Shown one piece after another: positions 1-49,235 of a DNA stretch of 49,235 nucleotides; positions within the stretch are counted from its first letter, which is position 1, and each line of letters starts with the position of its first letter. Below the pieces are notes generated by a model. That model made no database searches. It worked only from the letters and a program-made list of their open reading frames with translations, and was not told the DNA's origin. The position numbers and the translations under genes were made by a program. Origin of the DNA: Prevotella sp. (GTDB lineage Bacteria > Bacteroidota > Bacteroidia > Bacteroidales > Bacteroidaceae); assembly GCA_017475265.1 (NCBI GenBank), contig JAFVFY010000049.1, positions 1 to 49,235 of the forward strand. The letters run 5' to 3'.

Positions 1-1
1 C

Positions 2-193
2 AAGGAGGGCGGCGAAGGTGCCGTGGCTTTCATACAGGCCATGGTGGGCGTGAGCACTCCGAACTTCGAGGCCGCGCTCGACCTGATAGACCAGACCTAC
101 GGCTCGATGGATCAATACCTGGAGAACCAACTCGGATTCTCTAAGGAAGAGCAGATGCAACTCAGAGACAAATACCTCACCGTAGCCAAGTGA
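2..193 (+). CDS. Probable tyrosine-protein phosphatase, C-terminal end (5' partial)
   Basis: The window opens inside this gene. The frame from base 2 reads 63 codons to a TGA at 191-193. The visible tail (KEGGEGAVAFIQAMVGVSTP, then a helix with YGSMDQYLENQLGFS and a final LRDKYL) resembles the C-terminus of the bacterial Y_phosphatase3/SIW14-like phosphatases, in which a Gly-Ser-x-x-x-Tyr-Leu stretch follows the catalytic domain. The catalytic Cys-x5-Arg loop would lie upstream of the window, so the enzyme activity cannot be confirmed here. A strong hairpin follows directly, so this is the last gene of its transcript. Confidence 0.55.
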   Translation, partial: KEGGEGAVAFIQAMVGVSTPNFEAALDLIDQTYGSMDQYLENQLGFSKEEQMQLRDKYLTVAK

Positions 194-214
194 CGGGCTA
201 AATCAATCGAGTAG

Positions 215-249
215 GAGGTGAACACTCTTCAGAGGTGTTCACCTCTTTT
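215..249 (+). terminator. Rho-independent terminator of the partial phosphatase gene
   Basis: A 10-bp stem (GAGGTGAACA at 215-224 with TGTTCACCTC at 236-245) is followed at once by TTTTC. It begins 22 bp after the stop codon at 193. Confidence 0.8.
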
Positions 250-260
250 CGTGTTCACTT

Positions 261-461
261 GTTCTCTCCCACCACCGTACAAGCGGTTCAGCATACGGCG
301 GTTCCTCAGCCTTTCGGCAGCGCAGACGCGCTGTAGTAACAACCTATCCAGCTATAGCCTGCCCTATGGAGTGACTCCTCACTAATAGCTCGGGTAAGTA
401 TCCAGCTGCCAGCTATACGCCAATAACCCTTGCTCGTATTACCCCATTGATAGGACGGAGG
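261..461 (-). mobile_element. 3' remnant of a group II intron: end of the reverse transcriptase and domain V
   Basis: On the minus strand, about 461 to 306 encodes the extreme C-terminus of an intron-encoded reverse transcriptase/maturase. It reads YQWGNTSKGYWRIAGSWILT, then the ESLHRAGY motif, and stops at 306-308. Immediately 3' lies a domain-V-like hairpin (about 306-268) in which ACCGCCGTA pairs with TACGGTGGT. Only this tail is left; the rest of the RT and the intron 5' end are missing. At about 455-461 the RT reading is fused to a KilA-N gene fragment. No exon target can be assigned. Confidence 0.7.
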
Positions 462-775
462 CTGGCTTGTGCAGAAGTGACCTCTTCAGGTATCAGATGG
501 CTCTTGATGGCATCAGTATGTATATGGTAGTTGATTTTGGATAATTCTCTTTTGGCAGTCCATCCCAACATTTTTTGTTCCTCAGCTTTCAGCCGTTGGT
601 ATTCCTTGACCAGTAGCAGTTGGAATTTAGGACTTATCCACATGCCAAAGTGGTAGGCAATATCGCGATGGGCATAAGTGCCACCATAGCGACCTGCTTT
701 AGAAAAGATTCCAATGGCACCTGTCTTTTCTATCCATGTCTTGACTGACAGAACAAAGTTATTGCTACTCAGAAC
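459..775 (-). pseudogene. KilA-N domain protein fragment
   Basis: The minus strand reads FVLSVKTWIEKTGAIGIFSK, then AGRYGGTYAHRDIAYHFGMW, then ISPKFQLLLVKEYQRLKAEE, and ends near EEVTSAQAS. This is the core of the KilA-N family, phage- and island-borne DNA-binding proteins. The beginning is damaged: upstream of the FVLS motif the frame breaks up near 775-800, with a partial repeat of the FVLS codons. The end is cut off at about 459 by the group II intron tail, so the longest open frame (413-643) ends in foreign codons. It is a dead remnant. Its AT-rich composition fits an imported island. Confidence 0.75.
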
Positions 776-899
776 AAAAAATTGAGTCTGGATTTGGTTC
801 TTTCATAAGAAATGATTACCTTTGAGACGATGTCTCGAAGTTCTTGGACAAGCCAAGCGAACGAGTTCGAGTTCTCACGTTCGAAAATACTCAAATAAA

Positions 900-931
900 T
901 TTGGTATTTTGCTCACTTATTCGTAACTTTG
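900..931 (+). promoter_or_regulatory. Bacteroidetes-type promoter with no recognisable gene behind it
   Basis: TTTG at 900-903 and TAACTTTG at 924-931 are 20 bp apart, which matches the Bacteroidetes sigma-ABfr consensus. The stretch 776-1202 around it has no convincing gene. The 96-codon frame starting at 1050 has no family signature and runs antisense into the DprA-like gene, so this may be an orphan promoter left by rearrangement. Confidence 0.6.
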
Positions 932-1165
932 CACCCGATGATGAGTCATAAATGGTTGCAGGCTCAGCGTCAGGTGTTCATTGAAAGCAATTCATAGCAG
1001 AATGTGGAATTGAGTACGGTTACCAAATAGTAGAACTCCAATTTCCTATTTGAATATCAGTGAGTTACCTTTAAATAGAAAAGAGACAGGTAACACTTTA
1101 GAAACGAGAGGACTTACATATTCCTACACATTTCTCACTAAACCAAAGATCGCTCATCTTGGGTG

Positions 1166-1197
1166 CAAAGGTACAAAACAAATTCCTTCTTGCCAAA
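1166..1197 (-). promoter_or_regulatory. Bacteroidetes-type promoter, minus strand
   Basis: Read on the minus strand, TTTG (1197-1194) and TACCTTTG (1173-1166) are separated by 20 bp. Transcription would run leftward through about 390 bp of non-coding DNA into the KilA-N remnant. Confidence 0.6.
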
Positions 1198-1202
1198 TGG
1201 TG

Positions 1203-1658
1203 TCATATATTTTTTTCAAGTTTATTGCGATATTCATTTTTATAGGGATACAAACTACTCTGTTCGGTCACTCCAACGAACAGAATCCTGTCTGCCATTT
1301 CACATACATATCTGTTCCTGGCCATTGCTGTCACCTTTGATTGACGGATAGCATTACTAACAGAGATAATCAATAAACGGTTTTGAGCCAACGGCTCTTT
1401 TAATTCGTTAGGAATAACCTTATACATCCTTCGTGCAAGCACAATGATAATGGGCTGACTGCCTTTCAATAGGAAATGAAGCACGTCTTGCTCCAACTTG
1501 CTACTGAAACCGCTGACCACACACTCCCCTCGATTGCGCATCTCTGTTGCCCAGTCATACACTTGCAGCACCGTTTCCGAAGAAATGGTGCTCGAAGCCA
1601 AGAAGGCAGTCTTCCTAAGTTTCAACAGTTTCTGATTGCCAAGATACTCCACTTGCAT
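1203..1658 (-). CDS. Stand-alone DprA/SMF-like Rossmann-fold protein
   Basis: This 151-residue protein resembles the short DprA-like proteins of Bacteroidales islands. It has an N-terminal YLGNQKLLKLRKTAFLAS strand-helix, a GECVVSGFSSKLEQDVLHFL segment matching the 'VSG-x-x-S-x-x-E-x-D' pattern, and a third strand QPIIIVLARRM. Full-length DprA loads RecA on single-stranded DNA, but this form lacks the usual N- and C-terminal extensions. Short versions are known from mobile and defence islands, where their role is not settled. The last ~25 residues (FVGVTEQSS onward) are unusual and may have been replaced. It sits just downstream of the truncated AlbA fragment on the same strand, with a 10-bp gap. 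Confidence 0.65.
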   Translation of the reverse strand: MQVEYLGNQKLLKLRKTAFLASSTISSETVLQVYDWATEMRNRGECVVSGFSSKLEQDVLHFLLKGSQPIIIVLARRMYKVIPNELKEPLAQNRLLIISVSNAIRQSKVTAMARNRYVCEMADRILFVGVTEQSSLYPYKNEYRNKLEKNI

Positions 1659-1668
1659 TGTCTCTCAA

Positions 1669-2211
1669 TTACGTCTCTGCATTATTTTCAATAATTTCCC
1701 AGTGACCGCTATAACCACTGCCGACATATTTGATATGAGCGAGTTTAGCAATATGGCGTTTGATAGTTCTAAGTCCCTTTTTACTTATTTCTGCCAATTC
1801 TTCGGTAGTGATCTTTGGATTTTTCCTAATCTGATCTTCAATCCATATATCAAGTGCATCACCTTGAGTATCACCTTGAGTATCACTTTGAGTATCTCTT
1901 TGAGTATCACTTTGAGTATCACCTTGAGTGCCACCTTGAGTGCCATCTTGAGTGCCACCTTGAGTGCCACCTTGGGTGCCACCTTGGGTGACATCTTGAG
2001 GGACATCTTGAGTGACATCTACGGTTGAAGGTACGGTCACTTCAAATGCAGTCAACTTTGACATATCAAAAACGGCCTCCTTATTGCCATTATCAAGCAA
2101 CATATCCTGCACACGCCTTATACCTTGGTTGAACATATTGACATACTTCATCTCCTTCATGGCTTCCGCTATAATAGGATTGCGATAGTCATTCTTTATT
2201 TTGCAGTTCAA
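1669..2211 (-). pseudogene. C-terminal fragment of an AlbA-type ATP-binding/transcriptional-regulator protein
   Basis: The reading begins abruptly at NDYRNPIIAEAMKEMKYVNM followed by FNQGIRRVQDML, which is the late part of the AlbA_2/HATPase_c_4 proteins (often annotated as RNA- or ATP-binding regulators). The N-terminal AlbA domain and the front of the ATPase are absent. After KLTAFEVTV comes a Gly/Asp-Thr-Gln tandem repeat, then a winged-helix-like tail (KNPKITTEELAEISKKGLRT, IKRHIAKL). The fragment starts within the last codons of the DUF1016 gene (ATG at 2211, DUF1016 stop at 2189-2191), so the missing part was probably lost when the two genes were joined. It could still be translated by coupling to DUF1016, but would lack its main domain. 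Confidence 0.65.
1860..2021 (-). repeat. 12-bp tandem repeat encoding Thr-Gln-Gly/Asp units
   Basis: About 13 imperfect copies of a 12-bp unit (plus strand ACCTTGAGTRYC) encode a GTQG/DTQG/DTQS-like array. Because 12 is a multiple of 3, copy-number change alters protein length but not frame. Related ATP-binding proteins carry similar linkers (VTPQ/VPQ type), so this is a flexible linker within the gene. Confidence 0.85.
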
Positions 2212-3235
2212 AGATAGCTTTTTGCTTTTCTATCTCCCTTTGCAGTTCCTCTTGCGAAGGCAGAAAGGTCAGATATTTTGAGGCAAACAGTTGCTTGCTG
2301 TCGTGAAGCACAGAATAGCGGGCGATGTCCTCACTTGTCTCAGAACACAGTAGAAGCCCAATGGTGGGGTTGTCACCGTCAGTGCGTTTCAAATCGTCAA
2401 ACATCCGTACATACATATCCATCTGTCCTACATCTTGGTGCGTCACTTTCTGTGTCTTCAAGTCTATCAAAACATAACATTTCAGCACCACATTATAGAA
2501 GACAAGATCGATGAAGAAATCGCCTGCATCTGTTTTTATATGATATTGCTCAAACATAAAGGCAAAGCCTCGTCCCAATTCCAGCAAGAACGCTCTGAGA
2601 TGCTTAATGATAGACCTTTCAAGGTCGCTTTCCGTGTAGTCACTGTTTGATGGCAGTTGCAAGAACTCTGTCACTACAGGGTCTTTCAGAAATCCTCTTG
2701 CATCCTCCTGTAGCGGTGCTGTCAATGTTTGCATTTCAGCAATAACGGCCTCTTTCTTAGGTGATTGCAGCAGACGATGATAATACTGCGAGCCAACATT
2801 GCGTGCCAAAGTGCGAACACTCCACATCTCTCGTGATGCTTCCTTCACGTACCAGTATCTGGCATCGTCACTTGCAACTGAGAGTAATGTACGGAAGTGA
2901 GTCCACGTAAGATTTGGCACTCGCGAGTACCAAATCTCTAAATCGCTGAAACACAGATAGAACTGTCTATATGCTCTCAAGTCACGAGGCGTATATCCTT
3001 TGGCATAAGTCCTGCATAAATCTGCAGAAAGCATATTGATTATCTGCGCTCCGTATTCTGCCCTTTTCTCTCCTCGCTGTTCCTCTTCTACGATGCGTTT
3101 CCCCACTTGCCAATAAGTGAACACAGTTATGGCATTCACATTTTGATATGCCTTTTTCAGTCCACTCTCTACAATGTCTCTGACATCATTGATGAGACCC
3201 GACATCGTTGTCTGTATTGTATTCTTATCGTCCAT
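2189..3235 (-). CDS. DUF1016 (YhcG-like) PDDEXK nuclease family protein
   Basis: About 348 residues, full length for the family. The N-terminal half (TYWQVGKRIVEEEQRGEKRA, then LRAYRQFYLCF) is the DUF1016 helical domain. The C-terminal half holds the PDDEXK core: Asp in DAGDFFIDLVFYN and the YVLIDLK strand, followed by QDVGQMDMYVRMF and LLLCSETSEDI. Such proteins occur in restriction and mobile islands, where a nuclease role is inferred. I start at Met 3235 because the promoter element TAATTTTG at 3251-3244 overlaps the longer frame that would begin at 3256. The protein ends naturally (IEKQKAIFELQNKE). It is separated by about 240 bp from the protease operon and is probably its own unit. Confidence 0.85.
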   Translation of the reverse strand: MDDKNTIQTTMSGLINDVRDIVESGLKKAYQNVNAITVFTYWQVGKRIVEEEQRGEKRAEYGAQIINMLSADLCRTYAKGYTPRDLRAYRQFYLCFSDLEIWYSRVPNLTWTHFRTLLSVASDDARYWYVKEASREMWSVRTLARNVGSQYYHRLLQSPKKEAVIAEMQTLTAPLQEDARGFLKDPVVTEFLQLPSNSDYTESDLERSIIKHLRAFLLELGRGFAFMFEQYHIKTDAGDFFIDLVFYNVVLKCYVLIDLKTQKVTHQDVGQMDMYVRMFDDLKRTDGDNPTIGLLLCSETSEDIARYSVLHDSKQLFASKYLTFLPSQEELQREIEKQKAIFELQNKE

Positions 3236-3243
3236 ATCGTTTG

Positions 3244-3251
3244 CAAAATTA
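3244..3251 (-). promoter_or_regulatory. -7 element of the DUF1016 gene
   Basis: TAATTTTG on the minus strand matches TAnnTTTG and lies 8 bp before the chosen start codon, implying a leaderless or very short-leader mRNA. No clear TTTG is seen at the expected -33 distance. Confidence 0.45.
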
Positions 3252-3404
3252 CACATTTCTATTATTATAAACTAATCACAGACCAGTGCATGATTTTAAA
3301 CTCACGCAAATCTTGCCTGACTTGCGACAAGTCATAACATGTAGAACTTATAAATATATTTACTCCTGCCATAGTTCTTGTTTGTAATAAACGTCTCTTT
3401 TCGA

Positions 3405-3459
3405 GTTACCCACTAAGTGTATTATAGTTACCCATTAACTCTACAGAGTTAGCCAGTAA
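3405..3459. repeat. Three imperfect 12-bp direct repeats at 21-22 bp spacing
   Basis: GTTACCCACTAA (3405-3416), GTTACCCATTAA (3427-3438) and GTTAGCCAGTAA (3448-3459) recur with a period of about two helical turns between the protease stop (3479) and the DUF1016 start (3235). Confidence 0.6.
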
Positions 3460-3478
3460 CACAGAATAGTTTCTGTCT

Positions 3479-4324
3479 TTACAAATTAAATTTCTGCGTG
3501 ATAATTGGAACAAAGTCCATTATACGTTCTGCTTTGATGATATAGCCGAGATTATTGGGTATGTGAGATACTGCCAATGCTTTTTGTTGCATATTGGGAA
3601 TGGTAACAACCTTTATATCACCCGTAACGGTGAGTTGAGGTCCTGCATATAGTATACCTAACAAAAAAATTCTTGAATTTCCCCAGTTAAGATTCCCTTG
3701 CTTATCCCTGTAGCCACCAATATTACATATTAGCACTGGGGATCCACTGGAACCAGGGAAGCAAGCTGCATCAATCAAGAACTCTTTTCGACCATCATAA
3801 TCGAACTTAATGTCTGTGGCCGTTATTCCTTTGCGAACAATGGGCATGTTGTTTACAGAATCCCAAAGTCCATTAGGATAGCCTATCATTAATATTTCTT
3901 CAACAGCATCAAGAGTATTAAGTTGCTCTTTATTGGGAATGATAGTTTCGTCAAAAGACCTATAAAACAAAGACACACCATGTGCTTGTGCGATATTAAG
4001 GATATTCGCTACTGGTAATACACACAAATCTACATTATTATCAGGATGAAATAACCAACTTTGTTCAAACTTGTCAATCTGAATTTGGAAATGGTCTTTA
4101 TGAATAGGTTTTCCATTTGCGTCAGCCTTTGTTAATTTAAACATGCCGGTTGTCATTCCTCTAACAACATGTTTATTAGTAACAATTAATGGCACTATTT
4201 TACTTTCATTATGCTTATAGCTGAAAAAGAAGCCCGTTCCAGAATAACCATTACCGTTTGCATCTTTAGTTTCAATACGTGTAGTACTAAAGCATAACTG
4301 TTCCATTATTGAAAGTTTATCCAT
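3479..4324 (-). CDS. Trypsin-like serine protease, last gene of the methylase-helicase operon
   Basis: A 281-residue S1-type protease with no signal peptide, so probably cytoplasmic. The triad is visible: His52 in TNKHVV, Asp99 in NNVDLCVLPV and Ser193 in FPGSSGSPV. The glycine-rich strand before the His (GYSGTGFFFSY) is also typical. The N-terminus (MDKLSIMEQLCFSTTRIE) leads straight into the protease domain, so no separate sensor domain is present. The gene lies 20 bp after the membrane-protein gene in an otherwise gap-free operon, which argues for a function tied to the restriction-like genes. In other bacterial conflict systems such proteases act as effectors that cleave host or partner proteins; here that is an inference. 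The substrate is unknown. Confidence 0.85.
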   Translation of the reverse strand: MDKLSIMEQLCFSTTRIETKDANGNGYSGTGFFFSYKHNESKIVPLIVTNKHVVRGMTTGMFKLTKADANGKPIHKDHFQIQIDKFEQSWLFHPDNNVDLCVLPVANILNIAQAHGVSLFYRSFDETIIPNKEQLNTLDAVEEILMIGYPNGLWDSVNNMPIVRKGITATDIKFDYDGRKEFLIDAACFPGSSGSPVLICNIGGYRDKQGNLNWGNSRIFLLGILYAGPQLTVTGDIKVVTIPNMQQKALAVSHIPNNLGYIIKAERIMDFVPIITQKFNL

Positions 4325-4344
4325 ATTTTTTTCTATTTAATATA

Positions 4345-4815
4345 CTATAATTGTGGCGACTGAAGTAAACTACGATTATTTTCAAAATCATCGTCCCAAG
4401 TAATTCGGAGTTGTAAAACATCCGTGTGGCCTTCACATAAGAAAATACGTTCTTCCCTGCTTCCGTTGCGAGGCGTTATTAGCTCGTATGGCCCCCAATT
4501 TCTAATTCCTTCAACTCCTTCAAGTTTATCCTCGTTAAGAATTTCGATGCGAACATTGCGAGCATCAGACAACCCAGAATTATAGAAACGGACTCTACGA
4601 CTACCCTTATTCCCAGATAAAATGTTACACTCAACCTTTGCTTGCTTCTCTTGGTCTTCTGCTTTTTTGTATTGCTTTATCTGCAAATCATTTAATAATT
4701 GTTCTTGTGTCTTTATTCTCTTATCGTGACGATAATACATGAACAATCCACCTATGATTCCACAGATAGAGAACACATGCCCACCCCAATCTTTAAACAA
4801 ATCAACGAACCCCAT
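4345..4815 (-). CDS. Single-pass membrane protein of the defence-like operon, no known family
   Basis: I do not recognise a named family. The 156 residues begin with an amphipathic stretch and one hydrophobic segment (about residues 12-28, VFSICGIIGGLFMYY), followed by a charged coiled-coil-like helix (residues 30-62, rich in K, E and Q). The C-terminal part is beta-rich (VECNILSGNKGSRRVRFYNS, then VRIEIL) and resembles an Ig-like fold. This suggests a cytoplasmic domain held at the inner membrane. Its start overlaps the end of the zinc-ribbon gene by the shortest possible junction (4815/4817), indicating translational coupling. It may anchor the protease or the zinc-ribbon partner at the membrane. 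Confidence 0.7.
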   Translation of the reverse strand: MGFVDLFKDWGGHVFSICGIIGGLFMYYRHDKRIKTQEQLLNDLQIKQYKKAEDQEKQAKVECNILSGNKGSRRVRFYNSGLSDARNVRIEILNEDKLEGVEGIRNWGPYELITPRNGSREERIFLCEGHTDVLQLRITWDDDFENNRSLLQSPQL

Positions 4816-4816
4816 A

Positions 4817-5083
4817 TTATTTGAATTTTATGAATTTGTTTCCCTTAAAAGCTTTCCGAAGTTCATCCTGAATGTATGATTTTGCATCATCCGCTATCTG
4901 TCCTTTCAACTCATCAAAAGCTTCTTCATTCAATTCTTTCAATTCCTCGATTCCACCTAAGTACTCACGATTACACATCGTACATTTTACATACGACTTA
5001 TCATCATTAAACTCAAAATGGTCGTCACAGCCACAGGTTGCGCAACGCAACTTGACGGTGTAATTATCTTTTAACTTTTTCAT
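4817..5083 (-). CDS. Small zinc-ribbon protein of the defence-like operon
   Basis: This 88-residue protein carries two Cys-x-x-Cys knuckles, CATCGC near residue 14 and CTMC near residue 34, spaced as in a TFIIB-type zinc ribbon. A helical, acidic tail follows (EELKELNEEAFDELKGQIAD) and the protein ends in a basic patch (KAFKGNKFIKFK). Such proteins usually bind nucleic acid or act as adaptors. It sits 18 bp after the methylase and is coupled to the membrane-protein gene. I can name no orthologous family with a known function. Confidence 0.7.
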   Translation of the reverse strand: MKKLKDNYTVKLRCATCGCDDHFEFNDDKSYVKCTMCNREYLGGIEELKELNEEAFDELKGQIADDAKSYIQDELRKAFKGNKFIKFK

Positions 5084-5101
5084 CTTATCTTTTGCATATA
5101 G

Positions 5102-8100
5102 TTATTCTTCGTTTAATTCATCACCCATACGATATTTGATGTCGTAGTTGATGATGAAGTCTAATTCTTCTTCGGTGAAACCGTAATGAGAGGCGAGAAG
5201 TTTGTCTATCTCGTCAATGATGGATTTTGATTTCTTGGGTATTATACATTGTATGGTCAACGTATCATGGGCGAATTTCATAGTTCGCAATTCTGACGTT
5301 ATCCTAAGATTCTCCATTAATCTTTGAGAGAGCCTGGCAATTTGCTGCCCTGCATTCATGGTTAGAGAATCAAATGGAACCGGGAATGCTTCTACTTCGC
5401 GTTTATTGACATGGCGACAATCGGAATATACAGTGCAGAACCATAAAAACAAGTTGGAATTTAAAGCTAATAGAACTGAGTCAGCTTCAAAACTATTATC
5501 AAATAAGAGAGTTTTAAACTCAGAAGGGTCTCTCAGTGTACCATCATTACAACGTACCTCTGGCTTGAAATTGAGAACTTGGACAAAAGCTCCCAACTTA
5601 CGCGAGTAATAGATAATTTTGTGACCATGTCTATCTAACTTTTGTGCAAGAGCAAGGTTTCGTCTCGTCTTTTCGATAATGGAAATTTCTAATAGGGAGC
5701 GAAGTTTGGGCAGAGAGCCGTTAATGTATCCATTTGATGCGGATACATAATCGACCGTTTGGAATATGAAGTTACGTTCCTTTTCATTCCATTTTCTATA
5801 TCCTGTGCTATAAGAAATGTATGGATTAGATATTGCCGAAAGTAAATGTATTGACAGACGAATATGTTCTAATTGTTCGAAAAGTCTTGAAGGGCGGTCG
5901 TCATAATTTGAATACCAATGCGTATGATGATGGAATATTTCTTGTAATGCGATATACCTTTCTGTTGATACGGAAGAAACTGGTACAATGAATCCCATCT
6001 TGCCATGTTTCAAAGAAAGGAATTCACATCGCTCTATTATAGGTGCATACAAGTTCCCACATGACAATGTCTTATAGGACGGTGGAAGACTATAAGTTCG
6101 AACTTCTCTAAATTCCAAATATGGCGGATTACCAATAATCACATCAAAGCCACCATGGTCGTTGATGATTTCATAGAACTCAGCCAACCAGTGGAAGGGC
6201 TGGTGGGAACTGAGCCAGGCATTATAATCGATGGTGGAAGAGACGGAACCATACATCTGACGGTTCAGCAGGTCGTTGAGGGTAGCAAGACGGACCTTCA
6301 AGTCGTGCTTGGCGCGTTTGAAGGCTGCCATGTCCTCTGCCTGCGTCAGTTGGACGGTCTTGAACACATCGTAGGTCAGTGCCACCTTCTCCATCTCCTC
6401 CGTCACCTTGTTGCGGAACTCCTCAGCCGTGAAGAAATCGGAATAGGCAATGCCAGCCTCTAACTCTTTCTGCGTGGCATAGCCCACAAGGGTATTGCCA
6501 CAGCGGATGTTGAAATCAATATCGGGCAGCGGGTCGAGACCCAAGTTGGGGTCGCGCTTATCGACATCCACCACTGCCACCATCTTCAGGAACAGGCGGA
6601 GTTTGGCAATCTCAGTGGCCTCCACCATAATGTCAACACCATAGAGGTTGCGCAAGATGATGCTCTTGTAGATGAAGTACTGGATATTGGACCGGTATTT
6701 GTTTTGTATCTCCTGCAACTGACGGTTGAAAAGGTGCTGGTTCTTCTCGTGGAACTCCTGCATACGTGAGATGCACACCTCATAAAGTGGTTCAAGGATG
6801 TTGAGGGCAGCAAAGAGGAAGGCCCCAGAGCCACAAGTGGGGTCGAGGATGGTGACACGCTGTAAGACATCGTAGAAATACTCCACAAACAGGTGGTTCC
6901 GCGTATGCGACAGATAGTCGTAGGCAAACTGCCGGATGTCAAGATTGTAGGTGATGAAATCGTTGATAGCGGTAATCTCACCATTCTCTATCTTCGCCTT
7001 GATGCTGCGGTATCGCTGCAGCCGCTCGATGGTCTCTCGCCAAATCTCGGTAGGCAGTGCCAAAGCGTCGGGCGTACGCTCGTTCCAATGACTACGACGC
7101 TCCAAGAGATTGGGCTGCGTGGTATCAATGCCAACGGCTATTTCCTCTGGGATGGGCTGGTCGTGGCCCTTCTTTACTGCATCAAAGATGTATCGGTCGC
7201 CACTGTCGCGGAGGAACTGCCACAGTTCGCCATTCGTCTTGAAGAGTTTTTCGTCTTTCTGCTTCACCGCATCCATCAGATAGGGGATGATGGTGTTGCG
7301 ACCTATGTACTCCGTGATGTCCTCCTTGGTGTAGTAGGCTCCCATCTGGGCACGGTCGTTGATGTACTGCTCGAAGATATAGCCCAGCACGTCGGGATTG
7401 ATGTCGCGGCCCGTGGCCGTCATGCGGTCATCGAGGTGCCAGTGCCACTTGTCGAAGAAATCGAAGAGACTGCTGAAAGCCTCGTCGGCTATGTCAAGGC
7501 CGGCATAGTCCTGCTCTATCTGGTGAACATCGAACATACCACCATTCAGATAGGGGATGCGCCCATAGACGGATTCAAACGTCTGGTCATGGTGGGGGGC
7601 GTTCAGTCCATCGTGGAACAAACTGACGAGGAATCCTTTGTAGAACTTGTTGAAGAAGCGGTCCTCGCCCTCATTCTCCTGAGTCCACTCCAACTTATGA
7701 CGTAAGTAATCGACATCGCCGTCAAGGAAGCCTTTCTTCTGGATGAAGTAGCAGAACATGAGGCGGTTGAGCATCACGCTGGTGTACCACTGCTTGTTCT
7801 TGTTGTCCTTATCGGCCAAATGGTCGTCAATGCCCGTTATGAACTTGGCGAAATTGGTGTGCTCCTTCTTGAAGCCAGCATAGAAGTCCTTGGTGATTTT
7901 CTCGGAGTTGATGAGGAAAGCCGCCTGCACCTTCTCGATGATGTCAAGAATGGTGGGTGTCTCGTCGTCGAGCGAGAAGGAGAGTCCTTCCATCTTCTCA
8001 AACAGGAAACTGGCCTTATCGACAGTGTCGTATTCCACCAACACCAAGTCGCGCTTCTCCACTTTCTTGACAGGGGCTACCCAGAGATGGTGCATCGTGC

Positions 8101-8446
8101 CTGGCACCACGAAGATACAGATATAGTATTCGGCATTTTTGCGTAGTTTGGTATCCAGTTTCTTGCAGATGGACGAGACAGGAATCTCGTCAACCTTGCA
8201 TTGCAGAATCTGGAAGCCGCTACGCTCGGCTATCTGTTCTATTTGGAAGGTTCGTTGACTTCGTCTTCGTCCGTCACGACTCGGCCATTCAAACGAGTTT
8301 GATGGCTCTCGCTGTTCCGTCCGTTCATCAATGGTATATTCGGGCAGCAGGGTTGCACCCGAAGGATTGTTCCATCCCATCTCGGTGATGAACAACTCTC
8401 GGAAATTACTCTCTGACAGATATTGATTAAATACGTTTCTTTTCAT
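5102..8446 (-). CDS. Eco57I-type adenine DNA methyltransferase (restriction-modification family)
   Basis: A 1114-residue class-gamma N6-adenine methyltransferase. Motif I is DPTCGSGAFLFAAL near residue 535 (AdoMet binding) and motif IV is GNPPYLEF near residue 771 (catalysis). The C-terminus ends in EELDFIINYDIKYRMG, a tail shared by Eco57I and PglX-type enzymes. The N-terminal ~450 residues match the long leader domain of this group; I see no clear nuclease motif there, so cleavage is more likely done by the helicase partner. The target-recognition part should lie after residue 800. The start is 6 bp from the helicase stop, so the two are coupled. The role would be to mark host DNA as self. 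Confidence 0.9.
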   Translation of the reverse strand: MKRNVFNQYLSESNFRELFITEMGWNNPSGATLLPEYTIDERTEQREPSNSFEWPSRDGRRRSQRTFQIEQIAERSGFQILQCKVDEIPVSSICKKLDTKLRKNAEYYICIFVVPGTMHHLWVAPVKKVEKRDLVLVEYDTVDKASFLFEKMEGLSFSLDDETPTILDIIEKVQAAFLINSEKITKDFYAGFKKEHTNFAKFITGIDDHLADKDNKNKQWYTSVMLNRLMFCYFIQKKGFLDGDVDYLRHKLEWTQENEGEDRFFNKFYKGFLVSLFHDGLNAPHHDQTFESVYGRIPYLNGGMFDVHQIEQDYAGLDIADEAFSSLFDFFDKWHWHLDDRMTATGRDINPDVLGYIFEQYINDRAQMGAYYTKEDITEYIGRNTIIPYLMDAVKQKDEKLFKTNGELWQFLRDSGDRYIFDAVKKGHDQPIPEEIAVGIDTTQPNLLERRSHWNERTPDALALPTEIWRETIERLQRYRSIKAKIENGEITAINDFITYNLDIRQFAYDYLSHTRNHLFVEYFYDVLQRVTILDPTCGSGAFLFAALNILEPLYEVCISRMQEFHEKNQHLFNRQLQEIQNKYRSNIQYFIYKSIILRNLYGVDIMVEATEIAKLRLFLKMVAVVDVDKRDPNLGLDPLPDIDFNIRCGNTLVGYATQKELEAGIAYSDFFTAEEFRNKVTEEMEKVALTYDVFKTVQLTQAEDMAAFKRAKHDLKVRLATLNDLLNRQMYGSVSSTIDYNAWLSSHQPFHWLAEFYEIINDHGGFDVIIGNPPYLEFREVRTYSLPPSYKTLSCGNLYAPIIERCEFLSLKHGKMGFIVPVSSVSTERYIALQEIFHHHTHWYSNYDDRPSRLFEQLEHIRLSIHLLSAISNPYISYSTGYRKWNEKERNFIFQTVDYVSASNGYINGSLPKLRSLLEISIIEKTRRNLALAQKLDRHGHKIIYYSRKLGAFVQVLNFKPEVRCNDGTLRDPSEFKTLLFDNSFEADSVLLALNSNLFLWFCTVYSDCRHVNKREVEAFPVPFDSLTMNAGQQIARLSQRLMENLRITSELRTMKFAHDTLTIQCIIPKKSKSIIDEIDKLLASHYGFTEEELDFIINYDIKYRMGDELNEE

Positions 8447-8452
8447 CTTGTT

Positions 8453-11400
8453 TTAAGCTTTTAGTCCCATCGAGCAAATGATGGTGGGGTCTTTATGTTT
8501 TGTCCGGTCTTCATCGATTCGGCAAAGATTGGCATTCTCGTACATCTCGATGACAGTATCCACAATGTCGTCGTGGGTGCTGCCAGTGCGCATCATCCGG
8601 CCCAGGATAAACTTGGAGTTTTCCAACAGCGGATAGTTGTAAATCTGGTCGATGGCAAACTTCAACAACGCTTTCTTCTCCTGTGTATAGAAGAGGTTCA
8701 GGGGTTGCTCGTAGTAGTGATTCAGCAGGTCGTAAATCTTACGCTTCGTGCTGAAACGGCTACCAAGGATGCCGCCAACATTGGTATTCTCGTTTTTGAT
8801 GCCCTTGATGGCTTTCTCAACTAACGCTAAGTGGTTGTCCTGTGGCTCCAGTCTCGGCTCGTTGAGCGAGCAGGCCATAGACTGAAGGATGCGTTTCTGC
8901 GACTGGCTGACAATCTCACCTTTAGAGTTGAACCACGTCAGCACGTCAAAGTCATTATAGGTTCGGGCATATGTAATGACACCATCCTCGATGGCACTAT
9001 GAGCCTGTTTGGTGGAATAAGCAATATTGGGTATCTCTGGGATGATGCGTTTCAACTCAGGGTTGGCATCGGTGGCGTTCTTCCAGATCTGGAAAGCCTG
9101 CGAGCCGAGGTCTACGTCCACATCGTCCTCGTCTTCATCCAGACTGCCGCTCTTCTCGTTATACATATCGCGGAGGTTCTGCTCGTTGCCCTCAAAGAAC
9201 ACTTCGTCGCTACCCACAATACCAGCATTCTCATTGATACGGGCATTCAGACGGGTACGCAATCGGATAATCTCTTCTACCCTGTCGGCAGGGAAGAACG
9301 AATAGCAATAGATTTGCTCTGAACTCTGGTCGATACGGTCCACACGTCCGGCACGCTGAATGAGGCGGATGATGGCCCAAGGCAAGTCATAGTTCACAAT
9401 GACATGCGCATCCTGCAAGTTCTGGCCTTCACTGAGCACATCGGTAGCAATTAGCACCCGCAGTTCATTTTCTGCAGAGACATCCGCCTGATTGCTTAGT
9501 GGCGAGAAGCGTTCTACTATTGCCGTCGGATTTTTGCTGCCGCCCGTTGCCTTATCTATATGCTGTATGCCTCGCTTCTTCAACTGGTGATATATGTAGT
9601 TGGCGGTATCTGAGTACTGGGTGAACACAATGACCTTATCGCTGGTGTGTTTAGTGCAGAGAAGTTCTTGTAGTTCGTTGAGTTTCTGGTCAGTCTGTGG
9701 GTTCCAGGCATCGCAGAGGTTGATCATGGCTATCAACTGCTCACAGTCCTTCTTCAACTGCTGCTTCAGTGTGCGCTTAAAGTATTTGGCATCTATCCAC
9801 TGCACATTGTTCTTGCCTATCAAACCGTTATAATACTCCTCGGCCTTCTTCATATAGACGGCCATGTCGTTGGGAACCTGTATGAGATTGTCGCCGGATG
9901 CCTCTTCCTCCTGTTCGTCATCATTAGAAAAAATGTCGTTGATGTCGGCATCGTCAATGAAGTCTTCGGGAAAGGTGTTCTCGTCGCTGATAGGCAGTTT
10001 GAGTTTGTTGTCAATAGCATAGATAAACACAGCATTGCGCAAAATGTGACGGTACAGCGTCAGCAGGAAAGAAAAACCGCTGCTGTCAATACGCTTGAAG
10101 AAAGTGCTTTTGCAGAAGCCCATCATACGCTCGCCGGCACGGGAGAGATTGGCAATCAAGTCGCTTTCGTATTTGGAAGCATCTTCAGCCTTCTTCTCGT
10201 CCAAATAATGGATCAGTCCGTAGCGGGGTAGTTTCAGACTTTCCATCAGGCCTATCATCTCCACAGAATAGAGCCTGCTATACTGGTCGCCACTGACGGT
10301 TTTGAACTTTATTGCTTTGGGTACGCGGTCAGGGAAATAGGATTTGTGCCCGTCCTTAAACTCCAAGTACTTACGTCCGTTCTTGGGGTCGGTCTTGGCA
10401 TAGTTGTCTTTGATGAAGGTACGGGTACGGCGAACCAGGAAAAGTTTCATCAGTTCCTGCCAATCCTCCTGACACTCACTGCGCTCAAAAGCCTTGATAC
10501 TCCTGATGAAGTCCTCGTGCTTCTCGGCAAACTTACGCTCACCGCCAATCTCGCGGATGTAAGCTTCGGGGCGAATGCCTAAATCGGTGTCATCATCTAC
10601 GAACAGGCGCAGTTGGCTGCTCAAGTCCTTGTATTGCTTGTTATAGGGTGTTGCCGTCAGCAGCAACACCTTGCAGTCCTGCTTCTGAATAAGGTCGCGG
10701 ATGTTGCGATAGCGCGTGCCCTGACTGTTGCGAAGGTTGTGACTTTCATCGACAATAATCAGTTTGTAGTATCTTGCATTATCCACATCAATAGGCTTTG
10801 CCATCGACATGACGTCGGCCTTTAGGTCATATTGCCTGCGATACTTTGCCCACATATCTTGCAGATTGGCAGGACAGATAATCAGTGTATTGCTGCCAAA
10901 GGTGTTTTCATACATTTTGGCAATGGCACAGGCTGTGATAGTCTTTCCTAATCCCACTACGTCGCCAATCATAGCACCACCACGCTTCTCGTTGTTCAGA
11001 TGACGGGCAGCAATCTTGACTGCCGTCTGTTGGAAATCGAAAAGGCTGCTCTTGAATTCTGGTGGGATGGTAAACTCCTTGATACCAGTACGGGCTTCCT
11101 CACTCAGATGGTATGCTGTCTTCAAATATATATAATAAGGTGGTATTTCCTTTTCTCCTGCCCAACTATTGTCAATAATCTCTATCAGTTCTTTGGTGAT
11201 GTCAAGACAGAACTTGTCTTCCCAACGGTCATCGAACCAACGGGATAATTTTTCGGCGCTATCGCTGTCGCCAAATTCGGCATTCAGTTCTCCTTGCTTG
11301 GTCAATCCCGAATAAGTAAGATTGCTGCTACCCATAATGGCCTGAATCTTATTGAAGTTGTCATCAGGACGATGGGCAAGGTATAACTTGGCGTGAAGTG

Positions 11401-11830
11401 GTTCGCGTAAATACAGTTTCACACAAACCTTCTCGTCTTTCATCTGTGCTGATAGGCGACGAAGGGTAAACTCGTCTTGTTTAGTGGGCAGGCCCAACTG
11501 GAGTTGACGCTTGAAGTCGCGGGCAATCTCCAGTTTGCACTGACTGACATAGTTGGCATCAGGTAAGACCTGTTCTGTATAGAGTTGTCGAATCAATTCT
11601 TCTGCAGGCCGATGCATACCAATCAACAAACGACATTTGCGAAAGATACGTTTGTCGTTTTCATAGACATAATCGCCCGTAAGGGTATCTATTTGTTCTA
11701 CTACGAGATTCCATCCTCGCAGATTAAAATAGCCGACGCAAAAGTCCACACGCTTTACACCTACATTGGTAATAATACCCTGTAGTCCTTCTGCGAATTT
11801 GGTTTCTATATTATCGTAGATTCTTGCCAT
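8453..11830 (-). CDS. PLD-domain SNF2-family helicase/translocase
   Basis: This 1125-residue protein has an N-terminal phospholipase-D-like domain (about residues 20-220) containing HAKLYL at about 146 and GSSNLTYSG about 20 residues later, the pattern of PLD-type nucleases such as BfiI. A SNF2 ATPase follows: Walker A GDVVGLGKTITA near residue 295, Walker B DESHN near 361, LLLTATPYN, and motif VI QRAGRVDRID near 825. A PLD fused to a SNF2 motor is a plausible restriction effector: the motor moves on DNA and the PLD domain cuts. The D of a canonical HxK(x)4D is shifted (HAKLYLAHRPDD), so activity is an inference. It is the first large gene of the operon, 18 bp after the regulator. Confidence 0.9.
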   Translation of the reverse strand: MARIYDNIETKFAEGLQGIITNVGVKRVDFCVGYFNLRGWNLVVEQIDTLTGDYVYENDKRIFRKCRLLIGMHRPAEELIRQLYTEQVLPDANYVSQCKLEIARDFKRQLQLGLPTKQDEFTLRRLSAQMKDEKVCVKLYLREPLHAKLYLAHRPDDNFNKIQAIMGSSNLTYSGLTKQGELNAEFGDSDSAEKLSRWFDDRWEDKFCLDITKELIEIIDNSWAGEKEIPPYYIYLKTAYHLSEEARTGIKEFTIPPEFKSSLFDFQQTAVKIAARHLNNEKRGGAMIGDVVGLGKTITACAIAKMYENTFGSNTLIICPANLQDMWAKYRRQYDLKADVMSMAKPIDVDNARYYKLIIVDESHNLRNSQGTRYRNIRDLIQKQDCKVLLLTATPYNKQYKDLSSQLRLFVDDDTDLGIRPEAYIREIGGERKFAEKHEDFIRSIKAFERSECQEDWQELMKLFLVRRTRTFIKDNYAKTDPKNGRKYLEFKDGHKSYFPDRVPKAIKFKTVSGDQYSRLYSVEMIGLMESLKLPRYGLIHYLDEKKAEDASKYESDLIANLSRAGERMMGFCKSTFFKRIDSSGFSFLLTLYRHILRNAVFIYAIDNKLKLPISDENTFPEDFIDDADINDIFSNDDEQEEEASGDNLIQVPNDMAVYMKKAEEYYNGLIGKNNVQWIDAKYFKRTLKQQLKKDCEQLIAMINLCDAWNPQTDQKLNELQELLCTKHTSDKVIVFTQYSDTANYIYHQLKKRGIQHIDKATGGSKNPTAIVERFSPLSNQADVSAENELRVLIATDVLSEGQNLQDAHVIVNYDLPWAIIRLIQRAGRVDRIDQSSEQIYCYSFFPADRVEEIIRLRTRLNARINENAGIVGSDEVFFEGNEQNLRDMYNEKSGSLDEDEDDVDVDLGSQAFQIWKNATDANPELKRIIPEIPNIAYSTKQAHSAIEDGVITYARTYNDFDVLTWFNSKGEIVSQSQKRILQSMACSLNEPRLEPQDNHLALVEKAIKGIKNENTNVGGILGSRFSTKRKIYDLLNHYYEQPLNLFYTQEKKALLKFAIDQIYNYPLLENSKFILGRMMRTGSTHDDIVDTVIEMYENANLCRIDEDRTKHKDPTIICSMGLKA

Positions 11831-11848
11831 AATAACACTTCTAAAACA

Positions 11849-12058
11849 CTATTCTTCTTCTGTCCAAAGTAAATCATCTACACTCACACCCAATATTTTT
11901 GATAATTGGATGAACATTTCCACATTTGGCTGGGCGGCATTAGTCACCCATTTTGATATGACAGCAGGATCTTTATCAAGGATTTCCGACAATTGTTTGT
12001 TGGTCATTCCCTTCTCTGCAAGTACCACCTTCAGGCGGTTAATTCGTTTACGTTCCAT
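11849..12058 (-). CDS. XRE-family transcriptional regulator of the operon
   Basis: About 69 residues forming one Cro/CI helix-turn-helix: LAEKGMTNKQLSEILDKDPA is the HTH core and the protein closes with LSKILGVSVDDLLW. I choose Met 12058 (MERKRINR) rather than the upstream Met at 12091. The -7 promoter element TAAATTTG (12086-12079) lies inside the longer frame, so the mRNA would start after the first ATG. As the first gene of the operon, 18 bp before the helicase, it probably represses or times expression, as C-proteins do in restriction systems. Confidence 0.85.
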   Translation of the reverse strand: MERKRINRLKVVLAEKGMTNKQLSEILDKDPAVISKWVTNAAQPNVEMFIQLSKILGVSVDDLLWTEEE

Positions 12059-12078
12059 TCCATAACTATATTTGGCTA

Positions 12079-12086
12079 CAAATTTA
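12079..12086 (-). promoter_or_regulatory. -7 element of the six-gene operon
   Basis: TAAATTTG on the minus strand matches TAnnTTTG, 20 bp before the regulator's start. The -33 element is weak: ATTG at 12107-12104 with 17-bp spacing. That would fit a promoter that depends on the regulator or is weak. Confidence 0.45.
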
Positions 12087-12193
12087 CACAAAAATTTCCA
12101 TACTCAATGTATATTAAGCAAAAAAGAGGTAATTTTAAGTTGAAAAAATGTGTTTAAATTCAATTATCCTTGCCAATTCGATGATTTTCATAC

Positions 12194-12361
12194 CTATTTG
12201 TTAGTTCCTACGATGTCATGCATAATTTGTACCAACTCCATCATGCATTTCTCCAACTTACATACAAGTGCCATTGTCCTACGTTCTGAGAAGTGGCTTT
12301 TCAGTTCTTTTAGAGTTTGATTGTAGTTCTTTGCAAGCAAAGCGTCCAATGGCCGAGCGGT
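12194..12361 (-). pseudogene. Unidentified gene fragment behind the truncated integrase
   Basis: In the same frame as the truncated integrase, and directly after its TAG stop at 12365-12367, the minus strand stays open to another stop at 12194-12196. It reads TARPLDALLAKNYNQTLKEL, then KSHFSERRTMALVCKLEK, and ends HDIVGTNK. The composition is protein-like, but I recognise no family. It is probably the tail of a mobile-element gene whose front was lost when the integrase was truncated. Confidence 0.4.
12326..12361. repeat. Left arm of an imperfect inverted repeat at an integrase break
   Basis: Read on the minus strand from 12361 leftward, this arm begins with ACCGCTCGGCC, then TTGGACGCTT, and ends in AAGAAC. 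It matches the right arm at 13771-13808 (plus strand) with a few mismatches and small gaps. It starts exactly where integrase 2 loses its homology. Confidence 0.6.
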
Positions 12362-12364
12362 TGC

Positions 12365-12637
12365 CTACCATACGAAACTGAATATGTTAGAAGGATAATA
12401 ATTTCCATATTGTACACATGCTTTCTTGATAAACTCCCGCAAGGCATTGGCATCTTTTGTAGGAGAGGTCATTTCGCCTCGTTTGGCATCCCATAGTTCG
12501 GGGCGGCAACTGAAATCTGTTGTCATGACGGTCTTCTTGCCGTCAATGGTGATTCTGAGCAATACGGAAGTTGTACCGTCTGCCTTTGTCTTTGCCCTGT
12601 TGATATAGGGCATCAGTCTGAATGTACTTCTGTTCAT
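12365..12637 (-). pseudogene. Second tyrosine recombinase, N-terminal fragment only
   Basis: The 90-residue frame begins MNRSTFRLMPYINRAKTKAD and reads through GTTSVLLRITIDGKKTVM, FSCRPELWDAKRGE and NALREFIKKA. That is the arm-type DNA-binding domain of Bacteroidetes integrases. After REFIKKA it runs into unrelated codons and a stop; the core-binding and catalytic domains are missing. It starts 12 bp after the first integrase ends, the tandem-integrase layout common at the edge of Bacteroidales mobile islands. It cannot work as a recombinase. Confidence 0.75.
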
Positions 12638-12649
12638 GATTGCTATATT

Positions 12650-14015
12650 TTATTGTCTTTGCTTGTTTACGATTTCCTTGCTGTTAGCATTGAGCACTAG
12701 TACAAAGTCCTTGGTTGCTTCAATGAATTTGTCGGCTTCCTCAAAGAGTTTGTCCTGTGTCACCATTGCATAGACTTGTGTCATTCTCACATTCGTGTGA
12801 CCAAGCATCTTGCTGATGACATCTATCGGCACGTCATTGGATAGTGTAAGGATTGAGGCGTAGTAGTGCCTTCCCATGTGGTGGCTGATTGGCTGTGTAC
12901 AACCTGCCATTTCTGCAATCTTCTTCAAGTTCTTCAGAAGGAAGGTGTAGTTCTGGTGGGGCATCAGCGTTGGCAGACCTGCATCCTTATACTTGTCGAA
13001 CAGTTCAATGGCCTCTGGTATCAGTTTTACCATTGCCTGTACTCCCGTTTTCTTTCGCTTGTATTTCAACCACAAGTTTCCTTGCTCATCGTATGACAGG
13101 TTGTCTTGTGTAACTGATACAGCATCAATATAAGCCATACCCGTGTAGCAGGCTATCAGCAACAGGTCACGTGAGATAATGAGTGAAGGTTTGTCCGAAG
13201 GAATTTCCAGACTGACTATCCTCTCAAAGTTTTCTGGTGTGATGGTTCGTGGTGTTCTCTTCGGTATAGTCGGCTCCTTATAGCGGGCAAAGAGGTACTT
13301 GTCCGTCAGTCCGTCCTTATATGCCCTATGACAAGCCTGTTTCAGATAAGTGAAATGCTTGTGGGCTGTTGCTGCCTTTTTGCCTTGTCCGTCAATCAGA
13401 AAATGCTCGTAGTCACTGATGGATTGGTTGGTCATTTGTCCGAATGCCATGTCACTGACTCCATACGTTGCGGAAATGAAGTCTGCAAGAGAGTCCTTAA
13501 CCTGTCTGATACAGGTATATGTGGCAGAAGTCCTGTCTATGCCTACACGGTTTTTCGTATCTTCCAACAGGATGTCAAAAACTTGAAGGAGCGTCACCTG
13601 TCCGTTGACACTTCCCTGCATCATTTCCTTGACCGTCGTAGCCGTGAAGTCCACATTGCGCTTAGTGAGATTGTCAACTGCAGAATTGACAGACAGCAGG
13701 ATGCGCTCAATCTTGGCATTCGTCTCTACCGCCTCTTTGCTTTTACCGTCCAGCCTGCCTGAGCGAGAGTTCCACCGCTCGGCCTTTAGGACGCTTGCAA
13801 GGCAAGAACTTGGGATTGCATGACAACTTGCAGGAGAACTGCGCCATTGAATTGTTTAGGGTAATACGTCCCATAATAGGTGCTTTTCCCTGTTTATCCA
13901 GATTACTCTTTTTAAGGTAGAGCAACACCTTGAATTTGCTTACTTTAGATAAAATGTTCACGCTCGGCAATCCGCAAGCAAGCTTGCATTGCTCTCTCTT
14001 AATCACATTTTTCAT
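12650..14015 (-). pseudogene. First tyrosine recombinase (integrase), frameshifted
   Basis: Two frames together make one arm-type integrase. The N-terminal part (14015 to about 13800) reads SKFKVLLYLKKSN, APIMGRITLNN and FSCKLSCNPKF. The rest, in another frame, resumes at RLDGKSKEAVETNAKIERIL and continues through the core (334 codons open from 13654). Between them lie about 35 extra bases and a frame change. Catalytic residues seen are the Lys in the KKTG hairpin, HHMGRHYY (His and Arg), GHTNVRMTQ and the Tyr in VYAMV. The first Arg box reads CYTGMAYIDAV, with no Arg at the usual place; I believe this occurs in related Bacteroidetes enzymes. The island is probably fixed in place. Confidence 0.75.
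13771..13808. repeat. Right arm of the imperfect inverted repeat, inside integrase 1
   Basis: The plus strand begins ACCGCTCGGCC, then TTTAGGACGCTT, and ends in AAGAAC, pairing with the left arm at 12326-12361. It coincides with the extra bases that shift the integrase frame. Confidence 0.6.
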
Positions 14016-14036
14016 ACGCTTCTGAGTTTTTGGGTG

Positions 14037-14044
14037 CAAAGTTA
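14037..14044 (-). promoter_or_regulatory. -7 element upstream of integrase 1
   Basis: TAACTTTG on the minus strand matches TAnnTTTG, about 21 bp before the ATG at 14015. The nearest TTTG (14075-14072) is 27 bp away, longer than the usual 20, so the -33 element is doubtful. Confidence 0.45.
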
Positions 14045-14600
14045 AACTATCTCAGAGCGTCCCCTGATGTGCAAAATATGCCAAAATATGTATGTTTTTC
14101 CGAGCCGTTGGAAATTTCGTACAGACTTCCATGTTTTACCAAGTGTTCTTCGACGAGCGAAGCGAGCAGAGCTCGAATCCCAGTTACCAAACATAGTAAC
14201 CGAGGTAACACTTAGGTAACGGAACAGACTCAACATTCTTCCTAATCCGAAAGAATCTCAAAAACGCATATAACAGCAAACCAACGCAGTATCAACGATT
14301 TACGCTGTCTCATCCGTAATAGCCTCATCGTTCCCCACAACCTTGATATTCGTAGAAATAGAACAGGTGCCAAATCGTAACCCAGTTTTTCCTCAATCCC
14401 CCAGACTGCCTTTATACAAAGAAAAGCTGAGAATTCTTACAAAGTTACGAAAAAACGGATGAACCGCCAAACGATTCGCCCGAATTGTTACTGGATGCTC
14501 CTAAAATGTACAAGAGGTCCTGTATTTTGCTTTTCAAAATCGCTTCTCATTCGTGGCAGCCGTACCATTGGTATCTGCTGATTGCCTTTTCATTTGCAAA
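14045..14600. other. Non-coding edge of the island
   Basis: I see no convincing gene over this stretch on either strand. It holds a 'GGTAAC'-rich segment (14182-14222) that resembles a segment at the left end (about 1014-1101) and one strong minus-strand promoter (14471-14440). A short minus-strand reading near 14370-14300 (ISTNIKVVGNDEAITDETA, then stop) looks protein-like but has no start, so it may be a gene remnant. Confidence 0.4.
14440..14471 (-). promoter_or_regulatory. Strong Bacteroidetes-type promoter facing the island
   Basis: TTTG (14471-14468) and TAACTTTG (14447-14440) on the minus strand are exactly 20 bp apart. The -33 box is embedded in CGTTTGGCGGTTC, which recurs at the promoter of the small peptide gene near 41,790. 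Confidence 0.65.
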
Positions 14601-14608
14601 AATCCAAA

Positions 14609-14641
14609 CCCACCGTCCTGGTCTAAGGCCAGGGCGGTGGG
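14609..14641 (-). terminator. Terminator behind secDF
   Basis: A 13-bp stem (CCCACCGYCCTGG with its complement, one G-T pair) encloses a 7-base loop. On the minus strand it is followed by TTTGGATTTTTG. It lies about 50 bp after the secDF stop. A short stem-forming GCGCATGCGC palindrome sits between them. Confidence 0.7.
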
Positions 14642-14692
14642 TTTCTGATTATTCATACGCACGCGCATGCGCACGTATATAAATAATGTGGG

Positions 14693-17600
14693 TTATTCTG
14701 CGGGTTCCACTTCCTTGCGCTCCTTGCGACTCATGGTGAGGTAGGCCGTGGGGGCTGCGATGAAGATGGACGAGAGGGTACCGAAGATGACACCGAGAAT
14801 CATGGCGAAGGAGAACGAGCGGATGCTGTCGCCACCAAGGAAGAAGATAGTGAGCAGCACGACGAGCGTCGTCACCGACGTGTTGATGGTACGGGCCAGA
14901 GTCTGGTTCAGCGACTCGTTGAACAGTTGGCGGCGGTCACGCTTGGGGAAGAGGCCAATGTTCTCACGGATACGGTCGAAGACCACCACCTTATCGTTGA
15001 TGGAGTAACCAATCACGGTCAGGATAGCACCGATGAAGGTCTGGTCAACCTCGAGCGACCAAGGCACGATGTGGTGGAGCAGCGAGTAGAAGCCGATGAC
15101 CACCAGGGCGTCGAAGGCCAGGGCAACGATAGAGCCAACAGAGAAGGCGACGTTGCGGAAGCGCAGCAGGATGTAGAGGAAGATGGCAATCAGAGCCAGG
15201 ATGACGCTGATGATAGCACCACGGGTGATGGTCTTAGCAATGGAAGGACCAACCTTCGAAGACTCGATGATGGAACCGCCTTCGCGAACGTCGGGATTCT
15301 TGAACGACTCGATGCTCTCCTGGGCAATAAGACCACCGTCCTTCAGGGTGTTGTAGAGGATGTCCTCAGCCTGGTCATCGACTACGGGATCGTTGGAGTT
15401 AATCTTCCAGTTGGTGGAGATACGCACGGTCTTGTCGCTTGAAGCACCCAGGGCGATAACGCTAGTGTAGGCCACCTTGCCCTCGTCCTCAGTGAAGACG
15501 TTGCTCACAAGCTCACGCACCTGCTCCACGGGAACCTCCTTGTCGAGGGTCACCACGTAGTTACGACCACCGGTGAAGTCGATACTCTGGTCGAGACCGC
15601 GGAAGAAGAAGCAGAGGATGAAGATGATGGCTGCTGCGAACCAAACAGTATAAGAGGTCTTGTAGGCACCCATGAAGTTGAAGTGTGTGCCCTGCATGAG
15701 GTTCTTCGAGAACGAAGTGGAGAAGGTGAGGTTCTGCCACTTGTCCTTCTTCATCTGATGGTCGTAGACCAGACGTGTCATAAACACAGCGGTGAAGAAG
15801 CTGACGCAGATACCGATGATAAGCGTCGTGGCGAAGCCGCGGATAGGACCTGTACCGAAGACGTAGAGGATAACACCAGTAATCAACGATGTGAGGTTAG
15901 AGTCGAAGATAGCCGAGAAGGCGTTTGCATAACCTTGGTTGAGAGCCTCCTTAATGTGCAAGCCCTTGCGCAGCTCTTCCTTCGTGCGCTCATAGATAAG
16001 CACGTTGGCGTCCACAGCGGTGCCCAGCGTCAGCACGATACCGGCGATACCCGGCATGGTCAGCGCGGCCTGGAACGAAGCAAGGATACCCAGCGTGAAG
16101 AAGAGGTTGAACAGCAGCGCACAGTTGGCCAGCATACCGGGGATAAATCCGTAGAGGGCGAGCATGACGCACATCAGCAGGATGAAGGCCACAACGAATG
16201 ACCAGAAGCCCTGCTGGATGGACTGAGCACCGAGGGTAGGACCGACGACCTGCTCCTGGACGATGCGGGTAGGAGCCGGCATCTTACCAGAGTTCAGCGT
16301 GTTGGCAAGGTCCTTGGTCTCAGAGGGAGTGAAGTTACCCGAAATCTGAGAGTTACCACCGGTAATCTCGTCGTTTACGCGGGGAGCGCTGTAGACGGCA
16401 TCGTCAAGAACGATGGCGATGGCGCGACCGATGTTCATCTTGGTGAGGTTAGCCCAGATACGGGTACCCTCAGTATTCATCTGCATGGAGACAACGGGCT
16501 CACTCTTGCCAAGACCCTGTGAGAAGTCGTCCTTGGCGTTGACGATGACATCACCTGAGAGGGGAGCCTTGCCGTTGGGGTCTGTGACCTTGATGGCATA
16601 AAGCTCGTAATAGTCGCCCTTGGCACCCTCGAGGCGTGCGGGCTTGGCACTCCACAGCAGCCTCAGGTCGGCGGGGAGCACCTTCTTGGCGATGTCGCTG
16701 TTGATGACCTCGTTAATCTTGGCAATGTCGTTGGCGTTAGCATAGCCGAGCAATGCCAGTCCGGCGAAGCGGGTGTCGAGATAGGCAAGCAGCGGGTTCT
16801 GGCGGCGTACGCGCTCCAAGTCTGCGTCGGCGTTAATCTGGCTGGTCTCTGCCTCGCTGATTTTATCAGCAGCGGCATCGAGGGCGTTCTTGGCGCTGTC
16901 AATGAGTTCCTGCGTATCGCTCTTCTCTGCGGCCTCAGCAACCTCAGGAGTCTCTGTGGCCTCAGCGGTCTCAGCAACCTCCGTGGTCTCAGTTTCACCA
17001 GCATTGAGGTGACTCATCTCTGCAGCGTATGCCTGGTTGAGCTGTGCGAGGTAAGGCAGAGCCTCCTGGGCATTGTAGGTCTCCCAGAACTCCAGGTTTG
17101 CACTTCCCTGGAGGAGCTTACGTACACGCTCGGGCTCCTTCACACCAGGCATTTCGACCATGATGCGGCTCTGACCCTCGAGCTTCTGTATGTTGGGCTG
17201 CACGACACCGAACTTGTCGACACGGGTGCGGACGACGGTCTCGGCGTTATCGACGGCGGCATCCACCTCGGCGCGCAGGGCCTTGAGGACTTCCTCGTCG
17301 GTGCTCTTAGTGTTCACGGTGTTCTTCATCTGCTGGGTGGCGAAGATGGCGGCCAAGGGGCGGCCATTGCCTGTTTCCTTCCAGCGGTTGTAGAAGAGAG
17401 TGAGGTAGTCAGACTGACTCTGCTCTTCGTCTTGCTTGGCCAGTTCCCAAGCCTTGCGATAACCCTCGTCCTTCTTGTGGTCGGCGAGCACGTCGATAAT
17501 GTCAGGTACGGAGACCTCGAGGATAACGTTCATACCACCCTTCAGGTCAAGGCCGAGGCCAATCTCCATCTCACGGCACTCCTTGAGGTTGTAGGTCATG

Positions 17601-17782
17601 AGATAGACTTTAGTAGATGATACCGAGTCCAGGTAGGCCTGTCCGGCTTCCTCTCCGACCTGCTCAGCAAGAGCTTTGGCCTTGTTTTCGTGATAACTTG
17701 TCACGAAGGAGAAGGAAAGATAGAAGCAGCACACGAGAATGAGTGCTACTGCAATAAATTTTACAATTCCTTTGTTTTGCAT
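14693..17782 (-). CDS. secDF: Fused protein-export membrane protein SecDF
   Basis: A 1029-residue fusion of SecD and SecF, which uses the proton gradient to help SecYEG export proteins. It starts with a transmembrane helix (VKFIAVALILVCCFYLSF). SecD motifs follow: GLGLDLKGGMNVILEV, VDKFGVVQPNIQKLEGQSRI, the membrane bundle from VVAFILLMCVMLALYGFIPG, and the signature GTAVDANVLIYERTKEELR. The SecF half begins near FFRGLDQSIDFTGGRNYVV and ends with GYSINDKVVVFDRIRENIG. Between the SecD subdomains lies an unusually Glu/Ala/Thr-rich low-complexity stretch (about residues 260-310). Fusion and length are normal for Bacteroidetes. The gene has its own -7 element and a terminator. Confidence 0.97.
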   Translation of the reverse strand: MQNKGIVKFIAVALILVCCFYLSFSFVTSYHENKAKALAEQVGEEAGQAYLDSVSSTKVYLMTYNLKECREMEIGLGLDLKGGMNVILEVSVPDIIDVLADHKKDEGYRKAWELAKQDEEQSQSDYLTLFYNRWKETGNGRPLAAIFATQQMKNTVNTKSTDEEVLKALRAEVDAAVDNAETVVRTRVDKFGVVQPNIQKLEGQSRIMVEMPGVKEPERVRKLLQGSANLEFWETYNAQEALPYLAQLNQAYAAEMSHLNAGETETTEVAETAEATETPEVAEAAEKSDTQELIDSAKNALDAAADKISEAETSQINADADLERVRRQNPLLAYLDTRFAGLALLGYANANDIAKINEVINSDIAKKVLPADLRLLWSAKPARLEGAKGDYYELYAIKVTDPNGKAPLSGDVIVNAKDDFSQGLGKSEPVVSMQMNTEGTRIWANLTKMNIGRAIAIVLDDAVYSAPRVNDEITGGNSQISGNFTPSETKDLANTLNSGKMPAPTRIVQEQVVGPTLGAQSIQQGFWSFVVAFILLMCVMLALYGFIPGMLANCALLFNLFFTLGILASFQAALTMPGIAGIVLTLGTAVDANVLIYERTKEELRKGLHIKEALNQGYANAFSAIFDSNLTSLITGVILYVFGTGPIRGFATTLIIGICVSFFTAVFMTRLVYDHQMKKDKWQNLTFSTSFSKNLMQGTHFNFMGAYKTSYTVWFAAAIIFILCFFFRGLDQSIDFTGGRNYVVTLDKEVPVEQVRELVSNVFTEDEGKVAYTSVIALGASSDKTVRISTNWKINSNDPVVDDQAEDILYNTLKDGGLIAQESIESFKNPDVREGGSIIESSKVGPSIAKTITRGAIISVILALIAIFLYILLRFRNVAFSVGSIVALAFDALVVIGFYSLLHHIVPWSLEVDQTFIGAILTVIGYSINDKVVVFDRIRENIGLFPKRDRRQLFNESLNQTLARTINTSVTTLVVLLTIFFLGGDSIRSFSFAMILGVIFGTLSSIFIAAPTAYLTMSRKERKEVEPAE

Positions 17783-17829
17783 TTTGTTATTTGTTAATTA
17801 TTTGATATATATATTCAAATTTGAGCGTG

Positions 17830-17837
17830 CAAATATA
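17830..17837 (-). promoter_or_regulatory. -7 element of secDF
   Basis: TATATTTG on the minus strand matches TAnnTTTG, 48 bp before the start codon. At the -33 distance only TTCTTCG is seen, so that box is weak. Confidence 0.5.
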
Positions 17838-17886
17838 CAGCTTTTTTTACACACGAAGAAATTTTTGGATAACTTTCACATATTTT

Positions 17887-18987
17887 TTAGGGTTTATTGT
17901 TCATTTTCATGCTGCAAACCATGGGATAGTGGTCGCTAGCGTCCATCTTGCTGTCCACTTTGCACATGATGGGAGTGAAGTGACGGGAACAGAAAATGTG
18001 GTCGATACGGAAGTTAAAGCCTTTCCGATTATATGACAAACCGAGTCCGCAGCCAGCCTCTGCGAAACAGTCTGTGAGCCCCTGTGCAATGACATGACGG
18101 GTGTAGGAGATGGGTGTGTCGTTAAAGTCTCCGCAGACAATGATGGGGTATTGGCTGTGTGCCTCGACATAGCGGTGGACGGCCTCGGCTGCGGGAGCGC
18201 GTTTCACCATGCTCTCGCCCAGAATCCCGATGAGTGAGAACAGCTCCTCCTCGGCCTGCTGCCGTTCCTTTTTACCCTTGAGTATATCGCTGTACTGCGT
18301 GCGCTCTTTCTCGGTGAGGTGGGTGCTTTCCAAGTGGTTGTTAATGACGATGATAGTGTCAGGACCCGACTGCAGGTAGTAAGCCACGGAGCCATTGGTC
18401 TTGGACTCATATTCTATCCGTTCGTACCTAATGATGGGCAGCCGTGAGTGTATGCCTATGATGTTTAAGCCCTTAGGGTTGTTCTTGCTGATGGTCAGCG
18501 TGTCATTGTATGGATACAATTCTTTCCATCGTTCCACAGGTTTGTGCTTGGTGGCCTGTTCCTCCTGGATGCACACAATGTCCACGTTTTGCGCCATAAT
18601 GTAATCGGTAACAGTGTCAAGGGCTTGCTCATACTTGTAGTTTCCACCATAGCCACAGACGTTGTAGGTCATCAGGCGCAGACATCCCTCCTGCTCGGCA
18701 TCATCAACAGTATTGAAATGTAGAGGTACGTATGTGCGTATAGGCACGTAAGCCACCACAAAGGCCGCGAGTGGAATCCATGCCCGCCGCCACCTGACAG
18801 ACAACATGACAAGCAACATGACAATGTTGAGCACTATCGCGGCTGGCATGGCCATGCCAACACACGCCAATAGCGGATAAACCTCAGGCGAGACGCGGTC
18901 GCTATAGCCCACGACAACCAACAACAGGCCAACGACCAGGGCCAGCAACGTCAGCAGATTGATGACTATCTCCTTGACTATCTTCAT
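17887..18987 (-). CDS. Membrane-anchored endonuclease/exonuclease/phosphatase family protein
   Basis: The 366-residue protein has three N-terminal hydrophobic helices (about residues 5-100) and a C-terminal EEP-fold hydrolase domain. Visible EEP motifs are MTYNVCGYGG (metal-site Asn), IVCIQEEQ (catalytic Glu), NNHLEST (His), VCGDFNDTPIS (Asp and Asn), RIDHIFCS and SDHYPMV (catalytic His). Relatives act on DNA, phosphoinositides or sphingomyelin; the substrate here cannot be told. Its ATG overlaps the rhomboid stop as ATGA, so the two are translated together. Confidence 0.9.
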   Translation of the reverse strand: MKIVKEIVINLLTLLALVVGLLLVVVGYSDRVSPEVYPLLACVGMAMPAAIVLNIVMLLVMLSVRWRRAWIPLAAFVVAYVPIRTYVPLHFNTVDDAEQEGCLRLMTYNVCGYGGNYKYEQALDTVTDYIMAQNVDIVCIQEEQATKHKPVERWKELYPYNDTLTISKNNPKGLNIIGIHSRLPIIRYERIEYESKTNGSVAYYLQSGPDTIIVINNHLESTHLTEKERTQYSDILKGKKERQQAEEELFSLIGILGESMVKRAPAAEAVHRYVEAHSQYPIIVCGDFNDTPISYTRHVIAQGLTDCFAEAGCGLGLSYNRKGFNFRIDHIFCSRHFTPIMCKVDSKMDASDHYPMVCSMKMNNKP

Positions 18988-19925
18988 TGACGGCTGGCCT
19001 CAAAAAGGCGTTTCTTCTCTTCCTTCGTCAGGCTGTCGTAGCCACTAAGACGAATCTTGTCGAGCAGGGCATCAATCTCTTCCTGCAAAGCCTTCTTTTT
19101 TGCGTTGTACTCCATGTCGTCTTCCCGACGGGGGCCATAGCCAGTAGTGGTAGTAGTGGTGGTCTCGCCGTATCGCTCGGAGTCAAGGTTAGTGGAAGAG
19201 CCTCTCGCCCTACCCCACTTCTCAAAGAACTGCCTGCTGCTGCTCAGGTCGAAGTTTCGCTCCGGATGGCGACGCCAGTAGTTGATGAGCAGGAATCCGA
19301 AGAGCATACCGCCCACGTGAGCCATGTGGGCAATGCCGTCGCCAACGGCCGAAAGGGCCGAGAACAGCTCGATGGCCACATATATGCACACGAACCACTT
19401 TGCCTTGATGGGTACGGGTAGGGGGAAGATGAAGATGCGCTCGTTGGGGAAAATCATGCCGAAGGCGAGCAGGATGGCATAGACAGCACCCGAGGCACCA
19501 ATGGTCAGCGCACCGTTGAGGTTGCTATTGCCCAGAATGGTCATCGTCTCCGACAGCGACGTGCCAGGGAACTGCTGCTGCACGGTGTAATAGAACTCGC
19601 AGAACTGCACCAGCTCTTGGCAAAGACCAGCTCCGATTCCACAGAAAATGTAATAAAAAAGGAATTTCTGAGAGCCCCATACACGTTCTATCACACAGCC
19701 GAACATCCAGAGGGCAAACATGTTGAAAAACAAGTGGGTGAAACCACCATGAAGGAACATGTAGGTGACGAACTGCCAGAGATGGAAATGACTGGCCGAA
19801 AAGAAGTGCAGACCGCCATACTCCACCAGACTCACACCAGAGGTCTCAAAGAGCCACTGGCCAATGTAAACCAGGATGTTTATCAAGAGCAGATTGCGGG
19901 TCACCGCAGGAATATTACTGAACAT
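18984..19925 (-). CDS. Rhomboid-family intramembrane serine protease
   Basis: A 313-residue protein with six or more membrane helices. The catalytic serine is in GASGAVYAILLAFG, the helix-2 motif is HLFFNMFALWMFG, and the partner histidine lies in HMAHVGGMLFGF. After the membrane domain a soluble tail rich in Arg, Ser and Thr ends with a helical EEIDALLDKIRLSGYDSLTK segment, a form common in Bacteroidetes. It cleaves transmembrane proteins; the target is unknown. It is the first gene of a two-gene operon with the EEP protein. Confidence 0.95.
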   Translation of the reverse strand: MFSNIPAVTRNLLLINILVYIGQWLFETSGVSLVEYGGLHFFSASHFHLWQFVTYMFLHGGFTHLFFNMFALWMFGCVIERVWGSQKFLFYYIFCGIGAGLCQELVQFCEFYYTVQQQFPGTSLSETMTILGNSNLNGALTIGASGAVYAILLAFGMIFPNERIFIFPLPVPIKAKWFVCIYVAIELFSALSAVGDGIAHMAHVGGMLFGFLLINYWRRHPERNFDLSSSRQFFEKWGRARGSSTNLDSERYGETTTTTTTGYGPRREDDMEYNAKKKALQEEIDALLDKIRLSGYDSLTKEEKKRLFEASRQ

Positions 19926-19988
19926 CTTCGTTATTTACTATTTACTGATTTTCTATTTACGATTTAAGCTGATGAAGCTTTTCGGCTG

Positions 19989-19996
19989 CAAAATTA
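19989..19996 (-). promoter_or_regulatory. -7 element of the rhomboid operon
   Basis: TAATTTTG on the minus strand lies 63 bp before the rhomboid start. A candidate TTTG (20016-20013) is 16 bp away, shorter than usual. Confidence 0.4.
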
Positions 19997-20078
19997 CTAA
20001 AAATATCTCTCCCAAAGCACAAAAAGGGGGCAGAAAGCACTTTTTTTCACCAAAAAACAAATTTTTTCTTGATTTTTG

Positions 20079-20109
20079 TTTGTTTTATCAATACTTTACG
20101 CTATATTTG
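20079..20109 (+). promoter_or_regulatory. Promoter of the HU gene
   Basis: TTTG (20079-20082) and TATATTTG (20102-20109) with 19-bp spacing match the Bacteroidetes consensus, 54 bp before the HU start. Confidence 0.75.
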
Positions 20110-20163
20110 CCGAAGAATTTGAACTTATAACCCTAATTATTCACTTAAATTATTATCAAAATT

Positions 20164-20436
20164 ATGAACAAGACAGAATTAATTGAGAAGATTTCAGCTG
20201 GTGCTGGTCTCTCGAAAGCTGATTCCAAGAAGGCCCTCGAGGCCACTATCGTAGCCATTAAGGACGCCCTGGCCGCTAGCGACAAGGTTTCCCTCATCGG
20301 CTTTGGCACATTCTCTGTCAGCGAGCGCGCCGCTCGCGAGGGTATCAACCCCGCCACTAAGGCTAAGATTACCATCCCCGCAAAGAAGCAGGTGAAATTC
20401 AAGGCTGGCAGCGACTTCACAGAGTCTCTGAAGTAA
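20164..20436 (+). CDS. HU-family nucleoid protein
   Basis: The 90 residues match HU over their full length: MNKTELIEKISAGAGLSKAD, SLIGFGTFSVSERAAREGIN and PATKAKITIPAKKQVKFKAG. HU forms dimers that bend and compact DNA. The arm motif G-x-N-P-A-T is intact. The gene has its own promoter and terminator and is a single-gene unit. Codon use suggests high expression. Confidence 0.96.
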   Translation: MNKTELIEKISAGAGLSKADSKKALEATIVAIKDALAASDKVSLIGFGTFSVSERAAREGINPATKAKITIPAKKQVKFKAGSDFTESLK

Positions 20437-20457
20437 TCCACTTTGTAAAGATTTTTC

Positions 20458-20499
20458 TAAAGCAGGCAACCGCCTCGCAGTAAGGCGTGAGCCTGCTTT
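20458..20499 (+). terminator. Terminator of the HU gene
   Basis: A stem AAAGCAGGC (20459-20467) with GCCTGCTTT (20491-20499) encloses an inner CGCCT/AGGCG stem. It lies about 25 bp after the stop. No long T-run follows beyond the stem's own TTT. Confidence 0.65.
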
Positions 20500-20578
20500 G
20501 TACTTACGCCCAGAAAACTTTCAGTAACTCTGGACAGATTTTGAAAAACAACCTCTAAACCCTTAAAAACGCATTATT

Positions 20579-21343
20579 ATGAAGCATACATTTATCGCAC
20601 TCCTGGCATCGGCAATCTGCCTTACTGCCAGTGCACAGGTAAAATACGTGAGCACCAACACCACAAAGCTCAACGTAGAGCAGCTGCAGGATCAGAGCAA
20701 GGCTGCTCAGGTAAGCCGCTATTTCTTTGCCGGCTATAACACACTGTGTCTTCCCATGTCGATGAGTGCCGAGCAGCTCAGCGAGGCCGCTCCCGGCGTG
20801 ACCGTTGAGCGCCTTACGGCCATCGGCCAGGAGGGTAACGTACTCAACCTCTACTTCACCGACTGCACCGCCAGCGGCATTGAGGCCGGCGTGCCCTACC
20901 TCGTGTATTCGCCAAAGGAGCAGACCCTGCGCTTCAAGAACACCGATGCCATGACGTTGAGCACTGAGCTGAAGGCCGTGCGCATGATTGACGGACAGGG
21001 CAACCAGGTGACCTTCTCGAGCAGCTGGGAGGCAATGACCAAGGAAGGCCGCTACGGCATTCCCGCACAGCAGAACGTCTATCCGCTGGAAAGCGTGCTT
21101 GTACGCACAGAGGGCGACAAGACCTTCCTTCCCACACGCTGCGGATTCTCATGGGACGAGCAGTCGTCAACCGCCAATGAGCTGCAAATCAAGCACGTGG
21201 CCCAGAGCGAGGCAACAGCCATCGCCGGCATTGAGGTCGAGAAGACCACTGGCGAGGCTTACGACCTGAATGGCCGCAAGATGAGCGGACAGATGAAGAA
21301 AGGCATCTACGTCATCGACGGCGAGAAGAGAGTCGTGAAGTAA
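20579..21343 (+). CDS. Small secreted protein consisting mainly of the Prevotella-type C-terminal module
   Basis: A 254-residue protein with a clear signal peptide (MKHTFIALLASAICLTASA, cut near AQ). The body reads FFAGYNTLCLPMSMSAEQL, then GVPYLVYSP, and ends YDLNGRKMSGQMKKGIYVID with a final lysine-rich RVVK. The same order of motifs ends the M6-endonuclease protein and the CUB-like protein in this window, but here it is almost the whole protein. The tail resembles sorting tags of Bacteroidetes surface proteins. I know no function for it. It lies 140 bp after HU, beyond a terminator, and is followed by a strong bidirectional terminator. Confidence 0.7.
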   Translation: MKHTFIALLASAICLTASAQVKYVSTNTTKLNVEQLQDQSKAAQVSRYFFAGYNTLCLPMSMSAEQLSEAAPGVTVERLTAIGQEGNVLNLYFTDCTASGIEAGVPYLVYSPKEQTLRFKNTDAMTLSTELKAVRMIDGQGNQVTFSSSWEAMTKEGRYGIPAQQNVYPLESVLVRTEGDKTFLPTRCGFSWDEQSSTANELQIKHVAQSEATAIAGIEVEKTTGEAYDLNGRKMSGQMKKGIYVIDGEKRVVK

Positions 21344-21360
21344 CCCCCAAAAGACATCAT

Positions 21361-21401
21361 AGAAAGACCGGCCCAGACCCAGCGTTTGAGCCGGTCTTTC
21401 T
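21361..21401. terminator. Bidirectional terminator between the secreted protein and the glycosyltransferase
   Basis: A perfect 12-bp stem, AGAAAGACCGGC (21361-21372) with GCCGGTCTTTCT (21390-21401), carries A/T runs on both sides. It would serve the plus-strand gene ending at 21343 and the minus-strand gene ending at 21429. Confidence 0.8.
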
Positions 21402-21428
21402 ATCGACCCGTCAGGTGCTGGCCAGCTT

Positions 21429-22427
21429 TTAGTAATAGCGGTTCTTTCCCATCAACCCCCGAATGGTGAAATAGACCCACTCCTGGAGGCGGAATAGCCA
21501 CCAGTAGGGCATGGGGCGGTAGCCGAACTTGTTTGTCTTCGATGGGTCGAGCAAAGAGCGGTCAATGTTTCCCCATACTCGGCGAAGCTCTGAGAGGGCA
21601 TAACGGCGGTCGGTGGGCGACAACTCACGACCGCGTACATGATAGAACATGTAGCAATCAACAAGTGTCAGCATACGTATGGTCTCCCACCTGCGCATGA
21701 TCCGTTCTTCTACACCCAGCTTTTCCAAATGGTTTTTCATGCTCTCGTTGGCCCGCATCCAGTCGAAGCGCCTAACGGAAGCCTGATGTGTCACTGACAC
21801 AGTATTTATTCGGTAATAGAATATTCCCTCGCAACAGCGCACCTCACGCGACTTGTAGTAATGCAGGTGCGTGGTGTTGTCATCGCTGTACGAGCGGCAA
21901 GTCTCGTCGTAATGATCGTCCTCGTAGAGTTTCCGCCTTGCCACGTACCAACCGTGTATGCTCCAGTCAAGGCTTAGTTCAAAAGCCTCGCGGCCCGTCA
22001 TTACCTCGAAAGGCTCCATAGGATAATCCTCGCATACGTTCTTTCCTTCCATGTAATTCTTCACATGGAGCAGCACGCAGCTGGTATCAGGATGGTCGTC
22101 GAGTACACGGGCTGCCTGCTCAAGACAGTCATCCGACATCCAGTCGTCGCTATCCAGAAAAGCGATGTACTCACCTGTGGCACGCAGCAGTCCGTTATTT
22201 CGGGCACGTGCCTGACCGGTGTTCACATCCTGATGAATAACGACAACGCGACTGTCACGACGAGCATAGTCGTTAAGAATGGAGAGAGAGTCGTCGGTAG
22301 AATTGTCGTCAATGCAGACAATCTCAATGTCAGAAAGTGTCTGGCGCAGTAATGAGCCGAGACTCTGGGCAAGATGCTTCCCGTCATTGTAAACGGCGAC
22401 AAGTACTGACACTTTAGGCATGGCCAC
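21429..22427 (-). CDS. Family 2 glycosyltransferase
   Basis: A 332-residue GT-A enzyme. The N-terminus has the nucleotide-sugar fold VSVLVAVYNDGKHLAQSLGS, IVCIDDNSTDDS and the metal-binding DSDDW in YIAFLDSDDWMSDD. The helical C-terminus (WETIRMLTLVDCYMFYHV) is less conserved and gives no hint of acceptor. It overlaps the flippase gene by 14 bp, so both probably build and export the same surface glycan. The sugar donor cannot be told. Confidence 0.92.
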   Translation of the reverse strand: MAMPKVSVLVAVYNDGKHLAQSLGSLLRQTLSDIEIVCIDDNSTDDSLSILNDYARRDSRVVVIHQDVNTGQARARNNGLLRATGEYIAFLDSDDWMSDDCLEQAARVLDDHPDTSCVLLHVKNYMEGKNVCEDYPMEPFEVMTGREAFELSLDWSIHGWYVARRKLYEDDHYDETCRSYSDDNTTHLHYYKSREVRCCEGIFYYRINTVSVTHQASVRRFDWMRANESMKNHLEKLGVEERIMRRWETIRMLTLVDCYMFYHVRGRELSPTDRRYALSELRRVWGNIDRSLLDPSKTNKFGYRPMPYWWLFRLQEWVYFTIRGLMGKNRYY

Positions 22428-23913
22428 GCAACCTTTGTTTCATTTTCTCCTTCAGCTTGGCCCACAACGATGTCTTGCTGTGCAGCAGATGTAGCGAGAA
22501 AGCCAGGCTGAGGGCAAGGAGCACCGAACCACTAATCCAGTAAATCCAGCCAGTAGTCATCGTAGCCATAAAGAAGGCTATTGCGCCAAGGGCTATCTGA
22601 GGCAATGCACAAATAGCGATGTTTCGCGACATGCTGAAACTGTACTTGAAGTGGGTATAAGTATTTATCATCAGGAAGTCAAACGAGGCCACGAGGAGCA
22701 GACCGACGCCAGTGCCATTGATGCCCCACAGGTCGTAGCCCATAATGACCAGGAACACCATCACCACATCGTAAATGCCCTCCATGAGCATGTACGACAG
22801 GGCATCGCCCTTGGCCAGGGTGAGATAGCACACGGGCAGCTTCAGTGCCCGCAGATAGAGGGCAAGCGTGGTGATACGCATCATGTCGACAACGGGCATG
22901 AATTCGCGGGTGAAGAGCAGGGGTATGAGTATGGGAGTGGCGAAGATAAGTGCCACAAGCATCGGGGCAATGATGAGCAGCGACACCTCTATCTGGCGGT
23001 TTACCGTCTGGTTGGAGAGGGCGACATCCTTGTTCACGGCCGAAAGACGGGGGAAAAAATCGGTCTCCATGGCCGTGAACACCAATCCGCCGTATGTCAT
23101 CGTCATCATAAAGCCCACATTATAGATACCTACTACACCAAGTTCACCTACCACGTTGAGATATGAACGTATGACCATTTCTGCTCCACTGCCCATCACA
23201 CCGGCCACCACGAACCCCATACCCAGGCGTACCATTTCCATGCCATCACCCAGCAACCCCTTAGCACCATGCAAACGAAGAGGATACAGACGGTAGGAAT
23301 ACCACACCGTGGAGAGCATGCTGATCAGGGCCATGAGCACAATGACGGGCACGATGCCAGCCTGCCAGAAGAAATAGTAGATGGGGAACGATATGATGAG
23401 AGCACAGAACACGTTTATGAGCTGTATCATGGCCAGCGACTTAAGACGGCGTGCACCTTTCAGAATGGCTGTCTCGCCACCGCAGATGGCTGTCAAGGCC
23501 ACGGCAGGGGCCAACATGACAAAGTGTAATGTGTGGTCACCCCAGGAGAAGGTATAATCACTGAGCAAAGGACCGGCAATAATACACACCATCATGCCCA
23601 GCAAGGCCGTGAGCAAGCTCCACACACGTACCACCTTGATGAAGTGGGTGATACGCTCCTCGTCGCCAGTATCAAACAGCTCCGATACATGGCGTACAGC
23701 ACTGAACGAAATGCCAAGGTTGGTGGCCTGGGAGATGAAAGCAACAGTGGAATTGAACAGCGAAACCAGACCCATGCCCGAAGGCCCGAGCAGAGACGCG
23801 ACAATCTTATTGCGCACTAGGCCAATCAAAATGTTCAGGCCTTGCACGCCGCCGAAGATGCCAGTGTATTTCAGTATATGTCCGTAGTTCTGTTCAGTTT
23901 CATCTGCTTTCAT
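22414..23913 (-). CDS. O-antigen-type lipopolysaccharide flippase (Wzx-like, MATE/MVF fold)
   Basis: About 499 residues with 12-14 predicted helices. It begins with YTGIFGGVQGLNILIGLVRN and KIVASLLGPSGMGLVSLFNS, the usual start of oligosaccharide flippases in Bacteroidetes, and contains a central YNVGFMMTMTYGGLVFTAME segment. I start at Met 23913 (MKADETEQ) rather than the ATG at 24048. The longer frame would add 45 residues without homology, and its start overlaps the plus-strand promoter at 24007-24038. It moves lipid-linked glycans across the inner membrane; the overlapping glycosyltransferase supports that role. Confidence 0.88.
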   Translation of the reverse strand: MKADETEQNYGHILKYTGIFGGVQGLNILIGLVRNKIVASLLGPSGMGLVSLFNSTVAFISQATNLGISFSAVRHVSELFDTGDEERITHFIKVVRVWSLLTALLGMMVCIIAGPLLSDYTFSWGDHTLHFVMLAPAVALTAICGGETAILKGARRLKSLAMIQLINVFCALIISFPIYYFFWQAGIVPVIVLMALISMLSTVWYSYRLYPLRLHGAKGLLGDGMEMVRLGMGFVVAGVMGSGAEMVIRSYLNVVGELGVVGIYNVGFMMTMTYGGLVFTAMETDFFPRLSAVNKDVALSNQTVNRQIEVSLLIIAPMLVALIFATPILIPLLFTREFMPVVDMMRITTLALYLRALKLPVCYLTLAKGDALSYMLMEGIYDVVMVFLVIMGYDLWGINGTGVGLLLVASFDFLMINTYTHFKYSFSMSRNIAICALPQIALGAIAFFMATMTTGWIYWISGSVLLALSLAFSLHLLHSKTSLWAKLKEKMKQRLRGHA

Positions 23914-24006
23914 TGTATTAAAGAACGTGAAACGCCCTGATTTATTACCCTTCAAGGACGAAAAACTTAAAAGCAAGGGGGTAGAAGCGTTTTTGCAACC
24001 CAGATA

Positions 24007-24038
24007 TTTGCCAGTTCCCGCAGAATGTACTACCTTTG
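24007..24038 (+). promoter_or_regulatory. Promoter of the BspA-like gene
   Basis: TTTG (24007-24010) and TACCTTTG (24031-24038) are exactly 20 bp apart, 37 bp before the start codon. It is divergent from the flippase gene. Confidence 0.75.
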
Positions 24039-24075
24039 CAGCGTCCAAGTAGTCAAATAATCATTAGTAATAATT

Positions 24076-25506
24076 ATGAAAAAAGCATTTCTTCTTTTAG
24101 CACTCGCCTTTATGGCGACAGTATCTTATTCGCAGGAGGAGCAGGACAGCCTCCAAAAGGTTGATGGTTTCTACTGGCAGTATGATGATGCCGCCAGGAC
24201 GGCCACCGTTGTCAGCAGCACCCGCTGGCACAAGCATGGCGACGAGGATGCCTATGGCAATTGTCATTGCTACCATGGCGACATCGTCATCCCTGAGAAG
24301 GCTCCCAACGGCTACACCGTGACGGGTGTCGGTGACCAAGCTTTCAATTGTTGCGACGGCCTTACCTCCGTCAAGCTGCCCGCCACGCTGAAGACCATCG
24401 GCGAACTGGCCTTCCAGCTGTGCACCAAACTTAAGGAAATCAGTATTCCCGCCTCTATGGAGCGGATGGACTATGATGCCTTCGGGGCATCTTCCCTGGA
24501 GCGGTTCATCATCGAGGACAGCGATGCCCCCATCGTCATAGGCTCCGCTGCCGTCTATGGCTCATTCTTCTTGGGCTTGCCCGTGCGCTATGCTTACGTT
24601 GGGCGCAATTTCATTGTCAATAATCCCAGTGCCGAAGAGACTGGCGGACCGAAGGGACTGTTCTATTCGTGTGAAGAACTGGAGGAGGTGGTCTTTGGCA
24701 GCAACGTCACCTTGCTCCACGAAGGTGACTGCAGCTACTGTCGCAAGCTGAAGAAAGTAACGATAGGGGCTGGTGTTACGACCATCCCCGACTACTGCTT
24801 CGACACTTGCCCGCTGCTCGAAACGGCCGACATACCGTATGGACTGGTCTCCATCGGTAAATATGCCTTCTCCGACAGTCCGAAGGTGAATTTCCTCAGC
24901 CAGCACTATAAGAAGCTGAAGAGCATCGGCCAGGGAGCCTTCATGAACACGGAGGCTACGAGCGTCACCATTCCAGCCAGCGTGGAGTGGGTTGGCGACT
25001 GTGCCTTTGGCTTCGACAGCAAGCTGAAGGAGATTCGCTCCTACGCCGCCGTTCCTCCCACTTGCGAGACCTGGGCAGGCCCTGTCAGCGACGAGATGTA
25101 CAAGACGTGCCGGCTCTACGTGCCCAAGGGCAGTGAGGCCGCCTATAAGGCTGCGGAGGGATGGAAGCAGTTCTTTAGCACCAGTGAGACGGGCGAGGGA
25201 AAATGTGCCACACCCACCGTGTCGATAGAGAAAGGGGAACTGGTGTTCGCCTGCGATACGAAGGATGTGGAGTTCCACTATTCGTTCACCTACCCGCAGA
25301 ACCAGGAGGGCACGGGCGACCGCGTGGAGTTGCCACAGACGGTCAAGCTCAGTGTCTATGCCTCGTGCAAAGGAAAGGAAGACAGTGACGTGGCCGTCTA
25401 TGAGCTGTCCCTGGCCAGTGGAGGTATCTATGGCGACGTGAACAATGACGGTATTGTCGATGTTGCCGACATCTCCAGAATCATCCTCATCATGGCTGGG
25501 TTTTAG
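24076..25506 (+). CDS. Secreted BspA-like leucine-rich-repeat protein with a dockerin-like end
   Basis: A 476-residue protein with a signal peptide (MKKAFLLLALAFMATVSYS). The middle (about residues 70-330) is a run of LRR_5/BspA repeats, for example LTSVKLPATLKTIGELAFQL and TSVTIPASVEWVGDCAFGF. Such repeats in Bacteroidetes mediate adhesion. The last ~25 residues are GDVNNDGIVDVADISRIILI, one calcium-binding half of a type I dockerin, and the gene stops there. It may be a truncated dockerin or a reused calcium-binding end. It has its own promoter and ends 18 bp from the converging reductase gene. Confidence 0.88.
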   Translation: MKKAFLLLALAFMATVSYSQEEQDSLQKVDGFYWQYDDAARTATVVSSTRWHKHGDEDAYGNCHCYHGDIVIPEKAPNGYTVTGVGDQAFNCCDGLTSVKLPATLKTIGELAFQLCTKLKEISIPASMERMDYDAFGASSLERFIIEDSDAPIVIGSAAVYGSFFLGLPVRYAYVGRNFIVNNPSAEETGGPKGLFYSCEELEEVVFGSNVTLLHEGDCSYCRKLKKVTIGAGVTTIPDYCFDTCPLLETADIPYGLVSIGKYAFSDSPKVNFLSQHYKKLKSIGQGAFMNTEATSVTIPASVEWVGDCAFGFDSKLKEIRSYAAVPPTCETWAGPVSDEMYKTCRLYVPKGSEAAYKAAEGWKQFFSTSETGEGKCATPTVSIEKGELVFACDTKDVEFHYSFTYPQNQEGTGDRVELPQTVKLSVYASCKGKEDSDVAVYELSLASGGIYGDVNNDGIVDVADISRIILIMAGF

Positions 25507-25523
25507 GATCTTTCCTAAAGGCA

Positions 25524-26909
25524 TCAGAACGTCCCTTCTCTCTTCAGCTCATCAATGAGCCTGCTTATCTTCTCCAGTTCCTGCGGAATCTTGATTTTCT
25601 GCGGGCAATGGGATACACACTTACCACACTGTATGCAGTGGTCGGGCTGACGCTCGCGTTCGATGATGCGGTCCAGGCCGATGAGAAACTGACGGCGGTT
25701 GCGGCGGTAGGTCTCGCGGTCGCTGCCCTCGCTGTCGATGGGGTTGGGCAGACGGCCCTCTATCTTACATTTATTATAATGTACGAAGGCGGCGGGGATG
25801 TCGATGCCGTAGGGACAGGGCATACAGTAGTTGCAGTTGTTGCAGGGGATGGTATCTTCCTCCATCATCTGGTGGGCAATGTCGTGGTCTAGGAAGTGAC
25901 ACTCCTCCTCCGTCAGCGGCACCAGCGGGCAGTAGCTTACGAGATTATCCTTCAGGTGCTCCATGTAGGTCATGCCGCTGAGCACGGTGAGCACTCCCTC
26001 GGGCGTGCCAGCATAGCGGAAGGCCCATGAGGCGAGACTCTTTTGCGGGGCGCGCTGCTTCAACTCGCTCACCACGTACTCCGGCACCTTGGCCAGTCGG
26101 CCACCCAGCAGCGGCTCCATGATGACGGCAGGGATGTTTCGTTTCTGTAGTTCTGCATAGAGATAGGAGGCATCGGTGTTACCGCCCTTGCTGATTTCGT
26201 CGGCGTAGTTCCAGTCCAGCCAGTTCAGTTCTACCTGCACGAAGTCCCACTTGTACTTCTCGTGCTCGGAGAGCAGATAGTCGAACACTTCGATGTCGCC
26301 GTGGTAGGAGAAGCCGAGGTTGCGGATGCGCCCAGCTTCGCGTTCCTCTAGGAGGAAGTCGAGTATGCCATTGTCCAAGTAACGCTGGTGCAGGTTCTCC
26401 AAGCCGCCGCCACCGACGGCGTGGAGCAGGTAATAGTCGATGTAGTCAACCTGCAGCTCCTTGAACGAGTTATGGTACATCTGCAAGGAACCTTTACGCG
26501 AGTTGTCGCCAAAGTTGGAGAGCTTCGTGGCAACGAAGAAGCTCTCGCGGGGGTGGCGCTTCAGGGCGATGCCGGTACAACGCTCGGAGAGACCACGACA
26601 ATAGGCGGGCGAAGTATCGAAATAGTTCAGGCCGTGCTCCATGGCGTAGTCCACCTGGCGGTTAATCATGTCCTGGTCGTAGTCCTCGCTGTTGTCTTTT
26701 TGCGGCAGACGCATCATGCCGTAGCCAAGCAGCGACACCTTCTCACCCGTCTTGGGGTTCGTGCGATAGGTCATCTGGCCAACGGGCGGCTCAGTGGCGA
26801 GGTTGTCATCACTCTGTGTATTTGTCTTTCCGGCGCAGGCGGCAAGGACTGCGGCAGAGCCAGCTCCCATGAATTTGAGGAAGGAGCGGCGGGTTATATT
26901 TTTATTCAT
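25524..26909 (-). CDS. Tat-exported aldo/keto reductase with [4Fe-4S] clusters
   Basis: About 461 residues from Met 26909. The N-terminus is a Tat signal, RRSFLKFMGAGSAAVLAACA, with twin arginines and a Cys that could also be lipidated. The reductase fold has GYGMMRLPQ, NYFDTSPAYCRG (Asp and Tyr), VATKLS (Lys) and YYLLHAVGG (His). A ferredoxin-like tail carries CNNCNYCMPCPYGI and CIQCGKCVSHCPQ, two [4Fe-4S] sites. The longer frame from 26957 overlaps the upstream gene, so the internal Met just before the Tat motif is preferred. It follows the polyferredoxin by 25 bp and probably receives electrons from it. The substrate is unknown. Confidence 0.92.
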   Translation of the reverse strand: MNKNITRRSFLKFMGAGSAAVLAACAGKTNTQSDDNLATEPPVGQMTYRTNPKTGEKVSLLGYGMMRLPQKDNSEDYDQDMINRQVDYAMEHGLNYFDTSPAYCRGLSERCTGIALKRHPRESFFVATKLSNFGDNSRKGSLQMYHNSFKELQVDYIDYYLLHAVGGGGLENLHQRYLDNGILDFLLEEREAGRIRNLGFSYHGDIEVFDYLLSEHEKYKWDFVQVELNWLDWNYADEISKGGNTDASYLYAELQKRNIPAVIMEPLLGGRLAKVPEYVVSELKQRAPQKSLASWAFRYAGTPEGVLTVLSGMTYMEHLKDNLVSYCPLVPLTEEECHFLDHDIAHQMMEEDTIPCNNCNYCMPCPYGIDIPAAFVHYNKCKIEGRLPNPIDSEGSDRETYRRNRRQFLIGLDRIIERERQPDHCIQCGKCVSHCPQKIKIPQELEKISRLIDELKREGTF

Positions 26910-26934
26910 AGGGATTTGCTTTTGGGGATATGGT

Positions 26935-28437
26935 TTAGATTGAGCGGTGTACTTCATGGCCTTCTACATGGATGGCCGAGATGGGACGTACGGGACAGAG
27001 ATACTCACAAGCACCACAGCCGATGCAGGCCTCTTCGTTGACGGCAGGCACGGAGGGTGAGAGGTCGTCGTCGGGGTCAGTGGGCACCATCTCAATGGCC
27101 TGTGCCGGGCAGTGGCGGGCGCAGTTTCCGCACTCAGACTCGCCAAGGGCGGAGATGCAGTGGTCGGGCGACACCACGGCGTGACCTGTCTGTATGCTCG
27201 ACTTCTCCACCTCGTCGAGTGGTTGTATCGCTCCTGATGGGCATACGTCGCTACAGCGCGTACACTCCGGACGGCAGTAGCCATAGTCGAACTCCATAAC
27301 GGGCTGCATCAAGTGCAGCAGGTCGGTGCTGGGGCGCAGCACGTGGTTCGGGCATACCGACATGCATAGCTGACAGCCCGTACAGCGCGTCTGTAGGTTC
27401 TTCAGCGACTGAGCACCTGGCGGTACTACTGGGGTCTGGCGCTCTGGTGCCTTCTTGTCCACCAGCTCGGCAAGGCCGCCATCTACCTTCTTCTTCTCCT
27501 GGGCCAAGGCAGCCGTGGTAGCAAGTGCAGTGGCGAGAAGGAAGGAGCGCTTAGTGGTGTCTAGTGGCTGGTCTTCAGATGTTCCAGAATTCTCAGAGAC
27601 CCCATTAGCCTTATTATGCAATCGCTGATTGTCGTATCTCAGCGCCCCAAACTTACAGCTCTCAATACAGTCGCCACATACCACGCAACGGGTGTAATCG
27701 ACCTTGTGGTTCTTGAAGTCTATGCACGATGCCTTGCAATTCTTCGTGCAGAGCGAGCAGTTCTTGCACTTGTCGGCATCAAAGCGTATCCTCATCCACG
27801 AGAAACGGGCAAAGAAGCTCAGCAGGTAGCCCACAGGGCAGATGGTGTTGCAGTAGGTGCGCCCGTTGCGCCAGGCGAGTACTGCCAGCACCACCAGTGT
27901 CACTGCGGCGATGCCCAGTCTGGGCAAGGTGCGCAGCAATACATCGGTGTGGTAGAAGGCATAGCTGTCGTAGCGTTCAGCAATGGTAGCCAGCACGTTG
28001 TTCCCTGCGATATAAATGGGCTGGAGCAGGTTTACGATGATGCGCCCAAAGGCTGAATAGGGAGCCAGCAGTTGCGCGAGGTTCCCAAAGCCTATCAGCA
28101 AGGAAATCACTGTCAGGACGAAGAAGATCCCCCACAGTACGTTCTTGGCTTTGGAGTACGTGTAGCGGTTCTTCTTTGCTTTCTTTCCCATCCATCCGAA
28201 GAGATCCTGCATCACGCCCAATGGGCAGATGACGGAACAGTAGATGCGCCCGAAAATGAGCGTCAGCACCACGAGTGCCACGATGACAATGGCGTTGAGT
28301 GCCAGCACTGCCTCTAATGCCTGCACTTTCGCCATCCAGCCCAGCCACGCATGAAGCGTCCCCGTGAAGTCGAGGAACAGCAGCGTCAGTCCTATGAAGA
28401 ACACCGCTGCGAGAATGATTCTGATTTTCCTTAGCAT
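26935..28437 (-). CDS. NapH/CcoG-like membrane polyferredoxin
   Basis: A 500-residue membrane protein. The first ~220 residues are NapH-like: several helices plus two cysteine motifs, YCSVICPLGVMQD and YCNTICPVGYLL. The rest holds a series of ferredoxin motifs: CKNCSLCTKNC, CVVCGDCIESC, CTGCQLCMSVC, CTRCSDVC, ECGNCARHC and CIGCGACEYLC, enough for several [4Fe-4S] clusters. Between them is a TKRSFLLATALATTAALA stretch that resembles an internal Tat-like or membrane segment. It should pass electrons from the quinone side to an outer partner, most likely the adjacent Fe-S aldo/keto reductase. It has its own promoter. Confidence 0.9.
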   Translation of the reverse strand: MLRKIRIILAAVFFIGLTLLFLDFTGTLHAWLGWMAKVQALEAVLALNAIVIVALVVLTLIFGRIYCSVICPLGVMQDLFGWMGKKAKKNRYTYSKAKNVLWGIFFVLTVISLLIGFGNLAQLLAPYSAFGRIIVNLLQPIYIAGNNVLATIAERYDSYAFYHTDVLLRTLPRLGIAAVTLVVLAVLAWRNGRTYCNTICPVGYLLSFFARFSWMRIRFDADKCKNCSLCTKNCKASCIDFKNHKVDYTRCVVCGDCIESCKFGALRYDNQRLHNKANGVSENSGTSEDQPLDTTKRSFLLATALATTAALAQEKKKVDGGLAELVDKKAPERQTPVVPPGAQSLKNLQTRCTGCQLCMSVCPNHVLRPSTDLLHLMQPVMEFDYGYCRPECTRCSDVCPSGAIQPLDEVEKSSIQTGHAVVSPDHCISALGESECGNCARHCPAQAIEMVPTDPDDDLSPSVPAVNEEACIGCGACEYLCPVRPISAIHVEGHEVHRSI

Positions 28438-28511
28438 CTTGATTACAGTTTACGTTTAGTTATTTGTGTTATTATTATTCATCGTTTCTCGTTAAACGTG
28501 CTTATTGGCGG

Positions 28512-28542
28512 CAAAGATAAGAAATAATTCTGAAACGACAAA
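28512..28542 (-). promoter_or_regulatory. Promoter of the polyferredoxin-reductase operon
   Basis: On the minus strand TTTG (28542-28539) and TATCTTTG (28519-28512) are 19 bp apart, 75 bp before the polyferredoxin start. Confidence 0.7.
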
Positions 28543-28581
28543 ATAAAACGGTGGTTTTTTCCGCAAATGCTAAAACAACAC

Positions 28582-28603
28582 CAGGCATCCTGCCGGATGC
28601 CTG
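28582..28603 (-). terminator. Terminator of the tRNA-Lys gene
   Basis: A 9-bp stem (CAGGCATCC with GGATGCCTG) around a 4-base loop, about 16 bp after the tRNA end. On the minus strand it is followed by GTGTTGTTTT, a modest T-tract. Confidence 0.6.
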
Positions 28604-28618
28604 TGACTATTTTTTGTG

Positions 28619-28691
28619 TGACCCGCTTGGGGTTCGAACCCAAGACCCCATCCTTAAAAGGGATGTGCTCTACCTACTGAGCTAGCGGGTC
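28619..28691 (-). tRNA. tRNA-Lys (anticodon UUU)
   Basis: The minus strand folds into a full cloverleaf of 73 nt: acceptor GACCCGC/GCGGGTC plus discriminator A, D-arm GCTCAGTAGGTAGAGC, anticodon arm CATCC-CTTTTAA-GGATG with UUU, and T-arm with GGTTCGAACC. CCA is not encoded. It has a perfect promoter and a terminator. Confidence 0.96.
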
Positions 28692-28717
28692 TACCGTGTT
28701 TTGCTTAAAAGCGGGTG

Positions 28718-28749
28718 CAAAGGTACAATGTTTTTTTGATATGGCCAAA
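28718..28749 (-). promoter_or_regulatory. Promoter of tRNA-Lys
   Basis: TTTG (28749-28746) and TACCTTTG (28725-28718) on the minus strand, spacing 20 bp. The -33 box overlaps the start of the intergenic region just after the AI-2E gene stop. Confidence 0.8.
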
Positions 28750-28750
28750 T

Positions 28751-29851
28751 TTATTCAGAGGAATTTTCCGCTTCAAGCAATATTTCTTCATTTTCGCGGG
28801 TGATATACCGCTGATAATAGGCTATGAGGAGGGTAGTGAGGGGCAGGGCGATGATGAGTCCGATGAATCCGAGGAGTGCTCCCCACACTGAAAGTGAGAG
28901 CAGCAGGATGGCAGGGTTGAGGCCCATGGCCTTGCCCATGATCTTCGGTGTGACGAACATATCGATGATGACCTGCACGATGGCAAAGACGGCGACGGCC
29001 GAGGCGAAGATGATCCAGAAGTTCTGCCCCGTATCGGCAGCCTTGAGCAGGGCCAGCATGGCCGTGGGGATGAGTGCGAAGGTGTGGAGATAGGGCACGA
29101 GGTCGAGGATTCCGATGAGTATGCCGAGGCCGATGGCCATGGGGAAGTCGATGATGGTGAAGCCTATGCAGAAGAGGATGCCCATGGTGAGCGCCACGAG
29201 CGACTGTCCACGGATGTAGTTGCTCAGCTCGCGCTCGGCGTCGGTGGCCAGGGCCTGCCAGAAGGGACGGCGCTTGGGCGGGAAGATCTTCAGCCAGCTG
29301 TCGGTGAGGTACTCGTAGTCGAGCAGGATGAAGAACATATATAATAATGTAATAAGCGATGCCGCAATGCTGACGATGACGCTTGCCGTCTGTCCGAGCA
29401 TGTTGTACATGCGCGGCAGCAGTTCTTTCACGCTGCGGTTGAACTCTTCGCTGCGGATGTATTTATGTAAATCCTCGCTGTGGTTCTGAGACCATTCGCG
29501 TATGGCATCAGGGATGCTGGTGATATGGGCCGACTGATGTATGTAAGTGGTGACAAGGTCACTTAGTTTCTGGAACTGCTCAATCATGGGCGGGATGATG
29601 AGCCACACCACAAGGCTCACGACGGAGAATACGACAATCATGGTCAAGAGGATGCTGAGCACGCGGCCGGGGACGTGCAGACGATACTGCACAAAGCGTA
29701 CCATGGGGTAGAGCAGATAGGCCAGGAGCCACGCCACGGCAAAGGGAAGCAGCACGCTGCTAAGATAGTTGATGAGCCAGACGATGAAGAGAATGAGTAG
29801 TCCCGTGCCGAGCATCCGCACGAAGCGGTCGAAGGTGATAACCTCTTTCAT
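28751..29851 (-). CDS. AI-2E/PerM-family transporter
   Basis: A 366-residue membrane protein with about eight helices. Family signs are LLPFAVAWLLAYLLYPMVRF, LIIPPMIEQFQKL, FFILLDYEY, and FVTPKIMGKAMGLNPAILLL followed by WGALLGFIGLIIALPLTTLL. The family includes the AI-2 exporter TqsA and ion transporters; the substrate here is unknown. It lies 15 bp after tdk and is probably the last gene of an ftsK-tdk-transporter operon. Confidence 0.92.
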   Translation of the reverse strand: MKEVITFDRFVRMLGTGLLILFIVWLINYLSSVLLPFAVAWLLAYLLYPMVRFVQYRLHVPGRVLSILLTMIVVFSVVSLVVWLIIPPMIEQFQKLSDLVTTYIHQSAHITSIPDAIREWSQNHSEDLHKYIRSEEFNRSVKELLPRMYNMLGQTASVIVSIAASLITLLYMFFILLDYEYLTDSWLKIFPPKRRPFWQALATDAERELSNYIRGQSLVALTMGILFCIGFTIIDFPMAIGLGILIGILDLVPYLHTFALIPTAMLALLKAADTGQNFWIIFASAVAVFAIVQVIIDMFVTPKIMGKAMGLNPAILLLSLSVWGALLGFIGLIIALPLTTLLIAYYQRYITRENEEILLEAENSSE

Positions 29852-29866
29852 TTACTATTTGACTAT

Positions 29867-30448
29867 TTACGATTTACTATTATCCTGCAAAGATTTCTGG
29901 TAGCAGTCGCGGCAAAGGGGTTCATACTCCTGGGTCTCGCCAAGGAGCACACGGCGCTCGCTGTCCACCTTACGGTGGCTGACGTAGGCCAGTGAACCAC
30001 AGCGGACGCAGATGGCATGCACCTTGGTCACCTCGTCGGCGATGGCACAAAGGGCTGGCATGGGGCCGAAGGGCTGGCCGCGGAAGTCCATGTCCAGCCC
30101 GGCAACAATGACGCGCACGCCACGGTTGGCCAGCTGGTTGCAGACATCGACAATGCCCTCGTCGAAGAACTGTGCCTCGTCGATGCCTACCACGTCGATG
30201 TCGCTGGCCAGCAAGAGGATGCTGGCCGAGGAGTCGATGGGCGTACTCTGTATGTGCTTCTGGTCGTGGCTGACAACATCCTCCTCCGAGTAGCGCACGT
30301 CGATGGAGGGTTTGAAGATTTCCACACGCTGGCGGGCAAACTGGGCGCGGCGCATGCGGCGGATAAGCTCTTCGGTCTTGCCGGAGAACATAGAGCCGCA
30401 GACCACTTCTATGCGGCCGGGGCGGTGGACTTCTAGTTCATAGTGCAT
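29867..30448 (-). CDS. tdk: Thymidine kinase
   Basis: A 193-residue type II thymidine kinase that phosphorylates thymidine for salvage. It has Walker [16 protein letters not shown], the lasso-type DEAQFFDEG, the nucleoside-binding [17 protein letters not shown] and a zinc site formed by CVRCGSLAY and CRDC. The start codon lies inside a 14-bp tandem repeat, so the N-terminus (MHYELEV) is set by repeat DNA, but the conserved core begins only at residue 13. Spacing to ftsK upstream is 23 bp. Confidence 0.95.
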
Positions 30449-30473
30449 AGTTCATAGTGCATAGTTCATAGTT
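30434..30473. repeat. 14-bp tandem repeat across the tdk start
   Basis: Nearly three copies of ATAGTTCATAGTGC (plus strand) fill the gap between ftsK and tdk and include the tdk start codon. Because 14 is not a multiple of 3, ATGs in neighbouring units are in different frames. Confidence 0.8.
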
Positions 30474-32934
30474 ATCTTAGTGAAGCGATGAGCTGCTCCA
30501 GGCTCAGCTCATCCTGAATGAGTACTTCGCGGGGCTTCGAGCCGTGGGCCTGACCTACCACCCCAGCCTTCTCTAGCTGGTCCATGAGGCGGCCGGCGCG
30601 ATTATAGCCAATGGAGAACTTTCGCTGAATGAGGCTAGTACTGCCCTGCTGCGAAGAGACAACAAGGCGGGCGGCATCGTCGAACATCGGGTCGAGGTGA
30701 CTCAGGTCGGCATCGTTACTGCCGCCATCAGCAGCATCGCCCTCCACGATAGGCTCGGGCAACTCGAAAGGCTCCACGTAGCCCTGTTGTTCGGCGATGA
30801 ACTTGTTGATGTCGACTACTTCGGGCGTATCGACGAAGGCGCACTGCACACGGATGGGGTCGTTACCCTGCAGATAGAGCATGTCACCGCGGCCAATGAG
30901 CTGTTGTGCGCCCATGCGGTCGAGGATGGTCTTCGAGTCAATACCCTGGCTCACCTTGAAAGCAATACGTGCCGGGAAGTTGGCCTTGATGGTACCCGTG
31001 ATGATGTTCGTGGTGGGTCGCTGCGTTGCGATGACCATGTGTATGCCTACGGCACGGGCTTTCTGGGCGATGCGTGCAATGGGTAGCTCTATCTCCTTGC
31101 CGGCGGTCATGATGAGGTCGCCATACTCGTCGATGACAACAACGATGTAGGGCATGAACTTATGACCCTTTTCGGGGTTCAGCTGACGGGCAATGAACTT
31201 GCGGTTATAGTCTTTGATGTTTCGCTCGCCGGCCTCCTTGAGCAGTTCGTAACGCGAATCCATCTCCACGCAGAGACTCTGCAGGGTGCGGATGACTTTC
31301 GATGTGTCGGTAATGATGGGGTCGTCGAACTGTTCAGGCAGCGAGGCAAGGAAGTGCTTATCGATGGTTCGGTAGATGCTGAACTCCACCATCTTCGGGT
31401 CTACGAGGACGATTTTCAGCTCTGCGGGGTGCTTCTTATATAATAAAGATGTAAGGATGGCGTTCAGTCCAACGGACTTTCCCTGACCCGTAGCACCGGC
31501 AACGAGCAGGTGGGGAGCTTTGGCGAGGTCGAACATGAATACCTCGTTGGTGATGGTCTTACCCATGGCGCAGGGCAGGTCCATCGTCGTCTCCTGGAAC
31601 TTCTTCGAGTTCAGGACACTCTGCATCGACACGATGTTCTTCTTCTCGTTAGGCACCTCAATACCGATGGTACCCTTGCCGGGAATCGGGGCAATGATAC
31701 GGATGCCGAGGGCCTTCAGCGAAAGGGCGATGTCATCCTCCAGGTTACGGATTTTCGAGATACGTACACCCTGTGCCGGTGTAATTTCATAAAGCGTGAT
31801 GGTGGGGCCTACGGTGGCCTTGATGCTGTTAATCTCAATGCCAAAGTTGCGAAGCACCTCCACGATGCGGTTCTTGTTCTTCGTCTGCTCCTCCATGTCG
31901 ATGTAGGGCTTTCCGTCGTCCTCGTAGACCTTCAGCAGGTCGAGGGTGGGATACTTGTAAAGCTCCAGGTCGCGCTTGGGGTCGTAAGGTTCCAGCATCT
32001 TCTCGCCCACAGGAACGAGGTCTTGGCCATCGGCCTTCTCTTCCTCCTTGCCTACCTCGACGGTCAGCTCGCTGTCCTGGGGATTACGGGACGGCTGGGG
32101 CTTAGAGGTCTCATTTGATTTAGGGGACTCCTTGGGATTGTGGTCGAAGTCGATGGTCTCGGTTTCGGGGTTGTCGAAAACGAGGTCTTCGTCCTGTGGC
32201 TGTATCTGCTTCTCATAGGAGTCCTCCTCCGACGGTTCCTCGTTGGGGTCGGTGACGACGAATTTCACCTTCTTCAAGAATCCCATGGGGTTAAAGAGGT
32301 TTCTCAAGAAGAGCACGGTCTCTCCGCTGAGGTACATCAGGAAAAGTATGGCCACGATAACAAGCAAGGCGAAAAGTCCTGGTGAACCTATCAGTCCAAC
32401 GATGCGATGGCCCACGTAGAGTCCGTGGTCACCACCAGGACAGAAATGCAGTGCCGACGTGAACGGCGTGACAAACCATGCCAATGCCAGCGACAACCAG
32501 ATGACGATGAGCGAGACGCACATGAACCACTTCAACAGTGATGGCTTATAGGCCTTCATCAGTGCCAGCGAAATGACGAAAAGCAGAAGCGGAATGCCGA
32601 AAGCCGCGAGGCCAAAGCATCGTTTCATGAGGAAGTAAGAGGTGTAGGCCCCCAGGCTTCCTATCGCGTTCTGGAACTTTCCGTCCTCGTTGGCCAGCTC
32701 ACCTTCACGGAGATTCTCTATGATACTCTGGTCGGCAGTGCCCGTGGTGAGGTAGGACACGAAAGCCCATGCCATGCACACCGAAACGGCGAACAGCGTC
32801 ATGCCGATGAAGAAATGAAGCCGCTCGTTCATGAATATGTCTGCCACGCGACGCAAGCCCAACACCTCAAGAAGTGAAGGCCGCGGCTCACTATGACGCG
32901 AGGCAGCAGACTTCTTTTTCCTATTCTTAGCCAT
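30472..32934 (-). CDS. ftsK: FtsK/SpoIIIE-family DNA translocase
   Basis: An 820-residue protein. Four membrane helices occupy about residues 35-210, an acidic and proline-rich linker follows (about 230-310), then the RecA-like motor with Walker A GATGQGKSVGLNAILTSLLY near residue 480 and Walker B YIVVVIDEYGDLIM. The C-terminal gamma domain reads FDDAARLVVSSQQGSTSLIQ and RKFSIGYNRAGRLMDQLE, the winged helix that reads KOPS-type DNA. It moves chromosome ends through the septum. It is the first gene of the unit with tdk and the transporter. Confidence 0.96.
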   Translation of the reverse strand: MAKNRKKKSAASRHSEPRPSLLEVLGLRRVADIFMNERLHFFIGMTLFAVSVCMAWAFVSYLTTGTADQSIIENLREGELANEDGKFQNAIGSLGAYTSYFLMKRCFGLAAFGIPLLLFVISLALMKAYKPSLLKWFMCVSLIVIWLSLALAWFVTPFTSALHFCPGGDHGLYVGHRIVGLIGSPGLFALLVIVAILFLMYLSGETVLFLRNLFNPMGFLKKVKFVVTDPNEEPSEEDSYEKQIQPQDEDLVFDNPETETIDFDHNPKESPKSNETSKPQPSRNPQDSELTVEVGKEEEKADGQDLVPVGEKMLEPYDPKRDLELYKYPTLDLLKVYEDDGKPYIDMEEQTKNKNRIVEVLRNFGIEINSIKATVGPTITLYEITPAQGVRISKIRNLEDDIALSLKALGIRIIAPIPGKGTIGIEVPNEKKNIVSMQSVLNSKKFQETTMDLPCAMGKTITNEVFMFDLAKAPHLLVAGATGQGKSVGLNAILTSLLYKKHPAELKIVLVDPKMVEFSIYRTIDKHFLASLPEQFDDPIITDTSKVIRTLQSLCVEMDSRYELLKEAGERNIKDYNRKFIARQLNPEKGHKFMPYIVVVIDEYGDLIMTAGKEIELPIARIAQKARAVGIHMVIATQRPTTNIITGTIKANFPARIAFKVSQGIDSKTILDRMGAQQLIGRGDMLYLQGNDPIRVQCAFVDTPEVVDINKFIAEQQGYVEPFELPEPIVEGDAADGGSNDADLSHLDPMFDDAARLVVSSQQGSTSLIQRKFSIGYNRAGRLMDQLEKAGVVGQAHGSKPREVLIQDELSLEQLIASLR

Positions 32935-32995
32935 TTTATCCTATGCTTCGTCTATAAAATGCGGGCTACGCCGCCCGCGTTCCCATATTGTGGTG

Positions 32996-33027
32996 CAAAA
33001 TTAAAGGAAAAAAATAAGATAAGCAAG
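32996..33027 (-). promoter_or_regulatory. Promoter of ftsK
   Basis: TAATTTTG (33003-32996) on the minus strand with CTTG (33027-33024) 20 bp upstream. The leader contains a GCGGGC/GCCCGC hairpin at 32961-32978. Confidence 0.55.
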
Positions 33028-33073
33028 AAAATCACAACTTTATTTTAAAAAAGTGCAGAAAGAATGTAAAATA

Positions 33074-33105
33074 TTTGGTCGTTACGGGAAATATCCTTAT
33101 CTTTG
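33074..33105 (+). promoter_or_regulatory. Promoter of tRNA-Leu
   Basis: TTTG (33074-33077) and TATCTTTG (33098-33105), spacing 20 bp, 16 bp before the tRNA. Confidence 0.8.
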
Positions 33106-33120
33106 CACGCGATTTTGGCA

Positions 33121-33205
33121 GCCGCGATGGTGGAATGGTAGACACGAGGGACTTAAAATCCCTTGACCAGGAATGGTTGTGCGGGTTCGAGTCCCGCTCG
33201 CGGCA
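33121..33205 (+). tRNA. tRNA-Leu (anticodon UAA)
   Basis: An 85-nt class II tRNA with acceptor GCCGCGA/TCGCGGC plus discriminator A, anticodon arm GGGA-CTTAAAA-TCCC with UAA, a long variable arm and T-arm GGTTCGAGTCC. CCA is not encoded. Confidence 0.95.
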
Positions 33206-33223
33206 CCGCTCAAGCTTTTAGGA

Positions 33224-33260
33224 AGTCCCGGACTGTCTCATGGAAAGTCCGGGACTATTT
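33224..33260 (+). terminator. Terminator of tRNA-Leu
   Basis: A perfect 11-bp stem (AGTCCCGGACT with AGTCCGGGACT) followed by ATTTACT, 18 bp after the tRNA. Confidence 0.75.
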
Positions 33261-33307
33261 ACTAAAAAAGCGCTGGTCCTTAAATTACAACGACTAAATA
33301 GTTTCCA

Positions 33308-33973
33308 ATGAATGTACAGATAGAAGAGTCGTGGAAACGACAACTAGAGGGCGAGTTCTCGAAGCCCTATTTTGCGCAGCTGACCGAAGCCGTGCGCCAG
33401 GAGTACCAGACCGTGCGCTGCTATCCCCCGGCGCGCCTCATCTTCAATGCCTTCAACCTCTGTCCCTTCGACCAGGTGAAGGTGGTCATCATCGGCCAGG
33501 ACCCCTACCATGAGCCGGGTCAGGCTCACGGACTGAGCTTCTCTGTGCTGCCCGGCGTGCCTTTCCCCCCGTCGTTGCAGAACATCTTCCGCGAGATTTC
33601 CGACGACCTGGGCACTCCCATGCCTCAGGACGGCGACCTCACACGATGGGCCAATCAGGGTGTGCTGCTGCTCAACGCCACGCTCACCGTGCGTGCCCAT
33701 CTGGCCAACAGCCACTCGCGCCTGGGCTGGCAGAACTTCACCGACGCAGCCATCCAGGCACTGGCACGCAGCCGCAGCCACCTAGTGTATATGCTCTGGG
33801 GAGGCTATGCCCGCAGCAAGGCCTACATGATCAACCGACAGGAGAACCTCGTACTCGAGAGTGTCCATCCCTCGCCCCTCTCTGCCAACCGTGGCGGATG
33901 GTTCGGCCAGCACCAGTTCTCGCGCTGCAATGAATACCTCGTGCAGAACGGGCTGGAACCCATTCAGTGGTAA
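33308..33973 (+). CDS. ung: Uracil-DNA glycosylase
   Basis: A 221-residue family 1 UDG that removes uracil from DNA. Catalytic motifs are VIIGQDPYHEPGQAHGLSFS (water-activating Asp) and ESVHPSPLSANRG (His loop), with LLLNATLTVR between them and the FGQHQFSRCNEYL end. Length is normal. No clear promoter of the TTTG/TAnnTTTG type is seen just upstream, so it may be read through from the tRNA-Leu region. Confidence 0.97.
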   Translation: MNVQIEESWKRQLEGEFSKPYFAQLTEAVRQEYQTVRCYPPARLIFNAFNLCPFDQVKVVIIGQDPYHEPGQAHGLSFSVLPGVPFPPSLQNIFREISDDLGTPMPQDGDLTRWANQGVLLLNATLTVRAHLANSHSRLGWQNFTDAAIQALARSRSHLVYMLWGGYARSKAYMINRQENLVLESVHPSPLSANRGGWFGQHQFSRCNEYLVQNGLEPIQW

Positions 33974-34044
33974 ACAAATGCTAACTGCGGGTGGCAAATA
34001 GGGTGCAGAATCACTGTTTTTGAACAGTTTAACAAAAAATAATG

Positions 34045-34058
34045 TTGTGCGCGCACAA
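34045..34058. promoter_or_regulatory. 14-bp perfect palindrome upstream of pckA, candidate operator
   Basis: TTGTGCGCGCACAA is a perfect palindrome 40 bp before the pckA -7 element. Its TGTGCG/CGCACA halves resemble, but do not equal, CRP-type half-sites. Confidence 0.45.
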
Positions 34059-34097
34059 ATATTCTTAATTCGTAAGTCGTAAATCGTAAATTATTAG

Positions 34098-34105
34098 TAC
34101 CTTTG
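34098..34105 (+). promoter_or_regulatory. -7 element of pckA
   Basis: TACCTTTG matches TAnnTTTG, 46 bp before the start codon. No TTTG lies at the usual -33 distance, so an activator may be needed; the palindrome at 34045 is suitably placed. Confidence 0.6.
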
Positions 34106-34150
34106 CACCCGAAAAAACAACAAACACCAAATAATAATCAATAAACAACA

Positions 34151-35764
34151 ATGGCAAAGTTAGATTTGACACAGTATGGCATCACCGGTAGCACCGTGAT
34201 TGCCCACAATCCGTCGTATGAGTACCTCTATGAGGAGGAAACCAAGCAGGGCCTGACCGGCTTTGACAAGGGCGTGAACACTGAGCTGAACGCCGTGAAC
34301 GTGATGACCGGCATCTACACCGGCCGCTCGCCTAAGGACAAGTACATCGTTCGCGATGCACAGAGCGAGGACAAGGTGTGGTGGACCACCGACGAGTACA
34401 AGAACGACAACCACCCCATGAGCGAGGAGGTATGGGCCAAGGTGAAGGAGATTGCCATCAAGGAGCTGTGCAACAAGAATCTGTATGTGATGGACGCTTT
34501 CTGCGGTGCCAACGAGGCTACCCGTCTGCGCGTCCGCTTCATCGTCGAGGTGGCCTGGCAGGCTCACTTCGTGAAGAACATGTTCATCCAGCCCACCGCT
34601 GAGGAGTTGGAGAACTTTGAGCCGAACTTCGTCATCTACAACGCCTCGAAGGCTAAGGTGGAGAACTACAAGGAGCTGGGCCTGAACAGCGAGACCTGCG
34701 TGGCCTTCAACACCTCGACCCGCGAGCAGTGCATCATCAACACCTGGTACGGTGGTGAGATGAAGAAGGGTATGTTCTCGATGATGAACTACTATCTGCC
34801 CCTGCAGGGCATCGCTTCGATGCACTGCTCGGCCAACACCGACATGGAGGGTAAGAACACCGCCATCTTCTTCGGTCTCTCCGGCACCGGTAAGACCACC
34901 CTTTCCACCGACCCGAAGCGTCTGCTTATCGGCGACGACGAGCACGGTTGGGACGACGAGGGCGTGTTCAACTTCGAGGGCGGCTGCTATGCCAAGGTCA
35001 TCAACCTCGACAAGGAGAGCGAGCCCGACATCTACAACGCCATCCGCCGCGACGCCCTGTTGGAGAACGTGACTGTTGACGAGAACGGCAAGATCGACTT
35101 CGCCGACAAGAGCGTGACCGAGAACACCCGCGTCAGCTATCCCATCAACCACATTGAGAAGATTGCCCAGAAGGTGAACCAGAAGAGCGCCGGCCCCGAG
35201 GCCAAGAACGTTATCTTCCTCAGCGCCGATGCCTTCGGCGTGCTGCCTCCCGTGAGCATCCTCACCCCCGAGCAGACAAAGTACTACTTCCTCTCTGGCT
35301 TCACCGCAAAGTTAGCTGGTACAGAGCGCGGCATCACCGAGCCTACTCCCACCTTCAGTGCTTGCTTCGGCCAGGCATTCCTCGAGCTGCATCCCACAAA
35401 GTATGCCGAGGAGTTGGTGAAGCGCATGGAGAAGAGCGGTGCCAAGGCTTATCTGGTAAACACCGGCTGGAACGGCACTGGCAAGCGTATCAGCATCAAG
35501 GACACCCGTGGTATCATCGACGCCATCCTGGGCGGTGACATCCTGAACGCTCCCACGAAGAAGATTCCTTACTTCGACTTCGAGGTTCCCACACAGCTCA
35601 ACGGCGTGGCATGGGGTATCCTCGATCCCCGCGACACCTATCAGAACCGCGACGAGTGGGAGGAGAAGGCCAAGGATCTCGCCGGACGCTTCATCAAGAA
35701 CTTCAAGAAGTACGAGGGCAACGAGGCCGGCAAGGCACTCGTAGCCGCTGGTCCGAAACTCTAA
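34151..35764 (+). CDS. pckA: ATP-dependent phosphoenolpyruvate carboxykinase
   Basis: A 537-residue enzyme that interconverts oxaloacetate and phosphoenolpyruvate. In Bacteroidales it often fixes CO2 toward succinate. Motifs are [13 protein letters not shown], the P-loop [18 protein letters not shown], the metal-binding [20 protein letters not shown], and the adenine-binding [17 protein letters not shown]. Codon use is strongly biased (AAC, AAG, GGC), as expected for a highly expressed gene. It has its own promoter and terminator. Confidence 0.97.
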
Positions 35765-35786
35765 GATTTTAGGCGAACATAATTTT

Positions 35787-35822
35787 CGGCCAAAGTGTCA
35801 CCGCACTTTGGCCGATTCTTTA
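35787..35822 (+). terminator. Terminator of pckA
   Basis: A perfect 11-bp stem CGGCCAAAGTG / CACTTTGGCCG around a 6-base loop, followed by ATTCTTTA, 23 bp after the stop. Confidence 0.8.
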
Positions 35823-35862
35823 TGAACTGTTTTTTAATTTGTTTACAAATTTGTTTTCTATA

Positions 35863-36041
35863 AACAACGAATTACACGAATTACACGAATTGACACGAAT
35901 TGATTTTAAATTATTCGAATTGCTGCGCCAGAGGAAATTCGTGAAATCAATAATAATTCGTGTAATTCATGTAATTCGTGTCAATTCGTGTCAATTCGTG
36001 TCAATTCGTGTCAATTCGTGTAATTCGTGTAATTCGTTGTT
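35863..36041. repeat. Long inverted repeat with 10-bp tandem units (ACGAATT family)
   Basis: A perfect 41-bp inverted repeat (35863-35903 against 36001-36041) encloses about 97 bp. The right arm is extended inward by tandem TCAATTCGTG units (35981-36020). Both arms are made of CGAATTACA/CGAATTGACA units. No gene lies between 35765 and 36166; the frame at 35839-36060 is just repeat. Confidence 0.9.
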
Positions 36042-36104
36042 CATAAAAAGTCAATTGTAAAGTTTATTTAGTGTCAGTACCTTATTCCTAGTGATTCATA
36101 AAAC

Positions 36105-36144
36105 GTTCGTGGGACAGCACCTTTGAGAGTGCTGCCCCACGAAC
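36105..36144 (-). terminator. Terminator of rpsJ
   Basis: A 16-bp stem (GTTCGTGGGACAGCAC with GTGCTGCCCCACGAAC, one mismatch) followed on the minus strand by GTTTTATG, 22 bp after the rpsJ stop. Confidence 0.75.
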
Positions 36145-36166
36145 TGTATAAGGGTGTATAAAGATA

Positions 36167-36472
36167 CTAGACCTTGATTTCTACTTCCACGCCGCTGGGG
36201 AGTTCGAGCTTCATCAGGGCGTCGACGGTCTTGGCGGTCGAGCTGTAGATGTCGATGAGGCGCTTGTAGTCACTCAGCTGGAACTGCTCGCGTGACTTCT
36301 TGTTGACGAAGGTAGAGCGGTTGACAGTGTAGATACGCTTGTGGGTGGGCAGGGGGATAGGACCGCTGATGATAGCACCCGTGGCCTTCACGGCCTTCAC
36401 GATTTTCTCGGCTGACTTGTCGACCAATTTGTGATCATAGCTCTTCAGCTTAATACGAATTTTCTGACTCAT
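36167..36472 (-). CDS. rpsJ: 30S ribosomal protein S10
   Basis: A 101-residue S10 with the full family sequence: [37 protein letters not shown] and [15 protein letters not shown]. It sits in the small-subunit head and can also take part in transcription antitermination. It is odd in position. It is usually the first gene of the S10 operon, before rplC, but here it stands alone with its own promoter and terminator. Codon use is that of a normal ribosomal gene. Confidence 0.97.
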
Positions 36473-36566
36473 TGTTACTGTTAATTGTTTAATGTTTATT
36501 GTTATTATCTTGCTGCCGCTAAAGAGTCATTTGCTCAGCGACAGACGTTTTTCTGTTTTCGGACTG

Positions 36567-36598
36567 CAAAGGTACGCAGATTTCCTGACTTACGCAAC
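36567..36598 (-). promoter_or_regulatory. Promoter of rpsJ
   Basis: TACCTTTG (36574-36567) on the minus strand with GTTG (36598-36595) 20 bp upstream, about 95 bp before the start codon. The long leader may allow control. Confidence 0.6.
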
Positions 36599-36658
36599 TT
36601 CTATGGCTTTAGCCCAGTGATAATTAAATATTTTTAAGCATTTACGTTAGTCCTTCAT

Positions 36659-39600
36659 TCATTTGATCAAGACCTTGCGGTTGCCATTCACGTAAATGCC
36701 TTTCTTCGTGGGCTTGCCGCTCAGCCTGCGACCGTCAAGCGTATACCAGCCTTCTGATGGAACATTGAACATTGGACTATGAACATTTTCAATGCCATTG
36801 GACTTGTCATCGCCGAAGTTCAGGACAAAGGCGCGGACGGGACCATCGCCGTTGTTGGGCGCTGAAGCCCTTGCCTCGATGCCATTCAGCTGGAAGTATG
36901 CGCGCTGGGCACCGATGGAGGTACCACTCAAGGGATAGTACAGCGTGTTCCCTGCACCAATGAAGAGGATGCTCGGGTCGTCATCATTGTAGGTCAGCTT
37001 TTCGTAGGTGCCGCAGAAAGAGATGCTATAGCCGTCGTCCAGGTCGCAAACCTTGTCGCGAACGGTCTTGTCGATGGTCACGCCACTGAATACGGGGTCC
37101 TTGATGGTGCTGTTACTGTCGGCCCACTTAATGATATAAGGTGTACCCGCAGTGATTTCGGTGACAGCTCCTTCTCCAGTCTCTGGCGTGAAGTTCAGCG
37201 TCAGCGTGCCGCCGCTGAACGATGCCGTGCTCAGCGTGCGAATGTCGGCTCCCGCCAAGTCGCTGGCTGCTATCTGTTCTGCACTGAGCGCAAACGGCAA
37301 GGTCAGCGTGTTCCAAGCACCGTCCTTGTAGAGGGTGCGGCCAGCGAGGGTGACACAGACAGTCTGATTATCGTATGTCGTGATGACGCCTGCATTGCCT
37401 GTACCGCTATTATTCAGGGCAATCAACGGAATCAGCACTTCACGGTAAATCTGGGGTAGCGAACCAGTGGTGGAGCCTGAAGTGTAGCATGAGAACAGAG
37501 GGTTATTATTACTTGTGTTTGGATTATAACGAATGATCTTGTGTGTATTTTCTCCTTGGAAAGTAATGGTGGCACTGCCGTTACTGATGCTAATCGTTGC
37601 CTTGGCATTGTCATCGGCTTTAGTTTCTGTCTTCAGATAGTTGTTATTGTTGCTCGCTGCATAGAGATAACCATTACCCACATTAAACAGGTAATTATCG
37701 CCATCCTTCTCCAACGTGATAACCTGTGCATTGCTGCCAGAAGTCAGGGTATTATCAGTATTCTTGGTGACATCTACGGCGTCACGGTTGTTGGAGTTCT
37801 GTGCGCCCAGTGCCTTCGCAGTTGTTCCGTCTACGTATGCAATCAGTATCTTGTCTCCCGCTGCAAGCGTACTGGCATCTGTCACTAATGCGAAGTTTCC
37901 AGAGCCTACGGCAGAGGCATCTGAGACGGTAAGCGTGTAAGAAGCCAAGCTGCCGTTATAGCTGTCATTACCGGCGAAGGAGGCGGAGATAGTAGTGGTA
38001 CCTGCGGCAACAAGAGTGACCTCGCCAGTGCTGGAATCTACCGTTGCAACCTCTTCATCATTGCTACTATAAGTGACGGTCAGACCCGTTGGGTCGGTGG
38101 TCAGCGTAGGTTTGGTGAAGTCCATGCCGATAGTAGCCGTGGCCTCGGCGGGGCTGAAGCTCATCGTCACATCCTGCTTAAAGACAGGCTGCACATAGTT
38201 GTCGTAGCTGAACGCCGAGTTGGTCAAGCTGCCCCAGATATACTCCTCCAATCCTGGATAGTCGATAAACGGGTTGCGGTTGTTCTGTATGGCATAGACG
38301 GCGTTGTTGCGGTTAATTTCCTTCTCGCTCACGGGGTCGTTCTTTGCCCACTTCATCAGCATGTTCAGCTGCCATTCTGATAGGCCGGGATAAGGGTTAC
38401 CTTCAAGCACTTCCCTCACTTCGGTAAAACTATTATCATTGTACCAGTCGTGCAGTTTATCCTCGTAGCAAGTCACCATATAAAAAAAGGTACGTGCGAA
38501 GTCGCCCTTGTACTCATCAGCGGGTTCGAACACCTTGCCCGAATAGCCGGGATAGGTGCAGGCTCCGATCTTGCTGAAGTCATGGGCCGACTTATAATCT
38601 TCTCCGTTGGTCTCTCCGTAAGGATTGTTGTTGCGCCTCGTATTTATATTCGCGTCGACAGGATATATATGGTGGAGGTCGGTAAACATAGGCATTATTT
38701 CGCCGCCAAACCAGCTCTTGGGGAAGGAGTGCTCGCGGCTAAAGCCGCTACCCTCTGCAGTGTTGGCGTGAGAGCCGTTGACGGGGTCGTAGTCGGTGAC
38801 GTTTGAATACATATCCCATATCTTCCCGTCGCTGCGCACGTCGGTAGTCTGATAGGCCGTCCACAGGTCATCGTATCCTATCTCCCTGCGATTGTAGATG
38901 ATGCCGCACAATTCTGTCTTCAGAGCTGCTCCCATCTTGCCGTCAGCGCTTTTGTAATAGGGAACATCATAAGTGACTTTCACCTTCCTGATACGACGAT
39001 TACCACTTGTGCCGCTAATGGTGAACGTGACAGACGAGGCGCTACCCGTCCAAGTGCCATTGCTATAGGTTACTTCATCAGTGGTGATTTCATTGCTGCC
39101 ATCACTTGACCCGAAAGTGATTTCAATCTTTGCGATCTTCTTGGTGGTAGAAGCAATGGTCATGGTGTTACCTCCATACATACGGATGGCGGTTCCGTTG
39201 GTGTAATATTTTGGCGCGTTGCTTTTGTTGGAACCTTTGTCGAAGGTGACAGAACAACAAGTGCCGTCTACGCTTTCGACAGTTGTTTCGTTTTCATATC
39301 CCTGTGCGGTGAAGTCAATAGTCTCGTATAAGATTGCCGAGGCAGTGGTGGCAATGCCAGAAAGGATGACGGTCACGGTTTTAGCCCCTGCACTCTTCAG
39401 CGTGATGGTGCCCGCATAAGAGCCTGCTTTTGTGGGCGAGAAGGTGATGCCAACCGTTGCATCTTCCAGACTCTTTGAAATGGTGGTCGTACCAAGCGAG
39501 AACACATTGTTGGCATCAGTGAGCGTCAGGGTGATGTCCTGTGTCAGTCCTTCGGTGAGCACGGTAAGCTGCTTTGTCTCCGACGAACCGGTTACGGCGG

Positions 39601-41458
39601 AGAACGACAGGCTTTCGTCAGCCAAGATTAACGGATCTACGAATGTATATGTCGCAGTAGCGACGCCACTCTCTTCACCATCTTTCACTGCAATAGCCTT
39701 AACAGTGGTGGTAGTGGTAACCGTGAAGGGAGCAGTGTAGAGGGTGCTCGCCGTAGTAGGTTCGTTGCCGTTGGTGGTGTAGTAGATGGTTGCGCCTGTC
39801 TCAGCGGTAATAGTCACCGTAACAGTCTGGTCTTTGGCAAAACGTCCGCCTTCGGGCGAGAGGTTCGGCATATACACATTGCCGATTCCCTTGAAGTTGA
39901 ACGAAATGGTGCCGTCGCTGTTCTGCGTGATGTCCGTTATCGAGGAGTCAAGATAATAGGTGCCGTCAGAATTTGCGTTGTAGAGCGTGGCTGCCGGCTT
40001 GGAGTTCTTGCCGAAGGAGTTGACCGAGCCGTATGGGAACGGGTCGTTAGCCATGCCAGCCCTGGTATAAGATTTTTTGCCGTTGGATGTCAAATTATAC
40101 TGATACTCGTTGTCAGCGGCAATCCACGTCATGCGCTGGTGGGCGGGATCATCGTTGGGCTTGTTGTGAGACCATACATCCGCATCGTAGTCCACATGCA
40201 GGATGAGCAGACCCGCACCAGGCAGGTTGGTGTCCCACCCGGTCTTCTGACGGTTCTCTAATAGGTAGTATTCGTTGCTGTTACCCTTATTATAAATAAT
40301 GTAAGAGTTGCTGCCAGTGGTTTGCAAGGCAGCCATGTTGCTGATGGTCTGGGTGTACTTGAGTTCTATAGGCGTTTTCCACCCCGCCACCCAACGCTCG
40401 TAGCTGGTGTAGCCTGCCGGGCGGTAGCCATTGCCGTTGTACGAACCGCTATTCATTAAGTCCCAGTAGCCCATGCCCTGACCGCCGCTATAGTCGGTGT
40501 CGTAGAAATCGGGATAGCCGAGGCAGTGGCTGAACTCATGGCACATGGTGCCGATGCCTGCCGTTTCGCCCGTGCTTCCGTTCTGCTCGCCGCCGCAGGC
40601 GTAGGTTTTGATTTTTACATCGTCAAGTATCTGTATACCTTCACCATCACCATAGTAATTGGCAGAATAGAGGTCATACTCATGTGGCCAGATGGTGTCC
40701 TCAGCACCGCCGTCGGCCTCGCCCTTTCCGGCATAGACCACATAGACCTGGTCAACAAAGCCGTCATTGTCCCAATCGTAATTGGCAAAGTTCACATCGT
40801 TATCGGCCAACTTAACGGCCTCGATTACCATCTCTGCCGGATGTACATCGCTGCCGTTTGAATCGTTGGCTCCATAGTATGCGTAGTTCTTGCTTACGGT
40901 GTAAGGCCCTACGACGTCGAAGGTCAGGCGGAACTGCCCATCGCTCTGTGCATAGAAATAGTCGTACATCGAGCCTTTGAAGTTGCCCGAGTTGTAGTTC
41001 ACCGTATTGGCGAGATTATAGAAATCACTTTGCGTGGCGGTGAAAGCCTTGTCCTTGAAGTTCACCAGGATGATGATGCCTTTCTTCTCGCCGCTTATGT
41101 TCCCCACGCTTCCCACCTTTCGCGGGGCCAGGCGGCGGGCGCGCTGTTGGTTGGCGTTGCTGCGCCGCTCGTCGGCACTCTTCTTGGCTGCCTCCACGTC
41201 AAAGGCTTGGTAGACTGCGTCGCCGTCTTCGCTACCACCCTTAGCCCCTCTTTTCTGTTGGGAAACAGCCTGATAAGCCTTGCCGTCGTCGCCGAGCCAG
41301 TAGTGCAGGTACTCGTCACCTACGAGCATGGCGTTCACCGTGGAGCCATCGGTAATAGTTAATGTACGCGTGAACCCTGGCTTTGCCGGCACGGCAAATG
41401 CCACCATAGCAAAAAAGAAAAGCAGAACAAGCATCGTACTGCGCTGTCTGCCTTTCAT
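36659..41458 (-). CDS. Giant secreted M6-type metalloprotease fused to endonuclease I
   Basis: About 1600 residues. I prefer Met 41458 (MKGRQRS) because a signal peptide (TMLVLLFFFAMVAFA) follows. Residues about 130-530 are an M6/immune-inhibitor-A-like protease with zinc motif HEFSHCLGYPDFYD and a following YWDLMNSGSY. Next come a chitobiase-like C-terminal fold (GATIYYTTNGNEPT), a beta domain, and a full endonuclease I domain (about 840-1080) with FSREHSFPKSWFGG and TDLHHIYPVDANINTRR. After a Big_2-like domain the C-terminal module ends YTLDGRRLSGKPTKKGIYVN. It could digest protein and DNA outside the cell. It is preceded by a small peptide gene under the same promoter. Confidence 0.85.
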   Translation of the reverse strand: MKGRQRSTMLVLLFFFAMVAFAVPAKPGFTRTLTITDGSTVNAMLVGDEYLHYWLGDDGKAYQAVSQQKRGAKGGSEDGDAVYQAFDVEAAKKSADERRSNANQQRARRLAPRKVGSVGNISGEKKGIIILVNFKDKAFTATQSDFYNLANTVNYNSGNFKGSMYDYFYAQSDGQFRLTFDVVGPYTVSKNYAYYGANDSNGSDVHPAEMVIEAVKLADNDVNFANYDWDNDGFVDQVYVVYAGKGEADGGAEDTIWPHEYDLYSANYYGDGEGIQILDDVKIKTYACGGEQNGSTGETAGIGTMCHEFSHCLGYPDFYDTDYSGGQGMGYWDLMNSGSYNGNGYRPAGYTSYERWVAGWKTPIELKYTQTISNMAALQTTGSNSYIIYNKGNSNEYYLLENRQKTGWDTNLPGAGLLILHVDYDADVWSHNKPNDDPAHQRMTWIAADNEYQYNLTSNGKKSYTRAGMANDPFPYGSVNSFGKNSKPAATLYNANSDGTYYLDSSITDITQNSDGTISFNFKGIGNVYMPNLSPEGGRFAKDQTVTVTITAETGATIYYTTNGNEPTTASTLYTAPFTVTTTTTVKAIAVKDGEESGVATATYTFVDPLILADESLSFSAVTGSSETKQLTVLTEGLTQDITLTLTDANNVFSLGTTTISKSLEDATVGITFSPTKAGSYAGTITLKSAGAKTVTVILSGIATTASAILYETIDFTAQGYENETTVESVDGTCCSVTFDKGSNKSNAPKYYTNGTAIRMYGGNTMTIASTTKKIAKIEITFGSSDGSNEITTDEVTYSNGTWTGSASSVTFTISGTSGNRRIRKVKVTYDVPYYKSADGKMGAALKTELCGIIYNRREIGYDDLWTAYQTTDVRSDGKIWDMYSNVTDYDPVNGSHANTAEGSGFSREHSFPKSWFGGEIMPMFTDLHHIYPVDANINTRRNNNPYGETNGEDYKSAHDFSKIGACTYPGYSGKVFEPADEYKGDFARTFFYMVTCYEDKLHDWYNDNSFTEVREVLEGNPYPGLSEWQLNMLMKWAKNDPVSEKEINRNNAVYAIQNNRNPFIDYPGLEEYIWGSLTNSAFSYDNYVQPVFKQDVTMSFSPAEATATIGMDFTKPTLTTDPTGLTVTYSSNDEEVATVDSSTGEVTLVAAGTTTISASFAGNDSYNGSLASYTLTVSDASAVGSGNFALVTDASTLAAGDKILIAYVDGTTAKALGAQNSNNRDAVDVTKNTDNTLTSGSNAQVITLEKDGDNYLFNVGNGYLYAASNNNNYLKTETKADDNAKATISISNGSATITFQGENTHKIIRYNPNTSNNNPLFSCYTSGSTTGSLPQIYREVLIPLIALNNSGTGNAGVITTYDNQTVCVTLAGRTLYKDGAWNTLTLPFALSAEQIAASDLAGADIRTLSTASFSGGTLTLNFTPETGEGAVTEITAGTPYIIKWADSNSTIKDPVFSGVTIDKTVRDKVCDLDDGYSISFCGTYEKLTYNDDDPSILFIGAGNTLYYPLSGTSIGAQRAYFQLNGIEARASAPNNGDGPVRAFVLNFGDDKSNGIENVHSPMFNVPSEGWYTLDGRRLSGKPTKKGIYVNGNRKVLIK

Positions 41459-41503
41459 AATAAAAACCTTAAGCATGTCTCGCCTCCTGAATGGTGGTCG
41501 TTA

Positions 41504-41710
41504 TTACTCCTCCTCGTCCCAGCTGTCGAACTGGCGGCCACGGGCAGGTTCGTTACCGCCAGTAACAGCACCTCCATCAGCACCTGTAAGTCCGGCGTTG
41601 CCTCCAAGTTGCTTTACTGTGATTCCTTGACCGCTCGTACTACCCAGGAGTTGCTTACAGTGAAGATTAACGATGCGCAGCCGAGGCTGCTGATACATTT
41701 TCTTATTCAT
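41504..41710 (-). CDS. Small peptide gene upstream of the M6-nuclease gene
   Basis: I do not recognise a named family. The 68 residues begin MNKKMYQQPRLRIVNLHCKQ, continue with a Gly/Ala-rich stretch (GNAGLTGADGGAVTGG), and end in an acidic, aromatic tail FDSWDEEE. Bacteroidales genomes often carry such short proteins with a hydrophobic start, a low-complexity middle and a W-D/E tail next to secreted proteases. It has a strong promoter and shares a transcript with the large gene 46 bp downstream. Confidence 0.55.
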   Translation of the reverse strand: MNKKMYQQPRLRIVNLHCKQLLGSTSGQGITVKQLGGNAGLTGADGGAVTGGNEPARGRQFDSWDEEE

Positions 41711-41762
41711 GTCCTTATAAGTAATTAATGGTTTTCCAGTTTTTATTGTTGTAATTCGGGTG

Positions 41763-41794
41763 CAAAGTTACAAAATGTTGAGCGAACCGCCAAA
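41763..41794 (-). promoter_or_regulatory. Promoter of the peptide-protease operon
   Basis: TTTG (41794-41791) and TAACTTTG (41770-41763) on the minus strand, spacing 20 bp. The -33 box sits in the same CGTTTGGCGGTTC context as the promoter at 14,440. Confidence 0.8.
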
Positions 41795-41997
41795 CGATTT
41801 GCCCAATTTTTTTATTTTTTTTCTACTTTCTGGACACTATTATTCTAATTCTTTCATATTTCTTTCCAAAAGCAGCTAGTCCAGCCACCCCCATCAGTGT
41901 CATGAGAGTGTAGACAGTGCCAGCAGGCTGGAACCCATCGTAGTGTTAAAAAAGTGTGATTTTTACATCTAAGACCTTGCATTTGGAAAAAAAGCAT

Positions 41998-42005
41998 TAA
42001 TTTTG
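41998..42005 (+). promoter_or_regulatory. -7 element of the membrane regulator gene
   Basis: TAATTTTG, 18 bp before the chosen start. The nearest TTTG (41982-41985) is only 12 bp away and CTTG (41976-41979) is 18 bp away, so the -33 box is uncertain. Confidence 0.45.
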
Positions 42006-42023
42006 CGGTCGGAAAGGAAGATT

Positions 42024-43160
42024 ATGAGAATCGAGGAGCTACAATTCGGAGCTATGATGGTGATAGCTTTCCTGACGCTGACATTAGTGACGCAGGTGCC
42101 GCTTCGGGTGGGTCGCACGGTGAATCGTGCCCGCTGGCTGATGGTCGTCGCCATGGTGGTGCTTTTCTCACAGTTCCTGGTGCAATACATCTTTGGTTTC
42201 CGCTCGCAGGGTGTCACCCAGGGCGTGGCCGTCAACCTGCTGTTCTTCATCCCCGTTTCCTGTCTGATTGCCGTGGCCATGCTCTACCTTCAGCGTCGAG
42301 GCACGGTGCCACGGTCGGCATGGGTGACAGGCGTCCTGTGCTGGTTATGCGCCATTGTGCTGATAGTGTCAACGGCAAATGTGACGATGACCGGCGGACG
42401 GCTGCTCCTGACGGACTCTCCTGCCCTGAAAACGGCGGAATATATCGTTGCCCTGTGCTTTTGCGCCACACAGATATGGCACTACCACCTGCACAACAAG
42501 GAGCACAAGAAACTGAAGCAGAGGCTGGACAACTATAACGATGACGACAGCGACGAACTGCTGGGGTGGATGCACAACAGCGTGATGCTTCTGGCCGCAG
42601 CCGCCGTGTTCGTGCCTCTCGCCATCTTCATGTCGGGCTATATGCTGGGGCTGTTCAGTGTTCTCCTGTGCGGTGCCATCTACTATTGTATCATACGCTT
42701 CTACCGCTACTCGGTAAGTGCCACGCCACAGTTGGTCGACGAGGCAGACAGGTCAGAATTGTCAATGGCCTCGGAATCGTCTTTCCCGGAAGAAGCCGGA
42801 GGACATACGACGGGAAAGGCAGAGACTAGCAACGCCATACTTCAGCACGTGGAGGAGGCCGCGGAACGCTGGACCGCCCGTAAGGGCTATCTGCATAAGA
42901 AGGCAACGCTGCAGCGCGTGGCCGACGAGATGGACGTGCCGCGCACCCAGTTGTCGGCATGGCTGAAAGCAACAGACAAGGTGTTCAACCAGTGGATTAA
43001 CCTCCTGCGTGTAGAGGAGGCAAAGCTACTAATGAAGGAACACCCTGACTGGTCAAACGACAGCATCGCCGACGCTTGCGGCTTTGGCAGTCGTTCCTAT
43101 TTCCAGACGGTCTTCAAGGAGAGCACGGGCATGACACCCGCCCAGTTTGTGGAATGTTAA
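42024..43160 (+). CDS. Membrane-embedded AraC-type transcriptional regulator
   Basis: About 378 residues from ATG 42024; the longer frame would start with TTG inside the promoter. The N-terminal ~230 residues form six or seven membrane helices (such as FGAMMVIAFLTLTLVTQVPL and WMHNSVMLLAAAAVFVPLA). The C-terminus is an AraC-type double helix-turn-helix: TLQRVADEMDVPRTQLSAWL and DSIADACGFGSRSYFQTVFK, ending STGMTPAQFVE. Such proteins sense something in the membrane or outside and act on DNA near the membrane. It is divergent from the peptide-protease operon, so that operon is the likely target. Confidence 0.85.
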   Translation: MRIEELQFGAMMVIAFLTLTLVTQVPLRVGRTVNRARWLMVVAMVVLFSQFLVQYIFGFRSQGVTQGVAVNLLFFIPVSCLIAVAMLYLQRRGTVPRSAWVTGVLCWLCAIVLIVSTANVTMTGGRLLLTDSPALKTAEYIVALCFCATQIWHYHLHNKEHKKLKQRLDNYNDDDSDELLGWMHNSVMLLAAAAVFVPLAIFMSGYMLGLFSVLLCGAIYYCIIRFYRYSVSATPQLVDEADRSELSMASESSFPEEAGGHTTGKAETSNAILQHVEEAAERWTARKGYLHKKATLQRVADEMDVPRTQLSAWLKATDKVFNQWINLLRVEEAKLLMKEHPDWSNDSIADACGFGSRSYFQTVFKESTGMTPAQFVEC

Positions 43161-43239
43161 TCTAGTGCAAAGCCCCGCGGTGTTAAAGAATCATTCCATA
43201 TTGTTCAGCTTTTGTTTTTCTGTCTACGGAGACTTGGAG

Positions 43240-43420
43240 GAAGGGAGGGCTGCACGTAGCTTCTCCTTATCTCCATGCCTCCGAATATATTGTCTAAGGA
43301 GTTTAGGAGTTCAGGAGTTTTTCCCTGCGGGACTGTTGTCTAAGGAATTTAGGAATTTAGGAAGCTACGCGCAGCCACTCCTTGATTCCTTGATTCCTTA
43401 GAATATATCTTCCGCGGAGA
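43240..43420. repeat. Mosaic of direct and inverted intergenic repeats
   Basis: Two direct copies start GTCTAAGGARTTTAGGA (about 43292-43318 and 43338-43364). An inverted pair GGCTGCACGTAGCTTC / GAAGCTACGCGCAGCC lies at 43248-43263 and 43361-43376. An outer pair of AATATAT-flanked CCTTAG/CTAAGG segments encloses it. No gene is present. Confidence 0.6.
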
Positions 43421-43444
43421 TTTTATATTTAACATGTAATGGCC

Positions 43445-43515
43445 ATGAATTACCCACGAATGTTCATATAATATTTTTATTCATGAGAAATTCGTGGGCA
43501 ATTCGTGGCAATTCG
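43445..43515. terminator. Inverted repeat between converging genes, possible terminator
   Basis: GAATTACCCACGAAT and ATTCGTGGGCAATTC can pair over about 15 bp with an AT-rich loop containing a second ATGAATAA/TTCATATA pairing. It lies between converging genes (ends 43160 and 43526) and is built of the same CACGAATT units as the repeat after pckA. Confidence 0.45.
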
Positions 43516-43525
43516 TGTTAAATCT

Positions 43526-46500
43526 TTACTTAATCACAACCTTGCGGCCGCCGTGGATGTATAGTCCCTTCTTCGTGGGCTTGCCATCGAGGCGCACGCC
43601 GTCGAGGGTGTACCACGCGCCAGCCTTTTCTGTGATTTCCGTGATTTCTGTGTGACCTATTCCATTCTGTGTGCCGTCGCCATCGAAGCTGAGGTTGAAC
43701 GCCGTCAGCTGGCGGGCGGAGGAAGAGTCCTCGCCTATCTTGAAGTAGGCACGCTGTGCGCCGATGCTGGGGTACTTCGAGTTCGCGTCGTTATCGTTGT
43801 CAATGACGGGCTGCGGATAGTAGAGCTTGTTCTCGGTGCCGAGGAAGAGGATGCTCTTGTCCTCGGCGGTGAACGTCGTGCTCTTGTAGGTGCCGATGAA
43901 GCGGACGCGCTCGTCATCGCTCACTTTGTTGTCGAAGCTGTTGTCCTTCGCGTTGATGGTCACGCCGCTGAACACGGGGTCGTCGATGGTCGGATTCACC
44001 TCGTCCTTAGTCCACTTGATGATGTAGGGAACGCCCGCAGCCAGCGTCGTCACCGCGTCGCCGAAGGTCAGGTTCAGCGTTGTGCCCTCGATGCTGGCTG
44101 CGCTAAGCGGGCGGGCCACGGCGTTCTCGAGGGGAGAACCCTCGAGCACAACGTCGAAGGGCAGCGTCAGCGTGTTCCAGTCGCCGTCCTTCCACAGCTT
44201 GCGCCCCGTGAGCTTCACGTCGGCCTTGCCGCCGTAGGTGCTCAGAATCTCGCTGATGGCGGCGGTGTTGTCGGCATTGTCGGCCAGCTCGGCGGCATAG
44301 TAGGCGATGGTCACGAAGCCGTCGGTCACGTCGAAGGTCACGTCGAAGTTCGGGTTTATGTTGGCGAAGTCTGCCGAAGTGAGCCCCATGTAGACCGTGC
44401 CAGCATCAGACCGCGAGGCCGATGCATCACCGCTGAAGCTGAAGTAGCCCTCAGCGTATAACTCCGACGAAGAAGCATACTCATATCCGCTCACCGAGTG
44501 CTCCTCGCCGTCGAAGGTGACGGTGGTCGTATGCCCGGTGATGGTCACGGTGACGCCCGTGAGTGGCTCGACGGTCAGCGTGCCCTCCGTCTTCTGTATG
44601 TCATAGTTGGCGGCCTTGGTGCCCGTGTTCAGCGTATAGGTGAAGGTGTTCGCGCTGCTGCCCGCGTCGGTCTGCGAGCCGGTCACGTCGTAGATAGCGC
44701 CCTCGCCCTCGGCGAATCCGTCGCCGTCCACGCTCACGCCGTTATTTGTCAGTGCCGTGCCGTCGTAGGGCCTCGTCTCTGAACCGCTGGTCAGCGTCAC
44801 CGAGCGGCGGGCGATGGTGAACGTCTTCGTCGTCGAGCCGTCGTAGGCCCCGATGCCGGTGATGGTCACGGTGTAATCGCCCGCATCCTGGCAGCTCTCA
44901 TGGCTCAGGCTGTAGTCCTCGTTCTGGGTGAGCGTCTTCGCCGAGCCGCCGTTGGCGTCGGTGATGGTCACTACGGGCGTTAGCACCGTGCCGTCGTAGG
45001 TCTGCGACGGGATGTCGGCCACGGTGATGTCGGCGTGCGTCAGCGGCTTGCGGAAGGGGTTGCCCACGGTGACGTTCGCCGCAGGCATGGTGAAGGAATA
45101 TACCCCGGCGACGGCCTCAAGCGGCTGGCCGTTGATGCTCACCGTGCCGACAGTGTAGTCCGCGTTGGGCGTGACGGTCAGGGTGACGGTCTCTCCGGCG
45201 GCGGCGTGGGCCTTGTCGGGAGTCACGGTGCCGCCAGCGATGCCCGTAGCCACGTTGACGGCATAGAGCACGGTGGCCGTCAGGTCGAGGCCGGCGCCGG
45301 TTTCGGAGTCGACTCCTCTTGACCCGAATTGGATACCCGGGTTATTGTCCGTGCTGGTGACGTCGATGTCGTTCCGGGAGAAGTCGGTCAAGTAGCCATC
45401 GACATTCAGATAGAATTTATCATCCGGCCCCGCGACGCTGCCCGTGAACCGCAGCAGGCTGCCCTCGGGGGCTGTCAGGCCGAGCACTCCTCGGCAATAA
45501 GGGGTGTAGTTGCCGTTGGCACCGCCGTCGTCGTATATCTTGAACGACGCCACGCCCTCGGAGATGGTGGCATCCTTATGGCCCTTGACCGGCAGGTTGA
45601 CGGAGAAGTTGGCCAGGTCGCTGGTGAATGTCGGGGTGACGCTGACGTCGCCGTCGGGCATCTTGAAGGTGGCGCTGTTCGTCCAGACGTTCCAGTTGGT
45701 CTTCACCGCCTGGCCGCCGCAGGTCACGCTCAGTCCGCTCAGCACGCAGCCCGACGCCGGCGTGGCGGTCAGGGTGACGACATCGCCCAGCTGGGCCGTG
45801 GTGGTGCTGGCCTCCATGGTGCCGCCCTCGGCGGTGGCCACGCTGACGCTGTAGTCCGTGCCCGGGCTGATGACCGTCACGGTGAGGTCGAGGCCGGCGT
45901 AGTTGTCGCTATCGTCCGTAAAGAAATCGATTTCGATTGTCTGCACGGTGCTGACCACCGTGGGGATGGCGGTCGCGACGCCGTCGCTGGTGCTGCTCAC
46001 ATGGTTGAGCAGATAGTCGCTTACGTCCGTGTTGCCGTCGTAGGCGGTTAGGACGTCAGTGTCGCCGCTCTGCGTCGTGATGCTGCCCGAGAGCTGGAGC
46101 ACGCAGCCCTCGGGGGCTGTCAGATAGAGTTTGCCGCCGTTGTTGTCACTGTAGTTGCAGTCGGGGCCGCCATTGTCATAAAGCTTGAACGATGTCACGC
46201 CGCTGGGGATGGTGACTTTTTTCACATTAGATCTATATACAATTTCTGCTTGTATAGATTGATCCCTTATAATCGGGCCCATGTTGACGGTGAGTCCGCC
46301 GTCGGCAGTCATGACGTTGGTGAACACCGGGGTGACGGTGACGTCGCTGCGGGGCATAGTGAAGACGGCGGTGTTATTGCCGGTGTACCATAGCATGTCG
46401 CTCTCTGTCATGTAATCTATCAGGTCCACCACTTTGCCGTCAGCGTCCCTCACGCTGAGCGCACCGAGCACGTACCCCTCGGCGGGTGAAGCCGTCAGGG

Positions 46501-47017
46501 TGACGGTCTGGCCTGCGGTGGCCGAGGTAACGGGCTCGCCCTCCCTCGCCGTGTTCACAACCGTTCCACCGGCACTGGCCGTGACGCTGCCGTTCGCAGC
46601 GGTGGTGAAGCTGATGTTATGTTCAGGAGCATCGACGAGCGTCACGGTGATGTCAAAGCCTTCCTTGGCTTCGGCATTATCCGTATAGAAGGCGAATATA
46701 ATGCTCTTGTTCTCGCTGGTGGCGTTGACATTGACGTTTTGGTCCCCAGTTCCTGTCACAAGCAACCCAACGGGATCGTCGGGGTCGGAGCCCTCATAGA
46801 TGTAAAAATAGCCAGTCGAGCAATCGATGATGCTGCCCGTAATCTGGAGATAATAGCCCCCAGGGGCAGTGATGACAAGTAAGCCATTGCAGTTGCTGCT
46901 GTAATTGCCGGGGTGGTCTTCATCAATATACTTGCCGCCGTCGTCATACACCTTGAAGGTGGTGAAGCTGCCGTTGGAAAGGTCGAGCGTCTTCGTGCCC
47001 GTCGTGGGCATGTTCAC
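43526..47017 (-). CDS. Large CUB-like/MBG-repeat surface protein, cut off from its signal peptide
   Basis: The open frame of 1163 residues has no signal peptide. Three similar CUB-like units come first; each reads FKVYDDGG or FKLYDNGG and then LxLTAPEG with a later FxTDN or FxSRG strand, alternating with GYVLGALSVRDADG-type repeats of the Listeria-Bacteroides kind. Two MBG-like repeats follow (SQTYDGTVLTPVV, RPYDGTALTNNGV), then the shared C-terminal module ending WYTLDGVRLDGKPTKKGLYI. The frame continues upstream past a TGA at 47081-47083 into a normal signal peptide. The gene is therefore either a recent pseudogene or needs read-through. Confidence 0.75.
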   Translation of the reverse strand: MNMPTTGTKTLDLSNGSFTTFKVYDDGGKYIDEDHPGNYSSNCNGLLVITAPGGYYLQITGSIIDCSTGYFYIYEGSDPDDPVGLLVTGTGDQNVNVNATSENKSIIFAFYTDNAEAKEGFDITVTLVDAPEHNISFTTAANGSVTASAGGTVVNTAREGEPVTSATAGQTVTLTASPAEGYVLGALSVRDADGKVVDLIDYMTESDMLWYTGNNTAVFTMPRSDVTVTPVFTNVMTADGGLTVNMGPIIRDQSIQAEIVYRSNVKKVTIPSGVTSFKLYDNGGPDCNYSDNNGGKLYLTAPEGCVLQLSGSITTQSGDTDVLTAYDGNTDVSDYLLNHVSSTSDGVATAIPTVVSTVQTIEIDFFTDDSDNYAGLDLTVTVISPGTDYSVSVATAEGGTMEASTTTAQLGDVVTLTATPASGCVLSGLSVTCGGQAVKTNWNVWTNSATFKMPDGDVSVTPTFTSDLANFSVNLPVKGHKDATISEGVASFKIYDDGGANGNYTPYCRGVLGLTAPEGSLLRFTGSVAGPDDKFYLNVDGYLTDFSRNDIDVTSTDNNPGIQFGSRGVDSETGAGLDLTATVLYAVNVATGIAGGTVTPDKAHAAAGETVTLTVTPNADYTVGTVSINGQPLEAVAGVYSFTMPAANVTVGNPFRKPLTHADITVADIPSQTYDGTVLTPVVTITDANGGSAKTLTQNEDYSLSHESCQDAGDYTVTITGIGAYDGSTTKTFTIARRSVTLTSGSETRPYDGTALTNNGVSVDGDGFAEGEGAIYDVTGSQTDAGSSANTFTYTLNTGTKAANYDIQKTEGTLTVEPLTGVTVTITGHTTTVTFDGEEHSVSGYEYASSSELYAEGYFSFSGDASASRSDAGTVYMGLTSADFANINPNFDVTFDVTDGFVTIAYYAAELADNADNTAAISEILSTYGGKADVKLTGRKLWKDGDWNTLTLPFDVVLEGSPLENAVARPLSAASIEGTTLNLTFGDAVTTLAAGVPYIIKWTKDEVNPTIDDPVFSGVTINAKDNSFDNKVSDDERVRFIGTYKSTTFTAEDKSILFLGTENKLYYPQPVIDNDNDANSKYPSIGAQRAYFKIGEDSSSARQLTAFNLSFDGDGTQNGIGHTEITEITEKAGAWYTLDGVRLDGKPTKKGLYIHGGRKVVIK

Positions 47018-47080
47018 ATAGTACGGGTTGGTGTCCGTTCCCGCGCCGCCCGTTCCGCCCTTCTCCGTCCACGCGTCGGC

Positions 47081-47194
47081 TCACGCCGTCTGCGCCGCGA
47101 AGGCCATTAGTACTGTGAGCAGCATCATGGCCGCCCTTGAAATCATTCTGTTTGGTTTTGGTTTCATATCTGTTATCTTTTTAATGGTTTTCAT
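47081..47194 (-). pseudogene. Broken 5' end of the CUB-like protein: leader, signal peptide and in-frame TGA
   Basis: From ATG 47194 the frame reads MKTIKKITDMKPKPNRMISR, then AAMMLLTVLMAFAAQTA, an ordinary signal peptide, and stops at TGA 47081-47083. After the stop the same frame continues ADAWTEKGGTGGAGTDTNPY into the large ORF. A single base change (TGG or CGA to TGA) would explain it. Confidence 0.8.
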
Positions 47195-47259
47195 TATTCC
47201 TGATGAATACTCACAAGAAAAGCCGCGGCCTCGCCCGCCGTAGTGGCAAGCGAAGCCGT
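47138..47259. repeat. 122-bp direct repeat, copy A
   Basis: Matches 48108-48229 with three mismatches, offset 970 bp. It covers the leader and first ~20 codons of the CUB-like gene. Confidence 0.9.
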
Positions 47260-47364
47260 ATCTCTCGCCGTTATCACCTCCATCTTTCTCATGCCTGAAA
47301 TCCCATGTTGGTTGGTGGTGCATAAAAGTCTCTCTCGCTTTTAATCAGTGGTTATGTCGTTGAG

Positions 47365-47871
47365 TTACTTTTCTCTTGGGATGAACAGCTCCGGCACGTG
47401 TTTCAAGAAGTCCTGATAGTAAGCAAGAATCATGTCGTGCAGGGGATGGTCGTGGCGCAGGAGAATGCCAGCGTAGTACTTCGTTTTCTTGAAGGTGACG
47501 CTGTCGCTGAAGAGCGTCATCTCATGGTTGCGGGCGTAGTCGTAGAACCAGAGGTGGTAGAGACGGTCGCGGGCGGCCTGGCGCTTGTCGGTGGGGTCGC
47601 AGATGTAGAGCATGACGGTGGGTTCCTGACTGAAGAAGTCTTCGAGGATGACGGTCACCGTGTCGAGAATCTTCGGGTCGTAGGAGCCGTGCTCATGCTC
47701 GCTGTTGTCAATAAAGAAATGATAGGCTCCCTCGTCCATGAAGTACGTGTCTTTGTAGAAACCGACGTTGTAGTGTATCTGCTTGTCGGTCACGAAGCTG
47801 AACGTCATATCGTTGATTTGCGTCAGCTGGTAAGGCGAGCGAAGGTTGAGTTTGTCGGCTGAGAGTGTCAT
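47365..47871 (-). CDS. DUF6169-like protein of unknown function
   Basis: A 168-residue soluble protein: MTLSADKLNLRSPYQLTQIN, then FSFVTDKQIHYNVGFYKDTY, DTVTVILEDFF, VMLYICDPTDKRQAARDRLY, and the end KKTKYYAGILLRHDHPLHDM. I recall similar proteins in Bacteroidetes as DUF6169. The CDP-T-D-x-R-Q-x-x-R centre and the late HDHP are likely functional. The start overlaps the preceding 43-codon ORF as ATGA. That two-gene layout resembles a toxin-antitoxin pair, but no activity is known. Confidence 0.6.
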   Translation of the reverse strand: MTLSADKLNLRSPYQLTQINDMTFSFVTDKQIHYNVGFYKDTYFMDEGAYHFFIDNSEHEHGSYDPKILDTVTVILEDFFSQEPTVMLYICDPTDKRQAARDRLYHLWFYDYARNHEMTLFSDSVTFKKTKYYAGILLRHDHPLHDMILAYYQDFLKHVPELFIPREK

Positions 47872-47999
47872 CGTGCGGTCTTTGCTTCTGTTTCACGAAT
47901 CTGCTCGCGCCATCTCTCACGGGCGTCTATCATCTGCTGGAATGCCTCGGCGTACTGCTCGGGGCTGTCATAGCGCTTGAAAATGTCAATTGTGTTCAT
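47868..47999 (-). CDS. Small ORF coupled to the DUF6169-like gene
   Basis: A 43-residue protein, MNTIDIFKRYDSPEQYAEAF followed by QQMIDARERWREQIRETEAK, very helical and charged. I choose this start because the promoter element TACCTTTG (48036-48029) lies between it and the leader-repeat copy, so the longer frame that borrows repeat codons cannot be real. It overlaps the next gene by 4 bp. It could be an antitoxin-like or adaptor peptide; there is no named family. Confidence 0.55.
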   Translation of the reverse strand: MNTIDIFKRYDSPEQYAEAFQQMIDARERWREQIRETEAKTAR

Positions 48000-48028
48000 C
48001 TTGCTGATATGTATTTTATTATCTGCTG

Positions 48029-48036
48029 CAAAGGTA
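48029..48036 (-). promoter_or_regulatory. -7 element of the small ORF-DUF6169 pair
   Basis: TACCTTTG on the minus strand, 29 bp before the start at 47999. A CTTG lies 16 bp upstream and no perfect -33 box is seen. Confidence 0.55.
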
Positions 48037-48107
48037 ACACTTTTTTGTGAAACAAGTTGCAATTGCACGGAAAAAGTAGCAATGTTTAACGGAAAGGCCT
48101 GCCACGA

Positions 48108-48229
48108 TGAAATCAATCTGTTTGGTTTTGGTTTCATATCTGTTATCTTTTTAATGGTTTTCATTATTCCTGATGAATACTCACAAGAAAAGCCGCGGCC
48201 TCGCCCGCCGTAGCGGCAAGGGAAGCCGT
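48108..48229. repeat. 122-bp direct repeat, copy B
   Basis: Second copy of the CUB-gene leader (see 47138-47259). It encodes MKTIKKITDMKPKPNRLIS and then leaves the signal peptide and runs into unrelated DNA before the DUF6169 pair. Confidence 0.9.
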
Positions 48230-48234
48230 GCGTG

Positions 48235-48549
48235 TCACACTGGGACGCCGGTGCGCATGACGTCGTCGTAGAGGGGCGACTGGCGGTCTTCGGCCATGAG
48301 GACCGGCTCGATGAGGAAGCTGACTTGGTCGACGTCGTGCCAGAGCTTCTTGGAAATCTCGAACTTGCGGTCGCCGTAGGTGGGCACGATGACGGCCACG
48401 TCGATGTCGCTGTCGGGGTTGGCGTAGCCCTTGCTGTAGGAGCCGAACATCATGACTTTCGGCTCCACGTCAAAGCGGGCGCTTATCACTCGCTTGTATC
48501 TTCGGACGAGTTCGAGGGCCTCGTCGCGGGTAAGTGTCCTTCTATCCAT
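48235..48549 (-). CDS. MNT-type minimal nucleotidyltransferase (antitoxin-like)
   Basis: A 104-residue nucleotidyltransferase with the signature MMFGSYSKGYANPDSDIDVA (G-S-x-x-x-G and D-x-D) and the following VAVIVP strand. MNT proteins usually neutralise a neighbouring HEPN RNase by adding AMP to it. Here the upstream HEPN reading is frameshifted, so the MNT probably acts alone or is on its way out. Its start overlaps the HEPN remnant. Confidence 0.8.
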   Translation of the reverse strand: MDRRTLTRDEALELVRRYKRVISARFDVEPKVMMFGSYSKGYANPDSDIDVAVIVPTYGDRKFEISKKLWHDVDQVSFLIEPVLMAEDRQSPLYDDVMRTGVPV

Positions 48550-48743
48550 TGTTGTAACTGTTTGGTTTCGTCAATCATCTGTCGGCAGAAGTCGTTGGTG
48601 AGTGTGCGGGCGAGTGCGTCCTTGTCCTCGGGTAGGCCTTGAGGGTCTTTTCGATGACCTGGTGGCACATGAAGGCGACGCTGCGCCAGCGTCTCGATGA
48701 AAGCTCCGTCCTGAGTGGGAATCGTTAATACCAAGTCTTCCAT
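48486..48743 (-). pseudogene. Degraded HEPN-domain toxin
   Basis: HEPN pieces lie in two frames. The core helix VAFMCHQVIEKTLKAY reads at about 48680-48632, matching the family's FMCHQVIEKALKA. The C-terminal helix ALARTLTNDFCRQMIDETKQ then LQQWIEGHLPA reads in the frame of 48486-48743. The open frame from MEDLVLTI at 48743 covers the core in the wrong frame. At least one shift and a missing middle make this inactive, although the C-terminus still overlaps the MNT start. Confidence 0.65.
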
Positions 48744-48773
48744 ATCTGTTGCTCTTTTGTGGTTTATCGCATG

Positions 48774-48781
48774 CAAAGGTA
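48774..48781 (-). promoter_or_regulatory. -7 element of the HEPN-MNT pair
   Basis: TACCTTTG on the minus strand, 30 bp before MEDLVLTI. No clear -33 TTTG. Confidence 0.5.
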
Positions 48782-49169
48782 CGCATATATTTTGTAAAAG
48801 CGAGCGCTTCGGGCGTTAAATATGCAAAAAGCGGGCGAAGAAGCGACCATAGGAAAAGTTTACCAAACTATTTGGCTGAAATGTAAAGAAAAAGTGCAGA
48901 AAAAAGTGTTCCTAAAAGTTGACCATCTAGCGCAAAAACCTGCACAAACTGGCTGTTTTTTGCAGGAATCGCGCTTCATAACCCTGCACACCCCCCCTCT
49001 TTTGTGCAGAAATTGACTTAAAATTACATAACCTTAACAGTTCCTTGTCCCTATTTCGCTTAAAACTGGCGTTTTTCGTGTTTGGGAAATACCCCGAAAA
49101 AGGGTGTTCGAGGCGTCCGTTTTGGCCTTTTTGGAGCCAAACAGCCAGTCTAATAGTAGTAAGTGAGCG
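48782..49169. other. Non-coding, repeat-like stretch at the window end
   Basis: The minus-strand frame at 48927-49205 (92 codons) has no family signature and runs through the repeats, so I do not call it a gene. The region holds several GCAAAAACCTGCA / TGCAGG-type pairings and a run of CCCCCCC near 48,992. Confidence 0.4.
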
Positions 49170-49234
49170 GGTTTGTAGTAGAAAAGCACTGGTTTTGTTC
49201 AACAAAAGCTATGGTTTTGTACTACAAAAGATAT
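49170..49234. repeat. Three tandem 21-22-bp dyad repeats
   Basis: Units at 49170-49190, 49191-49212 and 49213-49234. The last two read GGTTTTGT-tca/act-ACAAAAGNTAT; each is a palindrome TTTTGT-N2/3-ACAAAA. The window ends here, so the array may go on. Confidence 0.75.
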
Positions 49235-49235
49235 G

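What the first reader, a model, noticed from the sequence alone, without database searches (positions are those of the whole stretch)
3479..12058. Six-gene operon: XRE regulator, PLD-SNF2 helicase, Eco57I methylase, zinc ribbon, membrane protein, trypsin-like protease
All six genes are on one strand, with gaps of at most 20 bp and one coupled junction, between two integration scars. The helicase with an N-terminal PLD domain and the class-gamma methylase form a plausible restriction core, but the three downstream genes are not part of type I, II, III or ISP restriction, BREX or DISARM as I know them. This is the best candidate in the window for an undescribed defence system, one that would combine self/non-self DNA marking with a protease effector.
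Basis: partly seen in the sequence, partly recalled or inferred. Interest (0 to 1): 0.85.

Follow-up and report, generated by a model that had tools for sequence, protein, structure and literature searches.

The report
Restriction core with swappable defence cargo
This Bacteroidota locus looks like a restriction-type DNA defence core whose overlooked third partner is a small DprA-like protein, while the protease, membrane and zinc genes are interchangeable add-ons found elsewhere on their own.

Summary
I fetched the 80 best relatives of the helicase; none holds the protease, membrane or zinc-ribbon gene intact (46 of them keep at least 4 kb beyond the methylase; one has a decayed membrane-gene fragment). 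A phage-like contig carries these three genes together, followed by a PrrC-like ATPase. The methylase's target-recognition region is exchanged independently of the rest, and the stretch between methylase and DprA-like gene is a slot for changing cargo (YhcG, RhuM, AAA_15, DUF3644, DarT and others). Here it holds two unrelated mobile modules: a zinc-ribbon/membrane pair (ECs_2282/DUF8453; plasmids, filamentous prophages) and the solo protease PDC-S45 (plasmids; once in a type I-like operon with YhcG), plus YhcG. Most likely: an ATP-dependent R-M-like system with backup effectors in its operon. That arrangement is known for R-M and BREX loci; the DprA-like partner and the tidy slot are a new variant. 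Function is inferred throughout.

The parts
11849..12058 (-). XRE/Cro-type regulator (69 aa)
   Evidence: HTH_3 3.4e-11; an XRE of this kind lies just upstream of the helicase in 6 of 80 loci; other XRE types were not counted
8453..11830 (-). Core 1: helicase, N-terminal PLD (HKD) domain plus SNF2 motor, 1125 aa
   Evidence: Pfam; H146, K148, S168, S169, N170, K296, T297, D361-H364, R826, R829 in 56 of 56; D157 only 42 of 56
5102..8446 (-). Core 2: Eco57I/BrxX-like adenine methylase, 1114 aa
   Evidence: Pfam Eco57I; D535, P536, G539, G541 and N773-P775 in 56 of 56, Y776 is Y in 51 and W in 5; closest folds BrxX/PglX
5232..6113 (-). Target-recognition cassette of the methylase, exchanged between relatives
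   Evidence: DNA identity to L059 (92-96% before it, 98.5% after it) vanishes here; median protein identity 25-27% whatever the helicase identity
5102..5231 (-). Conserved methylase 3' tail, between recognition cassette and cargo slot
   Evidence: 98.5% DNA identity to L059; many of residues 1073-1108 nearly invariant in 30 sequences; lost or displaced in G101 and L064
2194..5101 (-). Cargo slot: replaced by unrelated DNA in the closest relatives
   Evidence: L059/G491 homology stops at 5101 and resumes at 2193
4817..5083 (-). Cargo A1: zinc ribbon, ECs_2282-like, 88 aa
   Evidence: NCBIfam NF047912 2.6e-5, below cut-off; plasmid relatives
4345..4815 (-). Cargo A2: membrane protein, DUF8453-like, 156 aa
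   Evidence: relatives directly after the zinc ribbon on plasmids
3479..4324 (-). Cargo B: trypsin-like protease PDC-S45, 281 aa, putative triad H52-D99-S193
   Evidence: PADLOC 399 bits; the three residues kept in every true relative that reaches them
3265..3372 (-). Cargo remnant: start of a DUF4062 gene
   Evidence: Pfam DUF4062 E 1.3e-4 on 35 aa, just below the cut-off; DNA
2189..3256 (-). Cargo C: YhcG/DUF1016 PDDEXK nuclease, 355 aa
   Evidence: YhcG_C 1.3e-52; PDC-S02
1669..2211 (-). 3' part of an AlbA_2/HATPase gene; residues 1-338 missing
   Evidence: a 492-aa copy without the loss in G491
1203..1658 (-). Core 3: DprA-like protein, 151 aa
   Evidence: PF02481 4.6e-7, at the cut-off; same-strand downstream partner in 35 of 46 loci; fold closest to ShosA/DprA

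Best explanation
A three-component, R-M-like core with a cargo slot. The methylase reads a short site with its C-terminal recognition region and marks host DNA. The SNF2 motor moves on unmarked DNA, and its N-terminal PLD domain is the most likely nuclease. The DprA-like protein, a minimal ShosA/DprA fold, most likely binds single-stranded DNA made by the motor or restrains the nuclease. The XRE protein controls the operon. The genes between methylase and DprA-like gene are exchangeable backup effectors: here a membrane-anchored zinc-ribbon pair, a trypsin-like protease and a YhcG nuclease, each likely to act on its own when the core is blocked or evaded. Shown: gene content, motifs, exchange of recognition region and cargo, DprA-like linkage, independent life of the cargo. 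Inferred: every biochemical step and any role in phage defence.
For: Core: 73 of 80 helicase loci have the methylase on the same strand within 1 kb; six of the other seven hold under 1 kb after the helicase. DprA-like: 34 of 46 loci with at least 4 kb after the methylase, 35 with L059, whose copy lies 324 bp past the fetched end; within 100 bp of the methylase in 9 of the 40 loci that have it. It is rare otherwise, 9 of 198 genomes of the order, yet present in 4 of the 5 with a close helicase (Fisher p = 1e-5; 1.8e-4 without the own genome). In 20 genomes behind loci (11 picked because they had it, 9 because none was seen) 12 have a strong match, and in all 12 it is the copy at the locus. A 34-kb viral contig with terminase, lysozyme-type and transposition-protein genes carries helicase, methylase and an overlapping DprA-like ORF, then a PrrC-like ATPase. 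Helicase identity tracks DprA-like identity (rank r 0.62, permutation p 0.0005) but not recognition-region identity (0.04, p 0.31) in 38 loci. Cargo.
Against: No activity is shown. The DprA-like gene is not seen in 11 of 46 loci, and 8 of 8 genomes of such loci that I searched whole have no strong match, so the core has subtypes without it. It also occurs away from the close helicase (4 of its 9 genomes have neither the close nor a listed distant helicase). The methylase's N-terminal 160 residues were not assigned a fold on their own; a hidden nuclease there is not excluded. Linkage of cargo to the core could be passive accumulation in a defence island.
Confidence: 0.6

Rival explanations
1. 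One reading: the six genes form one dedicated system in which the methylase-helicase core triggers the protease as effector.
For: Tight operon on one strand with gaps up to 20 bp; a fragment of the membrane gene (50 aa, 70% identity) sits just after the methylase in P. falsenii L064, so that module was in this slot at least twice.
Against: Zinc ribbon, membrane protein and protease are intact in none of the 80 core loci, 46 of them with at least 4 kb beyond the methylase. The protease family was found in 12 of 296 and the membrane protein in 1 of 296 phylum genomes, the own one. 14 protease stretches and 9 zinc-ribbon/membrane stretches from elsewhere hold no helicase of this kind, no DprA-like gene and not each other.
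Confidence: 0.06
2. The cargo genes are passengers (selfish toxin-antitoxin or moron genes) that gain from sitting in a mobile, selected locus and add nothing to defence.
For: Rapid turnover, remnants (DUF4062 start, truncated AlbA_2) and life on phages, prophages and plasmids.
Against: Much of the cargo is of defence or conflict type (PDC-S02, PDC-S05, AriA/PtuA-like hits), and PDC-S45 with YhcG recurs in a type I-like operon.
Confidence: 0.2
3. The DprA-like protein belongs not to the core but to an AlbA_2-DprA-like cargo cassette or toxin-antitoxin pair that often lies downstream.
For: AlbA_2 precedes the DprA-like gene in the window (remnant), L061 and G491; G087 has an AlbA_2-like gene (my reading) and DprA-like gene with no core in the 18 kb fetched.
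Against: In 9 of 40 loci it follows the methylase within 100 bp with no gene between, and in the phage contig the two ORFs overlap; its identity tracks the helicase.
Confidence: 0.18
4. The core is an epigenetic or replication/repair system rather than restriction.
For: No experiment shows cleavage; SNF2 motors of this type are nearest in sequence to RapA among solved structures.
Against: PLD H146 and K148 in 56 of 56, exchanged recognition region, and defence-type company.
Confidence: 0.06

Closest known systems
R-M operons with embedded backup effectors (PrrC/RloC, HEPN, RhuM, Doc), PMC3710099 (passages read)
   Same: Restriction core plus genes of other toxicity encoded in the neighbourhood; RhuM, DUF3644 and PrrC-like genes also seen here
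   Different: The passages read name no DprA-like partner
BREX and DUF499-centred BREX-related (Hma) systems, PMC12839542 (abstract, section 28, section 35 part 1, passages)
   Same: BrxX-like adenine methylase, SNF2 helicase (HKD-fused in type 2 BR), auxiliary and backup effectors in the locus
   Different: No DUF499/BrxC ATPase or PglZ among the window operon proteins; a DprA-like protein instead ('DprA' and 'SLOG' have 0 hits in that main text)
Type IIG R-M (PADLOC REase_MTase_IIG PDLC03628)
   Same: Methylase matches that model nearly end to end (947 bits); recognition region fused to the methylase
   Different: Separate PLD-SNF2 helicase gene; no conserved nuclease motif recognised in the methylase N-terminus
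ShosTA / PsyrTA / DprA-PRTase (PMC9122126, two passages read)
   Different: No phosphoribosyltransferase partner seen; protein is half the length of ShosA
DISARM class 1
   Same: SNF2 helicase (DrmD) plus adenine methylase (DrmMI) resemblance
   Different: DrmD score 145 against a cut-off of 610; no DrmB or DrmC among the operon proteins

Membership tests
Type IIG R-M | Methylase with fused recognition region | tested here: met
Type IIG R-M | Nuclease in the same polypeptide | tested here: inconclusive
   No conserved acidic-x-Lys motif seen in the N-terminal 165 residues of 56 sequences; full-length model only moderate (pLDDT 75.5, pTM 0.58)
Type I R-M | Separate HsdS specificity subunit | tested here: not met
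   No HsdS among the 10 proteins of the locus scanned with Pfam
Type ISP R-M | Helicase, methylase and nuclease in one polypeptide | tested here: not met
   Helicase and methylase are two genes
BREX | PglZ and BrxC in the operon | tested here: not met
   None among the locus proteins scanned; rest of the genome not searched
DUF499-centred BR / Hma | DUF499 AAA+ ATPase in the operon | tested here: not met
DISARM | DrmB, DrmC and a DrmD above cut-off | tested here: not met
   DrmD model 145 bits, cut-off 610; no DrmB/DrmC hit listed
ShosTA / PsyrTA | DprA-family antitoxin | tested here: met
   PsyrA model matches 20 of 24; fold nearest to ShosA; antitoxin activity not tested
ShosTA / PsyrTA | PRTase or RecQ-like toxin partner | tested here: not met
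   Neighbours are helicase, methylase and cargo
PADLOC PDC-S45 | HMM match over the full protease | tested here: met
   399 bits, residues 1-278
ECs_2282 / DUF8453 pair | Zinc ribbon directly followed by the membrane protein | tested here: met
   Same order, both detected, in 5 of 9 stretches (L055, L057, L058, L174, L177; the first and last two nearly identical); only one of the two detected in L056, L175, L176, L189
All | Anti-phage activity | not testable with these tools
   needs experiment

The most novel reading that the evidence does not exclude
A distinct R-M-like class of three proteins (PLD-SNF2 helicase, BrxX-like methylase, DprA/ShosA-like protein) in which the DprA-like protein is the single-stranded-DNA sensor or antitoxin that couples the motor to whatever backup effector sits in the slot. 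The locus would then be a plug-in immune platform: recognition region and effector are exchanged independently around a fixed core.
Probability: 0.25. Interest if true: 0.72.

Novelty: new variant of a known kind. Interest (0 to 1): 0.48.

Why it matters
If the core is real, a methylase that PADLOC files as a lone type IIG enzyme works with a dedicated helicase-nuclease and a DprA-family protein, and such annotation misses most of the system. It would also give DprA-like proteins, known as antitoxins in ShosTA and its kin (PMC9122126), a role beside a restriction motor. The slot gives a searchable place to find new effectors: whatever lies between this methylase and this DprA-like gene. The zinc-ribbon/DUF8453 pair and the PDC-S45 protease become testable as stand-alone modules.

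Tried and rejected
Protease relatives in viral contigs: none. Relatives of the E. coli membrane protein in phage records: none; in viral contigs one (L189). Protease and DprA-like protein against solved-structure sequences: none. Coupling of recognition-region exchange to cargo exchange: not seen by eye only; three pairs with a shared recognition region (L059/L103, L069/L085, L074/L077) have different downstream genes. Sigma-70 promoter scan: 24 found against 26.2 expected, no use here. Literature: nine word searches listed no paper that, from title and abstract start, describes PLD-SNF2 helicase + methylase + DprA-like genes as a unit; only four papers were opened (PMC12839542, PMC9122126, PMC3710099, PMC12429752), in part, and subscription journals are not held. 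A tenth search was for PDC-S45. Cargo labels for G156 and G112 (proteasome-like, ParA-like, Gabija-like), the HsdR/M/S labels in L167 and L152, and AlbA_2 in G087 are my reading of the sequences, not HMM results.

Full report
What is there. The six genes exist at the stated coordinates on the - strand with intergenic gaps of 18, 6, 18, 1 and 20 bp. Pfam gives HTH_3, PLDc_2 plus SNF2/Helicase_C, Eco57I and Trypsin_2; the zinc ribbon and membrane protein have no significant Pfam family. PADLOC files the methylase as REase_MTase_IIG (947 bits), the protease as candidate PDC-S45 (399 bits) and the helicase nearest to 'HKD+Snf2' (179 bits, partial).

The last three genes are not part of a conserved unit. 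I searched 198 genomes of the order with the helicase: 5 have a close relative (the own genome, G101 at 87%, and G090, G112, G156 at about 50%), 25 only a distant one. The four others have helicase and methylase side by side but other downstream genes. Zinc ribbon, membrane protein and protease gave no intact hit in any of the 80 (phmmer, tblastn). Many of the 80 are cut short: 46 keep at least 4 kb beyond the methylase, and those carry the argument. One decayed trace exists: the last 50 residues of the membrane protein, 70% identical, directly after the methylase in Prevotella falsenii L064.

The recognition region is exchanged. Against L059, whose helicase is 99% identical, the methylase keeps 90-100% identity in every 60-column block up to about residue 765, falls to 16-52% over about residues 765-1070, and returns to 98.5% DNA identity over the last 131 bp. 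Over 1540 pairs of 56 methylases the median identity of this region is 25-27% in every band of helicase identity from 40 to 100%, while the N-terminal part follows the helicase and the tail stays at a median of 77-86%. The same recognition region recurs in distant backgrounds (L059 and L097: 73%, helicase 63%). In 38 loci with all parts in full, helicase identity tracks the methylase N-terminal part (rank r 0.95) and DprA-like identity (0.62; permutation p 0.0005 for both), not the recognition region (0.04, p 0.31). This is what a specificity determinant under diversifying exchange looks like.

Between methylase and DprA-like gene lies a slot. In the closest relative the homology stops at the methylase stop codon (5101) and resumes at 2193 inside AlbA_2. 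L059/G491 has a DUF4145-type gene, an unassigned gene and a YobI ATPase there, and a 492-aa AlbA_2-type gene without the loss seen in the window. In 57 cargo proteins that I selected (see Tried and rejected; 3 lie between helicase and methylase) Pfam finds DUF1016 in 5, RhuM in 4, HATPase_c_4 in 4, AAA_15 in 3, AlbA_2 in 3, DUF3644, KAP, KilA-N and PIN in 2 each, and DarT, macro, FRG, Panacea and M78 in 1 each; 25 of 53 families are listed. The window's slot holds zinc ribbon, membrane protein, protease, a DUF4062 remnant and YhcG.

The window's cargo is two unrelated mobile modules plus YhcG. The protease family is on plasmids of Exiguobacterium, Nitrobacter, Acinetobacter, Kocuria, Moraxella and others (21 records, 10 with one place covering at least 80%; six neighbourhoods read) and downstream of the lysis genes of phage SfII, behind an IS911. 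It is in 12 of 296 phylum genomes; the membrane protein is in 1 of those 296, the own one. None of 14 protease stretches holds the zinc ribbon, the membrane protein, this helicase or the DprA-like gene. In G291 a 42% relative closes a type I-like operon that also holds YhcG, so the same two cargo genes meet again around another core. H52 and D99 are kept in 13 of 14 aligned rows, the exception being a spurious ORF; S193 in every row that reaches it. PDC-S45 has been listed from PADLOC in Sinorhizobium prophages (PMC12429752, two passages read). The zinc ribbon and membrane protein form a pair of their own: both are detected, adjacent and in this order, in pColV-C1, pR997, pQL2, E. coli A29 and E. 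coli AF6. In a filamentous prophage of E. coli 510016 the zinc ribbon is followed by a gene of the right size that tblastn does not recognise; in F11 and in viral contig L189 only the membrane gene, and in a Vibrio plasmid only the zinc ribbon, is found. DNA of the E. coli pair matches 104 of 5426 E. coli genomes (79 with at least 80% cover); annotations read ECs_2282 and, in newer records, DUF8453.

Mechanism. I take the core to be an ATP-dependent R-M-like system. The methylase resembles BrxX/PglX and shows no conserved nuclease motif in its N-terminus, so the PLD domain of the helicase, with H146 and K148 in 56 of 56, is the likely nuclease. The DprA-like protein may bind the single strands made by the motor or restrain it. 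Backup effectors embedded in R-M and BREX loci are an established idea (PMC3710099, passages read; PMC12839542, abstract, section 28, section 35 part 1 and passages). I read the protease, the zinc-ribbon pair and YhcG as such backups. None of these functions is shown.

Standing against this reading: the loci are near relatives, mostly MAGs; 11 of 46 lack the DprA-like gene; AlbA_2 and DprA-like genes sometimes travel together and might be a cassette; cargo may be passengers. The finding is a new variant of a known kind, not the six-gene system proposed.

Noticed in passing
window 8255-8323: A palindromic, in-frame insertion of about 69 bp (23 residues) in the methylase, absent from 55 of 56 aligned methylases. 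The host genome holds 5 copies of the palindrome pattern (up to 2 mismatches) against 0 for the reversed control; two others lie inside ORFs (HAD-type and SDR-type by my reading). It resembles the Rickettsia palindromic elements (recalled).
   Followed up: partly
window 4345-5083; L055, L057, L058, L174, L176: The zinc-ribbon/DUF8453 pair is a small mobile module of conjugative plasmids, of pR997 next to McrBC-type genes, and in part of E. coli filamentous prophages; function unknown, a candidate superinfection or defence module.
   Followed up: partly
L190 2422-11768: A phage-like contig with a transposition-protein gene carries the helicase-methylase-DprA-like unit followed by a PrrC-like ATPase, between a lysozyme-type gene and head genes.
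   Followed up: partly
L149 9683-10084; L043 5863-5967: An unrelated ORF ends in the methylase family's conserved 40-residue tail (80% identity), and in G101 a stranded 35-residue tail (91%) follows a methylase that ends without it, as if the tail were a recombination junction.
   Followed up: no
window 3403-3460; L061 18914-18971: A 58-bp intergenic stretch (81% identity) after two unrelated cargo genes, with repeated GGTAAC words.
   Followed up: no
window 1860-2014: Twelve-bp tandem repeat, 12.9 copies, inside the AlbA_2 remnant; reads as TQGG/TQGD repeats in protein.
   Followed up: no
L166 5507-9628: A PDC-S45 protease gene lies between two ORFs of the same length and identical N-terminal sequence (group II intron reverse transcriptase by my reading).
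   Followed up: no
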